Positions 1 through 64,000 of a stretch of 64,000 nucleotides of DNA are shown here, one piece after another. The number at the start of each line of letters is the position of its first letter. Position 1 is the first letter of the stretch. Under the pieces are notes generated by a model. That model was given only the letters and a program-made list of their open reading frames with translations, made no database searches and had not been told where the DNA came from. The stretch covers positions 1-64,000 of the forward strand of contig JAIUPA010000043.1 in NCBI GenBank assembly GCA_020161665.1. The letters run 5' to 3'. This DNA comes from Pseudomonadota bacterium (GTDB taxonomy: Bacteria > Pseudomonadota > Alphaproteobacteria > Rhizobiales > Rhizobiaceae). A program made the translations under genes and the position numbers.

Positions 1-450
1 AAGCGCCTTTACATGTTCTCGACCGGCACGGGCATCGCGCCCTTTGCGAGCCTCATCCGCGATCCGGAAACCTATGAGAAGTTCGATGAGGTGATCCTCA
101 CCCACACCTGCCGCGAGGTGGCGGAGTTGAAGTACGGTTTTGATCTGGTGGACGAGATCAAGGCCGACGACATGCTGTCGGAAATCGTTGGCGACAAGCT
201 GAAGCACTATGCGACGGTGACGCGCGAGGATTTCCCGTTCAAGGGCCGCATCACCGACCTCATTGAAAACGGCAAGCTGTTTACCGATCTCGGCGTCCCG
301 CCGCTCGACCCGGCGGTGGACCGGGCGATGCTGTGCGGCTCGATGGCGATGATCAAGGACACGGCAGCGCTGTTGGAAAAGGCCGGCCTGACGGAAGGGG
401 CGAACAACAAGCCCGCCGAATTCGTCATCGAACGCGCCTTCGTGGGTTAA
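1..450 (+). CDS. fpr: Ferredoxin--NADP+ reductase, C-terminal part (truncated by window edge)
   Basis: The frame is open from base 1, so this is the last 149 residues of a gene that begins outside the window. It matches the NADP-binding half of bacterial ferredoxin/flavodoxin--NADP+ reductase: an early STGTGIAPFASLIRDPETY segment (nucleotide-binding loop), then LTHTCREVAELKYG, MLCGSMAMIKD, and a C-terminus ending in FVIERAFVG, typical of the alphaproteobacterial Fpr subfamily. The enzyme moves electrons between NADPH and ferredoxin or flavodoxin in the cytoplasm, usually for oxidative-stress defence and Fe-S or biosynthetic reactions. A hairpin terminator lies 34 bases past the stop. The family call is firm; the FAD domain cannot be seen. 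Confidence 0.93.
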   Translation, partial: KRLYMFSTGTGIAPFASLIRDPETYEKFDEVILTHTCREVAELKYGFDLVDEIKADDMLSEIVGDKLKHYATVTREDFPFKGRITDLIENGKLFTDLGVPPLDPAVDRAMLCGSMAMIKDTAALLEKAGLTEGANNKPAEFVIERAFVG

Positions 451-483
451 GCCGTAAAAGCAGCGCGATCAGACCCAATTAGC

Positions 484-502
484 GGGAGGCCATGCGCCTC
501 CC
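484..502 (+). terminator. Hairpin downstream of fpr, first copy
   Basis: GGGAGGC-CATGC-GCCTCCC is a perfect 7-bp stem with a 5-base loop, 34 bases after the fpr stop. It is followed by CTTCATCTT rather than a clean T run. An almost identical hairpin occurs at 649-669, so this may be the original fpr terminator or its duplicate. Confidence 0.5.
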
Positions 503-504
503 TT

Positions 505-620
505 CATCTTGGTGATCAAGGGCACGAACCTCTCTCCTCGTCATGGTCGGGCTTGACCCGACCATCCATCATCCTTCGATGCCGTGGATCCTCGGGTCAA
601 GCCCGAGGATGACGGGAGTG
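505..620 (-). repeat. RIME-like twin-palindrome intergenic element, copy A
   Basis: Two hairpins, TGGTCGGG-CTTGA-CCCGACCA (about 544-564) and ATCCTCGGG-TCAAG-CCCGAGGAT (about 588-610), are separated by a short spacer. The same arrangement recurs near 19.5, 27.5 and 52.9 kb. Homology with the copy at 52.9 kb continues about 35 bases beyond the palindromes, on the left side here (reverse orientation). This fits the rhizobial RIME class of non-coding mosaic repeats. Short open frames across it, including one at 543-764, are repeat artefacts. It occupies most of the 338-base gap between fpr and the tRNA. Confidence 0.8.
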
Positions 621-648
621 TGTAGGGATGTGTGTTTCATCAGACTTG

Positions 649-673
649 CGGGAGGCCATGCGCCTCCCGTTTT
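649..673 (+). terminator. Hairpin plus T run downstream of fpr, second copy
   Basis: CGGGAGGC-CATGC-GCCTCCCG, an 8-bp perfect stem followed directly by TTTT, has the form of a Rho-independent terminator. Both this copy and the one at 484-502 are preceded by ATCAGAC, so the whole unit of about 30 bases appears duplicated around the RIME-like element. Confidence 0.65.
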
Positions 674-787
674 GCGTTCCGGGCTTATTCCTAGAAGAAG
701 CGCGGTCCCACGAGACGCACGGAGGTGCGGGCCGAAGCGAAACACGGCTCGGCTTAACGGCTAAGATTTTGTCTTATTAGGGAGATT

Positions 788-861
788 TGGCTGGGGAACC
801 TGGATTCGAACCAAGATCGACGGAGTCAGAGTCCGCTGTTCTACCATTGAACTATTCCCCA
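788..861 (-). tRNA. tRNA-Gln (anticodon CTG)
   Basis: On the minus strand a 74-nt cloverleaf folds: acceptor TGGGGAA pairs with TTCCCCA; the D arm is GTTCAATGGTAGAAC; the anticodon stem GCGGA/TCCGT encloses loop CTCTGAC, giving anticodon CTG (reads CAG, Gln); the T stem CTTGG/CCAGG encloses TTCGAAT. The discriminator is G and the 3' CCA is encoded. It stands alone between fpr and the Ppx/GppA gene, transcribed against both. Confidence 0.95.
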
Positions 862-1107
862 GCAGGGGTCCGGCGTTGCCGTCCGGTGTGCCGGGCTTAT
901 AACCAAATCACGGCGGATTGCAAATAGGTTTTTTCGAAAAAATGAAACGGCTTCGAAGGCTTGTCCGGATAGCCCTCAGCGCCGCTAAAAGCCACGGGTC
1001 CAAAAACAGTTTGGAGAATGGCCGTGGCGCTGGTATTCTTTGTTCAACGAAACTTTTAAGTGCCAGCAGCATGCCTTGAGGGCCTTGCGCGGCACGGGAT
1101 CATAGAC

Positions 1108-2760
1108 GTGACAGACCCCGAACACGGCTCAAAGCCGTCTGAAGGCGGGGCGTCGGCGGCAACGCGCGGGGAAGGCAAGCCTTCCCGGCGACGCAAGGGC
1201 AAGCGTGGCGGTGAGAATCGCGGCGCAGCCCCGGCAGCAGTCGATGCGGGATCGGGCGATCGCCCCGGTTCCAACGCCCGGACGCAAAGCCCTGCCTCTG
1301 GCGGGCAGCAACTCTCCGCGGATGGCGGAGAACCTCACTTGCGCAAACGAAAGCGTCGCCGCCGTTCCAAGGCGCGTGCCACCGCGGGCCATGCGCCTCA
1401 AGGGGCCACGCACGAGAGTGTGGCGGGCCAGTCGCCGGCTGCGGCGGGCGGTCATGATGGCGCAAGCGACGGCAAGAACGCGTCGCGCGACGGTGAAAAA
1501 ACGTCTCCCGGCAAGGGCAAGAACCGCAACCGGCGCCGTCGCGGTAGCGGCAACAAGCGTGGCCCGCAGGGTCGTCCCATGGCGCCGGGCGGTGGTCGCC
1601 ATGCGCCTCTGATGCGGGAAGACGCGCAGGTCAAGGAGCGCGCCGAAACACGTCAGGATGAGGCGCGGGGCCCCGCATCGCGCGAGGCCGTTCACGCCAG
1701 CACGCCTTTTGTACCGAATGATCTTTATGCCGCGCTGGACCTCGGCACGAACAATTGCCGCCTGTTGATTGCCCAGCCGACGCGTCCCGGCCAGTTTCGC
1801 GTTGTCGATGCCTTTTCGCGGATTGTCCGTCTGGGCGAGGGGCTTGGCGCTTCGGGCCGGTTGTCTGATGATGCGATGGATCGTGCAGTCGAGGCGCTGC
1901 GCGTCTGCGCCGCCAAGCTGGAAGCGCGCCGCATCCGCCGCATGCGCCTTATTGCAACGGAAGCCTGCCGCGCGGCGGGCAATGGCGAGGCCTTTCTGGA
2001 GCGCGTGACGCGCGAGACCGGCCTGAGGCTCGAAATCATCGACCGGGAAACGGAAGCGCGTCTGGCGGTTTCGGGCTGTGCGTCGCTGGTCGAAGCCGAT
2101 ACCCGCTCGGTCGTGTTGTTCGACATCGGCGGCGGCTCATCTGAAATTGCGGTCATCCGGCTCGGTCGTCATCGCGATCACGCCCGCCTTGCCAACAACA
2201 TCACCCACTGGACCTCGCTGCCGGTCGGCGTCGTCACGCTGTCGGAACGCCATGGCGGTCGCGATGTGACGCCCGCCGTCTTCGATTCGATGGTGGAGGA
2301 AGTGGCGGCCATGCTGGCGCGGTTTGATTGCCCGCCGGTGCCAGGGGCGGAAGGCGGGGCTATTCCCGATGATTTCCATCTGCTGGGAACGTCCGGCACG
2401 GTCACGACGCTTGCGGGTGTGCATCTCGGCCTGTCGCGCTATGATCGCCGCCGGGTCGATGGCGTCTGGCTTTCGGATGCGGAAGTCACGGCCATGCAGG
2501 CGCAATTGCTGTCATGGGATTTTGCCGGGCGCGCCGCCAACCCCTGCATCGGGCCGGATCGGGCCGATCTGGTTCTGGCCGGTTGCGCCATTTTGGAAGC
2601 CATTCGCCGCCGCTGGCCGTCGCGGCGCATGCGGGTGGCCGATCGCGGGCTGCGTGAAGGCCTGTTGACGGATATGATGACGGATGACGGTGTGTGGCGG
2701 CGCAGCGTGCGCCATCGTCGCGGCACGCGGGGCAAGCAAGGGGAACGGGCAGGATCATGA
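1108..2760 (+). CDS. Ppx/GppA-family exopolyphosphatase / guanosine pentaphosphatase
   Basis: The catalytic core starts near residue 205 with the ASKHA phosphate-1 loop [18 protein letters not shown], followed by [16 protein letters not shown] (phosphate-2) and [17 protein letters not shown], as in Ppx/GppA enzymes that hydrolyse polyphosphate or pppGpp. Ahead of it lie roughly 195 residues rich in K, R, G, A and S with no recognisable fold, making the protein about 550 aa where the core alone is about 310. I chose GTG at 1108 (GGGA 9 bases upstream, N-terminus [13 protein letters not shown]). A GTG at 1060 would add 16 residues but has no good ribosome site. The 3' end overlaps rlmE by an ATGA, so the two are translationally coupled. 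Which phosphatase activity dominates cannot be read from sequence. Confidence 0.88.
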
Positions 2761-3500
2761 CCAAGCCGCCATCAATCAGCAACAGAACGGGACGCAAGCT
2801 TGGCCAGAAGGTCAAGAAGGGCAAGCTGAAGGCGTCATCGCGCCGTTGGCTGGAGCGCCACATCAACGATCCCTATGTGCAGCGCGCCAAGCTTGAAGGC
2901 TATCGCGCCCGCGCCGCCTTCAAGCTTCTGGAAATCGACGAGAAGCACGCGATCCTGAAGGGCGCGCGTCGCATCATCGATTTGGGGGCTGCGCCGGGCA
3001 GCTGGTCGCAGATTGCCGCTAAGGTCACAGGTTCGACGGAAGACGATGTGCGCGTCGTCGGCATCGATTTTCTCGAAGTCGCGCCCATTCCGGGCGTCAA
3101 GCTGTTGATGATGGATTTTCTCGACGATGAAGCACCGAAAGCCATCATGGATGCGCTGGGCGGCACGCCGGATCTGGTGATTTCCGACATGGCGGCACCC
3201 ACGACCGGCCACCAGAAGACCGACCACCTGCGCACCATGCATCTGTGCGAAGTGGCGGCCCATTTTGCCGTCGATGTGCTGGGTGAAGGCGGGCACTTTC
3301 TGGCCAAGACCTTCCAGGGCGGCACGGAGCGCGACCTGTTGAACCTCCTGAAGCAGAACTTCAAGCAGGTCATCCACATCAAGCCGCACTCCTCGCGCGC
3401 CGAATCGGTGGAAATGTTCCTGCTCGCCAAGCACTTCAAGGGCCGCAAGGCCGGTGGGGAAGACGAAGGCGCGGCAGAAGACGCTGACAGCGAAGGCTGA
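2757..3500 (+). CDS. rlmE: 23S rRNA (uridine-2'-O-)-methyltransferase RlmE (FtsJ/RrmJ)
   Basis: This 247-aa protein has the FtsJ order: [28 protein letters not shown] (catalytic Lys), the SAM loop [25 protein letters not shown] with the catalytic Asp, and FLAKTFQGG with a second catalytic Lys. RlmE 2'-O-methylates U2552 of 23S rRNA late in 50S assembly. A short basic N-terminus ([16 protein letters not shown]) and an acidic C-terminal tail flank the core. The start at 2757 makes an ATGA overlap with the upstream phosphatase gene and matches family length; an upstream in-frame start at 2694 would sit inside that gene. The stop abuts the convergent MFS gene with no spacer. Confidence 0.95.
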
Positions 3501-4886
3501 TCAGTCGAGCCGCGTATGGTGGCCGGAAACACTGTCTCCCGCATTGCGTGGCAGGGCAAAGAGCGAGGGAAGGGCGGTCAGCGAAAGCGCCGCCACTACG
3601 AAGAACGCCACGTGAAAATCGGCAAGCGACAGAGTTGAGCCGGAAAACAGCGAGCGGATTTCCAGAATGGAGGCCGCGCAGGCAACGCCCAGTGCGAGGC
3701 TGGCCTGCTGCGCGACCGATGTGATGGAGGTCGCCTGACTGGCCTGCGCATCCTCGATATCCGAATAGGAAAGTGTGTTCGACGAGGTGAAGAAGAACGA
3801 GCGCGCCACCCCCGCCACGAGCAGGAACCCCATGATCAGCGCATAGGGCGTCTCCGGCGTGAAGAAGCCGTTGGCCGCTGTGGCGACCGTCGTCACCACC
3901 GTTGCGATGATCAGCACCGGGCGGAACCCGGCGAATGCCAGCGTCCGCTTGGCGATGAACTTGGTGGTGATCGCGCCAATGGCGCCGACGAAGGTGATGA
4001 GGCCGGATTGCAGTGGGGTCAGGTGAAAACCGATCTGCAGCATCAGCGGCATCAGGAAGGGGATCGCGCCTGTTGAAATGCGAAACAGCGTGCCGGAGAT
4101 GATGGCGCTTCGAAACGTGCGGTTTGCAAAGATCGTCAGCGACAGGATGGGCGAAGGCGCGCGCCGGGCGTGGCGAACATAGGCTACCGCTGCACCAAGC
4201 CCGATCAGCGTTGTGGTAATGCCGATGATCGGCGGCAGGGCGGGCAGGCTGACAACCGAAAGGCCGAAGATGATGCCGCCTGCCGCGAGTGCCGAAAGGG
4301 CAAAGCCTGTGACATCCAGCGGCGGCGGGGCCTCGGTCTGCACGTCGGGCAGGAAAACGCCGGAAAGCCAGTACCCGATAATGCCGACCGGCACATTGAT
4401 CAGAAAAATCCAGTGCCATGAGAAATAGGTGGTGATGAAGCCGCCAATCGGCGGCCCGGTCAGCGGACCGATGAGCGCCGGAATGGTCAAAAGCGCCATG
4501 GCCGAAACCAGCTCGCTGCGCTGCGTGGTGCGCAACAGAACGAGACGCCCGACCGGCGTCATCATGGCCCCGCCCATGCCCTGAAGGAAGCGCGACACCA
4601 CGAAGGACAGCAGGCTGCCGGAAAAGGCGCAGGCAATCGATCCGGCAACGAAAACGAGAATGGCAAGGCGAAAGACCCGCTTGGCCCCGAAGCGGTCCGC
4701 CATCCAGCCGGACACCGGAATGAAGATCGCCAGCGCCACCATGTAGGAGGTCAGCGCCAGCTTCAGCGTAATCGGCCCCACACCCAGATCCGTGGCAATA
4801 GCAGGCAATGCCGTGGCGATCACGGTCGAATCCATCTGCTCCATGAAAAGGGCGACGGCAAGAATGAGGGGTACGATACGGTTCAT
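3501..4886 (-). CDS. MFS drug-resistance transporter, DHA2 (EmrB/QacA) family
   Basis: A 461-aa multi-spanning membrane protein with the DHA2 signature: VALFMEQMDSTVIATALPAI in helix 1, the loop 2-3 motif GWMADRFGAKRVF, RFLQGMGGAMMTPVGRLVL, and the antiporter motif LIGPLTGPPIGGFI. Hydrophobic segments are consistent with 14 helices. Such proteins are proton-driven exporters of drugs or toxic metabolites. No membrane-fusion partner (EmrA) or TetR/MarR regulator is adjacent, so substrate and regulation are unknown. It is convergent with rlmE, and its 5' end faces the metallo-beta-lactamase-fold gene across about 156 bases. Confidence 0.88.
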   Translation of the reverse strand: MNRIVPLILAVALFMEQMDSTVIATALPAIATDLGVGPITLKLALTSYMVALAIFIPVSGWMADRFGAKRVFRLAILVFVAGSIACAFSGSLLSFVVSRFLQGMGGAMMTPVGRLVLLRTTQRSELVSAMALLTIPALIGPLTGPPIGGFITTYFSWHWIFLINVPVGIIGYWLSGVFLPDVQTEAPPPLDVTGFALSALAAGGIIFGLSVVSLPALPPIIGITTTLIGLGAAVAYVRHARRAPSPILSLTIFANRTFRSAIISGTLFRISTGAIPFLMPLMLQIGFHLTPLQSGLITFVGAIGAITTKFIAKRTLAFAGFRPVLIIATVVTTVATAANGFFTPETPYALIMGFLLVAGVARSFFFTSSNTLSYSDIEDAQASQATSITSVAQQASLALGVACAASILEIRSLFSGSTLSLADFHVAFFVVAALSLTALPSLFALPRNAGDSVSGHHTRLD

Positions 4887-5042
4887 GGGGCGGGGCGGAC
4901 TTCACAGGCAGGATTGTTCCTTTAACTCTCTAGCGGCGCTTTTGGTCCGTGCCAATTCACAATTGCCGCTCACGTCTGCGTGAGGCCGCTTTTCCCGTTT
5001 CTCAAGGTGCATATCTTGTCTTCCATGGATCAGGAGACCAGC

Positions 5043-6032
5043 ATGGAAAACGGTGCATTTTTCAATCGCAGACTTCTTTTGGGAGCCGGTGCGGCAGCGC
5101 TTGCAGCTCCAGCTTTGCTCACAGGGCGAACGGCACAGGCTCAGGAGGCAAAACCGTTGGCAGGCCGTCTTTTCCCGCCGGAAATCAACCGCTTCAAGGT
5201 GGGGGCGCTTGAGGTGACGGTCATCAAGGATGGCTTGCGCGCGTCGGGCAAGCCTGCCGAAACCTTTGGCACGAACCAGAAGCCGGAGGATGTGGCAAAG
5301 CTTCTGGAAGAAAACTTCCTGCCGACCGAGGCCTATGCCAACGGGTTCTCGCCGGTTCTGGTGAAGTCGGGCGATGAACTCGTTCTTTTTGACACGGGCT
5401 TTGGCGAGGCCGGGCGCGAATGGGGTGGCGGACGCTTAATGGATGGTCTGGCCGCTGCCGGTTACGCAGCCGATGATGTGACGCTGGTGGTGCTCACCCA
5501 TCTCCACGGCGACCATATTGGCGGCATGACGGAGAAGGGGCAGGCAGCTTTCCCCAAGGCCCGCTACGTGACGGGCGCGACGGAATATGATTTCTGGACC
5601 AGTCCGGCGCGTGTCGGCACTCCGGCGGAGGGTGGTCAGAAGGGCGTTCTCGCCAAGGTGAAGCCCTTCGCGGAAAAGTTCACCTTCATCAAGGATGGCG
5701 CCGCGGTGGCAGGTGGAATCACTGCCATGGAAGCGCCGGGCCATACGCCGGGCCACATGATCTACCGTCTCGAATCGGAAGGCCGCCAACTGGTGCTGAC
5801 GGCCGATACCGCCAATCACTATGTGCTGTCTCTGCAAAGGCCGGATTGGGAAGTGCGCTTCGATATGGACAAGGCTGCAGGGGCTGCCACCCGCAAGCGT
5901 GTCTTCGACATGATCGCTGCCGACCGATTGCCCTTCCTCGGCTACCACATGCCGTTCCCTTCGGTCGGCTATGTCGAAAAGGCGGGTGAGGGCTATCGCT
6001 ACGTTGCGAAGTCCTATCAGTTTGATGTTTGA
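5043..6032 (+). CDS. Tat-exported MBL-fold metallohydrolase
   Basis: The N-terminus has a twin-arginine signal (NRRLLLGAGAAALAAPALL, then an AQA-type cleavage site), so the protein is probably exported folded and metal-loaded. The mature part carries the metallo-beta-lactamase signature THLHGDHIGG, an upstream LFDTGFG strand, a downstream APGHTPGHMIYRL histidine motif and an LTADTANHYV aspartate motif. Together these supply a full binuclear metal site. I chose ATG 5043 because AGGAG lies 7 bases before it and it places the RR pair near the N-terminus; ATG 5025 is an alternative. Family members include lactonases, phosphodiesterases and sulfatases, and the substrate here is not predictable. 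Confidence 0.85.
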   Translation: MENGAFFNRRLLLGAGAAALAAPALLTGRTAQAQEAKPLAGRLFPPEINRFKVGALEVTVIKDGLRASGKPAETFGTNQKPEDVAKLLEENFLPTEAYANGFSPVLVKSGDELVLFDTGFGEAGREWGGGRLMDGLAAAGYAADDVTLVVLTHLHGDHIGGMTEKGQAAFPKARYVTGATEYDFWTSPARVGTPAEGGQKGVLAKVKPFAEKFTFIKDGAAVAGGITAMEAPGHTPGHMIYRLESEGRQLVLTADTANHYVLSLQRPDWEVRFDMDKAAGAATRKRVFDMIAADRLPFLGYHMPFPSVGYVEKAGEGYRYVAKSYQFDV

Positions 6033-6067
6033 CCACAGCCTTTTCGTGACAGGTCGGTGAAATTATG

Positions 6068-6095
6068 CCCGCATCGGTATTTTTACTGGTGCGGG
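6068..6095 (+). terminator. Possible hairpin after the MBL-fold gene
   Basis: CCCGCATC and GGTGCGGG pair (8 bp with one T-G wobble) around an AT-rich 12-base loop, 35 bases past the stop. No T run follows, so it may act as a Rho-independent terminator only weakly, or as a transcript-end stabiliser. Confidence 0.35.
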
Positions 6096-6193
6096 CTGTT
6101 CCCATACCCCAAAAAGCGTGGTAGCAGCCCTCGTCAACTTCCCATTCCAGAAGATCGAACCCGGCGCCTCCCACCGGAACGGACTTCTATTAA

Positions 6194-7711
<1,518 letters not shown>

Positions 7712-7712
7712 A

Positions 7713-8258
7713 ATGGCGGGTAATCCGGTGGATCGTGTGATCTTCGGCCTCGGGGCGGCCTCTGCCGCCCTGATCGGCTGGATGTGGCTGGGCTTTCGCA
7801 AGCCGCTGGCTGAACTGCAGCCGAACCTCACTTTGCCGGATCTCGCGGTTGGCGAGAATGCCCGTCAGACGGTGGCGGACTGGTTTTCGAAGACCGCCAA
7901 CACCGATGCGGGCGCGATCTTCCACAACATGCTGACCGGGCCGGAGCTTTATTTCCCGCTCGTCTTTGCAGCCTTCCTGTTTCTCATTCTGCTGCGCCTT
8001 CTGCCGACGGCGCGGCTTTTCAACCGCCCGGTGGGCGGGCCGCTGAAGGCCATCGTGCTCGTCCAGCCGCTGACCTATGTGCTGGCTGATTACGCCGAGA
8101 ACGCCCTGTTTCTGGGCCTTTCCGGATTGGCCGAATCCCCCGCCTGGATGCTGGATACGGCGCCCTGGCTGACGGCCTTCAAATTCCTCGGCCTGTCGGT
8201 CTCTCTGGTCTTTATTCTGCGCTTCGCGCTGCTTTCGCGGATCATGCCCAAAGCCTGA
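7713..8258 (+). CDS. Conserved four-helix membrane protein downstream of guaB
   Basis: A 181-aa hydrophobic protein of unrecognised function. I see four likely transmembrane segments: VIFGLGAASAALIGWMWLGF near the N-terminus, LYFPLVFAAFLFLILLRLL in the middle, a third around AIVLVQPLTYVLADYAENAL, and FKFLGLSVSLVFILRFALLS at the end. A segment of about 50 residues after helix 1 may face one side of the membrane. There are no catalytic motifs. The start codon lies 1 base past the guaB stop, so translation is likely coupled to guaB. I make no claim about function. Confidence 0.75.
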   Translation: MAGNPVDRVIFGLGAASAALIGWMWLGFRKPLAELQPNLTLPDLAVGENARQTVADWFSKTANTDAGAIFHNMLTGPELYFPLVFAAFLFLILLRLLPTARLFNRPVGGPLKAIVLVQPLTYVLADYAENALFLGLSGLAESPAWMLDTAPWLTAFKFLGLSVSLVFILRFALLSRIMPKA

Positions 8259-8285
8259 ACGGCGCATCCAGGCAAGGTGTAGCGA

Positions 8286-8332
8286 TTGCCCCCTCACCCC
8301 AACCCTCTCCCCGCAGGCGGGACGAGGGGGCT
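8286..8332. repeat. Dispersed CCCTCTCCCCG-type repeat, fragment 1
   Basis: A C-rich stretch with the form CCCCTCACCCCAACCCTC-TCCCCGC-AGGCGGG-CGAGGGGG. It belongs to the same family as the stretches at 8448, 22221 and 29880. Together with the fragment at 8448 it fills the non-coding 280 bases between the membrane-protein gene and the LysR gene. No gene is visible here. Confidence 0.6.
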
Positions 8333-8447
8333 GGTCTGCGGCTATTGCAAGGGATGGTCCAAAGAGCGTCCGAGTCCATGCATGAAAACGCACTGTGCGT
8401 CGCTTCAGGAAAGCTGGACGTCTGATGCTCAGGGCAAGGCTTGGTGT

Positions 8448-8504
8448 CTTGCCCGTTCTCCCCGCATGCGGGGAGAAGGTCGCGGTAGCGGGATGAGGGG
8501 CTAA
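8448..8504. repeat. Dispersed CCCTCTCCCCG-type repeat, fragment 2
   Basis: The sequence contains the palindrome TTCTCCCCGC-AT-GCGGGGAGAA followed by GGT...GGATGAGGGGC, nearly identical in layout to the copy at 22221-22277. The perfect 10-bp stem could also terminate or protect transcripts arriving from guaB. Confidence 0.65.
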
Positions 8505-8537
8505 CCCTTAGGGTGATGCCTGCGCTTTTTTCGCCCT

Positions 8538-9503
8538 TCACCAGCCGGGGATCATCTGGCCGGGGCGGGCCCGGGCAATGCGCGCAAACGCCCGCACATC
8601 TCCATCAAGATCATCCGCTCCGGTCGGGGCCGAAATCGTGATGTTGTCGAGGCAGGCGGTAATATGGTCGGTAATCGCGTTCATCAGCGAAACCGAAAGT
8701 CCGGGGCGCTTCATGATGCCGATCTGCACGGGCGGCAGCGGCGGAAAACCGTCCGCCGAGGTCAAGACCTTCATGCCGTTGCGAAGCGCTGATTCCGGCA
8801 GCACCGAAACCGCCATGCCCGCCAGAACTGCCGAAGTCACGACGGTCGACGACCAGCTGGTGAACAGCACCTGATAGTCGCGCCCGGCGGCATCCAGTGC
8901 CGAACAGGCCAGTTGCCGCCACAGGCAATCGCGACGCCCGACAGCCAGCGGCACGGGGGCATCGTCGCTGAGCGGATGGTTGGCCGACGCCACCCAGCAC
9001 AAGGGTTCGGCCCGCACCACATCCGATTGACGCTCACGCGGGTTATGCGTCACCAGCGCAATATCAAGCTCGCCCTTCTGCATCTTTTCGGCAAGGCTCG
9101 CCGAGGGTTCGCAGACGATGTAAAGTTCCACATTCGGATGCGTCTTGGCAAAGCGACCGATGATTTCCGGCATATAGCGGTCGGCATAATCGTCCGGCGT
9201 ACCGATGCGCAGCGTGCCTTCCAGCCGATTGTCATCGAAGGCGGCAATCGCTTCATTGTTGAGACGGATGATCCGCCGCGCATAGTTCAGCAGCTTCTCG
9301 CCCTCGGCGGTCAGCCGGTTGCCGCGCCCGTCCTTCTGGAAAAGCTGCTTGCCGATCCGGTCTTCCAGACGCCGCATCTGCATGGAAACCGCCGATTGCG
9401 TCTTGAAAATGCGTTCGGCGGCGCGCGTGAAGCTGCCGGTATCGGCAATGGCGATGAAGGTCTGCAACTGGTCGATGTCGAGGGGAGCGGACATGATGGT
9501 CAT
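8538..9503 (-). CDS. LysR-family transcriptional regulator (LrhA-like)
   Basis: The N-terminal winged helix reads LDIDQLQTFIAIADTGSFTR, AAERIFKTQSAVSMQMRRLE and GKQLFQKDGRGNRLTAEGE, a standard LysR DNA-binding domain. The effector domain begins RIGTPDDYADRYMPEIIGRF and contains VCEPSASLAEKMQKGELDIAL, resembling LrhA/HexA-type members more than amino-acid regulators. I placed the start at ATG 9503 (MTIMSAPLD); ATG 9494 is equally plausible, and no clear ribosome site decides between them. It is divergent from the DUF1127 gene, with about 126 bases for both promoters. Target and ligand are unknown. Confidence 0.85.
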   Translation of the reverse strand: MTIMSAPLDIDQLQTFIAIADTGSFTRAAERIFKTQSAVSMQMRRLEDRIGKQLFQKDGRGNRLTAEGEKLLNYARRIIRLNNEAIAAFDDNRLEGTLRIGTPDDYADRYMPEIIGRFAKTHPNVELYIVCEPSASLAEKMQKGELDIALVTHNPRERQSDVVRAEPLCWVASANHPLSDDAPVPLAVGRRDCLWRQLACSALDAAGRDYQVLFTSWSSTVVTSAVLAGMAVSVLPESALRNGMKVLTSADGFPPLPPVQIGIMKRPGLSVSLMNAITDHITACLDNITISAPTGADDLDGDVRAFARIARARPGQMIPGW

Positions 9504-9629
9504 CCATAACAAAGGCTGATGGCAGAGATTAAAAACATTCGTTGGACTGATCAATAGGCTTGGCGCAATTTGCTGCCATGCGGTGCGAAAGACGCGCCGT
9601 CACCCCTTAACCGATCTCGGGAAATCGTT

Positions 9630-9908
9630 ATGTCCAGTCTCAAGGAGAGAAGTGTCGCCCTTCATGCAGCCGCTGCCGACGCCGGTTTCGCAGCCATGGT
9701 ATCCAATGCCGCGCGTGCCCTCGTGCACCGTTTTCGGGCCAATGGCCTGCGCGAACTGGATGATCGTTTGCTTGATGATATCGGCCTTTGCCGCAGCGAT
9801 CTGGAGAAAGCGCTTTCCGAGGGCCATGCGTTCACTGATCCGACGCCCGCTTTGACGCGCGCCGTTCGTGCCCGTGCCTGGCGACGGCTGTCCGGTCGCA
9901 GCGTGTAA
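9630..9908 (+). CDS. DUF1127 small basic protein
   Basis: A 92-residue, arginine-rich protein with the DUF1127 core FRANGLRELDDRLLDDIGLCRSDLEKAL split as NGLRELDDRLLDDIGL then CRSDLEKAL. DUF1127 proteins are abundant in alphaproteobacteria. In Agrobacterium, members have been linked to RNA-level control of phosphate and growth-phase physiology. I chose ATG 9630, which begins MSSLKERS; an in-frame start at 9570 would add 20 non-conserved residues. A good Rho-independent terminator follows. The sequence does not show which cellular role this copy serves. Confidence 0.82.
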   Translation: MSSLKERSVALHAAAADAGFAAMVSNAARALVHRFRANGLRELDDRLLDDIGLCRSDLEKALSEGHAFTDPTPALTRAVRARAWRRLSGRSV

Positions 9909-9954
9909 TTTCAGGGTTTTCCCCGCGGGGTGGCGCCAATCCGCCCCGCCTTTG

Positions 9955-9989
9955 CCCGGTGTCGGTTCTCCGCCGCCGGGTCTTTTTTT
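9955..9989 (+). terminator. Rho-independent terminator of the DUF1127 gene
   Basis: CCCGG...CCGGG with an inner CGG-TTCT-CCG is followed by TCTTTTTTT. It sits 46 bases past the stop and just before the convergent gshA stop at 10003. Confidence 0.75.
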
Positions 9990-10002
9990 GTTCCCGGACG
10001 GC

Positions 10003-11370
10003 TTAGTAGGCGTAAGCCTTGAACACCGGCTCGACGGAACCAGCCCATTCGCCCTGATAGAGTGCGAGCAGATCCTCGGCGAGCGTCGCCTTGCGTTCGA
10101 TGATCCCGTCAAGCGGCGCGAGGAAGATGCTTTCGTCATCCCCCGCCGCGTTCTTGATACCACGGGCCTGAAGACCCTTGCGGGCAATCGTCACCGTTTC
10201 GCGGGCCATATCAAAGGCGCTGTGTCCGGCAATGCGGGCGGCAAGTCCCTGTGTCGGCACGCTATCGCGCAGCGTTGTCACGTCCTCGAAGGTCCAGCCA
10301 GAAGTCAACGCGTCGGCGGCGGCAAGCGCTGCGTCATCGTAGAGAAGGCCGACCCAGAAGGCAGGCAGCGCCGTGATATGCGACAGCGGGCCGCCATCGG
10401 CCCCGCGCATTTCAAGGAAGCGCTTCAGGCGCACATCCGGGAAGAGCGTCGAAAGATGGTTCACCCAGTCGCCATGCGTCGGCTGCCACGCGGCAATTTC
10501 GCCCTTCAGCGCGCCGTTCATGAACTGGCGGAAGGTGATGTGGGTACAATTATGGTAGCGCCCGTCGCGGATGACGAAATACATCGGCACATCGAGCGCC
10601 CAGTTGGCGTAATCGGCAAAGCCGAAATCCGGCTTGAAGACGAAGGGCAACTGACCGGCGCGGGCATTGTCGGTATCGCGCCAGATTTCGCCACGCCAGG
10701 AGTGATAGCCGTTCGGCTTTCCATCGGTGAAGGGCGAGGAGGCGAAAAGTGCCGTGGCGATGGCCTGCAGCTTCATGGAAACGCGCATCTTGCGCGCCAT
10801 GTCGGCTTCGCTCGAATAGTCGAGGTTCACCTGAATGGTGGCGCTGCGATACATCATGTCCAGCCCGTGGTGGCCGACCTTCGGCATGTAGGGCGTCATG
10901 ATGGCGTAGCGGGATTTCGGCATGCGTGGCGTTTCATCCAGCGTCCACTTCGGGCTGCCGCCAATGCCGAGGAAGCCGATGCCGAGCGGTTCGGCCACTT
11001 CGCGCAGATGGTCGAGATGGAAACGCGTCTCCGCGTCGGTGTCGAACAGCGTGGCAAGCGGGCCGCCGGAAAGCTCGAACTGGCCGCCGGGCTCAATGGA
11101 AATGGCCCCGTTGCCGGTGGGTTCGGCAAGGCCGATAATATGGGCGCCGTCGTTGATCGGCTCCCAGCCAATGCGCTCGCGCATCCCGATAAGCAGGGCC
11201 TCGATGCCGCCCTCATAGGGAACGGGACGGTTGCCATCGCGATAAAACACGAATTTCTCGTGTTCCGTGCCAATGCGAAAACGCGAAGACGGCTTGCAGC
11301 CTTCTTCCATGTAAGCGGTCAGCTCGGAAGCTTCGGTCAGCGGCGTATCATCGGTCGTGTCGCGAGCCAT
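10003..11370 (-). CDS. gshA: Glutamate--cysteine ligase, plant/alphaproteobacterial type
   Basis: At 455 aa this matches the plant-type GCL group found in Rhizobiales rather than the enterobacterial GshA. Diagnostic segments are FRIGTEHEKFVFYRDG near the N-terminus, GAISIEPGGQFELSGGPLAT (glutamate and ATP site), SPKWTLDETPRMPKSRYAIM, TIQVNLDYSSEADM, and SSPFTDGKPNGYHSWRGEIW. It makes gamma-glutamylcysteine from Glu and Cys with ATP, the first step of glutathione synthesis. The gene stands alone, with about 190 bases of upstream sequence before the rsmE stop. gshB is not in the window. Confidence 0.95.
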   Translation of the reverse strand: MARDTTDDTPLTEASELTAYMEEGCKPSSRFRIGTEHEKFVFYRDGNRPVPYEGGIEALLIGMRERIGWEPINDGAHIIGLAEPTGNGAISIEPGGQFELSGGPLATLFDTDAETRFHLDHLREVAEPLGIGFLGIGGSPKWTLDETPRMPKSRYAIMTPYMPKVGHHGLDMMYRSATIQVNLDYSSEADMARKMRVSMKLQAIATALFASSPFTDGKPNGYHSWRGEIWRDTDNARAGQLPFVFKPDFGFADYANWALDVPMYFVIRDGRYHNCTHITFRQFMNGALKGEIAAWQPTHGDWVNHLSTLFPDVRLKRFLEMRGADGGPLSHITALPAFWVGLLYDDAALAAADALTSGWTFEDVTTLRDSVPTQGLAARIAGHSAFDMARETVTIARKGLQARGIKNAAGDDESIFLAPLDGIIERKATLAEDLLALYQGEWAGSVEPVFKAYAY

Positions 11371-11557
11371 AAAACCTGTCTCGAATGGAAAACTTCACCT
11401 TAGCGACAAGCCTCTGAACCGGAAACTGTTCATTGGCAAGTGAATTTCTTTCGAAGATCGTTCAAAAAAACAATCCATATTGCCGCGCCCTGATGAAATA
11501 GGCGCGCGAAGAGGTCGCTGCCAGAGGCAAAGCAAAATGATTTCAAGGGCGGTGTGA

Positions 11558-12295
11558 TCAGTCCCAATCGCCGAGCATGGCCTGCACCAGTGCCATCGCG
11601 GCGACGGCCGCGGTGTCGGCGCGCAGGATACGGGGGCCAAGCGGAATGGCGGTGACGAAGGCAAGGGAGCGCAGATGCTGGCGCTCCTCTTCGGAAAATC
11701 CGCCTTCCGGCCCGATGAGGAGGGCGACTGGCTGGCCTTTCAGGGCTTGCAGCGCGGGCAGGGGATTGTTGGTTTCAGCACCCTCGTCACAGAAAAGAAG
11801 GTGGCGGGTGGGGTCCCAGTGGTCCAGCACATCGCGCAGCTTCTTAGGGTCGCGCAGGTCCGGCACGGAAATCACGCCGCACTGTTCCGCCGCCTCGGTC
11901 ACGTTGGCGCGCAGTCGCTCCATGCTGGTGATCTTGCCCTGCACATGCTGGGTCATCACCGGCTGCATCACGCCAGCCCCCATTTCCACGGCCTTCTGCA
12001 CCATGTAGTCCATGCGGCCCACTTTCAGCGGCGCAAAGAGATAGTGAAGGTCGGGCATCGGCGTCTGTGCCCGGGTCAGTTCCTGTGCCACAAGCACGAT
12101 CTTCTTGCGGGTCGGGAAGGTGACATGCGCCAGCCATTCGCCATCGCGGCCGTTAAACAGCAGAACCTCGGCCCCGTCTTCCATGCGCAGCACATTGGCG
12201 AGATAGTTGAACTGGTCCGGATCGGCGGCAATGGCCGCTCCCGCCTGAAGCGGAGCGTCGATGAACAGGCGTTGCAGGCGAAAATTGGCGCGCAT
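11558..12295 (-). CDS. rsmE: 16S rRNA (uracil-1498-N3)-methyltransferase
   Basis: A 245-aa SPOUT-fold protein. The N-terminal PUA-like part includes [19 protein letters not shown]. The C-terminal knot carries [13 protein letters not shown] and [16 protein letters not shown], the two SAM-binding loops of RsmE. It methylates N3 of U1498 in 16S rRNA, at the decoding centre. The start lies 5 bases past the stop of the PiT transporter gene, so it is probably the third gene of a Nudix-PiT-rsmE transcript. The small overlap-like spacing is seen directly; any functional link to phosphate transport is not implied. Confidence 0.95.
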
Positions 12296-12300
12296 GGGTT

Positions 12301-13842
12301 TCAGATGATGAAGGGTGACAGAACGAGATAGACGAGGGCGGAAATCAGCGCCGCCGTCGGCAGCGTGATGAGCCAGGCGGCGAGAATGGTCAAGACGTGG
12401 CTGCGGCGCACGAGGCGGCGGCGGCGCACTTCATCCGGATTATGCTCCGGCAGCAATTTCGCGGAACCGGCCTTCTTCTTGATGTAGTCGACGCGCCGCG
12501 CCGAATTGCGGGTATACCATTCGCGAAAGAAGCCGACGCCGAACACCGCACCGATGGAAATATGCGTGGTACTGACCGGCAGGCCGACGCTGATGGCGGC
12601 AATCACCGTCAATGCGGTTGCCAAAAGCACGCAAAAGGCGCGCATCGGGTTGAGCCGGGTGATTTCCTCGCCAACGAGACGGATAAGCGGCGGCCCGAAC
12701 AGAACCAGCCCGACCGAGATGCCGAAACCGCCGATCACCATCACCCACATGGGGACGGTGGCGTCACCACCATGGCTCGCGCCGCTTAACGTCTTGACGA
12801 TCGCCCCAACCGGCCCGACAGCGTTGGAAATATCGTTGGCACCATGCGCGAAGGACAAAAGCACCGCCGCACCGATCAGCGGCAGGCGAAAAAGCTTGCG
12901 TAGCGACTGGTTGCGGTTTTCAAGCCCCTCGGCCTGACGTAGGATCAGCGGCCGGGTGATGGCAAACACCAGAACGCCGACCCCGACGCCAATGGCCAGC
13001 GACGCGGACAGGGTTAGGGTAAACGGTCGTCCGTCGAGCGTCACGGCGAGATAGGTGGCAAAGCTGCCCGCCATCGTGGAGACGAGCATCGGCACCCAGG
13101 CCTTGGCCGCCGCGATCTTGTCGGCGCGGTAGATCACCGTTTCCTTGACGACGTAGAGCAGAAGCGCGGCAATCACACCGGCAATCAGCGGGGTAATCAG
13201 CCAGCCACCGGCAATGCGGGCGACGGCCAGCCACTGCACGGCAGAAGGCCCGGCGGCGGCAATTGCCGTGCCGCACACCGCGCCGATGATCGAATGCGTG
13301 GTGGAAATCGGCGCGCGGATCATGTTGGCGATGTTGACCCAGACAGCGGCTCCGGCCAGCGCCGAAATCATGATGGCGATGAAAACATGCGGATCGGCCA
13401 ATTGCGCCTGATCCACCAGCCCATCGGAAATCGTGCTGACCACGTTGTTGCCGGAAATCAGGGCTCCGGCCACTTCGAAGATCGCAGCAAGCCCGAGCGC
13501 CACGCCCATCGACAAGGCCCCGGCCCCCACCGTCGGCCCCATGTTGTTGTTGATGTCGTTTGCGCCGATATTCATGGCCATGTAGGCGGCAATGATGCCC
13601 GCCGCCACGACGACGCCCGCGCCCGGCTCGCCCATCATGAATCCGGCGCCAATCAGCCCGGCCATCACCAGTGCCACAAGTGCAAAGGCTGGAGAGGCCA
13701 GCCGCTGCATGAAGTGCAGCGACGCTTCCTCCGTGCGGGCGAGCTTTTCCAGATCCTTGTCGAGCGTCGGCTTGGCTGCCGGTTTGGCAGCCGACTTGCC
13801 TCCGGACTTGCCAGAGGGCGCGCCTTGCGGGGAAACGGCCAT
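12301..13842 (-). CDS. PiT-family inorganic phosphate transporter
   Basis: A 513-aa membrane protein with two inverted PiT signature loops: [20 protein letters not shown] in the first half and [20 protein letters not shown] in the second. PiT carriers are constitutive low-affinity importers of metal phosphate driven by protons. The first ~45 residues are cytosolic and rich in K, A, G and S. The C-terminal cytosolic stretch [20 protein letters not shown] precedes the last helices. I set the start at ATG 13842, one base after the Nudix stop (TGA-T-ATG); an in-frame start at 13893 would lie inside that gene. No PHO box was seen. Confidence 0.92.
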
Positions 13843-13843
13843 A

Positions 13844-14341
13844 TCAGAGATCTCGCCGCGTGATGGTGGGCTCTTCCGGTGCCAGATTGCCAAAACTGCG
13901 GATCATGCGTTTGAGGCCGGGTTCCTTGACCAGTTCCGCCGCCTCACGCGGCCTCAGGAAAACGCGATTTCTCTCCTTGCACTCGGGAAAATCATCCTCA
14001 AGCGCGCTGACCTCCAGCGTATAGACCTGCACGCGGGTATCCACCTCAAGGCCGTTTCGCAGGCGCTTCTGGTAGTTGAAATGGCCAAGCGGTTGCTGCT
14101 GAACGCGCCCGCGCACGCCCGCTTCTTCGTAGGCTTCCTGCGCCGCGACCTCATGCGAGGGCTTGTCGCCCATCGGCCAGCCCTTGGGGATAACCCAGCG
14201 CCCGGTTTCGCGGCTGGTCACCAGCATGATCTCCAGCTTGCCCTCCGGCCCGATGCGATGGCACAGCGCGCCATATTGCTGGCGCGGCGGTCGGCGCACC
14301 ATCAGCATGACGTTCGATGCTATGCGTTCAAACAGGCCCAA
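13844..14341 (-). CDS. Nudix hydrolase, DIPP-like, with a divergent Nudix box
   Basis: A 165-aa protein with the order GALCHRIG, MLVTSRETGRWVIPKGWPMG, then a Nudix box reading GWPMGDKPSHEVAAQEAYEEAGV. Against the consensus GX5EX7REUXEEXGU, the first Glu is Lys and the Arg is Gln, while the metal-binding EAYEE core is kept. The WVIPKGWPM lead-in is typical of diphosphoinositol/dinucleotide polyphosphate hydrolases in Rhizobiales. The start appears to be TTG 14341 with GGATG about 10 bases upstream; ATGs 11 and 13 codons in are alternatives. It is the first gene of a run with the PiT carrier and rsmE. Confidence 0.85.
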   Translation of the reverse strand: MGLFERIASNVMLMVRRPPRQQYGALCHRIGPEGKLEIMLVTSRETGRWVIPKGWPMGDKPSHEVAAQEAYEEAGVRGRVQQQPLGHFNYQKRLRNGLEVDTRVQVYTLEVSALEDDFPECKERNRVFLRPREAAELVKEPGLKRMIRSFGNLAPEEPTITRRDL

Positions 14342-14436
14342 CCGGTGATCATCCTTTCGTGTTGCAAATCAGTTGAAAGAACCGTGCCGCAGTGCTGCGC
14401 GCGGTTCAAGTGCGTCATTGGAATAAGCACACGTTA

Positions 14437-15333
14437 TCAGTTGTCCCAATAGGGGTGCGGCCCGTAAATCTGGGCCAGATAGTCAATAAAGAGCCTCACC
14501 TTGGCGGGCAGGAACTCGCGGCTGGGGTAAACGGCGGAGAGCGAAACCCCGCGTGTACTTTCATAGCCCGGCAGAACCTGCAGCAGCTTACCCGATTTAA
14601 GCTCCTCGCCAATATCCCAGGTGGAGCGTAGCGCAATGCCGATGCCGCCAATCACGGCTTCGCGGATCACCTCGCTTGAATTGGTCACAAGACGGCCCTG
14701 CGGCTTCAGCGTCACCGGCCCGTCGGGACCAATCAGCCGCCAGCTTTCATTGTTGTGGGCCGGAAGGCAGGCGTGCTCACGCAATTCGTCGAGCGTTTTC
14801 GGCATGCCGTGGTGCGCCACATAATCGGTGGACGCGCACAAGATACGCCGAACCGGGGCGAGACGGCGCGCCACCAGCGTCGAGTCGGAAAGATCGGCAA
14901 TGCGAATGGCGAGGTCGTAACCACCGCCGACGAGATCGGTAAAACCATCCGAAAGCTCAAGCTGCACGGTGAGTTCGGGATGCGCATCCATGAAGGCCAG
15001 GAGATGCGGCGCGACATGCATGCGCCCGAACGAGGTGGGGGCGGACACCTTCAGCGTCCCTTGCACCTTGGCCGAGCGTCCCGAAACAAAGGCTTCCGCC
15101 TCCTCGATGCCGGAGAGAATGGATTGAACACGGGCAAAAAAGCCCTGTCCGGCTTCGGTGAGCGCAATCTGGCGGGTCGTTCGTTGCAGAAGCCGTGTCC
15201 CGAGCCTGTCTTCCAGCCGCTTGATGCGCTTGGAGACGACGGCAGGCGAAAGCCCCAGCGCCCGCCCGGCCATGGACATGGAGTTGCACGAAGCGACGCG
15301 CACGAAGATTTCCAGATCACCCAGATTGGTCAT
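14437..15333 (-). CDS. LysR-family regulator divergent from glcDEF
   Basis: The DNA-binding domain (LGDLEIFVRVASCNSMSMAG, LGLSPAVVSKRIKRLEDRLG, TRLLQRTTRQIALTEAG) and the effector domain (LKVSAPTSFGRMHVAPHLLA, YDLAIRIADLSDSTLVARRL) place it in the large CrgA/DsdC-like LysR clade. The start at ATG 15333 (MTNLGDLEIF) fits the family N-terminus; the in-frame extension to 15354 adds seven residues. It lies head-to-head with glcD, 113 bases apart, the classic arrangement for a LysR protein controlling its neighbour. I infer it regulates glcDEF in response to glycolate or a related hydroxy acid. Confidence 0.85.
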   Translation of the reverse strand: MTNLGDLEIFVRVASCNSMSMAGRALGLSPAVVSKRIKRLEDRLGTRLLQRTTRQIALTEAGQGFFARVQSILSGIEEAEAFVSGRSAKVQGTLKVSAPTSFGRMHVAPHLLAFMDAHPELTVQLELSDGFTDLVGGGYDLAIRIADLSDSTLVARRLAPVRRILCASTDYVAHHGMPKTLDELREHACLPAHNNESWRLIGPDGPVTLKPQGRLVTNSSEVIREAVIGGIGIALRSTWDIGEELKSGKLLQVLPGYESTRGVSLSAVYPSREFLPAKVRLFIDYLAQIYGPHPYWDN

Positions 15334-15446
15334 GAATTTCCACCCGGACGGCAATAAACCGCCTTATTTTCTTCTGAATTGTCATAAGTGATTAGCATTT
15401 GTTCGGCGAACTGCAAACTGCTACGACATGGCCGGGAGGATGCCGC

Positions 15447-16886
15447 ATGAGTGGAGCTATCGGATTTCTGGAACCGCGCGCCGATGTCTTGGCTCGTCGC
15501 AAGATGATCATTGATGATCTGGCCGAGCTTTTGCCGCGGGACGGGCTGATTGCCGAGCCGCGTCGCCTTGTGCCTTACGAGACGGACGGCTTCATCTCCT
15601 ATCGCCGCCTGCCGCTCGCCGTGGCACTGCCGCGGAATACGGCGGAGGTCGCCGCTGTCATGAAATATTGCCACCGTTATGGCGTGCCGGTCGTGCCGCG
15701 CGGCGCGGGCACGTCGCTTTCGGGCGGGGCCATTCCCCAGGAAGATGCGGTGGTGCTGTGCCTCTCGGCCATGACCCGCATTCTCGAACTCGACTATGCC
15801 AACCGCACGGCAACCGTTGAGGCAGGCGTTACCAATCTTTCGATTTCCGATGCCGCAGGCCCGGCGGGCTATTTCTATGCTCCGGACCCGTCCTCGCAGC
15901 TGGCCTGCACCATTGGTGGCAATATCGGCATGAATTCCGGTGGCGCGCATTGCCTGAAATACGGTGTCACCACCAACAATCTGCTCGGCGTCAAAATGGT
16001 GCTGGTCGATGGCTCGGTGATTGACATCGGCGGCAAGCATCTCGATAGCGCGGGCCTTGATCTGCTTGGCCTCGTCTGCGGCTCGGAAGGGCAGCTCGGC
16101 ATCGTCACCGAAGCGACGGTGCGGCTGATTGCCAAGCCGGAGGGCGCCCGCCCGGTGCTCTTCGGGTTCGACACGTCGGAAGAAGCGGGTGCCTGCGTCG
16201 CCGATATTATCGGCTCCGGCATCATTCCCGTCGCCATCGAGTTCATGGACAAGCCGGCCATCGAAATCTGCGAGGCCTTTGCCCATGCCGGTTATCCGCT
16301 GGATGTCGGGGCGCTTCTGATCGTCGAGGTTGAAGGCTCGGATGCCGACATGGCCGCGCAACTCGAAGCCATCGTCACCATCGCCCGCCGCCATGGCGTG
16401 AAAGTGGTGCGCGAAAGCCAATCGGCCATGGAAGCCGCCGCCATCTGGAAGGGGCGCAAATCGGCCTTTGGCGCCACGGGCCGCATTGCCGATTACATTT
16501 GCATGGATGGCACGGTGCCGCTCGGGCAATTGCCCTATGTGCTGAAACGCACGGGCGAAATCGTCGCGCACTATGGCCTGCGCGTCGCCAATGTCTTCCA
16601 TGCGGGCGATGGCAACATGCACCCGCTGATCCTTTATAACGCCAACGATCCGCAGGATGCGGCCAATGCGGAAGCGGCGGGCATGGACATTTTGAAGCTC
16701 TGTGTCGAGGCCGGTGGCTGCCTCACCGGCGAGCATGGTGTTGGCATCGAAAAGCGTGACCTCATGAACCACCAATATGCCAAGGTCGACCTCGACCAGC
16801 AGATGGCAGTGCGCGCGGCTTTTGATCCGGGCTGGCTGCTCAATCCCTCCAAGGTTTTCCCGCTGGAAGGGCGGTCAAACGCATGA
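15447..16886 (+). CDS. glcD: Glycolate oxidase (D-2-hydroxyacid dehydrogenase) FAD subunit GlcD
   Basis: 479 aa with the two-domain FAD-linked oxidase layout. The FAD_binding_4 part shows YETDGFISYRRLPLAVALPR, VVPRGAGTSLSGGAIP, IGGNIGMNSGGAHCLKYGVT and CGSEGQLGIVTEATVRL; the C-terminal oxidase part has VFHAGDGNMHPLILYN and GCLTGEHGVGIEKR. GlcD oxidises glycolate or D-lactate and works with GlcE and GlcF at the membrane. I chose ATG 15447 with GGGAGGA 7 bases upstream; an earlier frame opening at 15399 is not a good start. It overlaps glcE by ATGA. Confidence 0.95.
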   Translation: MSGAIGFLEPRADVLARRKMIIDDLAELLPRDGLIAEPRRLVPYETDGFISYRRLPLAVALPRNTAEVAAVMKYCHRYGVPVVPRGAGTSLSGGAIPQEDAVVLCLSAMTRILELDYANRTATVEAGVTNLSISDAAGPAGYFYAPDPSSQLACTIGGNIGMNSGGAHCLKYGVTTNNLLGVKMVLVDGSVIDIGGKHLDSAGLDLLGLVCGSEGQLGIVTEATVRLIAKPEGARPVLFGFDTSEEAGACVADIIGSGIIPVAIEFMDKPAIEICEAFAHAGYPLDVGALLIVEVEGSDADMAAQLEAIVTIARRHGVKVVRESQSAMEAAAIWKGRKSAFGATGRIADYICMDGTVPLGQLPYVLKRTGEIVAHYGLRVANVFHAGDGNMHPLILYNANDPQDAANAEAAGMDILKLCVEAGGCLTGEHGVGIEKRDLMNHQYAKVDLDQQMAVRAAFDPGWLLNPSKVFPLEGRSNA

Positions 16887-18082
16887 CGGTTCTTCTCGCT
16901 CCTGAAACCACCGCTGACGCGGCGACGATCATCCGCGATGCGGCCAGCTCTGGCACGAAGCTGCGGCTGGCCGGTGGCGGCACGCGCCTTTGTCCCGGTG
17001 CCGATGACGAAATGCCGGTGCTTTCAGTGCGCGCCCTCACCGGGATCGTCGCCTATAACCCGGCGGAAATGGTGATGACGGCGAAAGCCGGAACGCCGCT
17101 GGCCGAAGTGGAGGCGGCGCTTGAGGCCAACGGCCAGATGCTGCCCTTTGAGCCGATGGATCACCGCCCGCTGCTCGGCACCGCAGGCGAGCCGACCATC
17201 GGCGGCGTCTTCGCGGCCAATGTCTCCGGTCCGCGCCGACTGGTGGCGGGCGCGGCCCGCGACAGCCTGCTCGGTGTAACCTTCCTCAATGGTGTGGGCG
17301 AAGAGGTGAAGGCCGGTGGCCGGGTGATGAAAAACGTCACGGGTCTGGATCTCGTCAAGCTGATGGCCGGTTCACGCGGCACGCTGGGCCTTTTGAGCGA
17401 AGTCACCTTCCGCGTGTTGCCAGTGCCGCGCGCCGTCGAAACCGTAGTGATTGCCGGGCTGGATGATGCCCATGCGGCGGCAGCCATGGCCACCGCCATG
17501 TCCTTGTCCGTGGAAGTCTCGGGGGCGGCCCATCTGCCCTTCATCGTCGCCGGGCGCTTTTCGCTCGGTGCAGGGCACGAAGGCTCGGCCACGGTTCTGC
17601 GGATCGAGGGTCTGCCGCATTCGGTTCCGGCCCGCGCCGAAAAGCTGGTTGAGGCGCTGAAATCCTTCGGTCCGGTTTCCCGTCTCGGTGCAGATGAAAG
17701 CAAAGTTTTGTGGTGCGAAATCCGCGATGCGCTGCCCTATGCCGCCAACCGCGACAAGGCGCTCTGGCGCATTTCGGTGGCCCCGACGGCAGGCCATCAG
17801 CTGATGGGGGCCATGCGCCTTCAGGCGGCCGCCGACTCCTTCTTTGACTGGCAGGGCGGCCTGATCTGGTTGCAGATGGAAGCCTCGGTGGAGGCCGATT
17901 TCCTGCGTCGCGCCATCGGTCATCTCGGTGGCGGCCACGCAACGCTGGTGCGCGCCAGTTCTGCCCAGCGCTATGGCGTGCCCGCTTTTGAGCCACCGGC
18001 CCCGGGTGTGGCGGCGCTCAATGCCCGCATCGTCGCGAAATTCGATCCCTCGGGTGTCTTCGTCGGCGGAGGAAATGTCTGA
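16883..18082 (+). CDS. glcE: Glycolate oxidase FAD-binding subunit GlcE
   Basis: 399 aa, resembling a shortened GlcD: the FAD_binding_4 fold is visible (KLRLAGGGTRLCPGADDEM, MVMTAKAGTPLAEVEAAL, GTAGEPTIGGVFAANVSGPR, GRVMKNVTGLDLVKLMAGSRG), while the GlcD-type C-terminal catalytic region is degenerate. This is normal for GlcE, which is required for activity but is not the catalytic centre. Start and stop overlap both neighbours (ATGA with glcD and TGATG with glcF), indicating one translationally coupled operon. Confidence 0.93.
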   Translation: MTVLLAPETTADAATIIRDAASSGTKLRLAGGGTRLCPGADDEMPVLSVRALTGIVAYNPAEMVMTAKAGTPLAEVEAALEANGQMLPFEPMDHRPLLGTAGEPTIGGVFAANVSGPRRLVAGAARDSLLGVTFLNGVGEEVKAGGRVMKNVTGLDLVKLMAGSRGTLGLLSEVTFRVLPVPRAVETVVIAGLDDAHAAAAMATAMSLSVEVSGAAHLPFIVAGRFSLGAGHEGSATVLRIEGLPHSVPARAEKLVEALKSFGPVSRLGADESKVLWCEIRDALPYAANRDKALWRISVAPTAGHQLMGAMRLQAAADSFFDWQGGLIWLQMEASVEADFLRRAIGHLGGGHATLVRASSAQRYGVPAFEPPAPGVAALNARIVAKFDPSGVFVGGGNV

Positions 18083-19404
18083 TGCAAACGCATTTTACCC
18101 CGACCCAGCTCTCCGATCCGCGCGTGGCCGAAGCCGAAAAGATTTTGCGCAAATGCGTGCATTGCGGCTTTTGCACCGCCACCTGTCCCACTTATGTAAC
18201 GCTTGGCAGCGAGCTCGATAGCCCGCGCGGGCGCATCTACCTCATCAAGGACATGCTGGAAAACGGTCGCGCCGCCGACAAGGAAGTGGTCACCCACATC
18301 GACCGTTGCCTGTCGTGCCTGTCCTGCACCACCACCTGTCCGTCGGGCGTCGATTACATGCACCTGATCGACCACGCCCGCATCCATATCGAGGAAACCT
18401 ATCGCCGCCCGGTGCTGGACCGGCTGACGCGCGGGCTTCTGGCTGCCATCCTGCCGCATCGCAAACGCTTCACCTTGGCGTTGAAACTCGCCGCCTTTGG
18501 CAAACCGTTCGTGGGGTTGATCGACAAGGTTCCGGCGCTCGCCCCCTTTGCCGCCATGCTGCGTCTTGCCCCGGAAAAGGCGCATGAGCCGACGCCGTTT
18601 ACCCGTGCCTGCACCCATGTGACGCTGGCCGCCCCCAAGGGCCGCGTTGCCATGCTGACGGGTTGCGCCCAGCCGGTGCTTGATCCGGGCATCAACACGG
18701 CGGCCATCCGCCTGCTGGTGCGCATGGGGGTCGAAGTGGTTCTGCCGGAAGGCGAGGGCTGCTGCGGCGCGCTGACCCATCATATGGGCAAGGAAGAGGC
18801 AGCGCTCGCCTCGGCCCGCCGCAATGTCGATATCTGGGCCTCGGAAATCGATGCGGGGGATCTGGATGCCATCCTCATCACCACATCAGGCTGCGGCACG
18901 GTCATCAAGGATTACGGCCATCTGCTGCGCCATGATCCGGCCTATGCCGAAAAGGCTGCCCGCGTGGCGGCAAAAGCCAAGGACATCACCGAATATCTGG
19001 CGACCCTCGATCTGCCGGAACTGCCGGCAAACGGCCTGACGGTTGCCTATCACTCGGCCTGTTCGCTCCAGCACGGCCAGAAGATCACGGCTCTGCCGAA
19101 AACGCTTCTGAAAAAGGCGGGCTTTACGGTGCGCGATCCGGCGGAAGGCCATCTCTGCTGTGGCTCGGCTGGCACCTACAACATGCTGCAGCCGGAACTC
19201 TCCGGCCAGTTGAAGGCCCGCAAGGTGAAAAACATCGAGGCAACGAAACCGGATATCGTCGCGGCGGGCAATATCGGCTGCATGACGCAGATCGGTTCGG
19301 GAACCGCGCTGCCGGTGGTCCACACCGCCGAACTGCTGGACTGGGCCTATGGCGGCGACAAGCCGGAAAAATTGGCCAGCTTCAAGGACCTGCCTTCGCC
19401 GTAA
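18082..19404 (+). CDS. glcF: Glycolate oxidase iron-sulfur subunit GlcF
   Basis: 440 aa with two [4Fe-4S] ferredoxin motifs, CVHCGFCTATCPTY (about residue 26) and CLSCLSCTTTCPSG (about residue 77). These are followed by two CCG domains (GCCGALTHHMGKEE and LCCGSAGTYNMLQPE) of the heterodisulfide-reductase/GlpC type. GlcF passes electrons from the flavin subunits to the membrane quinone pool. It is the last gene of the glc operon. A strong hairpin with TTTT lies at 19632-19655, after an intervening RIME-like repeat. Confidence 0.95.
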   Translation: MQTHFTPTQLSDPRVAEAEKILRKCVHCGFCTATCPTYVTLGSELDSPRGRIYLIKDMLENGRAADKEVVTHIDRCLSCLSCTTTCPSGVDYMHLIDHARIHIEETYRRPVLDRLTRGLLAAILPHRKRFTLALKLAAFGKPFVGLIDKVPALAPFAAMLRLAPEKAHEPTPFTRACTHVTLAAPKGRVAMLTGCAQPVLDPGINTAAIRLLVRMGVEVVLPEGEGCCGALTHHMGKEEAALASARRNVDIWASEIDAGDLDAILITTSGCGTVIKDYGHLLRHDPAYAEKAARVAAKAKDITEYLATLDLPELPANGLTVAYHSACSLQHGQKITALPKTLLKKAGFTVRDPAEGHLCCGSAGTYNMLQPELSGQLKARKVKNIEATKPDIVAAGNIGCMTQIGSGTALPVVHTAELLDWAYGGDKPEKLASFKDLPSP

Positions 19405-19517
19405 GGCTGCCAACAGGGATTACCGGATGAGGGGCAATCTTTCTCAGGCTCGCGCCAACAAAAAAGCCGCCCCGAACGAGGGCGACTTGAAGTTGATGAA
19501 AAACCCTGCTTCATCCA

Positions 19518-19636
19518 CCTCCGTCATCCTCGGGCTTGACCCGAGGATCCATCATTTCAATGACTTATGGATGGTCGGGTCAAGCCCGACCATGACGAAA
19601 TGAGAAGTTTGCGACCCTTGTCACAAGTCTGAGCCC
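19518..19636 (+). repeat. RIME-like twin-palindrome element, copy B
   Basis: Hairpins ATCCTCGGG-CTTGA-CCCGAGGAT (about 19526-19548) and ATGGTCGGG-TCAAG-CCCGACCAT (about 19571-19593) share the layout of copies at 27.5 and 52.9 kb. Downstream similarity with the 52.9-kb copy runs on through GACC-TTGTCA-AAGTC to about 19630. It fills most of the 274 bases between glcF and the first L,D-transpeptidase gene. Confidence 0.8.
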
Positions 19637-19655
19637 GGCTGAGAGCCGGGCTTTT
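19632..19655 (+). terminator. Hairpin terminator for glcDEF
   Basis: AGCCCGGCT-GAG-AGCCGGGCT is a perfect 9-bp stem followed by TTTT on the plus strand, lying between the convergent glcF and L,D-transpeptidase genes. It may also end leftward transcription, although no T run exists on that strand. Confidence 0.65.
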
Positions 19656-19678
19656 GCATTTCATAGAAAGCGCGCTTC

Positions 19679-20365
19679 TCAGCCGCCGAACAGCGTGCGC
19701 AGGAAGTCCGTGCCGCGATCTTCCAGCACCACATCGCCCTGTTTGTTGCCGGGGCCGATGACGATGACCTTCGAACCTTCCGGTACGCGTTTGTACAGGT
19801 GTTCCACATCCTTGTTCATCATGCGGATGCAGCCCGAAGACAGGTTGAGGCCAATCGACCACGGCTGGTTGGTGCCATGGATACGGAAGCCCGTATCGCC
19901 GCCATTCGGCTTGTAGAGATACATGGCGCGCGCACCGAGCGGATTGTCCGGGCCGCCGGCCTGACGGTCGGGCAGGATGTGGCCGCGCTTGCGTTCGCGG
20001 GCGACCATTTCCTTCGGCGGAATCCATTCCGGCCATTCGGCCTTGCGACCGACGCGGGTCACGCCCGACCAGCCGAAACCTTCACGGCCCACGCCGATAC
20101 CGTAACGCGTCGCCTTGTTGGCGCCCTCGACGAAGTAGAGGAAGCGGTTGTTGGTATCAACGATCACCGTGCCCGGCTTTTCGCTGGTGGACAGGCGCAC
20201 GGCCTTGCGCTGGAACTTTTCCGCGACCGGGCGCTTTTCAATGCCCTTCGGCAGAATGACTTCGCCGCGCTTGTTGGTTTTGAACTCTTCGGCCCCTGCC
20301 GGTGCGGCAAACAGCGCGGCGGTGACGGCGAAAGCCGCGCAAGCGGCCAGCATCGCTTTCTTCAT
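19679..20365 (-). CDS. Periplasmic L,D-transpeptidase (YkuD domain), paralogue 1
   Basis: 228 aa with a clear Sec signal (MKKAMLAACAAFAVTAALF, cleavage after APAGA). The YkuD catalytic domain begins at GTVIVDTNNRFLYFVEGANK and ends in the active-site block FRIHGTNQPWSIGLNLSSGCIRMMN split by its His and Cys: HGTN and SSGCIRM, with the nucleophilic Cys. Such enzymes form 3-3 peptidoglycan crosslinks or, in Rhizobiales and Brucella, attach outer-membrane proteins to peptidoglycan. A close paralogue sits immediately upstream in the same direction (20494-21327), 128 bases away. The role of each copy cannot be separated by sequence. Confidence 0.9.
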   Translation of the reverse strand: MKKAMLAACAAFAVTAALFAAPAGAEEFKTNKRGEVILPKGIEKRPVAEKFQRKAVRLSTSEKPGTVIVDTNNRFLYFVEGANKATRYGIGVGREGFGWSGVTRVGRKAEWPEWIPPKEMVARERKRGHILPDRQAGGPDNPLGARAMYLYKPNGGDTGFRIHGTNQPWSIGLNLSSGCIRMMNKDVEHLYKRVPEGSKVIVIGPGNKQGDVVLEDRGTDFLRTLFGG

Positions 20366-20446
20366 GATACCCCTTCTCCCCGAAAATGAAGGCAGACGTT
20401 AAGCGGCAAAGGCCTTTTCGTCAAATGGCACGTTGCCGAAATGGAA

Positions 20447-20470
20447 GGAAGGACGGCCAGCCGTCCTTCC
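20447..20470 (-). terminator. Hairpin between the two L,D-transpeptidase genes
   Basis: GGAAGGACGGC-CA-GCCGTCCTTCC is a perfect 11-bp stem, 24 bases past the stop of the upstream paralogue. It lacks a real T run on the minus strand (TTCCATTT follows), so it may be a partial terminator or an mRNA 3'-end stabiliser. Confidence 0.55.
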
Positions 20471-20493
20471 AAGGATCGTCCTGAAGCCCCCGC

Positions 20494-21327
20494 TTATTGG
20501 ACGATAACGCGCGTGCCGACATCGACACGGCTGTAAAGATCGGTCACGTCCTCGTTGCGCATGCGAATGCAGCCGGAGGAAACGGCGCTGCCGATGGTCC
20601 ACGGCGCATTGGTGCCGTGAATGCGGTAAAGGGTCGAGCCCAGATACATGGCGCGCGCGCCCAGCGGATTTTCCGGGCCGCCTTCCATCGATGCGGGCAG
20701 GAAATGCCCCTTGGCGGCTTCACGCGCCACCATTTCCTTAGGCGGGTGCCAGGTCGGCCATTCGGCCTTGCGGGTAATGCGGTGCTCGCCGGCCCATTCA
20801 AAGCCCGGCTTGCCGACACCCACGCCGTAACGCATGGCCTGACCATTGCCCTGAACGAGGTAGAGGAAACGGCTATTGGTATCGATGACGATGGTGCCCG
20901 CCTTTTCCTTGGTCTCGTAGGAAACCGTCTGCGGCAGGAACTGCGGGTCCATGCGGCCGGTCGGGGTGTTCGGGCGAATAGCGGCCTGCTGCACCGGGGC
21001 CTGACGCGGCGCAGCCTGCGGCGCACCGTAAACGCCGGGAAGGGCACCGCCATCACGCTCCACCCGCGCGGCGGGCTGGCGATACGAATTGGCCTGCTGG
21101 CGCGGCTGCGGCGGGGCGTAATAGCCCATCTGGTTGCCGGTCACGCGGCGCGGCGGCGCGTAGATCGCCGGGCGAACGCCACCGCCACCCAGCTGGTTGA
21201 TCCACGGCTGCGTCAGACTCGAATCGACGATCACCGGCGGACGCTGCGCATAACGGTCATTGGCCCATGCAGGCGCGGCGGCAAGAACCGCCAGCGAGGC
21301 GGCCAGGAGGAGCAGTTTTTGGGTCAT
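20494..21327 (-). CDS. Periplasmic L,D-transpeptidase (YkuD domain), paralogue 2
   Basis: 277 aa with signal peptide MTQKLLLLAASLAVLAAAPAWA. A proline-, glutamine- and arginine-rich linker (about residues 45-120, with repeated QAAPRQAPVQQAA-like text) precedes the YkuD domain. The domain starts GTIVIDTNSRFLYLVQGNGQ and contains the catalytic HGTNAPWTIGSAVSSGCIRM block. The linker may span the cell wall. The domain shares WPPKEMVAR-like stretches (PTWHPPKEMVAREAAKGHFL) with paralogue 1, showing recent common descent. It is divergent from tag, with 214 bases between them. Confidence 0.9.
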   Translation of the reverse strand: MTQKLLLLAASLAVLAAAPAWANDRYAQRPPVIVDSSLTQPWINQLGGGGVRPAIYAPPRRVTGNQMGYYAPPQPRQQANSYRQPAARVERDGGALPGVYGAPQAAPRQAPVQQAAIRPNTPTGRMDPQFLPQTVSYETKEKAGTIVIDTNSRFLYLVQGNGQAMRYGVGVGKPGFEWAGEHRITRKAEWPTWHPPKEMVAREAAKGHFLPASMEGGPENPLGARAMYLGSTLYRIHGTNAPWTIGSAVSSGCIRMRNEDVTDLYSRVDVGTRVIVQ

Positions 21328-21541
21328 CGGATCAACTCGCTACATTCACCGAAAGGGACACGCTTTAAAAAGGGGCGATACAAGCCCCGCTGTCCTTACC
21401 GTCTCACCTGCGCGCCAGAGAATGGTAAACGCCCATTCATGAAAAGGCGAACGACCGCGTAAACCTTCCAGCAAGGTTAGCAGCCGGTTTGGAGAAGTGG
21501 TGAACAAATGGTAAACATCCCTCAAAAGGGAGATTCGCACG

Positions 21542-22183
21542 ATGACCGATGAGAAAAAGACCGGCCTGATCAGGGGCGAGGATGGCGTGGTGACCTGCTT
21601 CTGGCATGGCAATCTGCCCGATTACCGGCGCTATCATGACGAGGAATGGGGCCATCCGGTCACCAGTGATGTCCGGCTTTTCGAGAAAATCTGCCTTGAA
21701 GGTTTTCAGTCGGGCCTGTCCTGGCTCACCATCCTGCGCAAACGCGAGACGTTTCGCGCTGCCTTTGCCGGTTTCGACTTCGAGAAGGTCGCAGCCTTCG
21801 GCGACGCCGATATCGAGCGCCTTTTGGCCGACAAGGGCATCGTGCGCCATCGCGGCAAGATCGTCTCGACGATCAACAACGCGGCCCGCGCGATCGAAAT
21901 GAAGGCCGAGTTCGGCACGCTCGCCCGCTATTTCTGGTCCTTCGAGCCGAAGCCGGAGGAACGCCCGGCGACATTTGACTGGGAAGCGCTGCGTGCCAAC
22001 ACCACCACGCCCGCTTCGGTGCGCCTGTCCAAGGATTTGAAAAAGCGCGGCTGGAGCTTTGTCGGCCCCACCACCGTCTACGCCTTCATGCAGGCCATGG
22101 GCATGGTCAACGACCACATTGAAGGCTGCAACTGCCGCGACCGGATCGAGCGCCTGCGCGCCGAATTTGTCCGGCCCGCTTGA
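21542..22183 (+). CDS. tag: DNA-3-methyladenine glycosylase I
   Basis: 213 aa, the usual Tag length. It keeps CFWHGNLPDYRRYHDEEWGH with the N-terminal zinc ligands (Cys, His), FEKICLEGFQSGLSWLTIL (helix-hairpin substrate pocket), GIVRHRGKIVSTINNA, and the C-terminal zinc ligands in NDHIEGCNC. Tag excises 3-methyladenine from alkylated DNA in base-excision repair. An unusual N-terminal lead of about 17 residues precedes the Cys. No Ada-type operator was identified. A dispersed hairpin repeat follows the gene. Confidence 0.94.
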   Translation: MTDEKKTGLIRGEDGVVTCFWHGNLPDYRRYHDEEWGHPVTSDVRLFEKICLEGFQSGLSWLTILRKRETFRAAFAGFDFEKVAAFGDADIERLLADKGIVRHRGKIVSTINNAARAIEMKAEFGTLARYFWSFEPKPEERPATFDWEALRANTTTPASVRLSKDLKKRGWSFVGPTTVYAFMQAMGMVNDHIEGCNCRDRIERLRAEFVRPA

Positions 22184-22220
22184 GAGACACCGGACCGCAG
22201 CGCGTTGCGCGCTTTGGTGG

Positions 22221-22277
22221 TGTCCCTTCTCCCCGTCATAACGGGGAGAAGGTGCCCGGCAGGGCGGATGAGGGGCC
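22221..22277. repeat. Dispersed CCCTCTCCCCG-type repeat
   Basis: CCCTTCTCCCCGT-CATA-ACGGGGAGAAGGTG is followed by GGCAGGGCGGATGAGGGGC, the same layout as the stretch at 8448-8504. The perfect TTCTCCCCGT/ACGGGGAGAA stem could terminate tag transcripts. It lies between the convergent tag and DUF305 genes. Confidence 0.65.
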
Positions 22278-22302
22278 GAGTGGCCTAACTCAAAAAATGC
22301 GC

Positions 22303-22671
22303 TTACTTGCCGTTCTTCTTCAGCCATTCCTTCATGAAGGCGATTTCGCCTTCCTGCGCGGTGATCACGCCTTCGGCCAGCTTGCGGATTTCCGGGTCCT
22401 TGCCGTGTTCCAGTACGACCTTGGCCATATCGATGGCCCCTTGATGATGCGGGATCATGCCGCGCACGAAGTCGGCATCGGCATCGCCCGTCAGCTTGAT
22501 GGCCATATCCTTGTGCATCTTCATGTTGGCCTCTTCATAGGCCTTGATCACGACATCGTTGCTCATGGCATCGCCGCCCGCCATGTGGTGCTGGTGGGCA
22601 TCCTGCGCGAAGGCCGGAGCGGAAACGAGAAGGGCGAGAGCAGCGCTCATCAGCGTGGTTCTGATAGACAT
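22303..22671 (-). CDS. Periplasmic DUF305 protein
   Basis: 122 aa with signal peptide MSIRTTLMSAALALLVSAPAFA. A His/Met-rich start (DAHQHHMAGGDAM) and the DUF305 core FVRGMIPHHQGAIDMAKVVL follow. DUF305 is a ferritin-like helical domain often found with copper or other metal-handling genes; the HH and Met residues suggest metal binding. I used ATG 22671 with a GAAAGAA ribosome site; an in-frame start five codons upstream is weaker. The next gene upstream (22741-23091) encodes another His/Met/Cys-rich secreted protein, so the pair may act together on metal. Confidence 0.87.
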   Translation of the reverse strand: MSIRTTLMSAALALLVSAPAFAQDAHQHHMAGGDAMSNDVVIKAYEEANMKMHKDMAIKLTGDADADFVRGMIPHHQGAIDMAKVVLEHGKDPEIRKLAEGVITAQEGEIAFMKEWLKKNGK

Positions 22672-22740
22672 GGGAATTCTTTCCAAAAACAGGTTTCTTT
22701 GCCGGTTATCCGGCGAGTTTGATGGGAGTTTCGCAGTCGA

Positions 22741-23091
22741 TCAGGCGCGGGGCGGCGGCTCCGCAGGGGCAAGCGGCAGAGAAACCAGCGTCCGTGCGAC
22801 AAGCGCCAGCGGGCGTTCCGGGATCATAGGCTTGTCGCGCACCAGATCCGGCGCGGGCACAATGGCCAGACACGCCGGGCAGAAACAGCCATGCGGCGTG
22901 CCGTCATCATTCTGGCAGCCGTCGTCACTCGAAAGCATCTTGGCCATGTCCATGCTGTGATGCCCGGCATGGTGCATGTTTTCCATCGTCACCATCGGCG
23001 CGGCCACGTTGCTGTCCACCCCGGCCCGGGCGGGCAGGAGGCCATAGGCAAGGCTGGCGATCATGAGCGTGATGAAAACGAAAAGGCGCAT
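22741..23091 (-). CDS. Small secreted His/Met/Cys-rich protein, possibly DUF2946-like
   Basis: 116 aa; MRLFVFITLMIASLAYGLLP plus ARAG is a convincing signal peptide. The mature part carries MENMHHAGHHSMDMAKML and then GCQNDDGTPHGCFCPACLA, a dense set of potential soft-metal ligands (five His, many Met, four Cys including a CFCPAC pair). The C-terminal quarter is Pro/Ala/Arg-rich and looks disordered. It is followed after 69 bases by the DUF305 gene on the same strand. I do not recognise a named family with certainty; a periplasmic copper-binding role is inference from composition and neighbour. Confidence 0.62.
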   Translation of the reverse strand: MRLFVFITLMIASLAYGLLPARAGVDSNVAAPMVTMENMHHAGHHSMDMAKMLSSDDGCQNDDGTPHGCFCPACLAIVPAPDLVRDKPMIPERPLALVARTLVSLPLAPAEPPPRA

Positions 23092-23141
23092 GGCGTGAAT
23101 CTACGCGGCTTCATGGCAAAGGCAAGGCGAAAGCGCTAAAA

Positions 23142-23897
23142 TCAAGCGGCAATCACATGATGCACAATGCGATAATCCGGGCTTTCCTCGCCGGGCGGGG
23201 CAAGTGTCCAGTCCCACGCGCCAAACGGTTTGGGCGGGGTCACGCCCGCCAGAAGCTCGCTGCGTTCATGCACATGGCCGGAATGATCGATGATCGAAAA
23301 GGCCGTATCGGTCAAAAGAAGCGGTGTGCAGGGCAGGGCAAACAATCCATCGATATGGGCGGCCACCAGTTGCGCGACGGCATCCTGCGGAAGTTGCCCC
23401 GGCGCTTGCCCTTCAAGCCGCGCGCCGACACCCAGCGCAATCTGCGAAATAAGGTTCGCGGAAATCACGAGGTCGAGATAGGGCACCTGGCGCAGAAAGG
23501 CCAAAGGCTCCGGCGCGCGCCCGGCCAGAAGGTCGTCAGTGCCGGAAAGATCGCGCTCGATCAGCCGCACATTGTCGAGCTTTTTCCACGAAAGCCACGC
23601 CCGGACGGAGGCCAGATGCACCCGGTCGATCAGCACCACGGTATCGAATTTCTGGGCGAGCGCCATGATCGGCACATCGCGCACGAGGCCGGAGCCGAGC
23701 ACGACCACGGTGCGCCGCAGGCGAAGGCCGCCCGCCTTGATGGCCACCGCCTTGTGGCAGTTTTCCTCATGCGCCTTCCACGCGCTGGCGCAGCGCCGCG
23801 CCCGCGCCCACAGATTGACGGACGAGCGGATATGGGCACGGTTTTCCGGCCCCGTGACCGGCCATGTGGCGGCAAAATTCAGCGCTTCGGCAATCAT
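23142..23897 (-). CDS. Conserved protein with a Rossmann-like nucleotide-binding fold
   Basis: 251 aa from ATG 23897, which has AAGGAGA upstream; the frame stays open to 23957 but without a ribosome site. The region RRTVVVLGSGLVRDVPIMAL looks like a glycine-rich SAM or dinucleotide loop. It is followed by FDTVVLIDRVHLASVRAWLS (acidic end of strand 2) and a later YLDLVISANLISQIAL, an order compatible with class I methyltransferases. I see no transmembrane segment and no catalytic signature specific enough to name a substrate. It is divergent from hisS, with about 175 bases between. Confidence 0.72.
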   Translation of the reverse strand: MIAEALNFAATWPVTGPENRAHIRSSVNLWARARRCASAWKAHEENCHKAVAIKAGGLRLRRTVVVLGSGLVRDVPIMALAQKFDTVVLIDRVHLASVRAWLSWKKLDNVRLIERDLSGTDDLLAGRAPEPLAFLRQVPYLDLVISANLISQIALGVGARLEGQAPGQLPQDAVAQLVAAHIDGLFALPCTPLLLTDTAFSIIDHSGHVHERSELLAGVTPPKPFGAWDWTLAPPGEESPDYRIVHHVIAA

Positions 23898-24071
23898 GCC
23901 GCTCTCCTTGCGGTCGAGGATCGCCCCGCGATAGCAGAAAGCACCGCTTTCTGCCAACCGGGCAAGGACTTGGCACCTTGCCGCACGGGGCTAGTTCCTC
24001 TAAGACACGGCGCAATTACACACTAGAAGTGAATTTCAATAATCTGGTGTAAAGCCCCGAGGTTGAATGCC

Positions 24072-25667
24072 ATGAGCGACAAGCAGAAAAAAGCGTCGAA
24101 ACCGAAGGCCCGCCTGCCGCGCGGCTTTGTGGACCGCGAAGCCGGCGAAATCCGCGCCGTCAACGAAATGACCGCGAAGATCCGCGAAGTCTATGAGCGT
24201 TACGGCTTTGATCCGGTCGAAACGCCGCTGATGGAATATACCGATGCGCTGGGCAAGTTCCTGCCCGATAGCGACCGCCCGAATGAAGGCGTGTTCTCAC
24301 TGCAGGATGATGACGACCAGTGGATGAGCCTGCGTTACGATCTGACCGCGCCGCTTGCCCGCCATGTGGCCGAAAACTTCAACGAAATCCAGCTTCCCTA
24401 CCGCACCTATCGCAACGGCTGGGTGTTCCGTAACGAAAAGCCGGGTCCGGGCCGCTTCCGCCAGTTCATGCAGTTCGATGCCGATACGGTCGGCGCGCCG
24501 GGCGTGCAGGCCGATGCTGAAATGTGCATGATGATGGCCGATACGCTGGAAGCCTTGGGCATAAAGCGCGGCGATTACGTCATCCGCGTCAACAACCGCA
24601 AGGTTCTCGATGGCGTTCTCGACGCCATTGGTCTGGGTGGCGAGGAAAACGCGGCCCGCCGTTTGAACGTTCTGCGCGCCATCGACAAGCTGGACAAGTT
24701 TGGTGGCGATGGGGTCAGACAGTTGTTGGGTGAAGGTCGGACGGATGCTTCAGGGGACCGTACGCCTGGCGCAATGCTGCGTCCAGACCAAATAGAAATG
24801 CTTATGTCTTTCCTTTTTATGACTAATTTGACGAGGGTGTTACCTGAGAGTTCTACTGTCGACGTGAGTGCGATGGAAATTGGGAGGAGCGTACCGCTCA
24901 GCTATTCTCATGATGGCTTAATTCGTAATCTTCTACAGATGTTCGGCGAGAACGCCACAGCGCGCGAGGGAATTAACGAACTCGATTTGATTGCGAAGCT
25001 TGTTAAGGCCGCAAAATACAATGACGGCCGAGTCAAGATCGACCCGTCTGTCGTGCGCGGCCTCGAATATTACACCGGCCCGGTCTATGAGGCCGAACTC
25101 ACCTTCGATGTGACCAACGAGAAGGGCGAGAAGGTTGTCTTCGGTTCGGTCGGTGGCGGTGGCCGTTATGATGGTCTCGTGTCGCGCTTCATGGGCCAGC
25201 CGGTTCCGGCCACGGGCTTTTCCATCGGTGTTTCGCGCCTCATGACGGCGCTGAAGAACCTTGGCAAGCTCGGTCGCGATGAGGTGCTGGCGCCGGTTCT
25301 CGTCACCGTCATGGATGGCGATGCCGAGGCTATGGGTCGCTATCAGCGCTTCACCCAGCAGCTTCGCAATGCGGGCATTCGCGCCGAAATGTATCAGGGC
25401 AACTGGAAGAAGTTCGGCAACCAGCTGAAATATGCCGACCGTCGCGGCTGCCCCGTCGCCATCATTCAGGGCGGCGATGAACGCAACGAAGGCGTCGTGC
25501 AGATCAAGGACCTCATCGAGGGCAAGCGTCTGGCGGGCGAGATCGAGGATAACGCCACCTGGCGCGAGGCCCGTGTGGCCCAGATCGTCGTTCCGGAAGC
25601 CGAACTTGTCGAGCGCGTCCGCGAAATCCTCGAAGCCCACGCCGAAGACCGCAGACGGGGCAACTGA
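24072..25667 (+). CDS. hisS: Histidine--tRNA ligase, with a mosaic central segment
   Basis: 531 aa. The class II core is intact: [20 protein letters not shown] at the N-terminus, motif 2 around [20 protein letters not shown] (about residues 119-138), the histidine-A loop [15 protein letters not shown] (about 329), motif 3 region [12 protein letters not shown], and a C-terminal anticodon-binding domain with [20 protein letters not shown]. Residues about 213-318, between motif 2 and the HisA loop, are encoded by DNA of clearly different composition (see the separate entry). The frame is unbroken. Start is ATG 24072 with GAGG upstream. It is the first gene of hisS-hisZ-hisG and overlaps hisZ by TGATG. 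Confidence 0.95.
24710..25030 (+). other. Low-GC mosaic block inside hisS (HisRS insertion domain)
   Basis: By hand count, bases 24781-25020 are about 45% G+C, against about 60% or more in the surrounding hisS sequence. Codons also change: TTA, AGG, CTA, AGT, AAT and TCT appear in quick succession, all rare in the flanks. The encoded text (from [17 protein letters not shown] to [20 protein letters not shown]) still aligns in outline with the alphaproteobacterial HisRS insertion domain, but its middle ([20 protein letters not shown] and onward) looks longer and unlike its relatives as I remember them. This pattern fits replacement by homologous recombination from a distant donor. Confidence 0.75.
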
Positions 25668-26785
25668 TGCCGATGACCGATATGCCGGATTTCGCCGGTG
25701 ATCTTCTGGAAGAATTTGCCGCGCGCCGCACGGCGCGGGTCGATACGCCCATCATCCAGCCCGCCGAACCCTTTCTCGATATTGCCGGGGAAGATCTGCG
25801 CCGCCGCATTTTCCTGACGGAAAGCGAACGGGGTGAGAGCCTCTGCCTGCGCCCGGAATTCACCATTCCGGTCTGCCGCCGCCATATCGACAACCATATC
25901 GGCACGCCGAAGCGCTATGCCTATCTGGGGCAGGTGTTTCGCCAGCGTCGTGAAGGCGGCAACGAGTTCTATCAGGCCGGCATCGAGGATCTGGGCGACA
26001 AGGATGCGGCAAGCGCCGATGCGCGCGCGGTCGCCGATGCGCTGGCCTGCCTTGAAAAGATCATGCCCGGCACCGCCTTTTCGGTGACGATGGGCGATCA
26101 GGCCGTGTTTGAGGCCGTGGTGGCCGCCCTTGGCCTGCCCGCCGGTTGGCAAAAGCGCCTCATCCGCGCCTTCGGCCAGACCGAACAGCTCGAAGCGATG
26201 ATTGCCCGTCTGGCAAAGCCCGCGCCGGTCGCCGGTCTCGATGATCATCTGGAAAGCCTGCTGGCTGCGGGGGATGATGCCGCCCTGACCGCCCATATCG
26301 AGGCGGAAATGGAGCGCACCGGCTACCTCACGAACGCCAGCCGCTCGCCTGCCGAGATTGTCCGCCGCCTGAAGGAAAAGCGCCTTCTGGCCGGTGCGTC
26401 GCTCGATGCGGAAAAGCTTGCCGTCCTGAAGGAATTCCTGTCGCTCAACGTCAGCCTTCGCTATGCGCCGGGCGTTCTGGCCGATTTCGCCAAGGCTGCC
26501 AACCTGCCGCTCAACGCCGCGATTACCGGCTTTGATGCGCGCGTCGCGGCCTTTGCCAATGCGGGCGTTCCGCTCGGCGAAGTCACTTGGCGTGCTGCCT
26601 TCGGTCGTCCGCTCGATTACTATACGGGCCTCGTCTTCGAAGTCACCGCGCGCGGTGGTCATGATGTGCTGGCCGGTGGCGGGCGCTATGACCGGATGCT
26701 GACGCTTCTGGGGGCGGAAAGCCACATTCCCGCCGTCGGTTTCTCGCTCTGGCTCGACCGCATTGAGAAGGGAAGGGCTTCCTAA
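25667..26785 (+). CDS. hisZ: ATP phosphoribosyltransferase regulatory subunit HisZ
   Basis: 372 aa, related to the catalytic core of class II histidyl-tRNA synthetase but without the anticodon domain. It keeps [57 protein letters not shown] and [11 protein letters not shown]. It partners the short HisG encoded next, forming the HisG(S)-HisZ enzyme that starts histidine synthesis and carries the histidine feedback site. The gene begins inside the hisS stop (TGATG) and ends in a TAATG overlap with hisG, so all three products are translationally linked. Confidence 0.94.
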
Positions 26786-27477
26786 TGATCACAATCGCTC
26801 TTCCCTCCAAGGGCCGCATGAAGGAAGATTCCGCAGCGATTTTCGAGCGCGCGGGCATGAAGATCGTCGCCGTTGGCAATGATCGCTCCTATCGTGGCCG
26901 TGTCGAAGGCGTCGATGATATCGAGATCGCTTTCCTGTCGGCCTCGGAAATCTCGCGCGAACTGGGCGCGGGCAGCGTCGATTTCGGCGTCACGGGTGAG
27001 GATCTGGTGCGCGAGGGGCTGGCGGATGCCGATGCCCGCGTCGAATTCTGCGCCCGTCTGGGCTTTGGCCATGCCGATGTCATCGTCGCCGTGCCGGATA
27101 TCTGGCTCGATGTGGAAACCATGGCCGACCTCGGCGATGTGGCAGCAGAATTTCGCACCCGCCATGGCCGACGTCTGGCAATCGCCACGAAATACTGGCG
27201 CCTGACGCAGCAGTTCTTCTCCGGCAGCCACGGCATTCAGCTTTATCGTATTGTGGAAAGCCTTGGTGCCACGGAAGGTGCGCCCGCCGCCGGTCAGGCC
27301 GATATCATCGTTGATATTACCTCGACCGGATCGACGCTGCGCGCCAACCATCTGAAGATCCTGTCGGATGGCGTCATCCTGCGCTCTGAGGCCTGCCTTG
27401 TGCGTGCCCGCAAGCCAGAGCATGAGGGCAACCCGACGGTGGAGCGCATCATTGCTGCGGTGCGCGCCGCGCTTTGA
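26785..27477 (+). CDS. hisG: ATP phosphoribosyltransferase, short form HisG(S)
   Basis: 230 aa, the length of the short catalytic HisG that lacks the C-terminal regulatory domain and needs HisZ. Motifs include [19 protein letters not shown] at the N-terminus, [34 protein letters not shown], and the PRPP loop [20 protein letters not shown]. It condenses ATP and PRPP to phosphoribosyl-ATP, the first committed step to histidine. It is the last gene of hisSZG and is followed by a RIME-like repeat and then a strong terminator. Confidence 0.96.
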
Positions 27478-27499
27478 TCCGTTAAACGCTAACCTCTCC

Positions 27500-27585
27500 A
27501 TCGTCACCCTCGGGCTTGACCCGAGGGTCCATGCCGCGGGCGCCGTATGGATGCTCGGGTCAGACCCGAGCATGACGGAAAAACG
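27500..27585 (+). repeat. RIME-like twin-palindrome element, copy C
   Basis: ACCCTCGGG-CTTGA-CCCGAGGGT (about 27506-27528) and ATGCTCGGG-TCAGA-CCCGAGCAT (about 27551-27573) are compensated variants of the copies elsewhere: both arms of each stem changed together. Stem pairing has therefore been kept while sequence drifted. It lies between hisG and its terminator. Confidence 0.8.
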
Positions 27586-27607
27586 GATAGGCCCTGATCC
27601 ATAACAG

Positions 27608-27638
27608 AAAACCCGCCGGAGACATCCGGCGGGTTTTC
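27608..27638. terminator. Bidirectional terminator between hisG and doxX
   Basis: AAAACCCGCCGGA-GACA-TCCGGCGGGTTTT is a perfect stem flanked by A and T runs, so it can stop transcription arriving from hisSZG (plus) and from the doxX-like gene (minus). Confidence 0.85.
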
Positions 27639-27669
27639 GCGTTTGGGAGGATGTGGATCGTCCGTTGAC

Positions 27670-28107
27670 TTACTTGGCGAGCTTGGCGTCGGCCGAGTAG
27701 GCACCGGCACCGAAGGCGGCGAGAACGAGGAAGCCACCGGCCAGAGCGAAGTTCTTGACGAGCATGATGCCGTTCAGCGTGTTGATCCAGCCGAGAGCCG
27801 GAGCCGGCCAGCCGTCAATGGCAACCGTGCCGCTGTGGAAGACGAGGCCGGTGAAGATCGAGAAGGCAGCGAGCGCCAGAGCGACGAGCTTCGTCTGGAA
27901 GCCGACGAGAATGGCAAGGCCGGCGACGAGTTCAAAGAGACCAGCGAGGTAAGCCAGAGCCGTTGCAGCCGGAAGGCCAGCGCCGGTGATCATGCCAGCC
28001 GTGCCGGTCGGGTCGAGGAGCTTCGGATAGCCAGCGGTGATGAAGAGGTAGGCCAGAAGAATGCGGCCAACGAGGACGAGAATGTTCTGTGCGGAGGTCA
28101 TGGTCAT
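27670..28107 (-). CDS. DoxX-family membrane protein
   Basis: 145 aa with four hydrophobic helices: ILVLVGRILLAYLFITAGYP, ALAYLAGLFELVAGLAILVG, LVALALAAFSIFTGLVFHSG, and MLVKNFALAGGFLVLAAFGAG. The opening RILLAYLFITAGYPKLLDPT is the DoxX signature. Family members act in membrane redox or sulfur metabolism and often respond to oxidative stress, but no reaction is known for most. Its upstream region is AT-rich and shared divergently with a glutathione transferase gene. Confidence 0.88.
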   Translation of the reverse strand: MTMTSAQNILVLVGRILLAYLFITAGYPKLLDPTGTAGMITGAGLPAATALAYLAGLFELVAGLAILVGFQTKLVALALAAFSIFTGLVFHSGTVAIDGWPAPALGWINTLNGIMLVKNFALAGGFLVLAAFGAGAYSADAKLAK

Positions 28108-28346
28108 GTTCCTTGCGAAGGGTCAGGGGAAGCGGTGGGAGGTCCGCTTGCTTCGAGGACATACATGCCGCAAATTTATTGTGCGCAAAAGATAAACGAT
28201 ACTCGACATAGTGTTCACTAAATGAAGAACAAATCTGCTTGATAAAAATCATATTTCAAAATGGACTGCGGTTTTGGCAAAGCCGCCCCTTTTGTTCAGG
28301 CGGTACCGAACCTATTTCTTTTCGACCCGACCTTCAGGAGCCCCCC

Positions 28347-29054
28347 ATGGCAGACCTTTCCGCATTCCCCGTCGCCCGTCTTTTCCCGCCGCAAAACCCG
28401 GATGTCATCCAGCTTTACTCGCTGGCAACGCCCAATGGCGTGAAGGTTTCCATCGCGCTCGAAGAGCTTGGCCTTGCCTATGAAACGCACAAGCTGGACA
28501 TCTCGACCGATATTCAAAAGCACCCGGATTTCGTGGCGCTGAACCCCAATGGCCGCATTCCGGCGATCCTTGATCCACATGGCCCGGACGGCAAGCCGCT
28601 CGGCCTGTTCGAAAGCGGGGCGATCCTCATCTATCTGGCGGAAAAGACCGGCAAGCTTCTGCCGAAAGACCCCGCGCTGCGCTACGAAACGCTGGCCTGG
28701 CTGATGTGGCAGATGGGCGGCGTCGGGCCGATGTTCGGCCAGTTCGGCCACTTCTTCAAATATGCCGCCGACAAGGTGGCGAACAACCCTTACCCGGAAG
28801 AGCGCTATCGCAACGAGGTGCGCCGCCTGCTCGGCATTCTGGAGGAACGTCTGGCAGACCGCGAATTCCTCGTGGGCGGGGAATATACGATTGCCGACAT
28901 CGCCATTTTCCCGTGGGTACGGGGCCTCACCACCGGCTATGGCGCAGCAGAGCGGCTGGCACTTTCCGACTTCCCGAAGACCATGGCCTGGGTTGACCGC
29001 CTTGCGGCCCGCCCGGCCTCGGTCAAAGGGCTGAACACACCGCCGCGCAGCTAA
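28347..29054 (+). CDS. Glutathione S-transferase family protein (YghU/YfcG-like)
   Basis: 235 aa: an N-terminal extension typical of the Nu class, then a thioredoxin-like domain (VIQLYSLATPNGVKVSIALE, FVALNPNGRIPAILDPHGPD, LFESGAILIYLAEKTGKLLP) and an all-helical domain (WLMWQMGGVGPMFGQFGHFF, FLVGGEYTIADIAIFPWVRG). The LATPNGVK Thr-Pro-Asn loop matches disulfide-bond oxidoreductases of the YghU/YfcG type, which use glutathione. Start ATG 28347 has AGGAG 6 bases upstream. The promoter region (28108-28346) is unusually AT-rich and shared with the divergent doxX-like gene. Confidence 0.9.
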   Translation: MADLSAFPVARLFPPQNPDVIQLYSLATPNGVKVSIALEELGLAYETHKLDISTDIQKHPDFVALNPNGRIPAILDPHGPDGKPLGLFESGAILIYLAEKTGKLLPKDPALRYETLAWLMWQMGGVGPMFGQFGHFFKYAADKVANNPYPEERYRNEVRRLLGILEERLADREFLVGGEYTIADIAIFPWVRGLTTGYGAAERLALSDFPKTMAWVDRLAARPASVKGLNTPPRS

Positions 29055-29090
29055 TATCGTTCGACCGGAAATGTGTAAAAGCGGGCTGGT

Positions 29091-29537
29091 TCAGTCCGCC
29101 ATCACCTCCACGAACCGTTTGGAAACCCACCCGCTTTTGCACGGACCTTTATAGGTGCCTTCAAAATAGGGTGGGCTTTCCGGTATTTTGCACACCTCCA
29201 TGGTGGGCTTTCCCGGCGCGTCCTTCGGATCATAGATGACGGGAATGAAGGTGGCCTTCTCCCAGTCCGTTCCGCCGATGACGACAATCACGAACGCATC
29301 CTGCTTCAAGCGGTCGAGTTCAGCGGCTTTGGTGGTGGGGGCCGCCCTGACGGACACGAAGCCGTCCCCGCCCTTTTTCAGCCCGATAATGTGGCCAATG
29401 GCACCGCCCGGCGCGACGGCCTGACCATCCACGACAATCGATTTCACCACCACGGGTTTTGGCTTGATACCGTCCGCCAAAGCCGGCAGGGCGGTGAAGG
29501 AAAAGGCCGAAAGGCAAAGAAGCGCGATGGTTCTCAT
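29091..29537 (-). CDS. Secreted protein with a bacterial SH3-like region
   Basis: 148 aa with signal peptide MRTIALLCLSAFSFTALPALA. The segment GHIIGLKKGGDGFVSVRAAP followed by KAAELDRLKQDAFVIVVIGG has the shape of an SH3_3 domain, which in exported proteins usually binds cell wall. Two Cys residues near the C-terminus (VCKIPESPP and KGPCKSGW) may form a disulfide in the periplasm. It is convergent with the GST gene and lies just downstream of an OmpA-family pseudogene in the same direction, which suggests a former two-gene envelope unit. Confidence 0.72.
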   Translation of the reverse strand: MRTIALLCLSAFSFTALPALADGIKPKPVVVKSIVVDGQAVAPGGAIGHIIGLKKGGDGFVSVRAAPTTKAAELDRLKQDAFVIVVIGGTDWEKATFIPVIYDPKDAPGKPTMEVCKIPESPPYFEGTYKGPCKSGWVSKRFVEVMAD

Positions 29538-29546
29538 GATGGGTCC

Positions 29547-29727
29547 TCAGCGTTTGACCAGTTCGACGCGACGGTTCTTGGCACGGCCTGCCTCATCCTC
29601 ATTGGGGGCAATCGGTGCAGCGGCCAATCAGGGGATGATCTTTCGATCCGGCCTTGTCGGCGGCAAGCGCTGGCAGGGCGAGGAAGCTGAAGGCAGCGAT
29701 AACGGCAAGGCGGGCAGGGCGCGGCAT
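29547..29727 (-). pseudogene. OmpA-family gene reduced by an internal deletion
   Basis: From ATG 29727 the minus strand encodes a signal peptide (MPRPARLAVIAAFSFLALPA) and the mature start KAGSKDHPLIGR, then meets a stop at 29599 in that frame. In another frame the next codons read PIAPNEDEAGRAKNRRVELV plus KR and a stop at 29547. This is the invariant last stretch of an OmpA peptidoglycan-binding domain. The two ends belong to one envelope protein of about 300 residues whose middle has been lost, with the junction near 29610-29630. The encoded remnant has no binding domain and the frame is broken. Confidence 0.8.
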
Positions 29728-29879
29728 GGACACGGGGGATGGCTCCTCATCAGGCGGGAAATAAGCCAGCCCCACTGTAACAACACAGCCCGACATAAAA
29801 CAGCCCCCGGTTCGGGGCGTTACAATTTCAACGCGTGGGTGGATGTCTGCCGTCAGGTTAAGAAGGAATGCGGCGTTGC

Positions 29880-29917
29880 CCTCCCTTCCTTCTCCCCGTT
29901 GGGGAGAAGGGGAGGAT
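29880..29917. repeat. Dispersed CCTTCTCCCCG-type palindrome
   Basis: CCTTCTCCCC-GTT-GGGGAGAAGG is a perfect palindrome and a short form of the repeats at 8448 and 22221. The roughly 295 bases from 29728 to 30022 hold only this element, the groEL terminator and nothing else I can recognise. Confidence 0.6.
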
Positions 29918-29969
29918 TAACCGCGAGAGGACACTTCGCCTGCTGAAGGATGGGCGGCGGTGACAAACG

Positions 29970-29995
29970 AAAAGGGCGGCCCGAGGACCGCCCTT
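29970..29995 (-). terminator. Rho-independent terminator of groESL
   Basis: Read on the minus strand, AAGGGCGG-TCCTCGGG-CCGCCCTT followed by TT makes a strong stem 28 bases past the groEL stop. Confidence 0.8.
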
Positions 29996-30022
29996 CCCAA
30001 ATCTGTCCGGAGACAGGACTTC

Positions 30023-31687
<1,665 letters not shown>

Positions 31688-31726
31688 TCAGTCATTCATG
31701 GATAAGGATGAGGATATTTCCGACGA

Positions 31727-32023
31727 TCAGCCGATAATGCCGAGGATGTCGGATTCCTTCATGATGAGAAGGTCTTCACCGTCGACCTTGACTTCCGTGC
31801 CCGACCACTTGCCGAACAGGACGCGGTCGCCAGCCTTCACTTCAAGCGCGACAACCTTGCCGTTCTCATCGCGGGCGCCATTGCCGACGGCGACGATTTC
31901 GCCTTCCTGCGGCTTTTCCTTGGCGGAGTCCGGAATGATGATGCCGCCCTTGGTCTTTTCTTCAGACTGAACGCGGCGAACGACGACGCGGTCGTGCAGG
32001 GGGCGGAAATTGGTGCTTGCCAT
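31727..32023 (-). CDS. groS: 10 kDa co-chaperonin GroES
   Basis: 98 aa, canonical length. It opens [20 protein letters not shown], continues [20 protein letters not shown] (mobile loop that contacts GroEL), and ends [15 protein letters not shown]. The gene is first in the groES-groEL operon. A CIRCE operator 62 bases upstream and an RpoH-type promoter indicate double heat-shock control by HrcA repression and sigma-32 activation. Confidence 0.98.
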
Positions 32024-32084
32024 TGTCTATTCCCTCGATCAAATGACACTTGACGGCCTTCAGGAGGCCCGTCGTGAATGATTG

Positions 32085-32111
32085 TTAGCACTCACATCTG
32101 TCGAGTGCTAG
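32085..32111 (-). promoter_or_regulatory. CIRCE operator (HrcA site) of groESL
   Basis: TTAGCACTC-N9-GAGTGCTAG matches the CIRCE consensus TTAGCACTC-N9-GAGTGCTAA at 17 of 18 positions. It lies just downstream of the promoter -10 element, where bound HrcA would block transcription. Confidence 0.95.
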
Positions 32112-32119
32112 CGGCAGGG

Positions 32120-32148
32120 AGATAGGCAGCCCCGCAAGATGAGTCAAG
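32120..32148 (-). promoter_or_regulatory. RpoH-type promoter of groESL
   Basis: On the minus strand CTTGAC (32148-32143), a 17-base spacer, and CTATCT (32125-32120) match the alphaproteobacterial sigma-32 pattern CTTGAC-N17-CYTATNT. The -35 is also acceptable to the housekeeping sigma factor. The promoter ends 9 bases before the CIRCE element. Confidence 0.75.
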
Positions 32149-32194
32149 GATTGCCCGTCTAAAAAATTTCATCGAAAAGCGTTAACGGGGATGC

Positions 32195-33532
32195 ATGACC
32201 TCGCAAACTCTTGTCCCTGCACTGCAAACCCCAGCCGAACCCGCGCCGCGCCTTGGCGAGCTGGCCCGCGTCTTCGGCCATATCGGCCTCATGAGTTTTG
32301 GCGGACCTGCCGCCCAGATCGCGCTGATGCACCGGCTGGTGGTCGATGAAAGACGCTGGCTCTCCGAAGAGCGGTTCCTGCGGGCGCTGAACTATTGCAT
32401 GCTTTTACCCGGACCGGAGGCGCAGCAACTGGCCACCTATATCGGCTGGTTGGCGCACGGCGTCCGGGGTGGCCTGATCTGCGGTCTTCTGTTCGTGTTG
32501 CCGGGGCTGGCGCTCATTCTCACGCTCTCGGCGCTCTACGCCACCTATCACCAGATGACGATGGTGGCCGGGCTGTTTTTCGGCCTGAAGGCTGCTGTGG
32601 TGGCGATTGTCGCGCAGGCACTCTGGCGCATCGCGGGCCGCACCCTGAAGGACGGCTTTCGCATCACCATTGCGCTGCTGGCCTTCATCGCGCTCTTTTT
32701 CTTGGCCTTGCCGTTTCCGCTGGTCGTCGGGGTGGCCGCACTGGCCGGTTTCTTGCGGGCGGCGGCAAAGCCCGCGCCGGAAAAAAGAATGGCCCCCGCC
32801 TTGCCATTCCGACCTCTTTTACTTCTGCGCGACAGCCTGCTCTGGCTGATCGTCTGGCAGGTGCCCTTCCTCCTGCTGCTCGTATTCGGGCAGGGACAGG
32901 TCGCCGAAATCTTTGCCTTTTTCTCCCGGCTTGCCGTCGTCACCTTTGGCGGGGCCTATGCGGTTTTGTCCTATGTCGCCGATGTCGCGGTCGGGCATTA
33001 CGGCTGGCTGAAGCCGGGCGAAATGCTCGATGGTCTGGCGCTGGCCGAAACCACGCCGGGACCGCTCGTGCTGGTCCTCTCCTTCGTCGGCTTTCTCGCC
33101 GGTGCGCGAGGAGGTGACGCCGGGCTTTCGCTTGTGGGCGGGGTCGCCGGGGGACTGGCCGCCGCCTGGGCGACGTTTGCGCCGAGCTTTCTTTTCATCT
33201 TTGCCGGTGCGCCCTTGATCGAACGTCTGGCGGGCAGGCCGTGGGTGGAAGGGGCACTCTCCGCCGTCACCGCCGCTGTCGTCGGCGTCATCCTGAACCT
33301 CACGCTCTGGTTCGCGCTGCATGTGGTCTTCACACGCATCGAAACGGTGGAGGTTGCGTTGATCCCGCACCTGTTGCTGAAGCTGCCGCTGCCGGACATT
33401 TCAAGCTTCGACCCCGCCGCTTTTGCCCTGACGCTGTTCGCCGCCGCGCTGATCTTTATCGCTAAACAGGGCGTTGGGCGGGTGCTGGCCATGACCGCAT
33501 CGCTTGGCCTTGTCTGGCGACTGCTCGCTTGA
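32195..33532 (+). CDS. chrA: Chromate transporter ChrA, two-domain form
   Basis: 445 aa with two tandem CHR domains. The first opens ARVFGHIGLMSFGGPAAQIA and carries RALNYCMLLPGPEAQQLATY; the second has LAVVTFGGAYAVLSYVADVA and LAETTPGPLVLVLSFVGFLA. These FGGP and PGP motifs define ChrA. The protein is predicted to have about ten helices and to export chromate, probably by the membrane potential. A short hydrophilic loop separates the domains (about residues 192-203). It is divergent from groES, with the heat-shock control region between them. No chrB regulator is adjacent, so induction is unclear. Confidence 0.9.
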   Translation: MTSQTLVPALQTPAEPAPRLGELARVFGHIGLMSFGGPAAQIALMHRLVVDERRWLSEERFLRALNYCMLLPGPEAQQLATYIGWLAHGVRGGLICGLLFVLPGLALILTLSALYATYHQMTMVAGLFFGLKAAVVAIVAQALWRIAGRTLKDGFRITIALLAFIALFFLALPFPLVVGVAALAGFLRAAAKPAPEKRMAPALPFRPLLLLRDSLLWLIVWQVPFLLLLVFGQGQVAEIFAFFSRLAVVTFGGAYAVLSYVADVAVGHYGWLKPGEMLDGLALAETTPGPLVLVLSFVGFLAGARGGDAGLSLVGGVAGGLAAAWATFAPSFLFIFAGAPLIERLAGRPWVEGALSAVTAAVVGVILNLTLWFALHVVFTRIETVEVALIPHLLLKLPLPDISSFDPAAFALTLFAAALIFIAKQGVGRVLAMTASLGLVWRLLA

Positions 33533-33613
33533 GACGAGGAAAAAACCTTGCCTCGCCGCCATTCCTTTGCAATGTGAGCCACTGGTTGCAATGGAAAGCG
33601 GAATCGAACGGTC

Positions 33614-34462
33614 ATGGCAGAGCACATTGCCTCACTGGCGGAAATCACCAAGGGCTACGATGTCATTCTCTGTGATGTCTGGGGCGTGCTGCACAATGGT
33701 GTCGCGCCCTTCATGCCGGCATCCTATGCTCTGGCGGCAGCCCGTGCGGCGGGCGTCACCGTGGTGCTGATCACCAATTCGCCGCGCCCGCGTGCCGGTG
33801 TCATCACCCAGCTGGCAGCCATTGGTGTTCTCGATGAAGCCTATGACCGGATCGTCACCTCCGGCGATGTGACGCGCGACCTCATCGCTGCGGCGAAGAA
33901 GAAGGTCTACTTCCTCGGGCCGGAGCGCGACCATCCGCTGGTAGAAGGTCTGGGCGTGGAACTGACGGGAGAAGCCGAGGCCGAAACCATCGTCTGCACC
34001 GGCTTCTTCGATGACGAGACGGAAACGCCGGAAGATTACCGCGACAGTCTCACGGGGCTTCAGGCCCGCGGCGTGCCGATGATCTGCGCCAACCCCGATC
34101 TGGTGGTGGAGCGTGGCGACCGGCTGATCCCCTGCGCCGGGGCGATGGCCGCCTTTTACGAGCAACTGGGCGGCGAGACGCTGATTGCCGGAAAGCCGCA
34201 TAACCCGATCTATGAAGCCTCGCTCGCCGCCGCGCTTGAGGTGCGGGGTGAGTTCGACCGCAGACGCGTTCTGGCGATTGGCGATGGCCTGCCGACCGAT
34301 GTGCGCGGCGCGCTCGATTTCGGTCTCGATCTTCTTTACGTTGCCGGTGGCATCCACGCGGCGGATTATACGGTCAACGGAACAATGGACAGTTCCATGG
34401 TCTCGGACTGGCTGAAGCGTGAAAACGTTGCGCCGAAGTTCTGGACCCCCAAGCTGGCATGA
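33614..34462 (+). CDS. HAD-superfamily (class IIA) hydrolase, TIGR01459 type
   Basis: 282 aa with all four HAD motifs: VILCDVWGVLHNGVAPFMPA (nucleophile Asp), VVLITNSPRPR (motif II), LIAGKPHNPIYE (Lys, motif III) and VLAIGDGLPTDVRGALDFGL (acidic motif IV). The cap between motifs II and III is of the IIA type, as in NagD-like enzymes and p-nitrophenyl phosphatases. The CDVWG form is typical of an alphaproteobacterial subfamily found beside ribF. The gene ends 10 bases before the ribF start and likely shares its transcript; an FMN- or riboflavin-phosphate substrate is conceivable but unproven. Confidence 0.87.
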   Translation: MAEHIASLAEITKGYDVILCDVWGVLHNGVAPFMPASYALAAARAAGVTVVLITNSPRPRAGVITQLAAIGVLDEAYDRIVTSGDVTRDLIAAAKKKVYFLGPERDHPLVEGLGVELTGEAEAETIVCTGFFDDETETPEDYRDSLTGLQARGVPMICANPDLVVERGDRLIPCAGAMAAFYEQLGGETLIAGKPHNPIYEASLAAALEVRGEFDRRRVLAIGDGLPTDVRGALDFGLDLLYVAGGIHAADYTVNGTMDSSMVSDWLKRENVAPKFWTPKLA

Positions 34463-34472
34463 GGAGAGGGGC

Positions 34473-35453
34473 GTGACAGTCTTTCACCGCAACGAGAAGA
34501 AAACACCGCTGCCGAGCCGCCTGCGCGGCGGCGTCGTGGCCATTGGCAATTTCGATGGCGTGCATCGCGGCCATATGAGCGTGCTTGGCAAGGCGCTGGA
34601 ATTATCGCAGGCGCACAAGCGCCCGGCACTGGTGCTGACCTTCGAGCCGCATCCGCGCAGCGTGTTCAATCCGTCGGTCCCGGTTTTCCGCCTGACACCG
34701 GCGCCGATGAAGGCGCGCATTCTCGATGCGGCAGGCTTCCATTCGGTGGTCGAATACCCGTTTGATCATGATTTTGCCTCGCGCTCGGCGGAAAACTTCG
34801 TCAACCGCATTCTCGTTGAATGGCTGGGCGCTGCCGAAGTCGTCACCGGCTTTGACTTTCATTTCGGCAAGGGGCGTGAAGGCGGTCCGGCCTATCTGAT
34901 GCAGGCGGGCGAGCGCTATGGCTTTGGCGTGACGCTGGTCGATGCCTATCGCGATGAAAATGCCGAGGTGGTTTCCTCCAGCCGCATCCGCGCGCGTCTG
35001 GCAGAAGGCGACGTTTCCCATGCCGCCGGTCTGCTTGGCTATCGCTATACGGTCGAGGCGGAAGTGATCGGCGGGCAGAAGCTGGGCCGCACGCTGGGCT
35101 TCCCGACCGCCAACATGGCGCTGCCGCCGGAATCCGCGCTGAAACCCGGCATCTATGCCGTGCGCCTGCGCCGCGCCAACGGCGACCTTCACAACGCGGT
35201 CGCCAGCTTCGGCCACCGCCCGACGGTGACGGAAAACGGCGCGGCCCTTCTGGAAACCTTCGTTTTCGATTTTTCCGACAGCCTTTACGGCGAGGTCTGT
35301 TCCGTTTCCTTCTTCGGCCACCTGCGCGACGAGATGAAGTTTGCCGGGCTGGAGCCGCTGGTGGAGCAGATGGGCCGCGATTGCGAGGAGGCACGTGCGC
35401 TTCTGGCCGGTGTCACGCCGCTTTCGGAAATCGATGCGAAGATCGCCTTCTGA
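34473..35453 (+). CDS. ribF: Bifunctional riboflavin kinase / FAD synthetase
   Basis: 326 aa. The N-terminal nucleotidyltransferase domain shows VVAIGNFDGVHRGHMSVLGK, FEPHPRSVF, and VVTGFDFHFGKGREG. The C-terminal flavokinase domain has GGQKLGRTLGFPTANMALPP and the terminal LYGEVCSVSFFGHLRDEMKF. It phosphorylates riboflavin to FMN and adenylates FMN to FAD. I chose GTG 34473 because GAGGAGAGGGG lies just upstream and it begins MTVFHRNEK; an in-frame opening at 34419 lies inside the HAD gene. A terminator follows at 35564. Confidence 0.94.
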   Translation: MTVFHRNEKKTPLPSRLRGGVVAIGNFDGVHRGHMSVLGKALELSQAHKRPALVLTFEPHPRSVFNPSVPVFRLTPAPMKARILDAAGFHSVVEYPFDHDFASRSAENFVNRILVEWLGAAEVVTGFDFHFGKGREGGPAYLMQAGERYGFGVTLVDAYRDENAEVVSSSRIRARLAEGDVSHAAGLLGYRYTVEAEVIGGQKLGRTLGFPTANMALPPESALKPGIYAVRLRRANGDLHNAVASFGHRPTVTENGAALLETFVFDFSDSLYGEVCSVSFFGHLRDEMKFAGLEPLVEQMGRDCEEARALLAGVTPLSEIDAKIAF

Positions 35454-35563
35454 GGCGCGAATGCGCCGCTCGCGCCGCCTAACCCCTTTTCAAATCGGCC
35501 AAAAGGCCTTAAGGAACCCGCCATTATGAAGCCGGTCCTTGCGAACACGCTGCGAATTACGAG

Positions 35564-35610
35564 CCCGGCCTTCCGAGCAGCCTGAAAAGGCGCGGGAAGG
35601 TCCGGGTTTT
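35564..35610 (+). terminator. Rho-independent terminator after ribF
   Basis: CCCGGCCTTCC pairs with GGAAGGTCCGGG (one bulged T) around a 20-base loop that contains a small GCC/GGC stem, followed by TTTT. It separates the HAD-ribF unit from ileS. Confidence 0.7.
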
Positions 35611-35698
35611 CGGCGCTGCCATCAGGCGCGCAAACTCTCAAATTTCTGACATCACGATGCGGCCCCCATCGGGAGCGCTAGATACGATTGGCAAGACC

Positions 35699-38584
35699 AT
35701 GACCGAAGCCACTGACAAGATCGACTATTCCTCGACCCTTTACCTGCCGCAGACGGAGTTTCCGATGCGCGCCGGCCTGCCGCAGAAGGAACCGCAAATG
35801 GCGGCCCGCTGGCAGGACATGGACCTCTACAAGAAGCTGCGCGAAGCCGCCAAGGGCCGCGAAAAGTTCGTGCTGCACGATGGCCCGCCCTATGCCAACG
35901 GCAACATCCATATCGGCCACGCGCTGAACAAGATCCTGAAGGACGTGATCACCCGCTCGTTCCAGATGCGCGGTTATGACTCCAACTACGTTCCGGGCTG
36001 GGACTGCCACGGCCTGCCGATCGAGTGGAAGATCGAGGAAAAGTATCGCGAGAAGGGCAAGAACAAGGACGAGGTGGAAATCAACGAATTCCGCCGCGAA
36101 TGCCGCGAGTTCGCGCAAGGCTGGATCGATGTGCAGTCGGCTGAATTCCGCCGTCTCGGCATCGAGGGCGATTTCGACAATCCCTACACGACGATGGCCT
36201 ATCATTCCGAGGCCCGTATCGCTGGCGAGCTTTTGAAGATCGCCAAGTCCGGCCAGCTTTATCGCGGCTCCAAGCCGATCATGTGGTCGGTGGTTGAGCG
36301 CACGGCGCTCGCCGAAGCCGAAGTGGAATATCACGAGGTCGAAAGTGACACGATCTGGGTGAAGTTCCCGGTGGTGGAAGGTCCCGCTGATCTCAAGGGC
36401 AATTTCGTCGTCATCTGGACGACGACGCCGTGGACCATCCCCGGCAACCGCGCCATCTCGTTCTCGTCGCGCTATCCCTATGGCCTGTTTGAAGTGGAAA
36501 CGGCCACCAACGACTTTGGTCCGCAGCCGGGTGACAAGCTGATCTTTGCCACGCGTCTGGCTGACGATTGCGCCGCCAAGGCCAAGGTCACGCTGAAGAA
36601 GCTGCGCGATATCGAGCCGGAAGAACTGGCTGCCATCACCTGCGCCCATCCGCTGGCCGCCCTTGGCTATGACTTCCCCGTTCCGCTGCTCGATGGTGAT
36701 CACGTCACCGACGATGCCGGTACGGGTTTCGTGCATACGGCGCCGGGCCATGGTCGCGAAGACTTTGACGCCTGGATGGCCGCTTCGCGCGAACTGGAAG
36801 CGCGTGGCATTTCCTCCAAGATCCCCTTCACGGTCGATGATGCCGGTTTCTACACCAAGGATGCACCGGGCTTTGATGGCGCGCGCGTCATGGATGACAA
36901 CGGCAAGAAGGGCGACGCCAACAACCGCGTCATCAAGGCGCTGATCGACGCCAACAACCTGTTTGCCCGTGGCCGCATCAAGCATGATTACCCGCATTCC
37001 TGGCGCTCCAAGAAGCCGGTGATCTTCCGCAACACGCCGCAGTGGTTCGTCTATATGGACAAGGAACTCGGCGACGGTTCGACGCTGCGCTCGCGCGCCC
37101 TTTCGGCCATCGACGACACCCGTTTCGTGCCCGCCAGCGGCCAGAACCGCCTGCGCGGCATGATCGAGCAGCGCCCGGATTGGGTTCTGTCGCGTCAGCG
37201 CGCCTGGGGTGTGCCGATCTGCGTTTTCGCCAATGAAGCCGGTGAAATCCTGCGCGACGACGAGGTCGATGCCCGCATTCTCGAAGCCTTCGAGACGGAA
37301 GGGGCCGATGCCTGGTTCGCCGAAGGCGCTGCCGAGCGCTTTCTGGGCGGCAAGCATGATGTCCGCCAGTGGAAGCAGGTTCGCGACATTCTCGACGTGT
37401 GGTTCGACAGTGGCTCCACGCACACCTTCACGCTGGAAGATCGCCCCGACCTCAAGTGGCCGGCTGATGTCTATCTGGAAGGCACCGACCAGCATCGCGG
37501 CTGGTTCCATTCCTCGCTGCTGGAAAGCTGCGCCACGCGCGGCCGTGCGCCCTATAACGCCGTCATCACCCATGGCTTCACCATGGCCGAAGACGGTCGC
37601 AAGATGTCGAAGTCGCTCGGCAACACCGTGACGCCGCAGGATGTGATGAAGGAATCGGGCGCCGATATCCTGCGTCTGTGGGTCATGAACACCGATTACT
37701 GGGAAGATCAGCGCCTCGGCAAGACGATCATCCAGACCAATATCGATGCCTATCGCAAGCTCAGAAACACCATCCGCTGGATGCTCGGCACGCTCGCCCA
37801 CGACAAGGGCGAGGAGATCGCCTATGACGATCTGCCGGAACTGGAAAAGCTGATGCTGCACCGTCTGGCTGAACTCGACAGCGTGGTGCGCGATGGCTAC
37901 GACGCCTTCGACTTCAAGAAGATCGCCCGTTCGCTGATCGACTTCTCCAACGTCGAGCTTTCGGCCTTCTACTTTGATGTTCGCAAGGACACGCTGTATT
38001 GCGACGCCCCGTCGTCGCTGAAGCGTCGTTCGTCGCTTTTCGTCATCCGCAAGCTTTTCGATTGCCTCGTCACCTGGCTTGCCCCGATGATCCCGTTCAC
38101 GGCGGAAGAAGCCTGGCTGTCGCGCAACCCGTCGGCGGTTTCGGTGCATCTGGAACAGTTCCCGGCGATTCCGGCGGAGTGGCTGAACGCCGCGCTTGCT
38201 GAAAAGTGGGAAAAGATCCGCAAGGTCCGTTCGGTTGTCACCGGCGCGCTCGAAATCGAACGCAAGGACAAGCGCATCGGCTCGTCGCTCGAAGCGGCCC
38301 CGGTCGTTCACGTGGCCGACAAGGCGCTTCTCGAAGCCCTCGAAGGTCAAGATTTCGCGGAAATCTGCATCACCTCCGGCATCACCATTGCTGGTGATGA
38401 AGGCCCGGCGGACGCCTTCCGTCTGAACGAAGTGGCCAAGGTCTCGGTTGTGCCGAAGCTGGCCGAGGGCAAGAAGTGCGCCCGCTCGTGGAAGATCACC
38501 GCTGATGTCGGCTCCGACCCGGAATATCCGGATGTCTCGGCCCGCGATGCGGCAGCACTTCGCGAACTGAAGGCTCTGGCCTGA
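35699..38584 (+). CDS. ileS: Isoleucine--tRNA ligase
   Basis: 961 aa class I synthetase. The signature [20 protein letters not shown] supplies HIGH and [19 protein letters not shown] supplies KMSKS. The CP1 editing domain includes [20 protein letters not shown] and [40 protein letters not shown] and [20 protein letters not shown] are further IleRS landmarks. It charges tRNA-Ile and hydrolyses Val mischarge. The start is ATG 35699 ([14 protein letters not shown]); an opening at 35657 lacks a ribosome site. A long perfect inverted repeat follows the stop. No T-box or other leader was seen in the 88 bases after the ribF terminator. Confidence 0.97.
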
Positions 38585-38596
38585 CATTTGTCTATC

Positions 38597-38636
38597 TTTA
38601 CCGGATGAATTGCGCTTGCGCTCTTCATCCGGTAAA
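38597..38636. terminator. Long perfect inverted repeat after ileS
   Basis: TTTACCGGATGAA and TTCATCCGGTAAA form a 13-bp perfect stem around a loop that itself contains GCGC-TT-GCGC, 12 bases past the ileS stop. AAAA flanks rather than a T run, so it may work as a terminator, an mRNA-end stabiliser or a cruciform. Confidence 0.65.
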
Positions 38637-38727
38637 ACGCTGCCTGAAATTGGCCGGAATTGCATTTCTTTATGGTTGCGAAAAGGTCTGGCCACAGTCG
38701 AGTGGCTGGTGGAAGGGTTGAGTGAAC

Positions 38728-39354
38728 ATGGCGCATGCGTTTCGGGGTTACGCCAGTTTGGCGGGTGTGTTGTCGGCCTGCGTGGCGCTGTCGGCCTGCA
38801 CGGGCGGACCAACCTATGGCACCGACAAGACCGCGACCGAACAGCTCTTCTCTGACCTTGGCAACGCCGTTTCGGTCGCGCCGGATAAAAGCGGCCCGCG
38901 TCCGAAATACACGCCGCGCCCCGGTCTGGTAACGCCGCCGAAGGGCGCGACGCCGACGCTCGTGGCACCGCAGGCGTCGCTGGCCGACCGCGCGAACAAC
39001 CCGGGCTGGACGGAATCGCCGGAAGAAACGCGCAAGCGCCTTGTCGAAGAGGCCGACGCCAACGCCAACAATTCCGCTTACCGCTCGCCGCTGCTGGAAG
39101 GCCGCGGTCAGGCCGGTACGATGACGGAAGAAGAACGCTGGAACGCCTATCGTCAGGCCAAGAGCGAGGCAAGTCCCGCCGCTGGTCTGCAGCGCCGCCG
39201 CTATCTCTCGGACCCGCCGTCGGTTTACCGTCAGCCGACCGATGCCGCAGCGATCACCGATCTTGGCGAGCCGGAAGAAAAGAAGAAGAAGCGCCGCCTG
39301 AAGGAAGCCCAGAAGGACGGCCGGTCCTCCAGCTGGTGGAACCCCTTCCAGTAA
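38728..39354 (+). CDS. Predicted outer-membrane lipoprotein of unknown function
   Basis: 208 aa. A short positively charged start leads into the hydrophobic segment SLAGVLSACVALSAC with a lipobox (ALSAC; Cys at about residue 24), so lipidation is likely. The mature part is hydrophilic and Pro-, Lys- and Arg-rich (KYTPRPGLVTPPKGATPTLV, EERWNAYRQAKSEASPAAGL) and ends in a basic block EEKKKKRRLKEAQKD before SSSWWNPFQ. A GTG at 38722 has better spacing to the GGAAGG ribosome site than ATG 38728; either is possible. No family name comes to mind. A bidirectional terminator separates it from tadA. Confidence 0.78.
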   Translation: MAHAFRGYASLAGVLSACVALSACTGGPTYGTDKTATEQLFSDLGNAVSVAPDKSGPRPKYTPRPGLVTPPKGATPTLVAPQASLADRANNPGWTESPEETRKRLVEEADANANNSAYRSPLLEGRGQAGTMTEEERWNAYRQAKSEASPAAGLQRRRYLSDPPSVYRQPTDAAAITDLGEPEEKKKKRRLKEAQKDGRSSSWWNPFQ

Positions 39355-39373
39355 TAGCGATCAGACGATTTTT

Positions 39374-39404
39374 AAAAACCCGGAAGCCTCGCTTCCGGGT
39401 TTTA
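39374..39404. terminator. Bidirectional terminator between the lipoprotein gene and tadA
   Basis: AAAACCCGGAAGC-CTC-GCTTCCGGGTTTT is a perfect stem with A and T runs on both sides. It serves the convergent genes ending at 39354 and 39402 and overlaps the tadA stop codon. Confidence 0.85.
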
Positions 39405-39851
39405 TCGTTTCTCCCGGAAGAAGGTCGTGAGAATCTCGGCGGCTGCTGTTTCCGCAATGCCGGAATAGACTTCCGGCGCGTGGTGGCATGTGGGTTGCGC
39501 GTAAAAGCGCCCGCCGTGATCGACGCCGCCGCCTTTCGGGTCCTCCGCGCCGTAGTAAAGGCGGCGGATGCGGGCAAAGGAAATGGCCGCCGCGCACATG
39601 GCGCACGGCTCCAGCGTGACGTAGAGATCGGCCCCGTTCAGGCGTTCCTGCCCAAGAGCGGCACTGGCGGCGCGAATGGCCAGCACTTCGGCATGCGCCG
39701 TGACATCGGCAAGCTCGCGGGTGCGGTTGCCTTCACGCGCCACCACTTCACCCTCAACGACAATCACGGCCCCCACCGGCACTTCGCCGCGCGCCGCCGC
39801 TGCCCTGGCTTCTTCCAGTGCGATTGCCATGAAACGATTTGTGACGGTCAT
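39402..39851 (-). CDS. tadA: tRNA adenosine(34) deaminase TadA
   Basis: 149 aa with the cytidine/deoxycytidylate-deaminase zinc site: TAHAEVLAIRAASAALG supplies the His and catalytic Glu, and LEPCAMCAAAISFARIRRLY supplies the two Cys. The N-terminus FMAIALEEARAAAARGEVPV and NGADLYVTLEPC are typical of TadA rather than free-base deaminases. It converts A34 to inosine in tRNA-Arg(ACG). It is divergent from the rluB-like gene, with about 120 bases between. The first ATG of the frame is used and no better start is seen. Confidence 0.95.
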   Translation of the reverse strand: MTVTNRFMAIALEEARAAAARGEVPVGAVIVVEGEVVAREGNRTRELADVTAHAEVLAIRAASAALGQERLNGADLYVTLEPCAMCAAAISFARIRRLYYGAEDPKGGGVDHGGRFYAQPTCHHAPEVYSGIAETAAAEILTTFFREKR

Positions 39852-39973
39852 GCCAGAAACCCTCTTAACCCCGAACGTCTCACCTGATAGAGCAGTTTAC
39901 AAAAAAGTGCGATGCGGTTTCGGGAAAGGACGCTTCCGTCCGTGGTCCCACGCAGCTTCAGGCAAACGGGTAT

Positions 39974-42214
39974 ATGAGCTTCAACGACAAATCAGGTAAG
40001 CCGGGCGCGCGTCGTCCGGGCGGTAAGGCACCTTTCAAGGCTGGCGCATCGGGTGCTTCTGCCGGTGAAGGCAGGAAACCGGGCAAGCCCGCCTTTGGCA
40101 AGGGCGGCCCGAAAAAAGATGGCTTTGGCAAGCCCGCCTCTGGCAAGGACAGCTTCAAGAAGGGCGGCAAGCCCGGCTTTGCGAAGTCTGGCAAGGATCG
40201 CTTCGGCGACAAGCCCGCCCGCGACGACAAGCGCGAAACCTTTGCCAAGCGTGCGCCGAAGGCGGCACCCGCCGGGGCCGGGTCGGAAGCCCGTCTTTCC
40301 AACGAGCCGGAGCGCATTTCGAAGCTTCTGGCTCGTGCGGGCGTTGCCTCGCGTCGTGATGTCGAGCGCATGATCCTCGAAGGTCGCGTGAGCGTCAACG
40401 GCACCGTTTTGGAAACGCCGGTGCATCTCGCCACCTTTACCGATACGATTCTGGTTGATGGCAAGCAGGTGCGCGGCCCGGAACGCACGCGCTTGTGGCT
40501 CTACCACAAGCCCGCCGGTCTGGTGACCACCAATGCCGACCCGGAAGGCCGCCCGACGGTGTTCGACAACCTGCCGGACGAACTGCCCCGCGTGGTCTCC
40601 GTCGGTCGCCTCGACATCAATACCGAAGGCCTGCTGCTCTTGACCAATGATGGTGGTCTGGCCCGCGTGCTGGAACTGCCGAAGACCGGCTGGCTGCGCC
40701 GCTACCGCGTGCGCGTGCATGGGTCGGTCGATCAGGCGGAACTGGACAAGCTGAAGGAAGGCGTCGCCGTCGACGGTATCCTTTATGGCGGCATCGAAGC
40801 GACGCTGGATCGTGTTCAGGGCAGCAATCTCTGGATCACCATGTCCTTCCGCGAAGGCAAGAACCGCGAAGTGAAGAACGTGCTCGGATCGCTCGGCCTT
40901 GAGGTGAACCGCCTCATCCGCCTGTCCTATGGCCCGTTCCAGCTCGGTGATCTCGCTGAAGGTGCGGTGCTGGAAGTGCGTGGCCGCCTGCTGCGCGACC
41001 AGCTTGGTCCTCGCCTGATCGAAGAAGCCGGTGCCGATTTCGAAGCGCCGATCTATGGCCCGGCCGATCCGGAAGAGGCAGGCGAGACCGCCGCCGCCCC
41101 GGCCCCGGCCCGCAAGCCGGAACGCGCTGAGCGTGCCGAACGCGGCGAGCGCCCGGACCGTGCCGAAGGTAAGCCTTTCCGCAAGGATGCGCCGCGTGGC
41201 GAACGTTCCTTCGGTGACAAGCCGCGCCGTGGCGAAGCCGAGCCGGAAGCCGATACGCGCAAGCGCCCGCCCATGGGCTCCAACCGCGTGGTCAATGTCT
41301 GGCGCGCCCCCGGTGCCCGTCCGCTGGGTCCGGCCACGGCTGCCAAGGCCGCCAAGGCAGGCCGCCCGGCTCCCGAGCCGGAACGTCCGCAGCCCTCCAA
41401 GTTTGGCGAGCCGATCGAAATCCGCCGCTCCGGCGAGGACAATGAATGGATCAGCGCCAGCGAACCGGCGGCCCGCAAGCCGCGCGATGGTGGCAAATCC
41501 TTCGGTGACAAGCCCCGTGGCGAACGCTCCTTTGGCGACAAACCCCGTGGCGAGCGCTCCTTTGGTGACAAGCCGCGTGGTGATCGTCCGTTTGGGGATC
41601 GCAAGCCCTATGGCAACCGTGAGGGTGCGGAAGGTTCTGATCGTCCGCGTGGCGAGCGTTCGTTTGGCGATAAGCCCCGCGGCGAACGTTCCTTCGGCGA
41701 CAAGCCGCGTGGCGAACGTTCGTTTGGTGACAAGCCCCGTGGCGAGCGCTCCTTTGGTGACAAACCCCGTGGCGAGCGTTCCTTCGGTGACAAGCCCCGT
41801 GGCGAACGTTCCTTTGGCGACAAGCCGCGTGGCGAACGCTCGTTTGGTGATAAGCCGCGTGGGGATCGTCCGTTTGGGGATCGCAAGCCCTATGGCAACC
41901 GTGAGGGTGCGGAAGGTTCTGATCGTCCCCGTGGCGAACGTTCGTTTGGCGATAAGCCCCGTGGCGAGCGCTCCTTTGGTGACAAGCCCCGTGGCGAGCG
42001 TTCCTTCGATGACAAGCCGCGTGGTGAGCGTTCCTTTGGGGATCGCAAGCCGGGTGGTGGCAAGTCCTTCGGCGGCAAGCCGGGCGGTGGAAAATCGTTT
42101 GGCGGCAAGCCGGGCGGTGGCAGGCCCGGTGGCGGTAAACCCGGTGGCGGCAGGTCGTTTGGCGGTAAGCCCGGCGGTGGCAAGCCCGGTGGTCCTCGGG
42201 GTAATCGGGGGTAA
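39974..42214 (+). CDS. RsuA/RluB-family rRNA pseudouridine synthase with an exceptionally long repetitive tail
   Basis: 746 aa. A basic K/G-rich head (residues 1-105) precedes an S4 RNA-binding domain ([20 protein letters not shown]) and the synthase domain, with [20 protein letters not shown] and the catalytic Asp near residue 213 in [19 protein letters not shown], then [20 protein letters not shown]. From about residue 376 the protein is low-complexity: Ala/Pro/Arg text, then decapeptides [10 protein letters not shown] in tandem, and finally GGGK/GGKP repeats. RluB makes pseudouridine 2605 in 23S rRNA; members are usually about 250-350 aa. The rsmD start lies 6 bases after the stop, so the two are co-transcribed. 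Confidence 0.92.
41491..42050 (+). repeat. 30-bp tandem repeat array coding for [10 protein letters not shown]
   Basis: The unit CGT-GGC-GAR-CGY-TCN-TTY-GGY-GAY-AAR-CCN encodes a charged decapeptide. By reading: two units, a 24-residue variant module ([20 protein letters not shown] plus DRPR), seven units, the same variant module again, then two exact units and two altered ones. The variant module is nearly identical at DNA level in both places, so a larger block was duplicated on top of the unit expansion. Silent third-position changes within units show they are not all brand new. Confidence 0.9.
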
Positions 42215-42220
42215 GGCGCG

Positions 42221-42781
42221 GTGCGGATTGTAGGAGGTGAATTCCGGGGTCGGCAGCTTGCCACACCGAAATCGAACGCCATCCGGCCGACCGTCGACCG
42301 GACGCGCGAAAGCCTGTTCAACATCCTCGCCCATGCCTATCCGGAGGCGCTGGACGGCACACGCATCATGGATGTGTTTGCCGGAACCGGCGCTGTCGGG
42401 CTGGAAGCCGTGTCGCGTGGTTGCCGTCAGGCGCTGTTTGTCGAAAACGGTGTCGAGGGTCGCGCACTTCTGTGGGAAAACATCGATGCGCTCGGTCTGC
42501 ATGGGCGCACCCGCATTCTCCGGCGCGATGCCACCCGTCTCGGAACGGTCAGCAATATCGATCCCTTCGATGTGATCTTTGCCGATCCGCCCTATGGCAA
42601 CGGCTTGGGCGAACAGGCGTTGAAGGCGGCGCATGAGGGCGGCTGGCTGGTGCCGGGTGCGCTGGTCATTCTCGAAGAACGCGCCGATATCGCTCCGCAG
42701 CTCATTCCCGTCTACGAATGGCTGGAAAGCCGAACCTTTGGCGATACGAAAATGCATTTCTATCGCTACAAGCCGGCCTGA
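42221..42781 (+). CDS. rsmD: 16S rRNA (guanine-966-N2)-methyltransferase RsmD
   Basis: 186 aa from a GTG start: MRIVGGEFRGRQLATPKSNA, then RPTVDRTRESLFNILAH, the SAM loop IMDVFAGTGAVGLEAVSRG, and the N6/N2-methyltransferase catalytic motif FADPPYGNG. RsmD methylates G966 in helix 31 of 16S rRNA. It begins 6 bases after the rluB-like stop and is probably translated from the same message; coupling of an rRNA pseudouridine synthase with RsmD is common in alphaproteobacteria. The patatin gene follows 15 bases later. Confidence 0.95.
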   Translation: MRIVGGEFRGRQLATPKSNAIRPTVDRTRESLFNILAHAYPEALDGTRIMDVFAGTGAVGLEAVSRGCRQALFVENGVEGRALLWENIDALGLHGRTRILRRDATRLGTVSNIDPFDVIFADPPYGNGLGEQALKAAHEGGWLVPGALVILEERADIAPQLIPVYEWLESRTFGDTKMHFYRYKPA

Positions 42782-42796
42782 CCGGCATGAGGACGC

Positions 42797-43669
42797 ATGG
42801 CTGAAGAAAAGCTTCCCGCACTGATTACGTCCTCATCGCCCCGCATCGGCCTCGCTCTTGGTGGCGGCGGCGCGCGTGGCCTGGCCCATATCCATGTTAT
42901 GGAAGTGCTGGACGAATTGGGGCTGAAGCCGGTGGCGATCAGCGGCGCATCGATTGGTGCGCTGATGGGGTCGGGCTATGCCGCCGGGATGAGCGGTCTT
43001 GACGTGCGCGACTACACCGTCGAAACGCTTGGCAACAGCAGCCAGGTGCTCGCCAAGATGTGGAGCATCCGCCCCACCTCGATGCGCGATGCGTTGGGCT
43101 TCCGCCTCGGCCAGTTTAATCTGGAACGCATTCTGGAAGCCTTTCTGCCCAGGCAGATCCCCGAGACCTTTGAAGAACTGCTCATTCCCTTCAGGACGGT
43201 GGCAACCGATTATTACGGCCAGTGCGCCACCTTGATCAGCGAGGGGCCGCTGCGCCGGGCCATTGCCGCCTCGGCAGCACTGCCCGCGCTTTTCATGCCG
43301 GTACGCGTCGATGGCCGCCCGATGATCGATGGCGGGGTGTTCGATCCCATTCCCTATGAGAGCCTGATGGACGAGGCCGATATTGTCATCGGCGTCGATG
43401 TGGTGGGCGGGCCGGAAGGCGACGGCACCCATATTCCGAACCGTCTGGACAGTCTCTTCGGGGCCAGCCAGTTGATGATGCAGGCCAATGTGGCGTTGAA
43501 ACTGAAAATCAGGCCGCCGCACGTGTTTTTGCGTCCGCCGGTCAATCGTTTCCGGGTTCTGGATTTCCTCAAGGTCAATGAGGTTCTGGAAGCGACACAA
43601 AGCGTGCGGGAAGACCTGAAAGTGCAGCTGGACCGCGCCCTTGAGGCCCACGCCAAACGCACCCATTGA
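42797..43669 (+). CDS. Patatin-like phospholipase (RssA-like)
   Basis: 290 aa. The oxyanion loop LALGGGGARGLAHIHVMEVL, the nucleophile elbow SGASIGALMGSGYAAG (Ser in GASIG), and the catalytic Asp in PMIDGGVFDPIPYE give a complete Ser-Asp dyad. The overall length and the AITASAAL-type region (RRAIAASAALPALFMPVRVD) place it with RssA/YchK-type bacterial patatins, acyl hydrolases of unknown natural substrate. There is no signal peptide, so it is cytosolic or membrane-associated. It follows rsmD closely and precedes tldE by 24 bases. Confidence 0.9.
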   Translation: MAEEKLPALITSSSPRIGLALGGGGARGLAHIHVMEVLDELGLKPVAISGASIGALMGSGYAAGMSGLDVRDYTVETLGNSSQVLAKMWSIRPTSMRDALGFRLGQFNLERILEAFLPRQIPETFEELLIPFRTVATDYYGQCATLISEGPLRRAIAASAALPALFMPVRVDGRPMIDGGVFDPIPYESLMDEADIVIGVDVVGGPEGDGTHIPNRLDSLFGASQLMMQANVALKLKIRPPHVFLRPPVNRFRVLDFLKVNEVLEATQSVREDLKVQLDRALEAHAKRTH

Positions 43670-43693
43670 AGGAAAGAAAGAGAAGGCGAGCCG

Positions 43694-45040
43694 ATGACCT
43701 CTGCGATTGAAACCGCATCCCTGACCGAGCGCGCCGCCGAACTGGTGGATCTGGCGCTGAAAGCCGGGGCCGACAAGGCCGATGCCGTGGTGGTGCGTTC
43801 GCGCTCCACCGGCGTTACCGTGCGTCTGGGCAAGGTGGAAGGCACAAGCGCTGCGGAAAATGACGACTTTTCGCTGCGCGTCTTTGTCGGCCAGAAGGTC
43901 GCGAGCGTTTCCGCCAATCCGGGCTTTGACCTCAAAGTGCTGGCCGAGCGTGCCGTCGCCATGGCGAAGGTTTCGCCGGAAGACCCGTTCGCGACGCTGG
44001 CCGATCCTGCGATGCTGGCCCGCGAACCGCTCGACCTCGATCTTTTCGACGCAACGGAAATTCCCGCAGCCGAACTGACAGCCGCAGCCCTTGAGGCGGA
44101 AGCCGCCGCTTTGGCCGTGAAGGGCGTGACAAACAGCGTCGGCGCCTCGGCAGGCTTTGGCATGGGCGGTCTGGTGCTGGTTACGTCGCACGGGTTCTCG
44201 GGTGCCTATACCGCCTCGCGCTTCAGCCGGTCGGCGAGCGCCATCGCGGGCGAGGGCACGGGTATGGAACGCGACAGCGATTTCGATTCCAGCCTGTGGT
44301 TTGCCGATCTGCGCAGCGCTGCCGATATTGGTCGTGAAGCGGGGGAGCGCGCCGTGCGCCGCCTCAATCCCGGTCGTCTCGATACGGCCTCGAATGTGAC
44401 CGTGGTGTTTGATCCGCGCGTGGCACGCGGCTTCGTCGGCCACATTGCCGGGGCCATCAATGGCGCGTCGGTCGCTCGCAAGACCTCCTTCCTGCGCGAT
44501 CGCATGGGCGAGCAGGTGCTGAAGGCGGGCCTGACGATCACCGACGATCCGCTGATCGTTCGTGGTTCCTCCTCGCGCCCCTTCGATGGTGAAGGTGTGC
44601 GCGGTGAAAAGCTGGCAATGATCGAAGATGGCGTGCTGAAGCACTGGTTCCTCTCCACCTCCACGGGCCGCGAACTGGGCCTGCCCACCAACGGGCGCGG
44701 CGTGCGTGGCGGCAATCAGGTTTCGCCCGCCTCCACCAATCTGGCGCTGGAACCGGGCGATATGTCGCGCGAAGACCTGATCCGCTCGGTCGGAAACGGT
44801 ATCTACATCACCGAACTGATCGGCCATGGTGTGGACATGCTGACGGGCGATTACAGCCGTGGCGCCAGCGGTTTCCGCATCGAAAACGGTGAACTGACCG
44901 GCCCGGTCACGGAATTCACCATCGCCTCCAACCTCAAGGACATGTTCATGCGTGTGACGCCCGCCAGCGATATTGATCGCTCCTTCGGCATTGCCGCGCC
45001 GACGCTGGCCATTGAGGGCATGACGGTCGCGGGGCGTTGA
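43694..45040 (+). CDS. pmbA: TldE/PmbA-type partner subunit of the TldD/E protease
   Basis: 448 aa, TldD/PmbA family. KADAVVVRSRSTGVTVRLGK, VFVGQKVASVSANPGFDLKV, GVTNSVGASAGFGMGGLVLV, and the C-terminal RGVRGGNQVSPASTNLALEP and YITELIGHGVDMLTGDYSRG are characteristic. It lacks the HExxxH metal motif found in TldD, which identifies it as TldE/PmbA. The complex degrades or matures small peptides (microcin, CcdA in enterics). The partner gene tldD is not in this window. The CysQ-like gene starts 2 bases after the stop, indicating coupling. Confidence 0.92.
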   Translation: MTSAIETASLTERAAELVDLALKAGADKADAVVVRSRSTGVTVRLGKVEGTSAAENDDFSLRVFVGQKVASVSANPGFDLKVLAERAVAMAKVSPEDPFATLADPAMLAREPLDLDLFDATEIPAAELTAAALEAEAAALAVKGVTNSVGASAGFGMGGLVLVTSHGFSGAYTASRFSRSASAIAGEGTGMERDSDFDSSLWFADLRSAADIGREAGERAVRRLNPGRLDTASNVTVVFDPRVARGFVGHIAGAINGASVARKTSFLRDRMGEQVLKAGLTITDDPLIVRGSSSRPFDGEGVRGEKLAMIEDGVLKHWFLSTSTGRELGLPTNGRGVRGGNQVSPASTNLALEPGDMSREDLIRSVGNGIYITELIGHGVDMLTGDYSRGASGFRIENGELTGPVTEFTIASNLKDMFMRVTPASDIDRSFGIAAPTLAIEGMTVAGR

Positions 45041-45042
45041 GC

Positions 45043-45861
45043 ATGGTCAAGGCTGAGGTCAAGGCAGCAAACCGCTGGGATGCGGATCTGGCGCTGCTGA
45101 TTTCGGCAGCGAAGGACGCCGGGGCCGCCGCCATGACCTATTTCCGCAAGGACCCGGAAGTCACCTGGAAGAATGGCGGTCGCTCGCCGGTGACGGAAGC
45201 CGATTTTGCCGCCAACCGCGTTCTGGCCGATCACCTTCGCCCGGCCCGCGAGACTTATGGCTGGCTGTCCGAGGAAAGCGATGACGACCCGGTGCGCCTG
45301 ACGCAGGAAACCCTCTTCGTCATCGATCCCATCGATGGCACGCGCGGCTTCATCGACGGCGCATCGAACTGGGTGGTCAGTGCCGCGATTGTCCATGCCG
45401 GACGCCCGGTCGCGGGCGTGCTGTATGCCCCGGTGCGCGATGAGCTCTATACGGCGGTAGCCGGGGGCACGGCGCACAAGAACGGCGTGGCGCTGTCCAT
45501 TGCCGATCCGCGCGCCGAAGGGCCGCTACGCATCTCCGGTGGCAAGGACCTGATGAAGCGCTTCGAGCCGGATTTTGCGGCAGGCATTGAACGCACCGCG
45601 CATGTGCCCTCGCTCGCCTATCGCATCGCCATGATCGCCGATGGTCGCATTGACGCGACGCTGGTCAAGCCGCATGCCCACGACTGGGATATCGCCGCTG
45701 CCGAGTTGATCCTTGAATGCGCAGGCGGCAGGCTTTGTGATTGCGAAGAAGCACCAGTGATTTATAACAGGGCCGATGTTTCGCATGGCTTCCTGATCGG
45801 AGCCGGAAATGCCGTGATACCGGGGCTCTTGCGGCATTTTTCCCCGGTTGGCGACAGTTGA
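45043..45861 (+). CDS. Inositol monophosphatase-family / CysQ-like 3'(2'),5'-bisphosphate nucleotidase
   Basis: 272 aa with the lithium-sensitive phosphatase metal sites: SPVTEADFAANRVLADHL, LFVIDPIDGTRGFIDGASNW, and HAHDWDIAAAELILECAGGR. The DPIDGTRGF form with Arg (not the Thr-Asn-Phe of IMPase) is typical of the CysQ-like alphaproteobacterial group. Likely substrates are PAP, inositol phosphates or another small phosphoester. ATG 45043 (MVKAEVKAANRWD) is preferred; TTG 45037 is less likely. It sits 2 bases after tldE and ahead of DUF4170-waaA-lpxK, an arrangement seen in other Rhizobiales. Confidence 0.9.
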   Translation: MVKAEVKAANRWDADLALLISAAKDAGAAAMTYFRKDPEVTWKNGGRSPVTEADFAANRVLADHLRPARETYGWLSEESDDDPVRLTQETLFVIDPIDGTRGFIDGASNWVVSAAIVHAGRPVAGVLYAPVRDELYTAVAGGTAHKNGVALSIADPRAEGPLRISGGKDLMKRFEPDFAAGIERTAHVPSLAYRIAMIADGRIDATLVKPHAHDWDIAAAELILECAGGRLCDCEEAPVIYNRADVSHGFLIGAGNAVIPGLLRHFSPVGDS

Positions 45862-45919
45862 CCTTTCGGCGGGAATCCCGCAGAGGAATAGCCGTGGTCT
45901 GTAATATGAGGGACGTGAA

Positions 45920-46147
45920 ATGACAGAGAACAAGGATAACAAACAGCTGTTGCATCTGGTTTTCGGGGGAGAACTGGAGCACCTTGAAGAAGTCACGTTC
46001 AAGGATTTGAACAAGCTCGATATCGTTGGTATTTTCCCGGATTATGCCAGCGCACTGGCTGCCTGGAAGTCCAAGGCACAGCAGACGGTCGACAACGCTC
46101 ATATGCGTTATTTCATCGTCCACATGCACAAGATGCTGACCCCTTGA
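45920..46147 (+). CDS. DUF4170 small protein upstream of waaA
   Basis: 75 aa, matching DUF4170: QLLHLVFGGELEHLEEVTFK, LDIVGIFPDYASALAAWKSK, and VDNAHMRYFIVHMHKMLTP. There is no signal peptide or membrane segment. The gene is consistently found next to waaA in alphaproteobacteria, which suggests but does not prove a part in lipid A/Kdo assembly or its regulation. ATG 45920 has GAGGGACGTG upstream. Between it and waaA lie about 240 bases with a 27-codon open frame discussed in the findings. Confidence 0.85.
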   Translation: MTENKDNKQLLHLVFGGELEHLEEVTFKDLNKLDIVGIFPDYASALAAWKSKAQQTVDNAHMRYFIVHMHKMLTP

Positions 46148-46387
46148 ACGGGTCATCGGGCGCGGCGGGAATTACGGGCCTGCCGCTCCATTTTCGACGC
46201 ATTCCGGAGGCATCAACGCCGTCTGCATGAAGCTGGCTTGCCATGACGAGGGAACCCTCAGGTCTCAGGCAATCCTCTCCCGGCAGTCGGGGGGAGAACG
46301 GAAGGACATGAACGTGCCAACAGCGTCGCATCTCGCCAATGCACGTCCGGTCGGGAGCCGGATCTGGGTTGTAACGGGAGCAAGCTC

Positions 46388-47704
46388 ATGACGATTAGCG
46401 CCGCTCGCATCGCGCTGTCGATTTACCGTGGCCTGGGCGTTGCCGCCTGGCCGCTGGCCTCGCCCTATTTGATGTGGCGGGCTGCCAAGGGCAAGGAAGA
46501 CCGCCGCCGCAAGGGCGAACGTTTCGGTCGTGCCAGTGCCGAGCGCCCGGCAGGGCCGCTGGTCTGGATTCATGCCGCCAGTGTCGGTGAAACGCTCTCC
46601 ATCATCGCGCTCATCCGCGAACTGCGACGCATGGATATTGCCGTGCTTTTGACGACCGGAACGGTGACCTCTGCCGCCGTGGCCGCCGAGCGTCTGGGGG
46701 ACGAGGTCATCCATCAATACGTGCCGCTCGACATGCCGCCTGCCATTCGCCGTTTTCTCGATCATTGGCAACCGGATGCCTCGATCACCGTGGAATCGGA
46801 AATCTGGCCCGCGACGATTGCCGAGCTGGAAGCGCGCCACATCGCGCAGATCCGCGTCAATGCGCGCCTTTCGGATCGCTCCTTCCAGCGCTGGAAGCGC
46901 TATCTCTCGGTCGGTGAATTCCTTTTTTCGAAGCTGTCTCTGGTCATCGCCCAGTCGGATGTCGATGCCGAACGCTTCCGCGATCTGGGTGCCTGGCCGG
47001 TCATGGTTTCGGGCAATCTGAAGGGCGACAGCGAGCCTTTGCCGGTCGATATGGATGAGTTGGCGCTCTACCGCCAGCAGATCGGTCGCCGCTGCACCTG
47101 GGCCGCCATTTCCACCTTTGACGGTGAGGAAAAGGCCGCCGCCATGGTGCATCGCGCGCTCAAGGCGCACAATGATCAGCTGACGATCATCGTTCCGCGC
47201 CATCCGAACCGGGGTGACGAGATCGAGACCATGCTGCAAGCCGGTGGCTTGAAGGTGGCGCGTCGCAGTCGCGGCGATGCCATCATGGAAGACACCGACA
47301 TTCTGCTGGGCGATACGATTGGCGAGATGGGGCTTTACCTGCGGCTGACCGAGCTTGCCTTTGTCGGGCGGTCGCTGACTGCGGAAGGCGGACAGAACCC
47401 CATGGAACCGGCGGCGATTGGCTGCGCGGTGCTGGCCGGGCCGAATGTCGAGAACTTCCGCGATGCCTACCAGAAACTGGTGCGCAATGGCGGCGCGCGC
47501 TTCGTCAAGGATGTCGAGGTGCTGGCGAAGGCCGTGCACTATCTGCTGACCAATGACCCGGCTCGCCTGCGCATGATCGATGCGGGGCTTGCCACGGTGC
47601 AGGATATGCGCGGCGCGCTGTCGGCCACCTTGCGCGGTCTCGACCCCTTCATCACGCCGCTGGCAATGAAGGCGCGGCTGGAGCCGCGCGCGGCGGCGCA
47701 ATGA
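46388..47704 (+). CDS. waaA: 3-deoxy-D-manno-octulosonic acid transferase
   Basis: 438 aa glycosyltransferase of the GT30 family. An N-terminal hydrophobic anchor (IALSIYRGLGVAAWPLASPY) is followed by the acceptor domain with the catalytic Glu in WIHAASVGETLSIIALIREL. Then come VESEIWPATIAELEARHI and, in the CMP-Kdo domain, MVSGNLKGDSEPL, VPRHPNRGDEI, and EGGQNPMEPAAIGCAVLAGP. It adds Kdo to lipid IVA at the inner membrane. GGGAG 7 bases before ATG 46388 decides the start. The last codons overlap lpxK by ATGA, so the two lipid A steps are coupled. Confidence 0.95.
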   Translation: MTISAARIALSIYRGLGVAAWPLASPYLMWRAAKGKEDRRRKGERFGRASAERPAGPLVWIHAASVGETLSIIALIRELRRMDIAVLLTTGTVTSAAVAAERLGDEVIHQYVPLDMPPAIRRFLDHWQPDASITVESEIWPATIAELEARHIAQIRVNARLSDRSFQRWKRYLSVGEFLFSKLSLVIAQSDVDAERFRDLGAWPVMVSGNLKGDSEPLPVDMDELALYRQQIGRRCTWAAISTFDGEEKAAAMVHRALKAHNDQLTIIVPRHPNRGDEIETMLQAGGLKVARRSRGDAIMEDTDILLGDTIGEMGLYLRLTELAFVGRSLTAEGGQNPMEPAAIGCAVLAGPNVENFRDAYQKLVRNGGARFVKDVEVLAKAVHYLLTNDPARLRMIDAGLATVQDMRGALSATLRGLDPFITPLAMKARLEPRAAAQ

Positions 47705-48735
47705 CGGATAAGGTGGAGCCAGTCGCCGGAACCCCCGCTTTCTGGTGGGTGAAACCGGGCTGGCCATCCGCCTGCCTCGCGCCGCTCTCCGCACTGTATG
47801 GCTGGATTTCCGGGCGGCGGATGCGTGGCCCTGCCGGGTTTCGCGCGCCCGTTCCGGTGCTGTGCATTGGCAATTTCACCCTGGGCGGCGCGGGCAAGAC
47901 CCCCACAGCCATCGCACTCGCCCGTGCGGCGCGAGATGAAGGCATCAGGATCGGCTTCCTGTCCCGCGGCTATGGCGGCACACTGTCCGGTCCGGCCGTG
48001 GTGGAAGCCGGCAAACACACCGCGAAAGAGGTCGGCGACGAACCGCTGCTTCTGGCGCGCGAAGCGCTCACGGTCATTTCCCGCACCCGCGTGGAAGGGG
48101 CGAGACTCCTGGCCGAAAAGGGCGTCGATCTCATCATCATGGATGATGGTTTCCAGAGCGCCCGTGTCCATGCCGATTTCGCGCTGGTGGTCGTGGATGC
48201 AAGGCGCGGCATCGGCAATGGCCGGGTTTTCCCGGCAGGACCGCTGCGCGCGCCCCTCGAAACCCAGATGAACGCCGCCTCGGCCCTGCTTCTGGTTGGT
48301 GAAGGGCAGGCGGGCGAGGCGTTCGCCAAAAATGTTTCGCGGCCCGTTCACTGCGCCCGGCTGGTGCCAGCGCCAAGTCCGACGGTTGAGGGACAATCCG
48401 TGCTGGCCTTTGCAGGCATTGCCGATCCGGCGAAGTTTCACCGAACCTTGGCGGAAATGGGCGCACAGATCGCGCTGGCCCGCAATTTCGCCGACCACGC
48501 CCAGCTTTCGGATGCGGAGATTGAGGCGCTGTTGGCCGATGCGGATCAGGCGGGACTGAAGCTTGTCACCACGGCCAAGGATGCCGCGCGGCTCATGGGC
48601 CGCCAAGGTGTGGCGTCAAGGCTTCTGGACCGGGTGACGGTGATCGAGGTGGAGATGGCTTTCCAAGACGCCACGGTTCCAACGGCTCTTCTCAAAGCAG
48701 CGCTTGCAGCCGGAAAGCAGCGATTGTCAGCGTGA
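47701..48735 (+). CDS. lpxK: Tetraacyldisaccharide 4'-kinase
   Basis: 344 aa with a membrane-proximal N-terminus (FWWVKPGWPSACLAPLSALY), the P-loop GNFTLGGAGKTPTAIALARA, the LpxK landmark FLSRGYGGTLSGPAVVEAGK, VGDEPLLLAREALTVISRTR, and LIIMDDGFQSARVHADFALV (catalytic Asp). It phosphorylates the 4' position of the lipid A disaccharide. Its ATG overlaps the waaA stop. Its 3' end overlaps the convergent DUF2093 gene by 9 bases. Confidence 0.95.
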   Translation: MTDKVEPVAGTPAFWWVKPGWPSACLAPLSALYGWISGRRMRGPAGFRAPVPVLCIGNFTLGGAGKTPTAIALARAARDEGIRIGFLSRGYGGTLSGPAVVEAGKHTAKEVGDEPLLLAREALTVISRTRVEGARLLAEKGVDLIIMDDGFQSARVHADFALVVVDARRGIGNGRVFPAGPLRAPLETQMNAASALLLVGEGQAGEAFAKNVSRPVHCARLVPAPSPTVEGQSVLAFAGIADPAKFHRTLAEMGAQIALARNFADHAQLSDAEIEALLADADQAGLKLVTTAKDAARLMGRQGVASRLLDRVTVIEVEMAFQDATVPTALLKAALAAGKQRLSA

Positions 48736-48957
48736 CTGGATGGGAAGCGCTCCCGCGCGCTTTTCCGCCTCGAACGAGGCCGGAGCGTCCACATAGGCTT
48801 CCTGCCGGGCCACACTCCAGTAGCGCAGTTCATCGAGCGGAATATGCTGGCCGGTGACGGCGCAAACCACGTACTGCCCATGCGTGACGACCTGAAAATC
48901 GCCGTCGAGGTATTTAACCTTGGCTTCGCGCCCGCCCGCATTGTCAAACTGGTTCAT
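48727..48957 (-). CDS. DUF2093 family protein
   Basis: 76 aa: MNQFDNAGGREAKVKYLDGD, FQVVTHGQYVVCAVTGQHIP, LDELRYWSVARQEAYVDAPA, a good match in length and pattern to DUF2093, a small alphaproteobacterial family of unknown function. The single Cys lies in VCAVTGQHI. ATG 48957 has CAGGAG 8 bases upstream; the frame extends to 49029 but that extension is Arg-rich and without a ribosome site. It overlaps lpxK tail-to-tail and precedes mutL on the opposite side of a short gap. Confidence 0.85.
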   Translation of the reverse strand: MNQFDNAGGREAKVKYLDGDFQVVTHGQYVVCAVTGQHIPLDELRYWSVARQEAYVDAPASFEAEKRAGALPIQSR

Positions 48958-49032
48958 TCTCGGTCTCCTGCCGCGCATCCTTGTCCGCAATAGCGCCCAG
49001 GCGCGATCAAGGCCAGTTCTTTTTCGCATTTC

Positions 49033-50856
49033 CTAGCTTCGCCCGAACAACCGCTCAATGTCGGCGAGCTTCAGTTCGATGAAGGTGGGCCGTCCGTGAT
49101 TGCACTGGCCGGAGCCGGGTGTCGCCTCCATCTGGCGCAACAGCGCATTCATCTCTTCGGCACGAAGCCGCCGCCCCGAGCGCACCGAGCCATGGCAGGC
49201 CATGGTGGCGGCCACGTAATCGAGCTTGCCGGAAAGGGTCGCCGCCGCATCCCATTCGGCAATCTCATCGGCCAACTGGCGCACCAGCCCTGCCGCATCC
49301 GTTTCGCCGAGAAGGGCGGGCGTTTCGCGAATGGCAATTGCGCCTGGACCGAAACGCTCGATGGCAAGGCCCAGCCGGTCAAATTCCGTGGCATGGTCCA
49401 TCAGCCGGTCGCAGTCTTCCTCCGGCAGGTCGACAATTTCGGGGATCAGCAGCGCCTGCGAGGCGATGCGCTTTTCGGCAAGGCCCTTGCGCAACGCCTC
49501 AAACACAAGCCGTTCATGCGCCGCGTGTTGATCGACGATCACCAGCCCGTCGCCGGTCTGCGCCACGATGTAATTGGCGTGGATCTGGGCGCGCGCCGCG
49601 CCCAGCGGAAACTGCTGAGGATCGGAAGCCGCTTCCGAAACCGCATGGTGTTCTGCCCGGTCAATGCGGGCGGATGGTTCGGCAAGCCCTTCGAACCCAT
49701 GCTGGCGGGCCGGGATAGCGGCTGCCGCCGGGCTTGCCGCCTGAGGCATGTCCATGGGACGCCAGGGCGAAGTCTCGGCGTTGAAGCGATGGGCCGGTGC
49801 CGCATGGCGCGGCGAAAAACCGGGCCGGAAGGAGGAGATCATATGGCTCGCCCCGGTCGTGGCCGCCCGGTTGCCGCCCTTGGTCAAAGCCTCGCGGATC
49901 GCCCCGATGATCAGCCCGCGAATGAGGCCCGGATCGCGAAACCGTACGTCCGATTTGGCCGGATGCACGTTGACATCGACCAGCGCCGGATCGAGCGACA
50001 GCGACAGAACCGCAACCGGGTAACGGCCATGCGGAATGGTCTCGGCATAGGCGGCGCGGATCGCCTGCAGGATCAGCTTGTCAGCCACCGGACGCCCGTT
50101 GACGAAGGCATATTGATGCGCGCCATTGCCCCGGTTGAAGGTGGGCACACCGGCATAGCCGGTCAGGGCCACATCCTCGCGCACCGCGTCAATCTCGATG
50201 GCATTGTCGCGGAAATCCGCACCCAGTACCTGCGCCATGCGCGCCAGCCGGTCCTCGCCGGTGGCGGGAAACTCCAGCACTTGCCGGTCGGAACCTGACA
50301 GTACGAAACGGATGGCCGGAAAGGCAATCGCCATGCGCTTGACGATTTCGGTAATCGCCCCGGTCTCGGCCCGCTCGGTCTTCAGGAATTTCAGGCGGGC
50401 GGGTGTGGCAAAGAACAGGTCGCGCACCTCCACCACCGTGCCGGTATTGGCCGGGGCCGGCTTGACGGGCGAGACCTGCCCGCCGGTTACGCTGACAGAC
50501 GCGCCGTCGGCGGCCCCTTGCGCCCGGCTGGTAATCGTCAGCCGCGCCACCGAACCGATGGAGGGCAGGGCCTCACCACGAAACCCGAGTGTACGAATAT
50601 CATCAAGATGCGTATCGATCTTCGAGGTGCAATGGCGCTTGACGGCGAGCGCCAGATCGTCCGCGCTCATGCCGCAGCCATTGTCGGTGATGCGCAACAG
50701 CGCCTTGCCGCCGCCCGCCGTAGCAATCTCGATGCGGGTCGCGCCCGCGTCGATGGCGTTTTCAATCAGTTCCTTGGCCGCACTTGCGGGCCGTTCGATG
50801 ACCTCGCCAGCGGCGATCTGATTGATGAGGGTTTCGGGCAAAAGCTTGATGGACAT
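49033..50856 (-). CDS. mutL: DNA mismatch repair protein MutL with endonuclease motif
   Basis: 607 aa. The GHKL ATPase half has [39 protein letters not shown] and [18 protein letters not shown] Pro/Ala-rich linker (about residues 340-410) leads to a dimerisation domain that carries [14 protein letters not shown], an exact DQHAX2EX4E metal-endonuclease motif, as in organisms without MutH. MutL links MutS mismatch recognition to strand incision. I chose ATG 50856 ([15 protein letters not shown]); ten more in-frame residues upstream lack support. It is divergent from the PAS-receiver gene across 269 bases that hold a CtrA box. Confidence 0.95.
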
Positions 50857-50946
50857 GGCGCGACTTTCCCGGATTCGCATGGCCAAGAAAAGGCAGCCGG
50901 ACCGCTACTCGCAGAAAAATCACCCGTTCTCACTTGGTCGGGACCA

Positions 50947-50962
50947 TTAAGGACGCCTTAAC
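50947..50962 (+). promoter_or_regulatory. CtrA-type binding site upstream of the PAS-receiver gene
   Basis: TTAA-GGACGCC-TTAAC is a perfect match to the full CtrA consensus TTAA-N7-TTAAC. A further TTAAC half-site starts at 50968. It lies about 165-180 bases before the start at 51126 and about 90 bases before mutL (50856) in the other direction. Confidence 0.65.
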
Positions 50963-51125
50963 GGTGTTTAACTAAGGTCAATTCAACTGAAATGGTCTTG
51001 TGACCGTCTCCGGACGGTCGTTTGCGCTCAGCCGTTTTCGTCCGGTCAGGGTTGGATGAAATCTCGAAAGGTTCATGGGGAAAATGAAGGGTTCCCGCCC
51101 GGAAGGTTCCCGCAAAGGCGTATGA

Positions 51126-52778
51126 ATGGCGGATTCGACGTCCTCAGACACGGTCATGCAGACGATCATGCTTGATGCAGTGACCGAAGGGCTGGGTGCG
51201 GCCATTTTCGTTTATGATCGCAATGATCTCCTGTGCTACGCCAGCCAGTCTGTCCTCCAGTATTTCCCCGTGCCGCGCGGCATGTTGCAGAATGGAACAC
51301 GCCTTCGCGACTTCCTCGGCGCGGTCTATGACAGCGGCATCCGCTTTGCCATCGGCGCTTCGGCAGACCGCATGGGCGGGCGCGATGGCTGGATTTCCGC
51401 GCAGATCGCCGGGCACTGGAAAGAGCGCAACGACCAGATCGAACGCTTCGGCCAGGATCGCTGGATTCGCTTCATCAAGCGCCGCATGCCGTCGGGCTTT
51501 GGCGTCTGTGTCATCAAGGATGTGAGCGAGGAAAAGAAGCGCGAGGACCAGTGGCGGCTTGATCTCGAGCGCGTGCAATTGACCGAGGAAATCCTCGAAA
51601 CCCTGCCGTTCCCCGTTTCCGTCAAGGACAAGGGCCTGAATTACGCTGCCGTCAACCGCGCCATGAGCAAGCTTTTGGGCCGCGAACCGGAAAAGATCAT
51701 TGGTCGCAACGACCGCGAACTTCTAGCCCCGGAACTGGCCACGATGTTTGAGTTGAGCGACCGGCGTGCGCTCGATAATGGCGGGCTTCTGGCCTATCCC
51801 GAGCAGATCAAGGGCTTTGGCGAAGGCCGCCCCTTCATGACGTACAAGTGGCGCGTCGGTAAACCCGGCCGCAGCTTCCTTGTGACCGTCCCGCAGGACC
51901 TGAAGGCTAACGACTCTGTTGACCTTCGCGGCCTCACCATCATGGGCGCAGGCGCCAACGCCGCCGCCGGTCAGGCCTACGCCACCGATCAGGCTTGCTC
52001 GGGCGAACGCGTGCTGCTCGTCACCGGCAATCCGGTGCTTGAAAAGCAGGCCCTGGAAACCCTGTCCCATCTGGGCTTTGACAGTTGCGCCGTGCATGAC
52101 GAGACGGAACTGGAAGCTTTCCTCACCATGGCGATAGAATCCGGCATCCATGTCGATCTGATCGTCGTGGATAGCCAGATGGAAGTGGTCTGCCTTGAAC
52201 TGGCCGACCGTTTCGGGGTGATGAGCCTGCCGCTCGATGCCTATCAGATCGCCAATCAGCTGGCCGTGGCCGTTGCCCATGCGCTGAACAGCGTCGGCAA
52301 TGATTACACCACATCAAACACATCGCGCGGCGAAGTGGTCGAGCTCGCCTTGCCGTCAGCCGGTGAATGGCAGCATGAAGGGCTGGATGTTCTGGTGGCC
52401 GAGGACAATGAGGTCAACCAGATCGTCCTGTCCCAGATCATGGAATCGCTCGGCTATGTCTACGCGATTGCCGGAACCGGGGCCGAGACGCTCCATCTCT
52501 GGCAGGAAAAACACCCGCGCGTCATTCTTCTCGATACGACCCTTCCGGATATGAGCGGTGAGGATGTGATCCGCGAAATCCGCTTCCATGAACAGGCCGG
52601 TCAGACCCGCGTTCCGGTGATTGGCGTTCTGGCCCGCGCCATGGAGGGCGACCGCGAAGCCTGCCGTCATGCGGGCATGGACGACACGCTCCTGAAGCCC
52701 TTGAGCCCCGATATGGTGGGCAACGCCATCCGCCGCTTCTTAAGCGATGCACAGGCCGTTCAGGTCAAAGGCCAATAA
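51126..52778 (+). CDS. PAS-PAS protein with two C-terminal receiver-like domains and no kinase
   Basis: 550 aa, cytosolic. An N-terminal PAS-like region (GLGAAIFVYDRNDLLCYASQ, ending VIKDVSEEKKREDQ) and a second one (ILETLPFPVSVKDKGLNYAA) sense a signal. Residues about 293-390 look like a degenerate receiver (RVLLVTGNPVLEKQALETLS, LIVVDSQMEV). The last about 125 residues form a better one: VLVAEDNEVNQIVLSQIMES, phosphoacceptor Asp in ILLDTTLPDMSGEDV, and LLKPLSPDM with its Lys. The conserved Thr/Ser of the receiver switch is Leu (VIGVLARAMEGD). No HisKA or HATPase domain is present, so a separate kinase or phosphotransferase must act on it. The CtrA box upstream hints at cell-cycle control. 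Confidence 0.85.
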   Translation: MADSTSSDTVMQTIMLDAVTEGLGAAIFVYDRNDLLCYASQSVLQYFPVPRGMLQNGTRLRDFLGAVYDSGIRFAIGASADRMGGRDGWISAQIAGHWKERNDQIERFGQDRWIRFIKRRMPSGFGVCVIKDVSEEKKREDQWRLDLERVQLTEEILETLPFPVSVKDKGLNYAAVNRAMSKLLGREPEKIIGRNDRELLAPELATMFELSDRRALDNGGLLAYPEQIKGFGEGRPFMTYKWRVGKPGRSFLVTVPQDLKANDSVDLRGLTIMGAGANAAAGQAYATDQACSGERVLLVTGNPVLEKQALETLSHLGFDSCAVHDETELEAFLTMAIESGIHVDLIVVDSQMEVVCLELADRFGVMSLPLDAYQIANQLAVAVAHALNSVGNDYTTSNTSRGEVVELALPSAGEWQHEGLDVLVAEDNEVNQIVLSQIMESLGYVYAIAGTGAETLHLWQEKHPRVILLDTTLPDMSGEDVIREIRFHEQAGQTRVPVIGVLARAMEGDREACRHAGMDDTLLKPLSPDMVGNAIRRFLSDAQAVQVKGQ

Positions 52779-52801
52779 GCATCGCCATCCCGTGATCGAA
52801 C

Positions 52802-52823
52802 ACGTCTTCAGATGAAGACGTTT
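52802..52823 (+). terminator. Hairpin after the PAS-receiver gene
   Basis: ACGTCTTCA-GA-TGAAGACGT with a short TTT makes a perfect 9-bp stem 23 bases after the stop. A near-identical 20-base copy lies at 52969-52988, where it overlaps the last codons of kup. Confidence 0.65.
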
Positions 52824-52849
52824 GAGGCTGGCGAGAACCCCCGATCCAC

Positions 52850-52966
52850 ACTCTTCCGTCATCCTCGGGCTTGACCCGAGGATCCATGATTTCATTGGGT
52901 GATGGATGGTCGGGTCAAGCCCGACCATGACGAAAAGAGAGGTTGTCGACCTTTGTCAGAAGTCCG
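52850..52966 (+). repeat. RIME-like twin-palindrome element, copy D
   Basis: ATCCTCGGG-CTTGA-CCCGAGGAT (about 52861-52883) and ATGGTCGGG-TCAAG-CCCGACCAT (about 52906-52928) reproduce copy B almost exactly. Similarity continues past the second palindrome into GACCTTTGTCAGAAGTC. It sits between two direct copies of the hairpin described at 52802 and fills the space between the convergent PAS-receiver and kup genes. Confidence 0.82.
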
Positions 52967-52974
52967 GCATGTCT

Positions 52975-54879
52975 TCAGATGAAGACGTGCGTTCCCATTT
53001 CCACAACACGGTTAGCCGGCAGGCGGAAGTAATCCGAAGGGTCGGCCGCCGTTTCGGCCAGCGCGATGAACAGCGTGCTTTGCCAGCCGGGCATGGCCGA
53101 TTTCGGGTCCTGCACCAGCTTGCGCCGTCCCAGATAGAACGAGGTGGACATGATGTCGAACTTCAGCCCGCTCTTGCGCAATTGCCCGAGCGCCTGCGAG
53201 ATGTTCTGCGTTTCCATGTAGCCGAAGCGCAGCTCCACACGGCTGAACCGTTCCGAAATCTTGGCAATCACGTAAGGCGGCTCGTTGCCGATGCGCGGCA
53301 CGTTGAGCGCCCTGACCGTCAGGATAATGTTTTGCGAATGCAGGACGTGATTGTGCTTGATGTTATGCAGCAGGGCCGCCGGCGCATAATCCGGGTCCGA
53401 CGTCAGGAAGATGGCCGTGCCGGGGATCTGTGTCGGCGCGTGCGAACTGGGCTTCTCGATGGAGGTGGCGAACGCCTCCATCGGCACGTCGGTGCGCCGT
53501 GTCTTGGCGAGCAGAATGGAAGTGCCGCGCTGCCACGTCCACATGATGACGGTAAAGCCGGCGGCAAAGAGAACCGGAATATAGCCGCCATCGTGGATCT
53601 TGAAGAGGTTCGCGCCGAGGAACACCATTTCCAGAACGATGAAGGGCGAAAGCGCCAGAAGCGTCAGGAAACGCGGCCAGCGCCAGACCGAGCGCAGGAA
53701 CTCGAAGAACATGATGGTCGTCACCACCATGGCGCCCGTCACCGAGATGCCATAGGCAGTCGCGAGCTTTTCCGAGCTGCCGAAACTCATCACCAGTGCC
53801 ACAACGCCGACCAGAAGCAGCGTGTTGACGGCAGGCAGGAAGATCTGCCCCGTATTGGTTTCAGACGTGAAGAGGATCGTCATGCGCGGCAGGAAGCCCA
53901 GGTGGATCGCCTGGCTTACCAGCGAGAAGGCCCCGGTGATCACCGCCTGGCTGGCGATGATGGTGGCAATCGTTGCCAGCAGCACGACCGGCAGCAGGCT
54001 CCATTCCGGGAACATCAGGAAGAACGGGTCGGACATGTGTTCGGGCTGGTGCAGCACCATGGCACCTTGCCCGAGATAGTTCAGTGTCAGCGCCGGAAAA
54101 ACGAGGATGAACCAGGCGATCTGGATCGGCTTGCGTCCGAAATGGCCAAGGTCCGCATAAAGCGCCTCCGCCCCGGTCACGGTCAGGAACACCGCGCCCA
54201 GAACGATGATGCCGAGCCAGCCTTCCTCAAGCAGGAAGCTGACCGCATGGACCGGATTGAAAGCATTGAGAATGCCGTAATCGTCGGAAATATGGATGAT
54301 CCCGCCCCAGGCCATCACGATGAACCACAGCGCCGTGATCGGTCCGAAGACGAAGGAGATGGCGCCGGTCCCGCGCGACTGGACGAGAAACAGCCCGACC
54401 AGAATGGCGAGCGTGATCGGCAGGATGTAATCGCCAAAGGTCGGGTAAACGAGCTTGAGACCCTCCACCGCCGAAAGCACGGAGAGGGCGGGGGTGATCA
54501 TGGCGTCACCCAGAAACAGCGCGGCACCGATCAGGCCGAGAACCATCAAAACAGCGGCGTGCGGCGCATGCTTCTTCTTCAGAAGGGCCAGCAGCGACAG
54601 CGTGCCGCCTTCGCCATTGTTGTCGGCGCGCAGCAGGAAAAGCACGTATTTGATCGTCACGATCACGATCAGTGTCCAGATGATCAGCGAGGTCAGGCTG
54701 ATGATTTCCTCGCGCACCAGACCGTCGTGGGAGATCGGCTTCAGCGCTTCACGAAAGGCGTAAAGCGGGCTGGTGCCGATGTCGCCGTAAACGATACCGA
54801 TCGAACCCAGCGTGGCGGCGGCAAGGCCGCGCATGCTGTTGGAACCGTGGTTCGGGTGTTGTTCAACTTCAGGATTCAT
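52975..54879 (-). CDS. kup: KUP-family potassium uptake protein
   Basis: 634 aa. The hallmark [20 protein letters not shown] begins the first helix; [20 protein letters not shown] and [20 protein letters not shown] are further KUP landmarks. About twelve hydrophobic helices are followed by a cytosolic C-terminal domain (from [20 protein letters not shown]). Kup imports K+ with protons. ATG 54879 ([12 protein letters not shown]) is preferred; GTG 54888 would start 6 bases after the corA stop. It follows corA on the same strand, making a corA-kup cation-transport pair. The stop codon lies inside a hairpin duplicated on the far side of a RIME-like element. Confidence 0.94.
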
Positions 54880-54894
54880 GGGGTCCACAGGCTC

Positions 54895-55872
54895 TTAGAG
54901 CCAGCCTTTCCAGCGAAAGACATAGAAGGGAACGATTGCCGAGACGAGCATCAGGGCAAGGGCAAGAGGATAGCCGAAATGCAGGTTGAGCTCCGGCATG
55001 AACTGGAAATTCATGCCGTAGATCGAGGCCACCAGCGTCGGCGGCAGGAAGACCACCGAGGCAATGGAGAAAATCTTGATGATCGCGTTCTGCTCGACAT
55101 TGATGAGGCCGAGCGAGGCATCCAGCAGAAAGCTGATATTGGTGCCAAGGAAGGCCGCATGTTCGGAAAGACTGTGCACATCGCGCGCCACGGTCTGGCA
55201 AAGCTCATGCGCCTCGGCATCCTTTTGCAGGGCAGGGCGGCCCGAAAGATAACCGAGCAGACGTGAAAGCGACATCAGGCTGTCGCGTACCTTGGAGACC
55301 ATGCGGTGATGGGTTGCCACATCCATCAGCCGGTCTTCCAGATAGCGCGGCGGGCGGCGCTTGCCGCGGCTGCCTTCGCCGAAGACCTGCGTTGAAAGCA
55401 TGTCCATCTTCTGAACGGTCTGCTCCAGAATCTCGGCCGTGCGGTCGGAAATCGTTTCCAGAAGCCGGGCGAGCATCATCGTTCCGTTCCGGCTTTCCTC
55501 CGGCTGGCGCTGCAAGGCGGCCACGAACAGGCGGAAGGCGCGCGGATCGCCATAGCGGATGGTGATCAGCCGGTTGCCGGTCAGGATGAAGGAAATGTCG
55601 GTGATTTCCGGCGTATCCGTGTCGGATTTCCACACCAGAGACGCGGTCATATAGGTCGTGCCGTTCTCCGAATAGAGCCGGCTCGACGGTTCGATGTCCT
55701 TCAGGTCGTCGCGCGTCGGCAGTGAAATGCCCAGCAACTGCTCCAGATAGGTCTCTTCTTCGTGGCTGGGACACAGAAGATCGATCCAGCTGATATCAGC
55801 GGGAAGCGACGACAGGGGATTTTCGGGGGATAGCCGCACCGCGGCACTATTCATGCCGTAAGCATCGATCAA
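54895..55872 (-). CDS. corA: CorA-family Mg2+ (divalent cation) channel
   Basis: 325 aa: a large cytosolic N-terminal funnel domain (ISWIDLLCPSHEEETYLEQL, ITDISFILTGNRLITIRYGD), a long helix region (RTAEILEQTVQKMDMLSTQV, HHRMVSKVRDSLMSLSRLLG), then two C-terminal helices around the universal selectivity motif in LVASIYGMNFQFMPEL. The tail ends FYVFRWKGWL. CorA pentamers conduct Mg2+, Co2+ or Ni2+ into the cytoplasm. It is first in a corA-kup pair, with a TTAA-N7-TTAA string 75 bases upstream that I consider more likely part of the mrp terminator hairpin. Confidence 0.94.
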   Translation of the reverse strand: MIDAYGMNSAAVRLSPENPLSSLPADISWIDLLCPSHEEETYLEQLLGISLPTRDDLKDIEPSSRLYSENGTTYMTASLVWKSDTDTPEITDISFILTGNRLITIRYGDPRAFRLFVAALQRQPEESRNGTMMLARLLETISDRTAEILEQTVQKMDMLSTQVFGEGSRGKRRPPRYLEDRLMDVATHHRMVSKVRDSLMSLSRLLGYLSGRPALQKDAEAHELCQTVARDVHSLSEHAAFLGTNISFLLDASLGLINVEQNAIIKIFSIASVVFLPPTLVASIYGMNFQFMPELNLHFGYPLALALMLVSAIVPFYVFRWKGWL

Positions 55873-55936
55873 GCGATTACATAGCTCCGCTGCCGCTCAG
55901 ACGGCTGCTGTATTAAGGCTTTTCCGTGGCAACGGG

Positions 55937-55970
55937 AAGCCCCTCCTTAAGAATAGGTTAAGAAGGGCTT
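55937..55970 (-). terminator. Hairpin after mrp
   Basis: AAGCCC...GGGCTT encloses a second stem CTTAA/TTAAG, 4 bases past the mrp stop. No T run is present. The inner stem creates a TTAA-N7-TTAA string at 55947-55961 that could be misread as a CtrA box. Confidence 0.45.
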
Positions 55971-55973
55971 GCC

Positions 55974-57104
55974 CTATTCGAAAACGATGCTGGGGGCGCT
56001 CGGCAGTACCGAACCACCCAACGAGGCTGAAACCCGCTCGGCAATCGAGCGGTAGGTTTTGGCCTGCTCGCTCTCCGGCGCATCGACGACAACCGGGCGG
56101 CCAAGGTCCGACAATTCGCGGATCGTCATGGTCAGCGGAACCTCGCCCAGGAAGGGCACGCCAATCCGCTCGGCTTCCGCCTTCGCACCGCCATGGCCGA
56201 AAATGTCGTAGCGATTGCCGGTATCCGGCGCGATGAAATAGCTCATGTTTTCGACGATGCCGAGCACGGGGATCTGCACCTTGTTGAACATGGTGATGGC
56301 CTTGCGGGCATCAATCAGCGCCAGATCCTGCGGCGTGGACACCACGACAGCACCCGCCAGCGGCACCTGCTGCGCCATGGTCAGCTGCACATCGCCGGTG
56401 CCCGGCGGCATGTCGACCACCAGCACGTCGAGATCGCCCCAGGCCACTTCGCGCAGCATCTGCAGAAGGGCGGACTGCACCATCGGGCCGCGCCAGATCA
56501 TCGCCGCGCTCTCATCAACAAGGAAGCCCATCGACATGACCTTGATGCCATAATTTTCCATCGGCACGATGATGCGATTGTCGATCTGCTGCGGGCGACC
56601 GGAAATGCCCATAAGGCGCGGCAGCGACGGGCCGTAAATATCCGCGTCGAGCAGGCCAACCTTCAGGCCATTGGCCTTGAGCGCCAGCGCCAGATTGACC
56701 GACGTGGTGGATTTACCGACGCCGCCCTTGCCAGACGCCACGGCAATGATCGTCTTGATGCCGGGAATGCCGGGCTTGGACGTTTGCGCCGGAACCGCTT
56801 GCGGAGCAGCCGGGGCGGCTTTGGCGGCGGCGGGGCGATCCGAAGGGGCGGCCTTGCGATCAGCCGTCAGCGCCACGACCGCGCCACGCACGCCGGGCAG
56901 GCCCTTCACGATCTTTTCCGCCGAAGCCCGCAGCGGCTCCAGTTCGCGTGCCCGTTCCGCCGGGACGGTAATCGAGAAATAGACCTTGCCATCGGAAATG
57001 AAGACATCGGACACCAGACCGCTGGCGACAATATCCTTGCCGACGCCGGGTACGGAAAGGCTCGAAAGGGCCTTCAGGACATCATTGCTGGTAATCGTTG
57101 CCAT
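55974..57104 (-). CDS. Mrp/ApbC/NBP35-family Fe-S cluster carrier ATPase, without the CxxC motif
   Basis: 376 aa: an N-terminal MIP18/DUF59 domain (DVLKALSSLSVPGVGKDIVA), an Ala/Pro/Lys linker, and the deviant Walker A P-loop ATPase (IAVASGKGGVGKSTTSVNLA, about residue 118), with DADIYGPSLPRLMGI and DMPPGTGDVQLTMAQQVPLA. At the position where many Mrp proteins have CPHC, this one reads YFIAPDTGNRYDIFG, so the cluster-bridging CxxC is absent. The same replacement is, to my knowledge, common in Rhizobiales. The protein probably delivers or scaffolds Fe-S clusters, or has diverged. It is monocistronic. Confidence 0.92.
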   Translation of the reverse strand: MATITSNDVLKALSSLSVPGVGKDIVASGLVSDVFISDGKVYFSITVPAERARELEPLRASAEKIVKGLPGVRGAVVALTADRKAAPSDRPAAAKAAPAAPQAVPAQTSKPGIPGIKTIIAVASGKGGVGKSTTSVNLALALKANGLKVGLLDADIYGPSLPRLMGISGRPQQIDNRIIVPMENYGIKVMSMGFLVDESAAMIWRGPMVQSALLQMLREVAWGDLDVLVVDMPPGTGDVQLTMAQQVPLAGAVVVSTPQDLALIDARKAITMFNKVQIPVLGIVENMSYFIAPDTGNRYDIFGHGGAKAEAERIGVPFLGEVPLTMTIRELSDLGRPVVVDAPESEQAKTYRSIAERVSASLGGSVLPSAPSIVFE

Positions 57105-57527
57105 GCTGCATGCCTCACATCATTTCAGGAACCCGGCAGAAAACCCGGTCGGGGAGGCAACCTGTAACTGCCATATGGCAATCGTCAATGGAGAAAATGA
57201 GGTGCGACAAGCTTGCGCAGGTCTGCCAGAAAAGAAACCGCCGCTGCGAGGTTCGTTGAATGACCTCAGCGAGCGGCGATATTCTTGCGCTTCGATTTTT
57301 CGATGCGTCTTGCGTCCCCTCTGGACTTGGCGACTTACATGCATGTGCTGTGCCAGTTTTGGCGTGGCTGCAAAAGAAGCGGGAATCCCGGCCTCTGGAC
57401 CGCTCCCTTTCGGAATGCGTCGCATTCACGATATTGCGATGCACATAAAAAATGCACATGGTGACCGCGCGAAAAGCCAGCTGCGCAAAAATTGACCTTG
57501 CGCAATATGCAGGCAATCCTCCCGCCA
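57105..57527. other. 423-base non-coding interval between mrp and the GGDEF/EAL gene
   Basis: An open frame of 137 codons exists on the minus strand (57115-57528), but its residue mix (Cys, Arg and Ser-rich, no domain) and lack of a ribosome site argue against a gene. Composition is slightly poorer in GC than in the neighbouring genes. TTGCGCAA, a perfect palindrome, occurs at about 57499-57506, with TGCGCAA 10 bases before it. The mrp promoter must lie in this interval; I could not place it with confidence. Confidence 0.5.
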
Positions 57528-58889
57528 TTATTCCATACGTTCGCGCAGTCTGGCTTCCGGATGGTTGCTTTCGAGATAGGCGAGCGCCGTGGCCGCATCC
57601 GTCGGCTTGCCGAAGAGGTAGCCCTGACCCAGCTTGCAGCCGAGCGCTTTGAGCATCATCGCTTCAATATCCGTTTCGATGCCTTCTGCCACCACCGTCA
57701 GGTCCAGACCGTCACACATGGTAATGATGGCGCGGATAATATGCTCGCTGGCCCGGTCGGTGGCGATGCGCGAAACAAAGGCGCGGTCGATCTTCACCTT
57801 GTCGAAGGTAAAGTCACGCAGGCGCCCGAGGCTCGACTGGCCGGTGCCAAAGTCATCTAGCGAAATGCGAACGCCAGCGGCGCGAAGATCGGCAATGATC
57901 TTGTGGGCCGTATCGGCGCTTGTCATCACCGCCGTTTCGGTGATTTCCATCTCCACCCGGTTGGGATCAAGGCCGACGCGGCGCAAGATGGTGAGGATAT
58001 TGCCCGCCGTGCCGGGGTCCATCAATTGCGCCGAGGACAGGTTGAAGGACAGGAACATGTCGCGCGGCCAGGAGAGCGCCGCTTCAGCGGCCTTGCGCAA
58101 CAGCGTTTCCGAAAGCATGTCGATAAAACCGCGCTCTTCGGCCAGCGGCACGAAGACAGAGGGCGAAACGAAGCCGAGATCCGGATCGATCCAGCGGGCC
58201 AGCGCCTCGAAGCCCACCGGAACGCCATCGGAAATGCGCACGATGGGCTGGAAATGCACATCCACCGCATCGGTGATGATGGCATTGCGCAGCGTCTGCT
58301 CCAGCTGGGTGGCGCGCTTCATTTCCAGCGCGATTTCCTGCGAATAGACGGTGATCTGGCCGCGACCGCGCCGCTTGGAGCGGTAAAGGGCGGTTTCGGC
58401 ACTCTTTAAAAGGTCTTCGAACTCTTCGCCCGCGAAGGGATAGACGGCAAAGCCGAACGACGCTGAAAGGCGCACATTGCGGTCGCCAAGATCATAAGGG
58501 GCTGACAGCACCTCACGCATCATCTGGCCGATCTTTTCCGCGCCGCCGCGTTCAAAGACCAGCGGCAGGATGAAGGCAAATTCGTCGCCATCGTGACGTG
58601 TCACCGTCGCGCCGTCCGGAATGCAGGCCTTGAGGCGATGGGCCACCTGACACAGGATTTCATCGCCCGCCGCTGTCCCGAAAAGGTCGTTGATCGGCTT
58701 GAACCCGTCGAGATTGGCAATGCCGATGGTAAAGGGGGCCGGATCATCGGCGCGCTCGCTCGCCAGTTGGCGCACCCTGTCGCGCAGGCGGTAGCGATTC
58801 CCGAGGCCTGTCAGCGGATCGGTATAGGCCATAGTCTGTAGTTCATGCTGGCTGGGCGATGCTCCCAGCGGCGGCGTAGCCGGCTTCAT
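57528..58889 (-). CDS. GGDEF/EAL protein: probable c-di-GMP phosphodiesterase with degenerate GGDEF
   Basis: 453 aa with no membrane segment and only a short N-terminus. The GGDEF domain begins AYTDPLTGLGNRYRLRDRVR, and its active-site loop reads RHDGDEFAFIL, DGDEF where GGDEF is canonical. The EAL domain has VGFEALARWIDPDLG (EAL), EMEITETAVM, ISLDDFGTGQSSLGRLRDF, FDKVKIDRAFV and TVVAEGIET, all catalytic and metal motifs of an active phosphodiesterase. I infer that it degrades c-di-GMP and that the GGDEF half is inactive or weak. ATG 58889 has GAGGAA 6 bases upstream. A near-consensus CtrA box lies about 46 bases before the start. Confidence 0.9.
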   Translation of the reverse strand: MKPATPPLGASPSQHELQTMAYTDPLTGLGNRYRLRDRVRQLASERADDPAPFTIGIANLDGFKPINDLFGTAAGDEILCQVAHRLKACIPDGATVTRHDGDEFAFILPLVFERGGAEKIGQMMREVLSAPYDLGDRNVRLSASFGFAVYPFAGEEFEDLLKSAETALYRSKRRGRGQITVYSQEIALEMKRATQLEQTLRNAIITDAVDVHFQPIVRISDGVPVGFEALARWIDPDLGFVSPSVFVPLAEERGFIDMLSETLLRKAAEAALSWPRDMFLSFNLSSAQLMDPGTAGNILTILRRVGLDPNRVEMEITETAVMTSADTAHKIIADLRAAGVRISLDDFGTGQSSLGRLRDFTFDKVKIDRAFVSRIATDRASEHIIRAIITMCDGLDLTVVAEGIETDIEAMMLKALGCKLGQGYLFGKPTDAATALAYLESNHPEARLRERME

Positions 58890-58934
58890 TCCGTTTCCTC
58901 GTTTCCGTGGCACCCGCGATTATCCATGCTGCAC

Positions 58935-58950
58935 GTTAATGATACGGTAA
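58935..58950 (-). promoter_or_regulatory. Near-consensus CtrA-type site upstream of the GGDEF/EAL gene
   Basis: Read on the minus strand, TTAC-CGTATCA-TTAAC differs from TTAA-N7-TTAAC at one conserved base. Position (46 bases before ATG 58889) suits activation or repression. The rest of the 321 bases from 58890 to 59210 is AT-richer, has TTAAC half-sites at about 59146 and 59160, and holds no visible gene; promoters of both divergent genes presumably lie here. Confidence 0.45.
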
Positions 58951-59210
58951 TTTTTGCGTTTCGAAAACTCTAGCAGCACGCAAGTTCGCGTTGCTCTTTT
59001 TGTGTCGCGCCACGCTCTTTCGAGTGTTTCCGTCCTGCGTTTCGGCAAAAGAGACGGCAGCATTAACGAAAGGCGATGGTCTTGCTGACATCGGTGGTCA
59101 CAAGCCCGTGTTTTGCGGGGCTTTTACCTTCAAATTAGGCGGATTAACCACTCGTCAAGGTTAACGCGATAATTTTTGACTGTGTTCAGTTGCGTTCGCG
59201 TGGAGTCTTC

Positions 59211-60383
59211 GTGTTGTCGGTCAAGAATAAGCTGCGCCCGAAAACCGTGTCTTGTGGTGGGAAGTGGCTCTCCCCCGTGCTTTTTGGTGTTGCTGCCTGG
59301 CTTTCCATGCCGGATGCGGCCGCCCGCGCCGATTTTGCAGCACTTCTGGCTGGCATTGACGGGAATCCGTCTTCCTGGCGTTCCGTTCTGACCGTTTCAC
59401 CCGCCAGCGCCACCTACAAGCTCGAAACGGCGTTTCTTGATACGCCGGACCACGCCTTGCCGCAGGGCGTTTCCATGCAATTGCCGGATGGCCGCCGCGT
59501 TGCACTCTCAGGGCTTGCCAAGGGCGAAAGCGAAACGCCGGACGAAAACCGCGTCAACCGCAGTGAAAAGAAGGGGCGCGTTCTGGCCGTCGAGCAGGTG
59601 CAGCCACCGAAGCGCTTCACCGCTGGAACGGTGGGCGAGCGCCGGGCCGATCTGCTGCTGGAGGCGCCGGGCGATGACAAGGCGCGCACCGCTTTTCTCG
59701 AAACAGAGACCACCCGCACCGTGGAGGTGGCCACATTCTATCCCGTCGAGAAGACGCCAGTCGCACCCCCACCGCTGCCGGAAGCCGTTGCCAAGCTTGT
59801 AACCAACCCCGTTCCGGACAGTCTGGCGACAGCCTATGCGCCCATTCCCGATTTCTCGGCGAAGTCTCCCTTCGACGCGATCCTTCAGGATAAGGAATCG
59901 GGCCGCTTCTCTCCGAAGATTGGCGAGAAGGACCACGCCTGGGCCTCCACGATCCTGCCGGAGATGGTCTTTAATGATCAGGAGCAGGAATGCCTGGCCA
60001 CCGGCATCTATTTCGAGGCGCGCGGTGAAAGCGTGAAAGGGCAGGCCGCCGTGGCGCAGGTCATCCTGAACCGTGTGCGCAATCCGGCCTATCCCAAGAG
60101 CGTCTGCGGCGTCGTCTATCAGAATGAGGACTGGACGAACCGCTGCCAGTTCTCCTTTGCCTGCGATACGATCGAGGACCGCGTCGACGACAAGGAACGC
60201 TGGAAACTGGCGCAGGAAGTGGCCATGGCCGTGACGGCGGGCAAGATCTGGCTTCCCGAAGTGGGGTCAGCCACACATTATCATGCCACCTATGTCCGTC
60301 CGGCCTGGGCGCATACGATGAAGAAGGTGGGGCGGATCGGTCTCCACGTTTTCTACCGCACCTATGGTGGCGGCTGGATCTGA
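59211..60383 (+). CDS. Exported cell-wall hydrolase (SleB/CwlJ family)
   Basis: 390 aa. After a basic start a hydrophobic segment (LSPVLFGVAAWLSMPDAAAR) serves as signal peptide or anchor. Residues about 40-255 are hydrophilic and unrecognised, rich in Pro, Glu and Lys. The C-terminal domain is clearly SleB/CwlJ: QECLATGIYFEARGESVKGQ with the catalytic Glu, AAVAQVILNRVRNPAYPKSV, CQFSFACDTIEDRVDDKERW, and ATHYHATYVRPAWAHTMKKV. In Rhizobiales such proteins are cell-wall amidases or transglycosylases, not spore enzymes. GTG 59211 has GGAG 5 bases upstream and is favoured over TTG 59190. It is upstream of the atp operon but separated by 240 bases. Confidence 0.87.
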   Translation: MLSVKNKLRPKTVSCGGKWLSPVLFGVAAWLSMPDAAARADFAALLAGIDGNPSSWRSVLTVSPASATYKLETAFLDTPDHALPQGVSMQLPDGRRVALSGLAKGESETPDENRVNRSEKKGRVLAVEQVQPPKRFTAGTVGERRADLLLEAPGDDKARTAFLETETTRTVEVATFYPVEKTPVAPPPLPEAVAKLVTNPVPDSLATAYAPIPDFSAKSPFDAILQDKESGRFSPKIGEKDHAWASTILPEMVFNDQEQECLATGIYFEARGESVKGQAAVAQVILNRVRNPAYPKSVCGVVYQNEDWTNRCQFSFACDTIEDRVDDKERWKLAQEVAMAVTAGKIWLPEVGSATHYHATYVRPAWAHTMKKVGRIGLHVFYRTYGGGWI

Positions 60384-60513
60384 TCGCGACGCGCCCCTGA
60401 ACGGGCGCACAGGAGCCGATTCTGCGGCAATTGCGCGACAACACCTTGCCCATCAGACTTAAGTCTATGTTTTTTCCGCATTTATTTGTGTTGAATCAAG
60501 GGCAGTCAGTGCC

Positions 60514-60542
60514 TTGACTATACGGGCGGGTAAAACTATGTT
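60514..60542 (+). promoter_or_regulatory. Sigma-70 promoter for the atp F0 operon
   Basis: TTGACT (60514-60519), a 17-base spacer and TATGTT (60537-60542) form a near-ideal housekeeping promoter, 81 bases before the atpI start. It is the only strong promoter-like element between the SleB gene and atpI. Confidence 0.75.
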
Positions 60543-60623
60543 GCGCCCGAATTCAGAACGGGTAAGAAAGTATCAACCCTTGCCGTATGGGCGTGCTAGG
60601 CAGGCTTAACAAGCGGAGCGGGA

Positions 60624-61001
60624 ATGCCGGAACACTCGGAAGAAAGTCTGGAAGAAAGTCTGGAAGAACGTCGCAGGCGTCTGGGCGCAAGCCTAGGTCG
60701 CATGGCCGTTGATGACGAGAAAGAGGCGAAGGCGGAAGCCACTGCCGAGGTCAACCGCAAGGGCATGGCTGTTGCGGTGAAACTCTCGAGCGAATTCGTG
60801 TCTGCCATCATCGTTGGCGCGGGTCTGGGGTGGTTCTTCGACTGGTTTTTTGGGACATTGCCTTGGGGGCTGGTTGTTCTCCTCCTCCTTGGTTTCTGTG
60901 CCGGTATTTTGAATGTTCTTCGGGCAACCGGAACGGTGACTGCAAAGCCGCCGCTGGTGCCGAAGGACAAGGGTGATGAAAGCAACCGGAACAACGGCTA
61001 A
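60624..61001 (+). CDS. atpI: ATP synthase accessory protein AtpI
   Basis: 125 aa with two helices, FVSAIIVGAGLGWFFDWFFG and GLVVLLLLGFCAGILNVLRA, linked by TLPW, as in alphaproteobacterial AtpI/AtpQ-like proteins. These assist c-ring or Mg2+ handling during assembly. The N-terminus contains a tandem 12-base duplication (GGAAGAAAGTCT) that yields SEESLEESLEERRRR. The start has GGAGCGGGA just upstream. It is first in the F0 operon; the F1 genes (atpHAGDC) are not in the window, as expected for Rhizobiales. Confidence 0.92.
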   Translation: MPEHSEESLEESLEERRRRLGASLGRMAVDDEKEAKAEATAEVNRKGMAVAVKLSSEFVSAIIVGAGLGWFFDWFFGTLPWGLVVLLLLGFCAGILNVLRATGTVTAKPPLVPKDKGDESNRNNG

Positions 61002-61062
61002 AACCTGTTTCGGCTAAAAAGGTTCCACCGAAAGGTGGGCGCAGCGAGAGAGGCCTTCAACG

Positions 61063-61812
61063 GTGTCAAACGATCCGACTCATCAGTTCGTGGTTTCCAA
61101 GATTGTCCCGATTGAAATCGGCGGTGTGGACTTCTCCTTCACCAATGCTTCTCTCTTCATGGTCGCGTCCGCTGTCGCCGCTTCCGCTTTCTTGTACTTC
61201 TCCACTTCGAACCGTGGTCTGGTCCCGAGCCGTTCGCAGTCGGTTGCTGAATCGGCTTACGAATTCACCGCCTCGATGCTGCGCGAAGGCGCTGGCAGCC
61301 ACGGCATGAAGTTCTTCCCGCTGGTCTTCTCGCTCTTCATGTTCGTGCTGACGGCAAACCTGCTCGGCATGTTCCCGTACTTCTTTACGGTGACGAGCCA
61401 GATCATCGTGACCCTGTCGCTCGCCCTTCTCGTGATCGGCACGGTTCTGGTCTACGGTTTCTATAAGCATGGCTTCCACTTCCTCGGCATTTTCGTGCCG
61501 TCGGGGGTTCCGCCGATCCTTCTTCTGCTGGTAACGCCGATTGAGTTGATTTCCTTCCTCTCGCGTCCGATCAGCCTCTCTGTCCGTCTTTTCGCCAACA
61601 TGCTGGCAGGTCACATCACGCTGAAGGTGTTCGCCGGCTTCGTTGCCTCGCTGGGTGCAATGGGCACGCTCGGTATTGCCGGTTCCATCCTGCCTCTGAT
61701 CATGACCGTCGCTCTGACGGGTCTCGAATTCCTCGTCGCCTTCCTTCAGGCCTATGTCTTTGCGGTGCTGACTTGCATGTACCTCAACGACGCAGTCCAC
61801 GGTGGTCACTAG
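61063..61812 (+). CDS. atpB: F0F1 ATP synthase subunit a
   Basis: 249 aa from GTG 61063. It opens [20 protein letters not shown], and the last two helices carry the proton-path residues: the essential Arg in [20 protein letters not shown] and the polar face of [20 protein letters not shown]. It forms the proton half-channels against the c-ring. GTG start with GAGAGAGG 10 bases before. It lies 61 bases after atpI and 82 bases before atpE; the latter gap holds a GC-rich stem at 61832. Confidence 0.96.
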
Positions 61813-61831
61813 GATTAAAGTCACTGGGTGC

Positions 61832-61850
61832 CGCGGGCCTGGGGTCCGCG
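61832..61850 (+). other. Intercistronic GC-rich hairpin upstream of atpE
   Basis: CGCGGGCC-TGG-GGTCCGCG, an 8-bp stem with one G-T wobble and a 3-base loop, lies 45 bases before the atpE start and ahead of its strong AAGGAG. It may mark an mRNA processing or stability site that favours excess atpE product (c-ring stoichiometry); inference only. Confidence 0.4.
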
Positions 61851-61894
61851 CGCCGCTCATACAGCCGCAACAACCATTCTAAAGGAGTACTTAC

Positions 61895-62122
61895 ATGGAA
61901 GCGGAAGCAGCAAAGTTCATCGGCGCGGGTCTGGCTTGCCTCGGCATGGCTGGTACGGCTCTCGGCCTCGGCAACATCTTCGGCAGCTACCTGTCGGGCG
62001 CTCTGCGTAACCCGTCCGCCGCTGACAGCCAGTTCGGCCGTCTGGTGTTCGGCTTCGCCGTTACGGAAGCTCTGGGCATCTTCTCGCTGCTCGTTGCCCT
62101 TCTCCTCCTGTTCGCTGTCTAA
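61895..62122 (+). CDS. atpE: F0F1 ATP synthase subunit c
   Basis: 75 aa hairpin of two helices: [20 protein letters not shown] with [12 protein letters not shown], the polar loop [10 protein letters not shown], and a second helix with the proton-carrying Glu in [20 protein letters not shown]. The ring of c subunits rotates against subunit a. AAGGAG 8 bases before the start is the strongest ribosome site in the operon. It is flanked by hairpins on both sides. Confidence 0.97.
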
Positions 62123-62144
62123 TTCTAGACAGTCGTAAATTTGG

Positions 62145-62176
62145 ATCACGGCCCGCCACATGTTGCAGGCCGTGAT
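62145..62176 (+). other. Intercistronic hairpin downstream of atpE
   Basis: ATCACGGCC and GGCCGTGAT form a perfect 9-bp stem with a 14-base loop, 22 bases past the atpE stop, followed by TCTTCG. It could be a partial terminator or a 3' stabiliser raising atpE message over the b'/b genes; inference. Confidence 0.5.
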
Positions 62177-62209
62177 TCTTCGCATCCGAGAATACACCTG
62201 GAGGTGAGC

Positions 62210-62788
62210 ATGTTCATCAGCCCGGCATATGCACAAACTGCGCCGGCCGAAGAAGCGACACACACGGAAACCGGCACCGCCCATGAGGCTGGTAAAGGCG
62301 TGTTCCCGCCCTTCGACAGCCAGACCTACCCGTCCCAGATTCTGTGGCTGGTCATCACGTTCGGCCTTTTCTACATGCTCATGCAGAAGGTCATCGCGCC
62401 CCGCATCGGCAGCATTCTTGAGCATCGTCATGATCGCATCGCTCAGGATCTGGACGAAGCCGGTCGCATGAAGGCTGAAGCCGACGCTGCCATCGAGACC
62501 TATGAAAAGGAACTCGCTGCAGCCCGCGCCAAGGCCGGTTCGATTGCCGCTACGGCCCGTGCTGAAGCCAAGGCGAAGGCCGATGCTGAACGCGCTGCGA
62601 TTGAGGCAGAACTCTCTGCCAAGATTTCGGCTGCTGAAGCTCGCATCGCTGACATCAAGGCTCAGGCTTTTGCCGAAGTGGGCACCATTGCCGAGGAAAC
62701 TACCTCTGCAATCGTTGAGCAGCTGATCGGGGCAAAGGCCTCGGAAGGCGAACTGAAGGCTGCGGTTTCCGCCGCCAAGGAGGCCTGA
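62210..62788 (+). CDS. atpG: F0F1 ATP synthase subunit b'
   Basis: 192 aa. The start [18 protein letters not shown] precedes one membrane helix ([20 protein letters not shown]) and a long heptad-rich stalk ([20 protein letters not shown] and onward, rich in Ala, Glu and Lys), a peripheral-stalk subunit. Alphaproteobacteria encode two b-type subunits; the one with the longer N-terminus and first in order is b'. GGAGGTG 3 bases upstream supports ATG 62210; the frame is open to 62141 but without support. Its stop is 2 bases before atpF. Confidence 0.94.
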
Positions 62789-62790
62789 TC

Positions 62791-63276
62791 ATGCATTTCG
62801 ACGCTACATTTTTCGCAACCGTCGGCCTGTTCCTGTTCTTCGCCCTCGTCATCTTCCTGAAGGTGCCGGGCAAGCTGGGCAAGGCTCTTGATGAGCGCGC
62901 TGCAAAGATTGAAGCGGAACTTGGCGAAGCCAAGCGCCTGCGTGAGGAAGCAACGCTCCTGCTGGCCGAGTACCAGAAGAAGCGCAAGGATGCCGAAGCT
63001 GAAGCTGCTGGCATCGTGGCTGCTGCCGAGCGCGAAGCCGCTGCTCTGACCGCTGAAGCCCGTCAGAAGACCGAAGAATTCGTGACCCGCCGCAACGCGC
63101 TGACCGAGCAGAAGATCAAGCAGGCCGAGACGGAAGCCGTCAACGCCGTGCGTGCCGCTGCTGTTGATCTCGCTGTGGCTGCCGCGGAAAAGGTTTTGTC
63201 TGGCAAGGCAGATGCAGGCGTTCAGGCCGATCTGTTCAAGTCGGCTCTGGGTGAAGTTTCGGCTCGCCTGAACTGA
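62791..63276 (+). CDS. atpF: F0F1 ATP synthase subunit b
   Basis: 161 aa: one N-terminal membrane helix (FFATVGLFLFFALVIFLKVP) followed by a coiled-coil stalk (DERAAKIEAELGEAKRLREE, then LLAEYQKKRKDAEAEAAGIV) and a C-terminal part ADLFKSALGEVSARLN that contacts the F1 delta subunit. With b' it makes the peripheral stalk that holds F1 against rotation. It starts 2 bases after b', in the same operon, and is followed by a strong terminator. Confidence 0.96.
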   Translation: MHFDATFFATVGLFLFFALVIFLKVPGKLGKALDERAAKIEAELGEAKRLREEATLLLAEYQKKRKDAEAEAAGIVAAAEREAAALTAEARQKTEEFVTRRNALTEQKIKQAETEAVNAVRAAAVDLAVAAAEKVLSGKADAGVQADLFKSALGEVSARLN

Positions 63277-63298
63277 TCCGGTTGCACTGATTTAAAAA

Positions 63299-63330
63299 GG
63301 CGGGTTGCGAAAGCAGCCCGCCTTTTTTTT
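63299..63330. terminator. Terminator of the atp F0 operon (overlaps the rnhB stop)
   Basis: GGCGGGTTGC-GAAA-GCAGCCCGCC (10 bp with one T-G pair) followed by TTTTTTTT is a textbook Rho-independent terminator 22 bases past atpF. The last Ts overlap the rnhB stop codon on the other strand, and AAAAA before the stem gives leftward transcripts a T run as well. Confidence 0.92.
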
Positions 63331-64000
63331 ACGCGTCGTCTCGCCGCAGCGGCCGGAAACTCATGCGATGCAGCGGGCAGGGGCCTTCCGCCTCGAGGGC
63401 GGCCTTGTGGGTGGGCGTCGGATATCCGGCATGTTTGGCAAAGCCATAGGCGGGGTAGAAGGTATCGGCGCGCTTCATCATCCGGTCACGCGTCACCTTG
63501 GCGAGGATCGAGGCGGCGGCAATCGACACACTGCGACTGTCGCCTTTAACCACCGCACGCGACGGCAGGCCGGTACCCGGCGGAACATCCTTGCCATCCG
63601 ACAGCACGAAGCGGGCAGCCATGGGCAGCGAAAGCACCGAGCGGCGCATGGCATCAAGGCTTGCCTTGCGAATGTCCGTATCATCGATGCGTTGCGGGCC
63701 TGAAGACGCGATGGAGACAGCAAGCGCCGACTGCAGGATCACATCAAACAAGGCCTCGCGCTGCGCCTCGCTCAGCTTCTTGGAATCGTTGAGGCCCGGC
63801 GGGATATTGTCCGGATCGAGAATGACGGCCGCCGCGACCACCGGACCGGCCAGCGGCCCGCGCCCGGCCTCGTCCGTGCCCGCCACCGGCCAGTAACCAT
63901 AAGCCTTGGCTTCCAGTTCCAGTGAAAAATCCGGCGTCCCTTGAACCGGCGAGGGCGGCAGGTCATCAAAAAGAACGGGAGAATCGGAGGAGCGACGCTT
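63329..64000 (-). CDS. rnhB: Ribonuclease HII (start just beyond window edge)
   Basis: The frame is open to base 64000, giving 223 residues with an apparent start one or two codons outside ([14 protein letters not shown] at the edge). The catalytic core is complete: [20 protein letters not shown] (the DEAGRG motif with two acidic residues), [20 protein letters not shown], and [17 protein letters not shown] plus the later [20 protein letters not shown]. RNase HII cuts RNA at RNA-DNA junctions and removes misincorporated ribonucleotides. An in-frame GTG at 63886 would cut the family N-terminus and is not a start. It is convergent with atpF. Confidence 0.94.

Follow-up and report, generated by a model that had tools for sequence, protein, structure and literature searches.

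The window, by which we mean the whole 64,000-nucleotide stretch of DNA analysed here, contains a gene whose product joins two PAS domains to two receiver folds (the PAS-REC gene), and a putative CtrA box lies in front of it. Its divergent neighbour is a gene that we take, from its sequence, to be mutL. Downstream, beyond a block of genes that are presumably kup, corA and mrp, a gene for a GGDEF-EAL protein lies on the opposite strand.

Table 1 Features of the PAS-REC locus in the window.
Feature	Position	Strand	Remarks
Predicted CtrA box TTAA-N7-TTAAC, TTAAGGACGCCTTAAC	50947..50962	+	179 nt 5' of start codon; conserved
Extra TTAAC half-site	50968..50972	+	Not conserved
PAS-PAS-pseudoreceiver-receiver (PAS-REC) gene	51126..52778	+	550 aa; kinase domain absent
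PAS domain 1 (PAS_7, residues 25-140)	51198..51545	+	Pfam 32.3 bits, cut-off 27
PAS domain 2 (residues about 154-256; PAS_4 157-238)	51585..51893	+	Pfam 38.6 bits, cut-off 23.1
Predicted pseudo-receiver REC1 (residues 293-395)	52002..52310	+	From models; VIA Z 11.0-13.4; D349 in 104/105
Receiver REC2 (residues 422-535)	52389..52730	+	Response_reg; E426, D427, D470, K524 invariant; L502, T521 at switch positions
GGDEF-EAL protein, 461 aa	57528..58913	-	Pfam EAL 230 bits, GGDEF 119 bits; synteny
mutL (presumed), divergent neighbour	49033..50859	-	Synteny
kup-corA-mrp block (presumed names), between the putative ancestral partners in the window's genus	52975..57104	-	Synteny

Domain anatomy of the PAS-REC protein

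The first-pass annotation, made from the letters of the DNA, had described two PAS-like regions, a degenerate receiver and a nearly canonical receiver, and this layout holds up. Both PAS regions exceed the Pfam cut-offs of their families (PAS_7 and PAS_4), and REC2 matches Response_reg (PF00072) with 73.3 bits against a cut-off of 30.2. The absence of a kinase domain was borne out as well: the HMM check for a hidden HATPase domain was run, and Pfam found neither HisKA nor HATPase in the protein at E<=1. Since two PAS and two receiver folds fill all 550 residues of the AlphaFold model, there is no space for a kinase core, and a hidden HATPase domain is ruled out on both counts. With HisKA and HATPase_c absent, the protein does not qualify as a hybrid histidine kinase.

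The model was built from 27 aligned orthologs and reached a mean pLDDT of 79.8 with a pTM of 0.35, so that the arrangement of the domains in the full-length model is untrustworthy. It contains two PAS folds linked by a helix (residues 134-159), then a beta-alpha fold of four units (295-394) and, at 422-549, a receiver fold that is complete. Modelled by itself, REC1 again gave a four-unit beta-alpha fold (pLDDT 91.1), and the solved structures among its best 50 matches were mostly receivers (VIA Z 11.0-13.4, rmsd mostly 1.6-2.8). Foldseek alone returned no match for the REC1 model at E<=0.001, and Pfam gave no significant receiver match for REC1 or the region between PAS2 and REC2, including in the five orthologs tested; the fold assignment therefore rests on models. 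REC1 is one beta-alpha unit short and has lost the acidic pair; in 104/105 distinct orthologs, it still has an Asp (D349) where the phospho-site would be. As far as the models go, the description of REC1 as a degenerate receiver appears right.

The CtrA box and the gene that it probably serves

The box and the additional half-site that had been reported upstream of the gene are both present; only the former proved to be conserved. We collected 107 ortholog upstream regions of 420 nt each (110 loci minus ten duplicates, plus the window and six further loci) and found TTAA-N7-TTAA in 103 of these 107 rows, or 101/105 distinct upstream regions, where the chance expectation for one upstream at this base composition is about 0.002. 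Spacers of 3, 4, 5, 6, 8, 9, 10, 11 and 12 nt occurred 0 or 1 times each, and three of the four box-less rows carry a one-mismatch version at the same place. When the proteins were clustered at 70% identity, the box was present in 19/19 clusters with an upstream. The extra TTAAC clear of the box was seen in the window only, among nine orthologs compared.

The window has two copies of TTAA-N7-TTAA, where shuffled sequences give an expectation of 0.06. The second site (55947-55961) lies 75 nt 5' of a corA-like gene and is absent there in the Allorhizobium borbori locus (L038). The longer TTAA-N7-TTAAC occupies 19 places in the 3.39-Mb genome, with 26 strand hits against 10 for the reversed-pattern control. 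At 15 of the 18 other places (20 ORFs; L049, L061 and L063 left out), one flagellin gene and one gene for an OmpR-type regulator fit a CtrA regulon, and most of the remaining genes were undiagnostic or had no match. The flagellin gene (L057 528-1460) adjoins its TTAA-N7-TTAAC site, as expected of the regulon. Near phoB-phoU genes of the same genome lies a gene for a 174-aa protein that we presume to be GcrA-like (L005 456-980).

The box sits in a divergent promoter region and is closer to mutL (about 102 nt), and so might serve mutL and not the PAS-REC gene. We surveyed mutL promoters in 30 of the 39 mutL matches, which were fetched; the box was present in 6/7 promoters where a PAS-REC gene adjoins, in 0/1 where it is farther off, and in 0/22 from genomes without the PAS-REC gene (two of these 22 upstreams being short, at 144 and 364 nt). 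Three PAS-REC genes that do not adjoin mutL keep the box (L195, L178, L046), and at two mutL/GGDEF-EAL loci without a PAS-REC gene it is absent within 14 kb. The box as a mutL element is largely refuted, since it follows the PAS-REC gene instead, and we find that assignment scarcely credible. A CtrA gene is present in the genome, its product scoring 423.5 bits with NF045991 (cut-off 350), and ChpT is encoded beside it, in agreement with the alphaproteobacterial cell-cycle setting that had been proposed. CtrA control of the PAS-REC gene is well supported by sequence conservation of the box, to which CtrA would bind in this species.

A counterpart of the gene may already be known in Sinorhizobium meliloti. 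One genus in our sample (g62) is taken to be Sinorhizobium because a 6-kb stretch of pSymB from S. meliloti 1021 has a match at E<=1e-150 in 27/33 of its genomes; one of them (G272) has about 96% DNA identity to pSymB over the stretch tested. Its PAS-REC ortholog has the box at -273 and keeps the switch Thr, where the window copy has Leu, and it overlaps the GGDEF-EAL gene by 4 nt (start codon picked by inspection), while the window copy is no longer in that operon. In excerpts of two papers, SMc00888 encodes a two-component receiver protein, shares with SMc00887 an operon of unknown function that is likened to pleD-divK, and depends on CtrA, CbrA and PodJ (PMC4414408, PMC11500502). It has a CtrA motif, with 5'-UTR probes at -236 to -188 (PMC4414408), and CtrA binding, CtrA-dependent transcription in vivo and a proposed role in c-di-GMP are described in the available parts of PMC11500502. 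In the same source, SMc00888::GUS in a cbrA mutant is decreased according to the text and increased according to the figure legend; given this conflict, we rely on PMC11500502 only for SMc00888 (with SMc00887) being CtrA- and CbrA-regulated. Matched by context and not by sequence, SMc00888 is very probably the ortholog of the window gene. Searching papers for the neighbouring SMc locus tags turned up nothing connecting SMc00888 with mutL. As SMc00888 is already published as CtrA-regulated, our claim of CtrA control is not new in kind; for the kinase deletion, the receiver switch loss and the conserved pairing with an EAL enzyme, we found no description among the open-licence PMC papers searched.

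Putative partner gene, distribution and origin

In 104/110 loci, the next homologue to follow downstream is the GGDEF-EAL gene, and in all 104 of these it shares its strand with the PAS-REC gene. All six exceptions belong to the window's genus, in which kup and relatives intervene and the GGDEF-EAL gene is inverted: through an inversion (52975-58913), the two genes now stand 4.7 kb apart on opposite strands. There is no CtrA box upstream of the window's GGDEF-EAL gene, and with the genes split in this way, joint action in this genus must do without co-transcription. The synteny suggests that the two were ancestral operon partners. Among 41 relatives, the GGDEF-EAL gene occurs in 16 and the PAS-REC gene in 9, all 9 also carrying the GGDEF-EAL gene (hypergeometric 3e-5, with no correction for descent), and in 7 of the 16 the GGDEF-EAL gene stands without a PAS-REC gene.

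Both the EALxR and the DDFGTG motifs are found in 105/105 GGDEF-EAL homologues, and the canonical GGDEF motif is found in 18/105, DGDEF being the commonest form. Since the EAL motifs are invariant and the GGDEF motif is mostly degenerate, the protein is likelier to act as a c-di-GMP phosphodiesterase.

The slot in front of homologous GGDEF-EAL genes is filled differently in some relatives. In one (G003), it is occupied by a complete 1015-aa kinase with the layout PAS-HisKA-HATPase-REC-REC (L216 5483-8530), and this pair may picture the ancestral arrangement; in another (G023), the slot is taken by a receiver on its own, whose switch Thr is canonical (L217 6061-6609). Receivers thus recur next to the GGDEF-EAL enzyme, although the preceding gene is unrelated in G009 and G012 and encodes no receiver in G004 and G014.

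A first scan of genome contigs with the single protein as query gave no match. We then used a nine-row profile, which matched 123/297 sampled genomes of the family (presumably GTDB Rhizobiaceae) at E<=1e-60. By our reading of the match table, 75/297 have an ortholog aligned across both its PAS and its receiver regions (in one of these the match covers only 14-380, and in another it is split in two); in the other scoring genomes, the match is confined to the REC-REC tail of hybrid kinases. Carriers include Allorhizobium borbori and Ectorhizobium quercum (both with the window's genus code), many Rhizobium, Neorhizobium and Shinella; among 16 genomes of other families, none gave a full-length match. 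In one E. quercum assembly (G001), flagged as 9% contaminated, two contigs each carry the locus (L039, L040), with identical match figures; this could be either assembly redundancy or a real duplication. Compared with A. borbori, the differences at the three codon positions are 0.29, 0.26 and 0.52; judged from the sequences, the PAS-REC gene is under constraint in the window's genus, also with the operon split.

The same genome encodes a 1254-aa PAS-HisKA-HATPase-REC-REC kinase of the BarA/ArcB type, whose REC-REC tail is 31% identical to the window protein over 292 columns and whose PAS domains include a homologous PAS_7-PAS_4 pair. That kinase has additional PAS domains and a HisKA-HATPase core, which is missing from the window protein. 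The simplest reading would be that the PAS-REC protein is a hybrid kinase minus its middle, kinase core included. The first-pass annotation had missed that the gene belongs to an old, widespread Rhizobiaceae family, that a GGDEF-EAL gene with an intact EAL site is its probable ancestral operon partner, and that SMc00888 is its probable counterpart.

Receiver chemistry and a possible feedback loop

The phospho-site of REC2 is invariant: E426, D427, D470 and K524 are present in 105/105 distinct orthologs, D470 being the Asp that had been placed near residue 468. The Pfam score, the fold, the acidic pair, the phospho-Asp and the Lys are all those of a receiver. At the switch, the Leu noted earlier at the Thr position is L502, and T521 occupies the aromatic/His position, so the window REC2 lacks the usual Thr/Ser and aromatic (or His) combination. 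Of the 105 distinct orthologs, 79 have Leu at position 502, 18 have Thr and 8 have another residue; position 521 varies together with it (Leu-Val in 77/105, Thr with Tyr or His in 17/105). That most orthologs, the window's included, are without both switch residues counts against an ordinary phosphorylation-driven output. The pairing of the two positions is suggestive, though not proof, of real covariation: on a quick maximum-likelihood tree of the 105 orthologs, Thr/not-Thr at 502 changes at least 3 times and one of three independent pairs is informative, and therefore the Leu/Val pairing is not strong independent evidence.

An invariant phospho-site beside a switch pair that is so often Leu/Val is what one would expect if phosphate capture alone mattered. 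REC2 would then be the phosphate sink or adaptor that the first-pass annotation had considered possible, taking phosphate from CckA, from ChpT or from a kinase of the PdhS type and having no output of its own. We consider this quite unlikely, as the covariation comes from few events and as the PAS domains and the GGDEF-EAL neighbour would be left unexplained.

Several known proteins resemble this one in part. PleD (REC-pseudoREC-GGDEF), from the divK-pleD operon, has two receivers in tandem, of which one is degenerate, and is connected with the cell cycle and with c-di-GMP metabolism. The window protein likewise has tandem receivers with one degenerate; in PleD, however, the receivers and GGDEF share one chain. 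At our locus, the receivers belong to one protein and the c-di-GMP enzyme, of the GGDEF-EAL kind, is another; the receiver protein has PAS domains in addition, and its pseudo-receiver precedes the true one. DivL is a PAS-rich protein of the CtrA pathway that has no kinase activity and carries a pseudo-kinase core after its PAS domains; no such core was found in the window protein by Pfam or in the model. DivK is a single-domain receiver and the window protein is multidomain, so it is not a DivK. A DivK-like receiver is encoded separately, in front of a GGDEF gene on G000:C24.

ShkA of Caulobacter is similar in fold, with a pseudo-receiver followed by a true receiver, and full-length ShkA ranked fourth in Foldseek for the window-protein model. 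It differs in having a kinase core, and the linker motif DDR, its c-di-GMP motif, was found in 1/105 members of our family. In REC1 and the linker, no Arg or Tyr is conserved in 90 or more of the 105. The pseudo-receiver of ShkA binds c-di-GMP, as given in the available part of PMC8534201, and REC1 could by analogy sense c-di-GMP and feed back on the GGDEF-EAL enzyme. With conserved arginines absent and DDR so rare, such binding seems very improbable from the sequences.

The main rival is direct inhibition of CckA or another histidine kinase, with the protein docking on the kinase core and blocking autophosphorylation as negative feedback. Osp and FixT, receiver-like proteins controlled by the systems that they regulate, give the precedent: in Rhodobacter sphaeroides, Osp is CtrA-activated and inhibits CckA directly, according to excerpts of PMC9430884. 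The window gene fits in bearing receivers, a conserved CtrA box and a degenerate switch. However, Osp and FixT are single domains that have lost the acidic pair and are not phosphorylated, and Osp is reported absent from other alphaproteobacterial genera, again in those excerpts (PMC9430884), whereas the acidic pair and the rest of the phospho-site are invariant here. The tie to the GGDEF-EAL gene would also stay unexplained, and on balance we hold this alternative to be unlikely.

Instead, we favour a model in which a CtrA-induced, kinase-deleted hybrid relays a signal in trans to the GGDEF-EAL phosphodiesterase and so feeds back on CtrA through c-di-GMP; this may well hold, though we would not yet call it probable. 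CtrA~P would bind the TTAA-N7-TTAA box and induce the PAS-REC gene. The product would be soluble, a remnant of a hybrid histidine kinase with PAS domains, having retained the PAS_7-PAS_4 pair and the REC-REC tail when the HisKA-HATPase core was lost. The PAS pair may sense a ligand, dimerise or both, REC1 may be a structural linker, and REC2, as its invariant site suggests, would receive phosphate in trans from a kinase or an HPt protein. The PAS-REC protein would then act in trans on the GGDEF-EAL protein, a contact suggested by gene neighbourhood; neighbourhood does not equal interaction, and this counts against the partner step. Because CckA of S. meliloti switches from kinase to phosphatase under the action of c-di-GMP (excerpts of PMC11500502), adjusting the phosphodiesterase could feed back on CtrA via c-di-GMP and CckA, with a sign that the model can only presume. 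Of these steps, only CtrA induction and the domain anatomy are well supported, and the rest we infer. A bolder version, which we regard as rather doubtful, is a CtrA - c-di-GMP - CckA loop peculiar to Rhizobiaceae that runs through a gutted kinase, rewired to accept phosphate and to govern a c-di-GMP phosphodiesterase dedicated to it. In Rhizobium-type lineages, the receiver, with Leu/Val for the Thr/aromatic switch and its phospho-site retained, would signal by phosphate occupancy and not by a conformational switch.

If the family is indeed that of SMc00888/SMc00887, then conservation of the box, loss of the kinase core and an invariant EAL site would together make it possible to test directly a loop leading from CtrA to c-di-GMP and on to CtrA again. 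Such a loop, if true, would span many rhizobial genera, and its REC2 would be a natural case of a receiver that retains its phosphate chemistry after loss of the switch residues.
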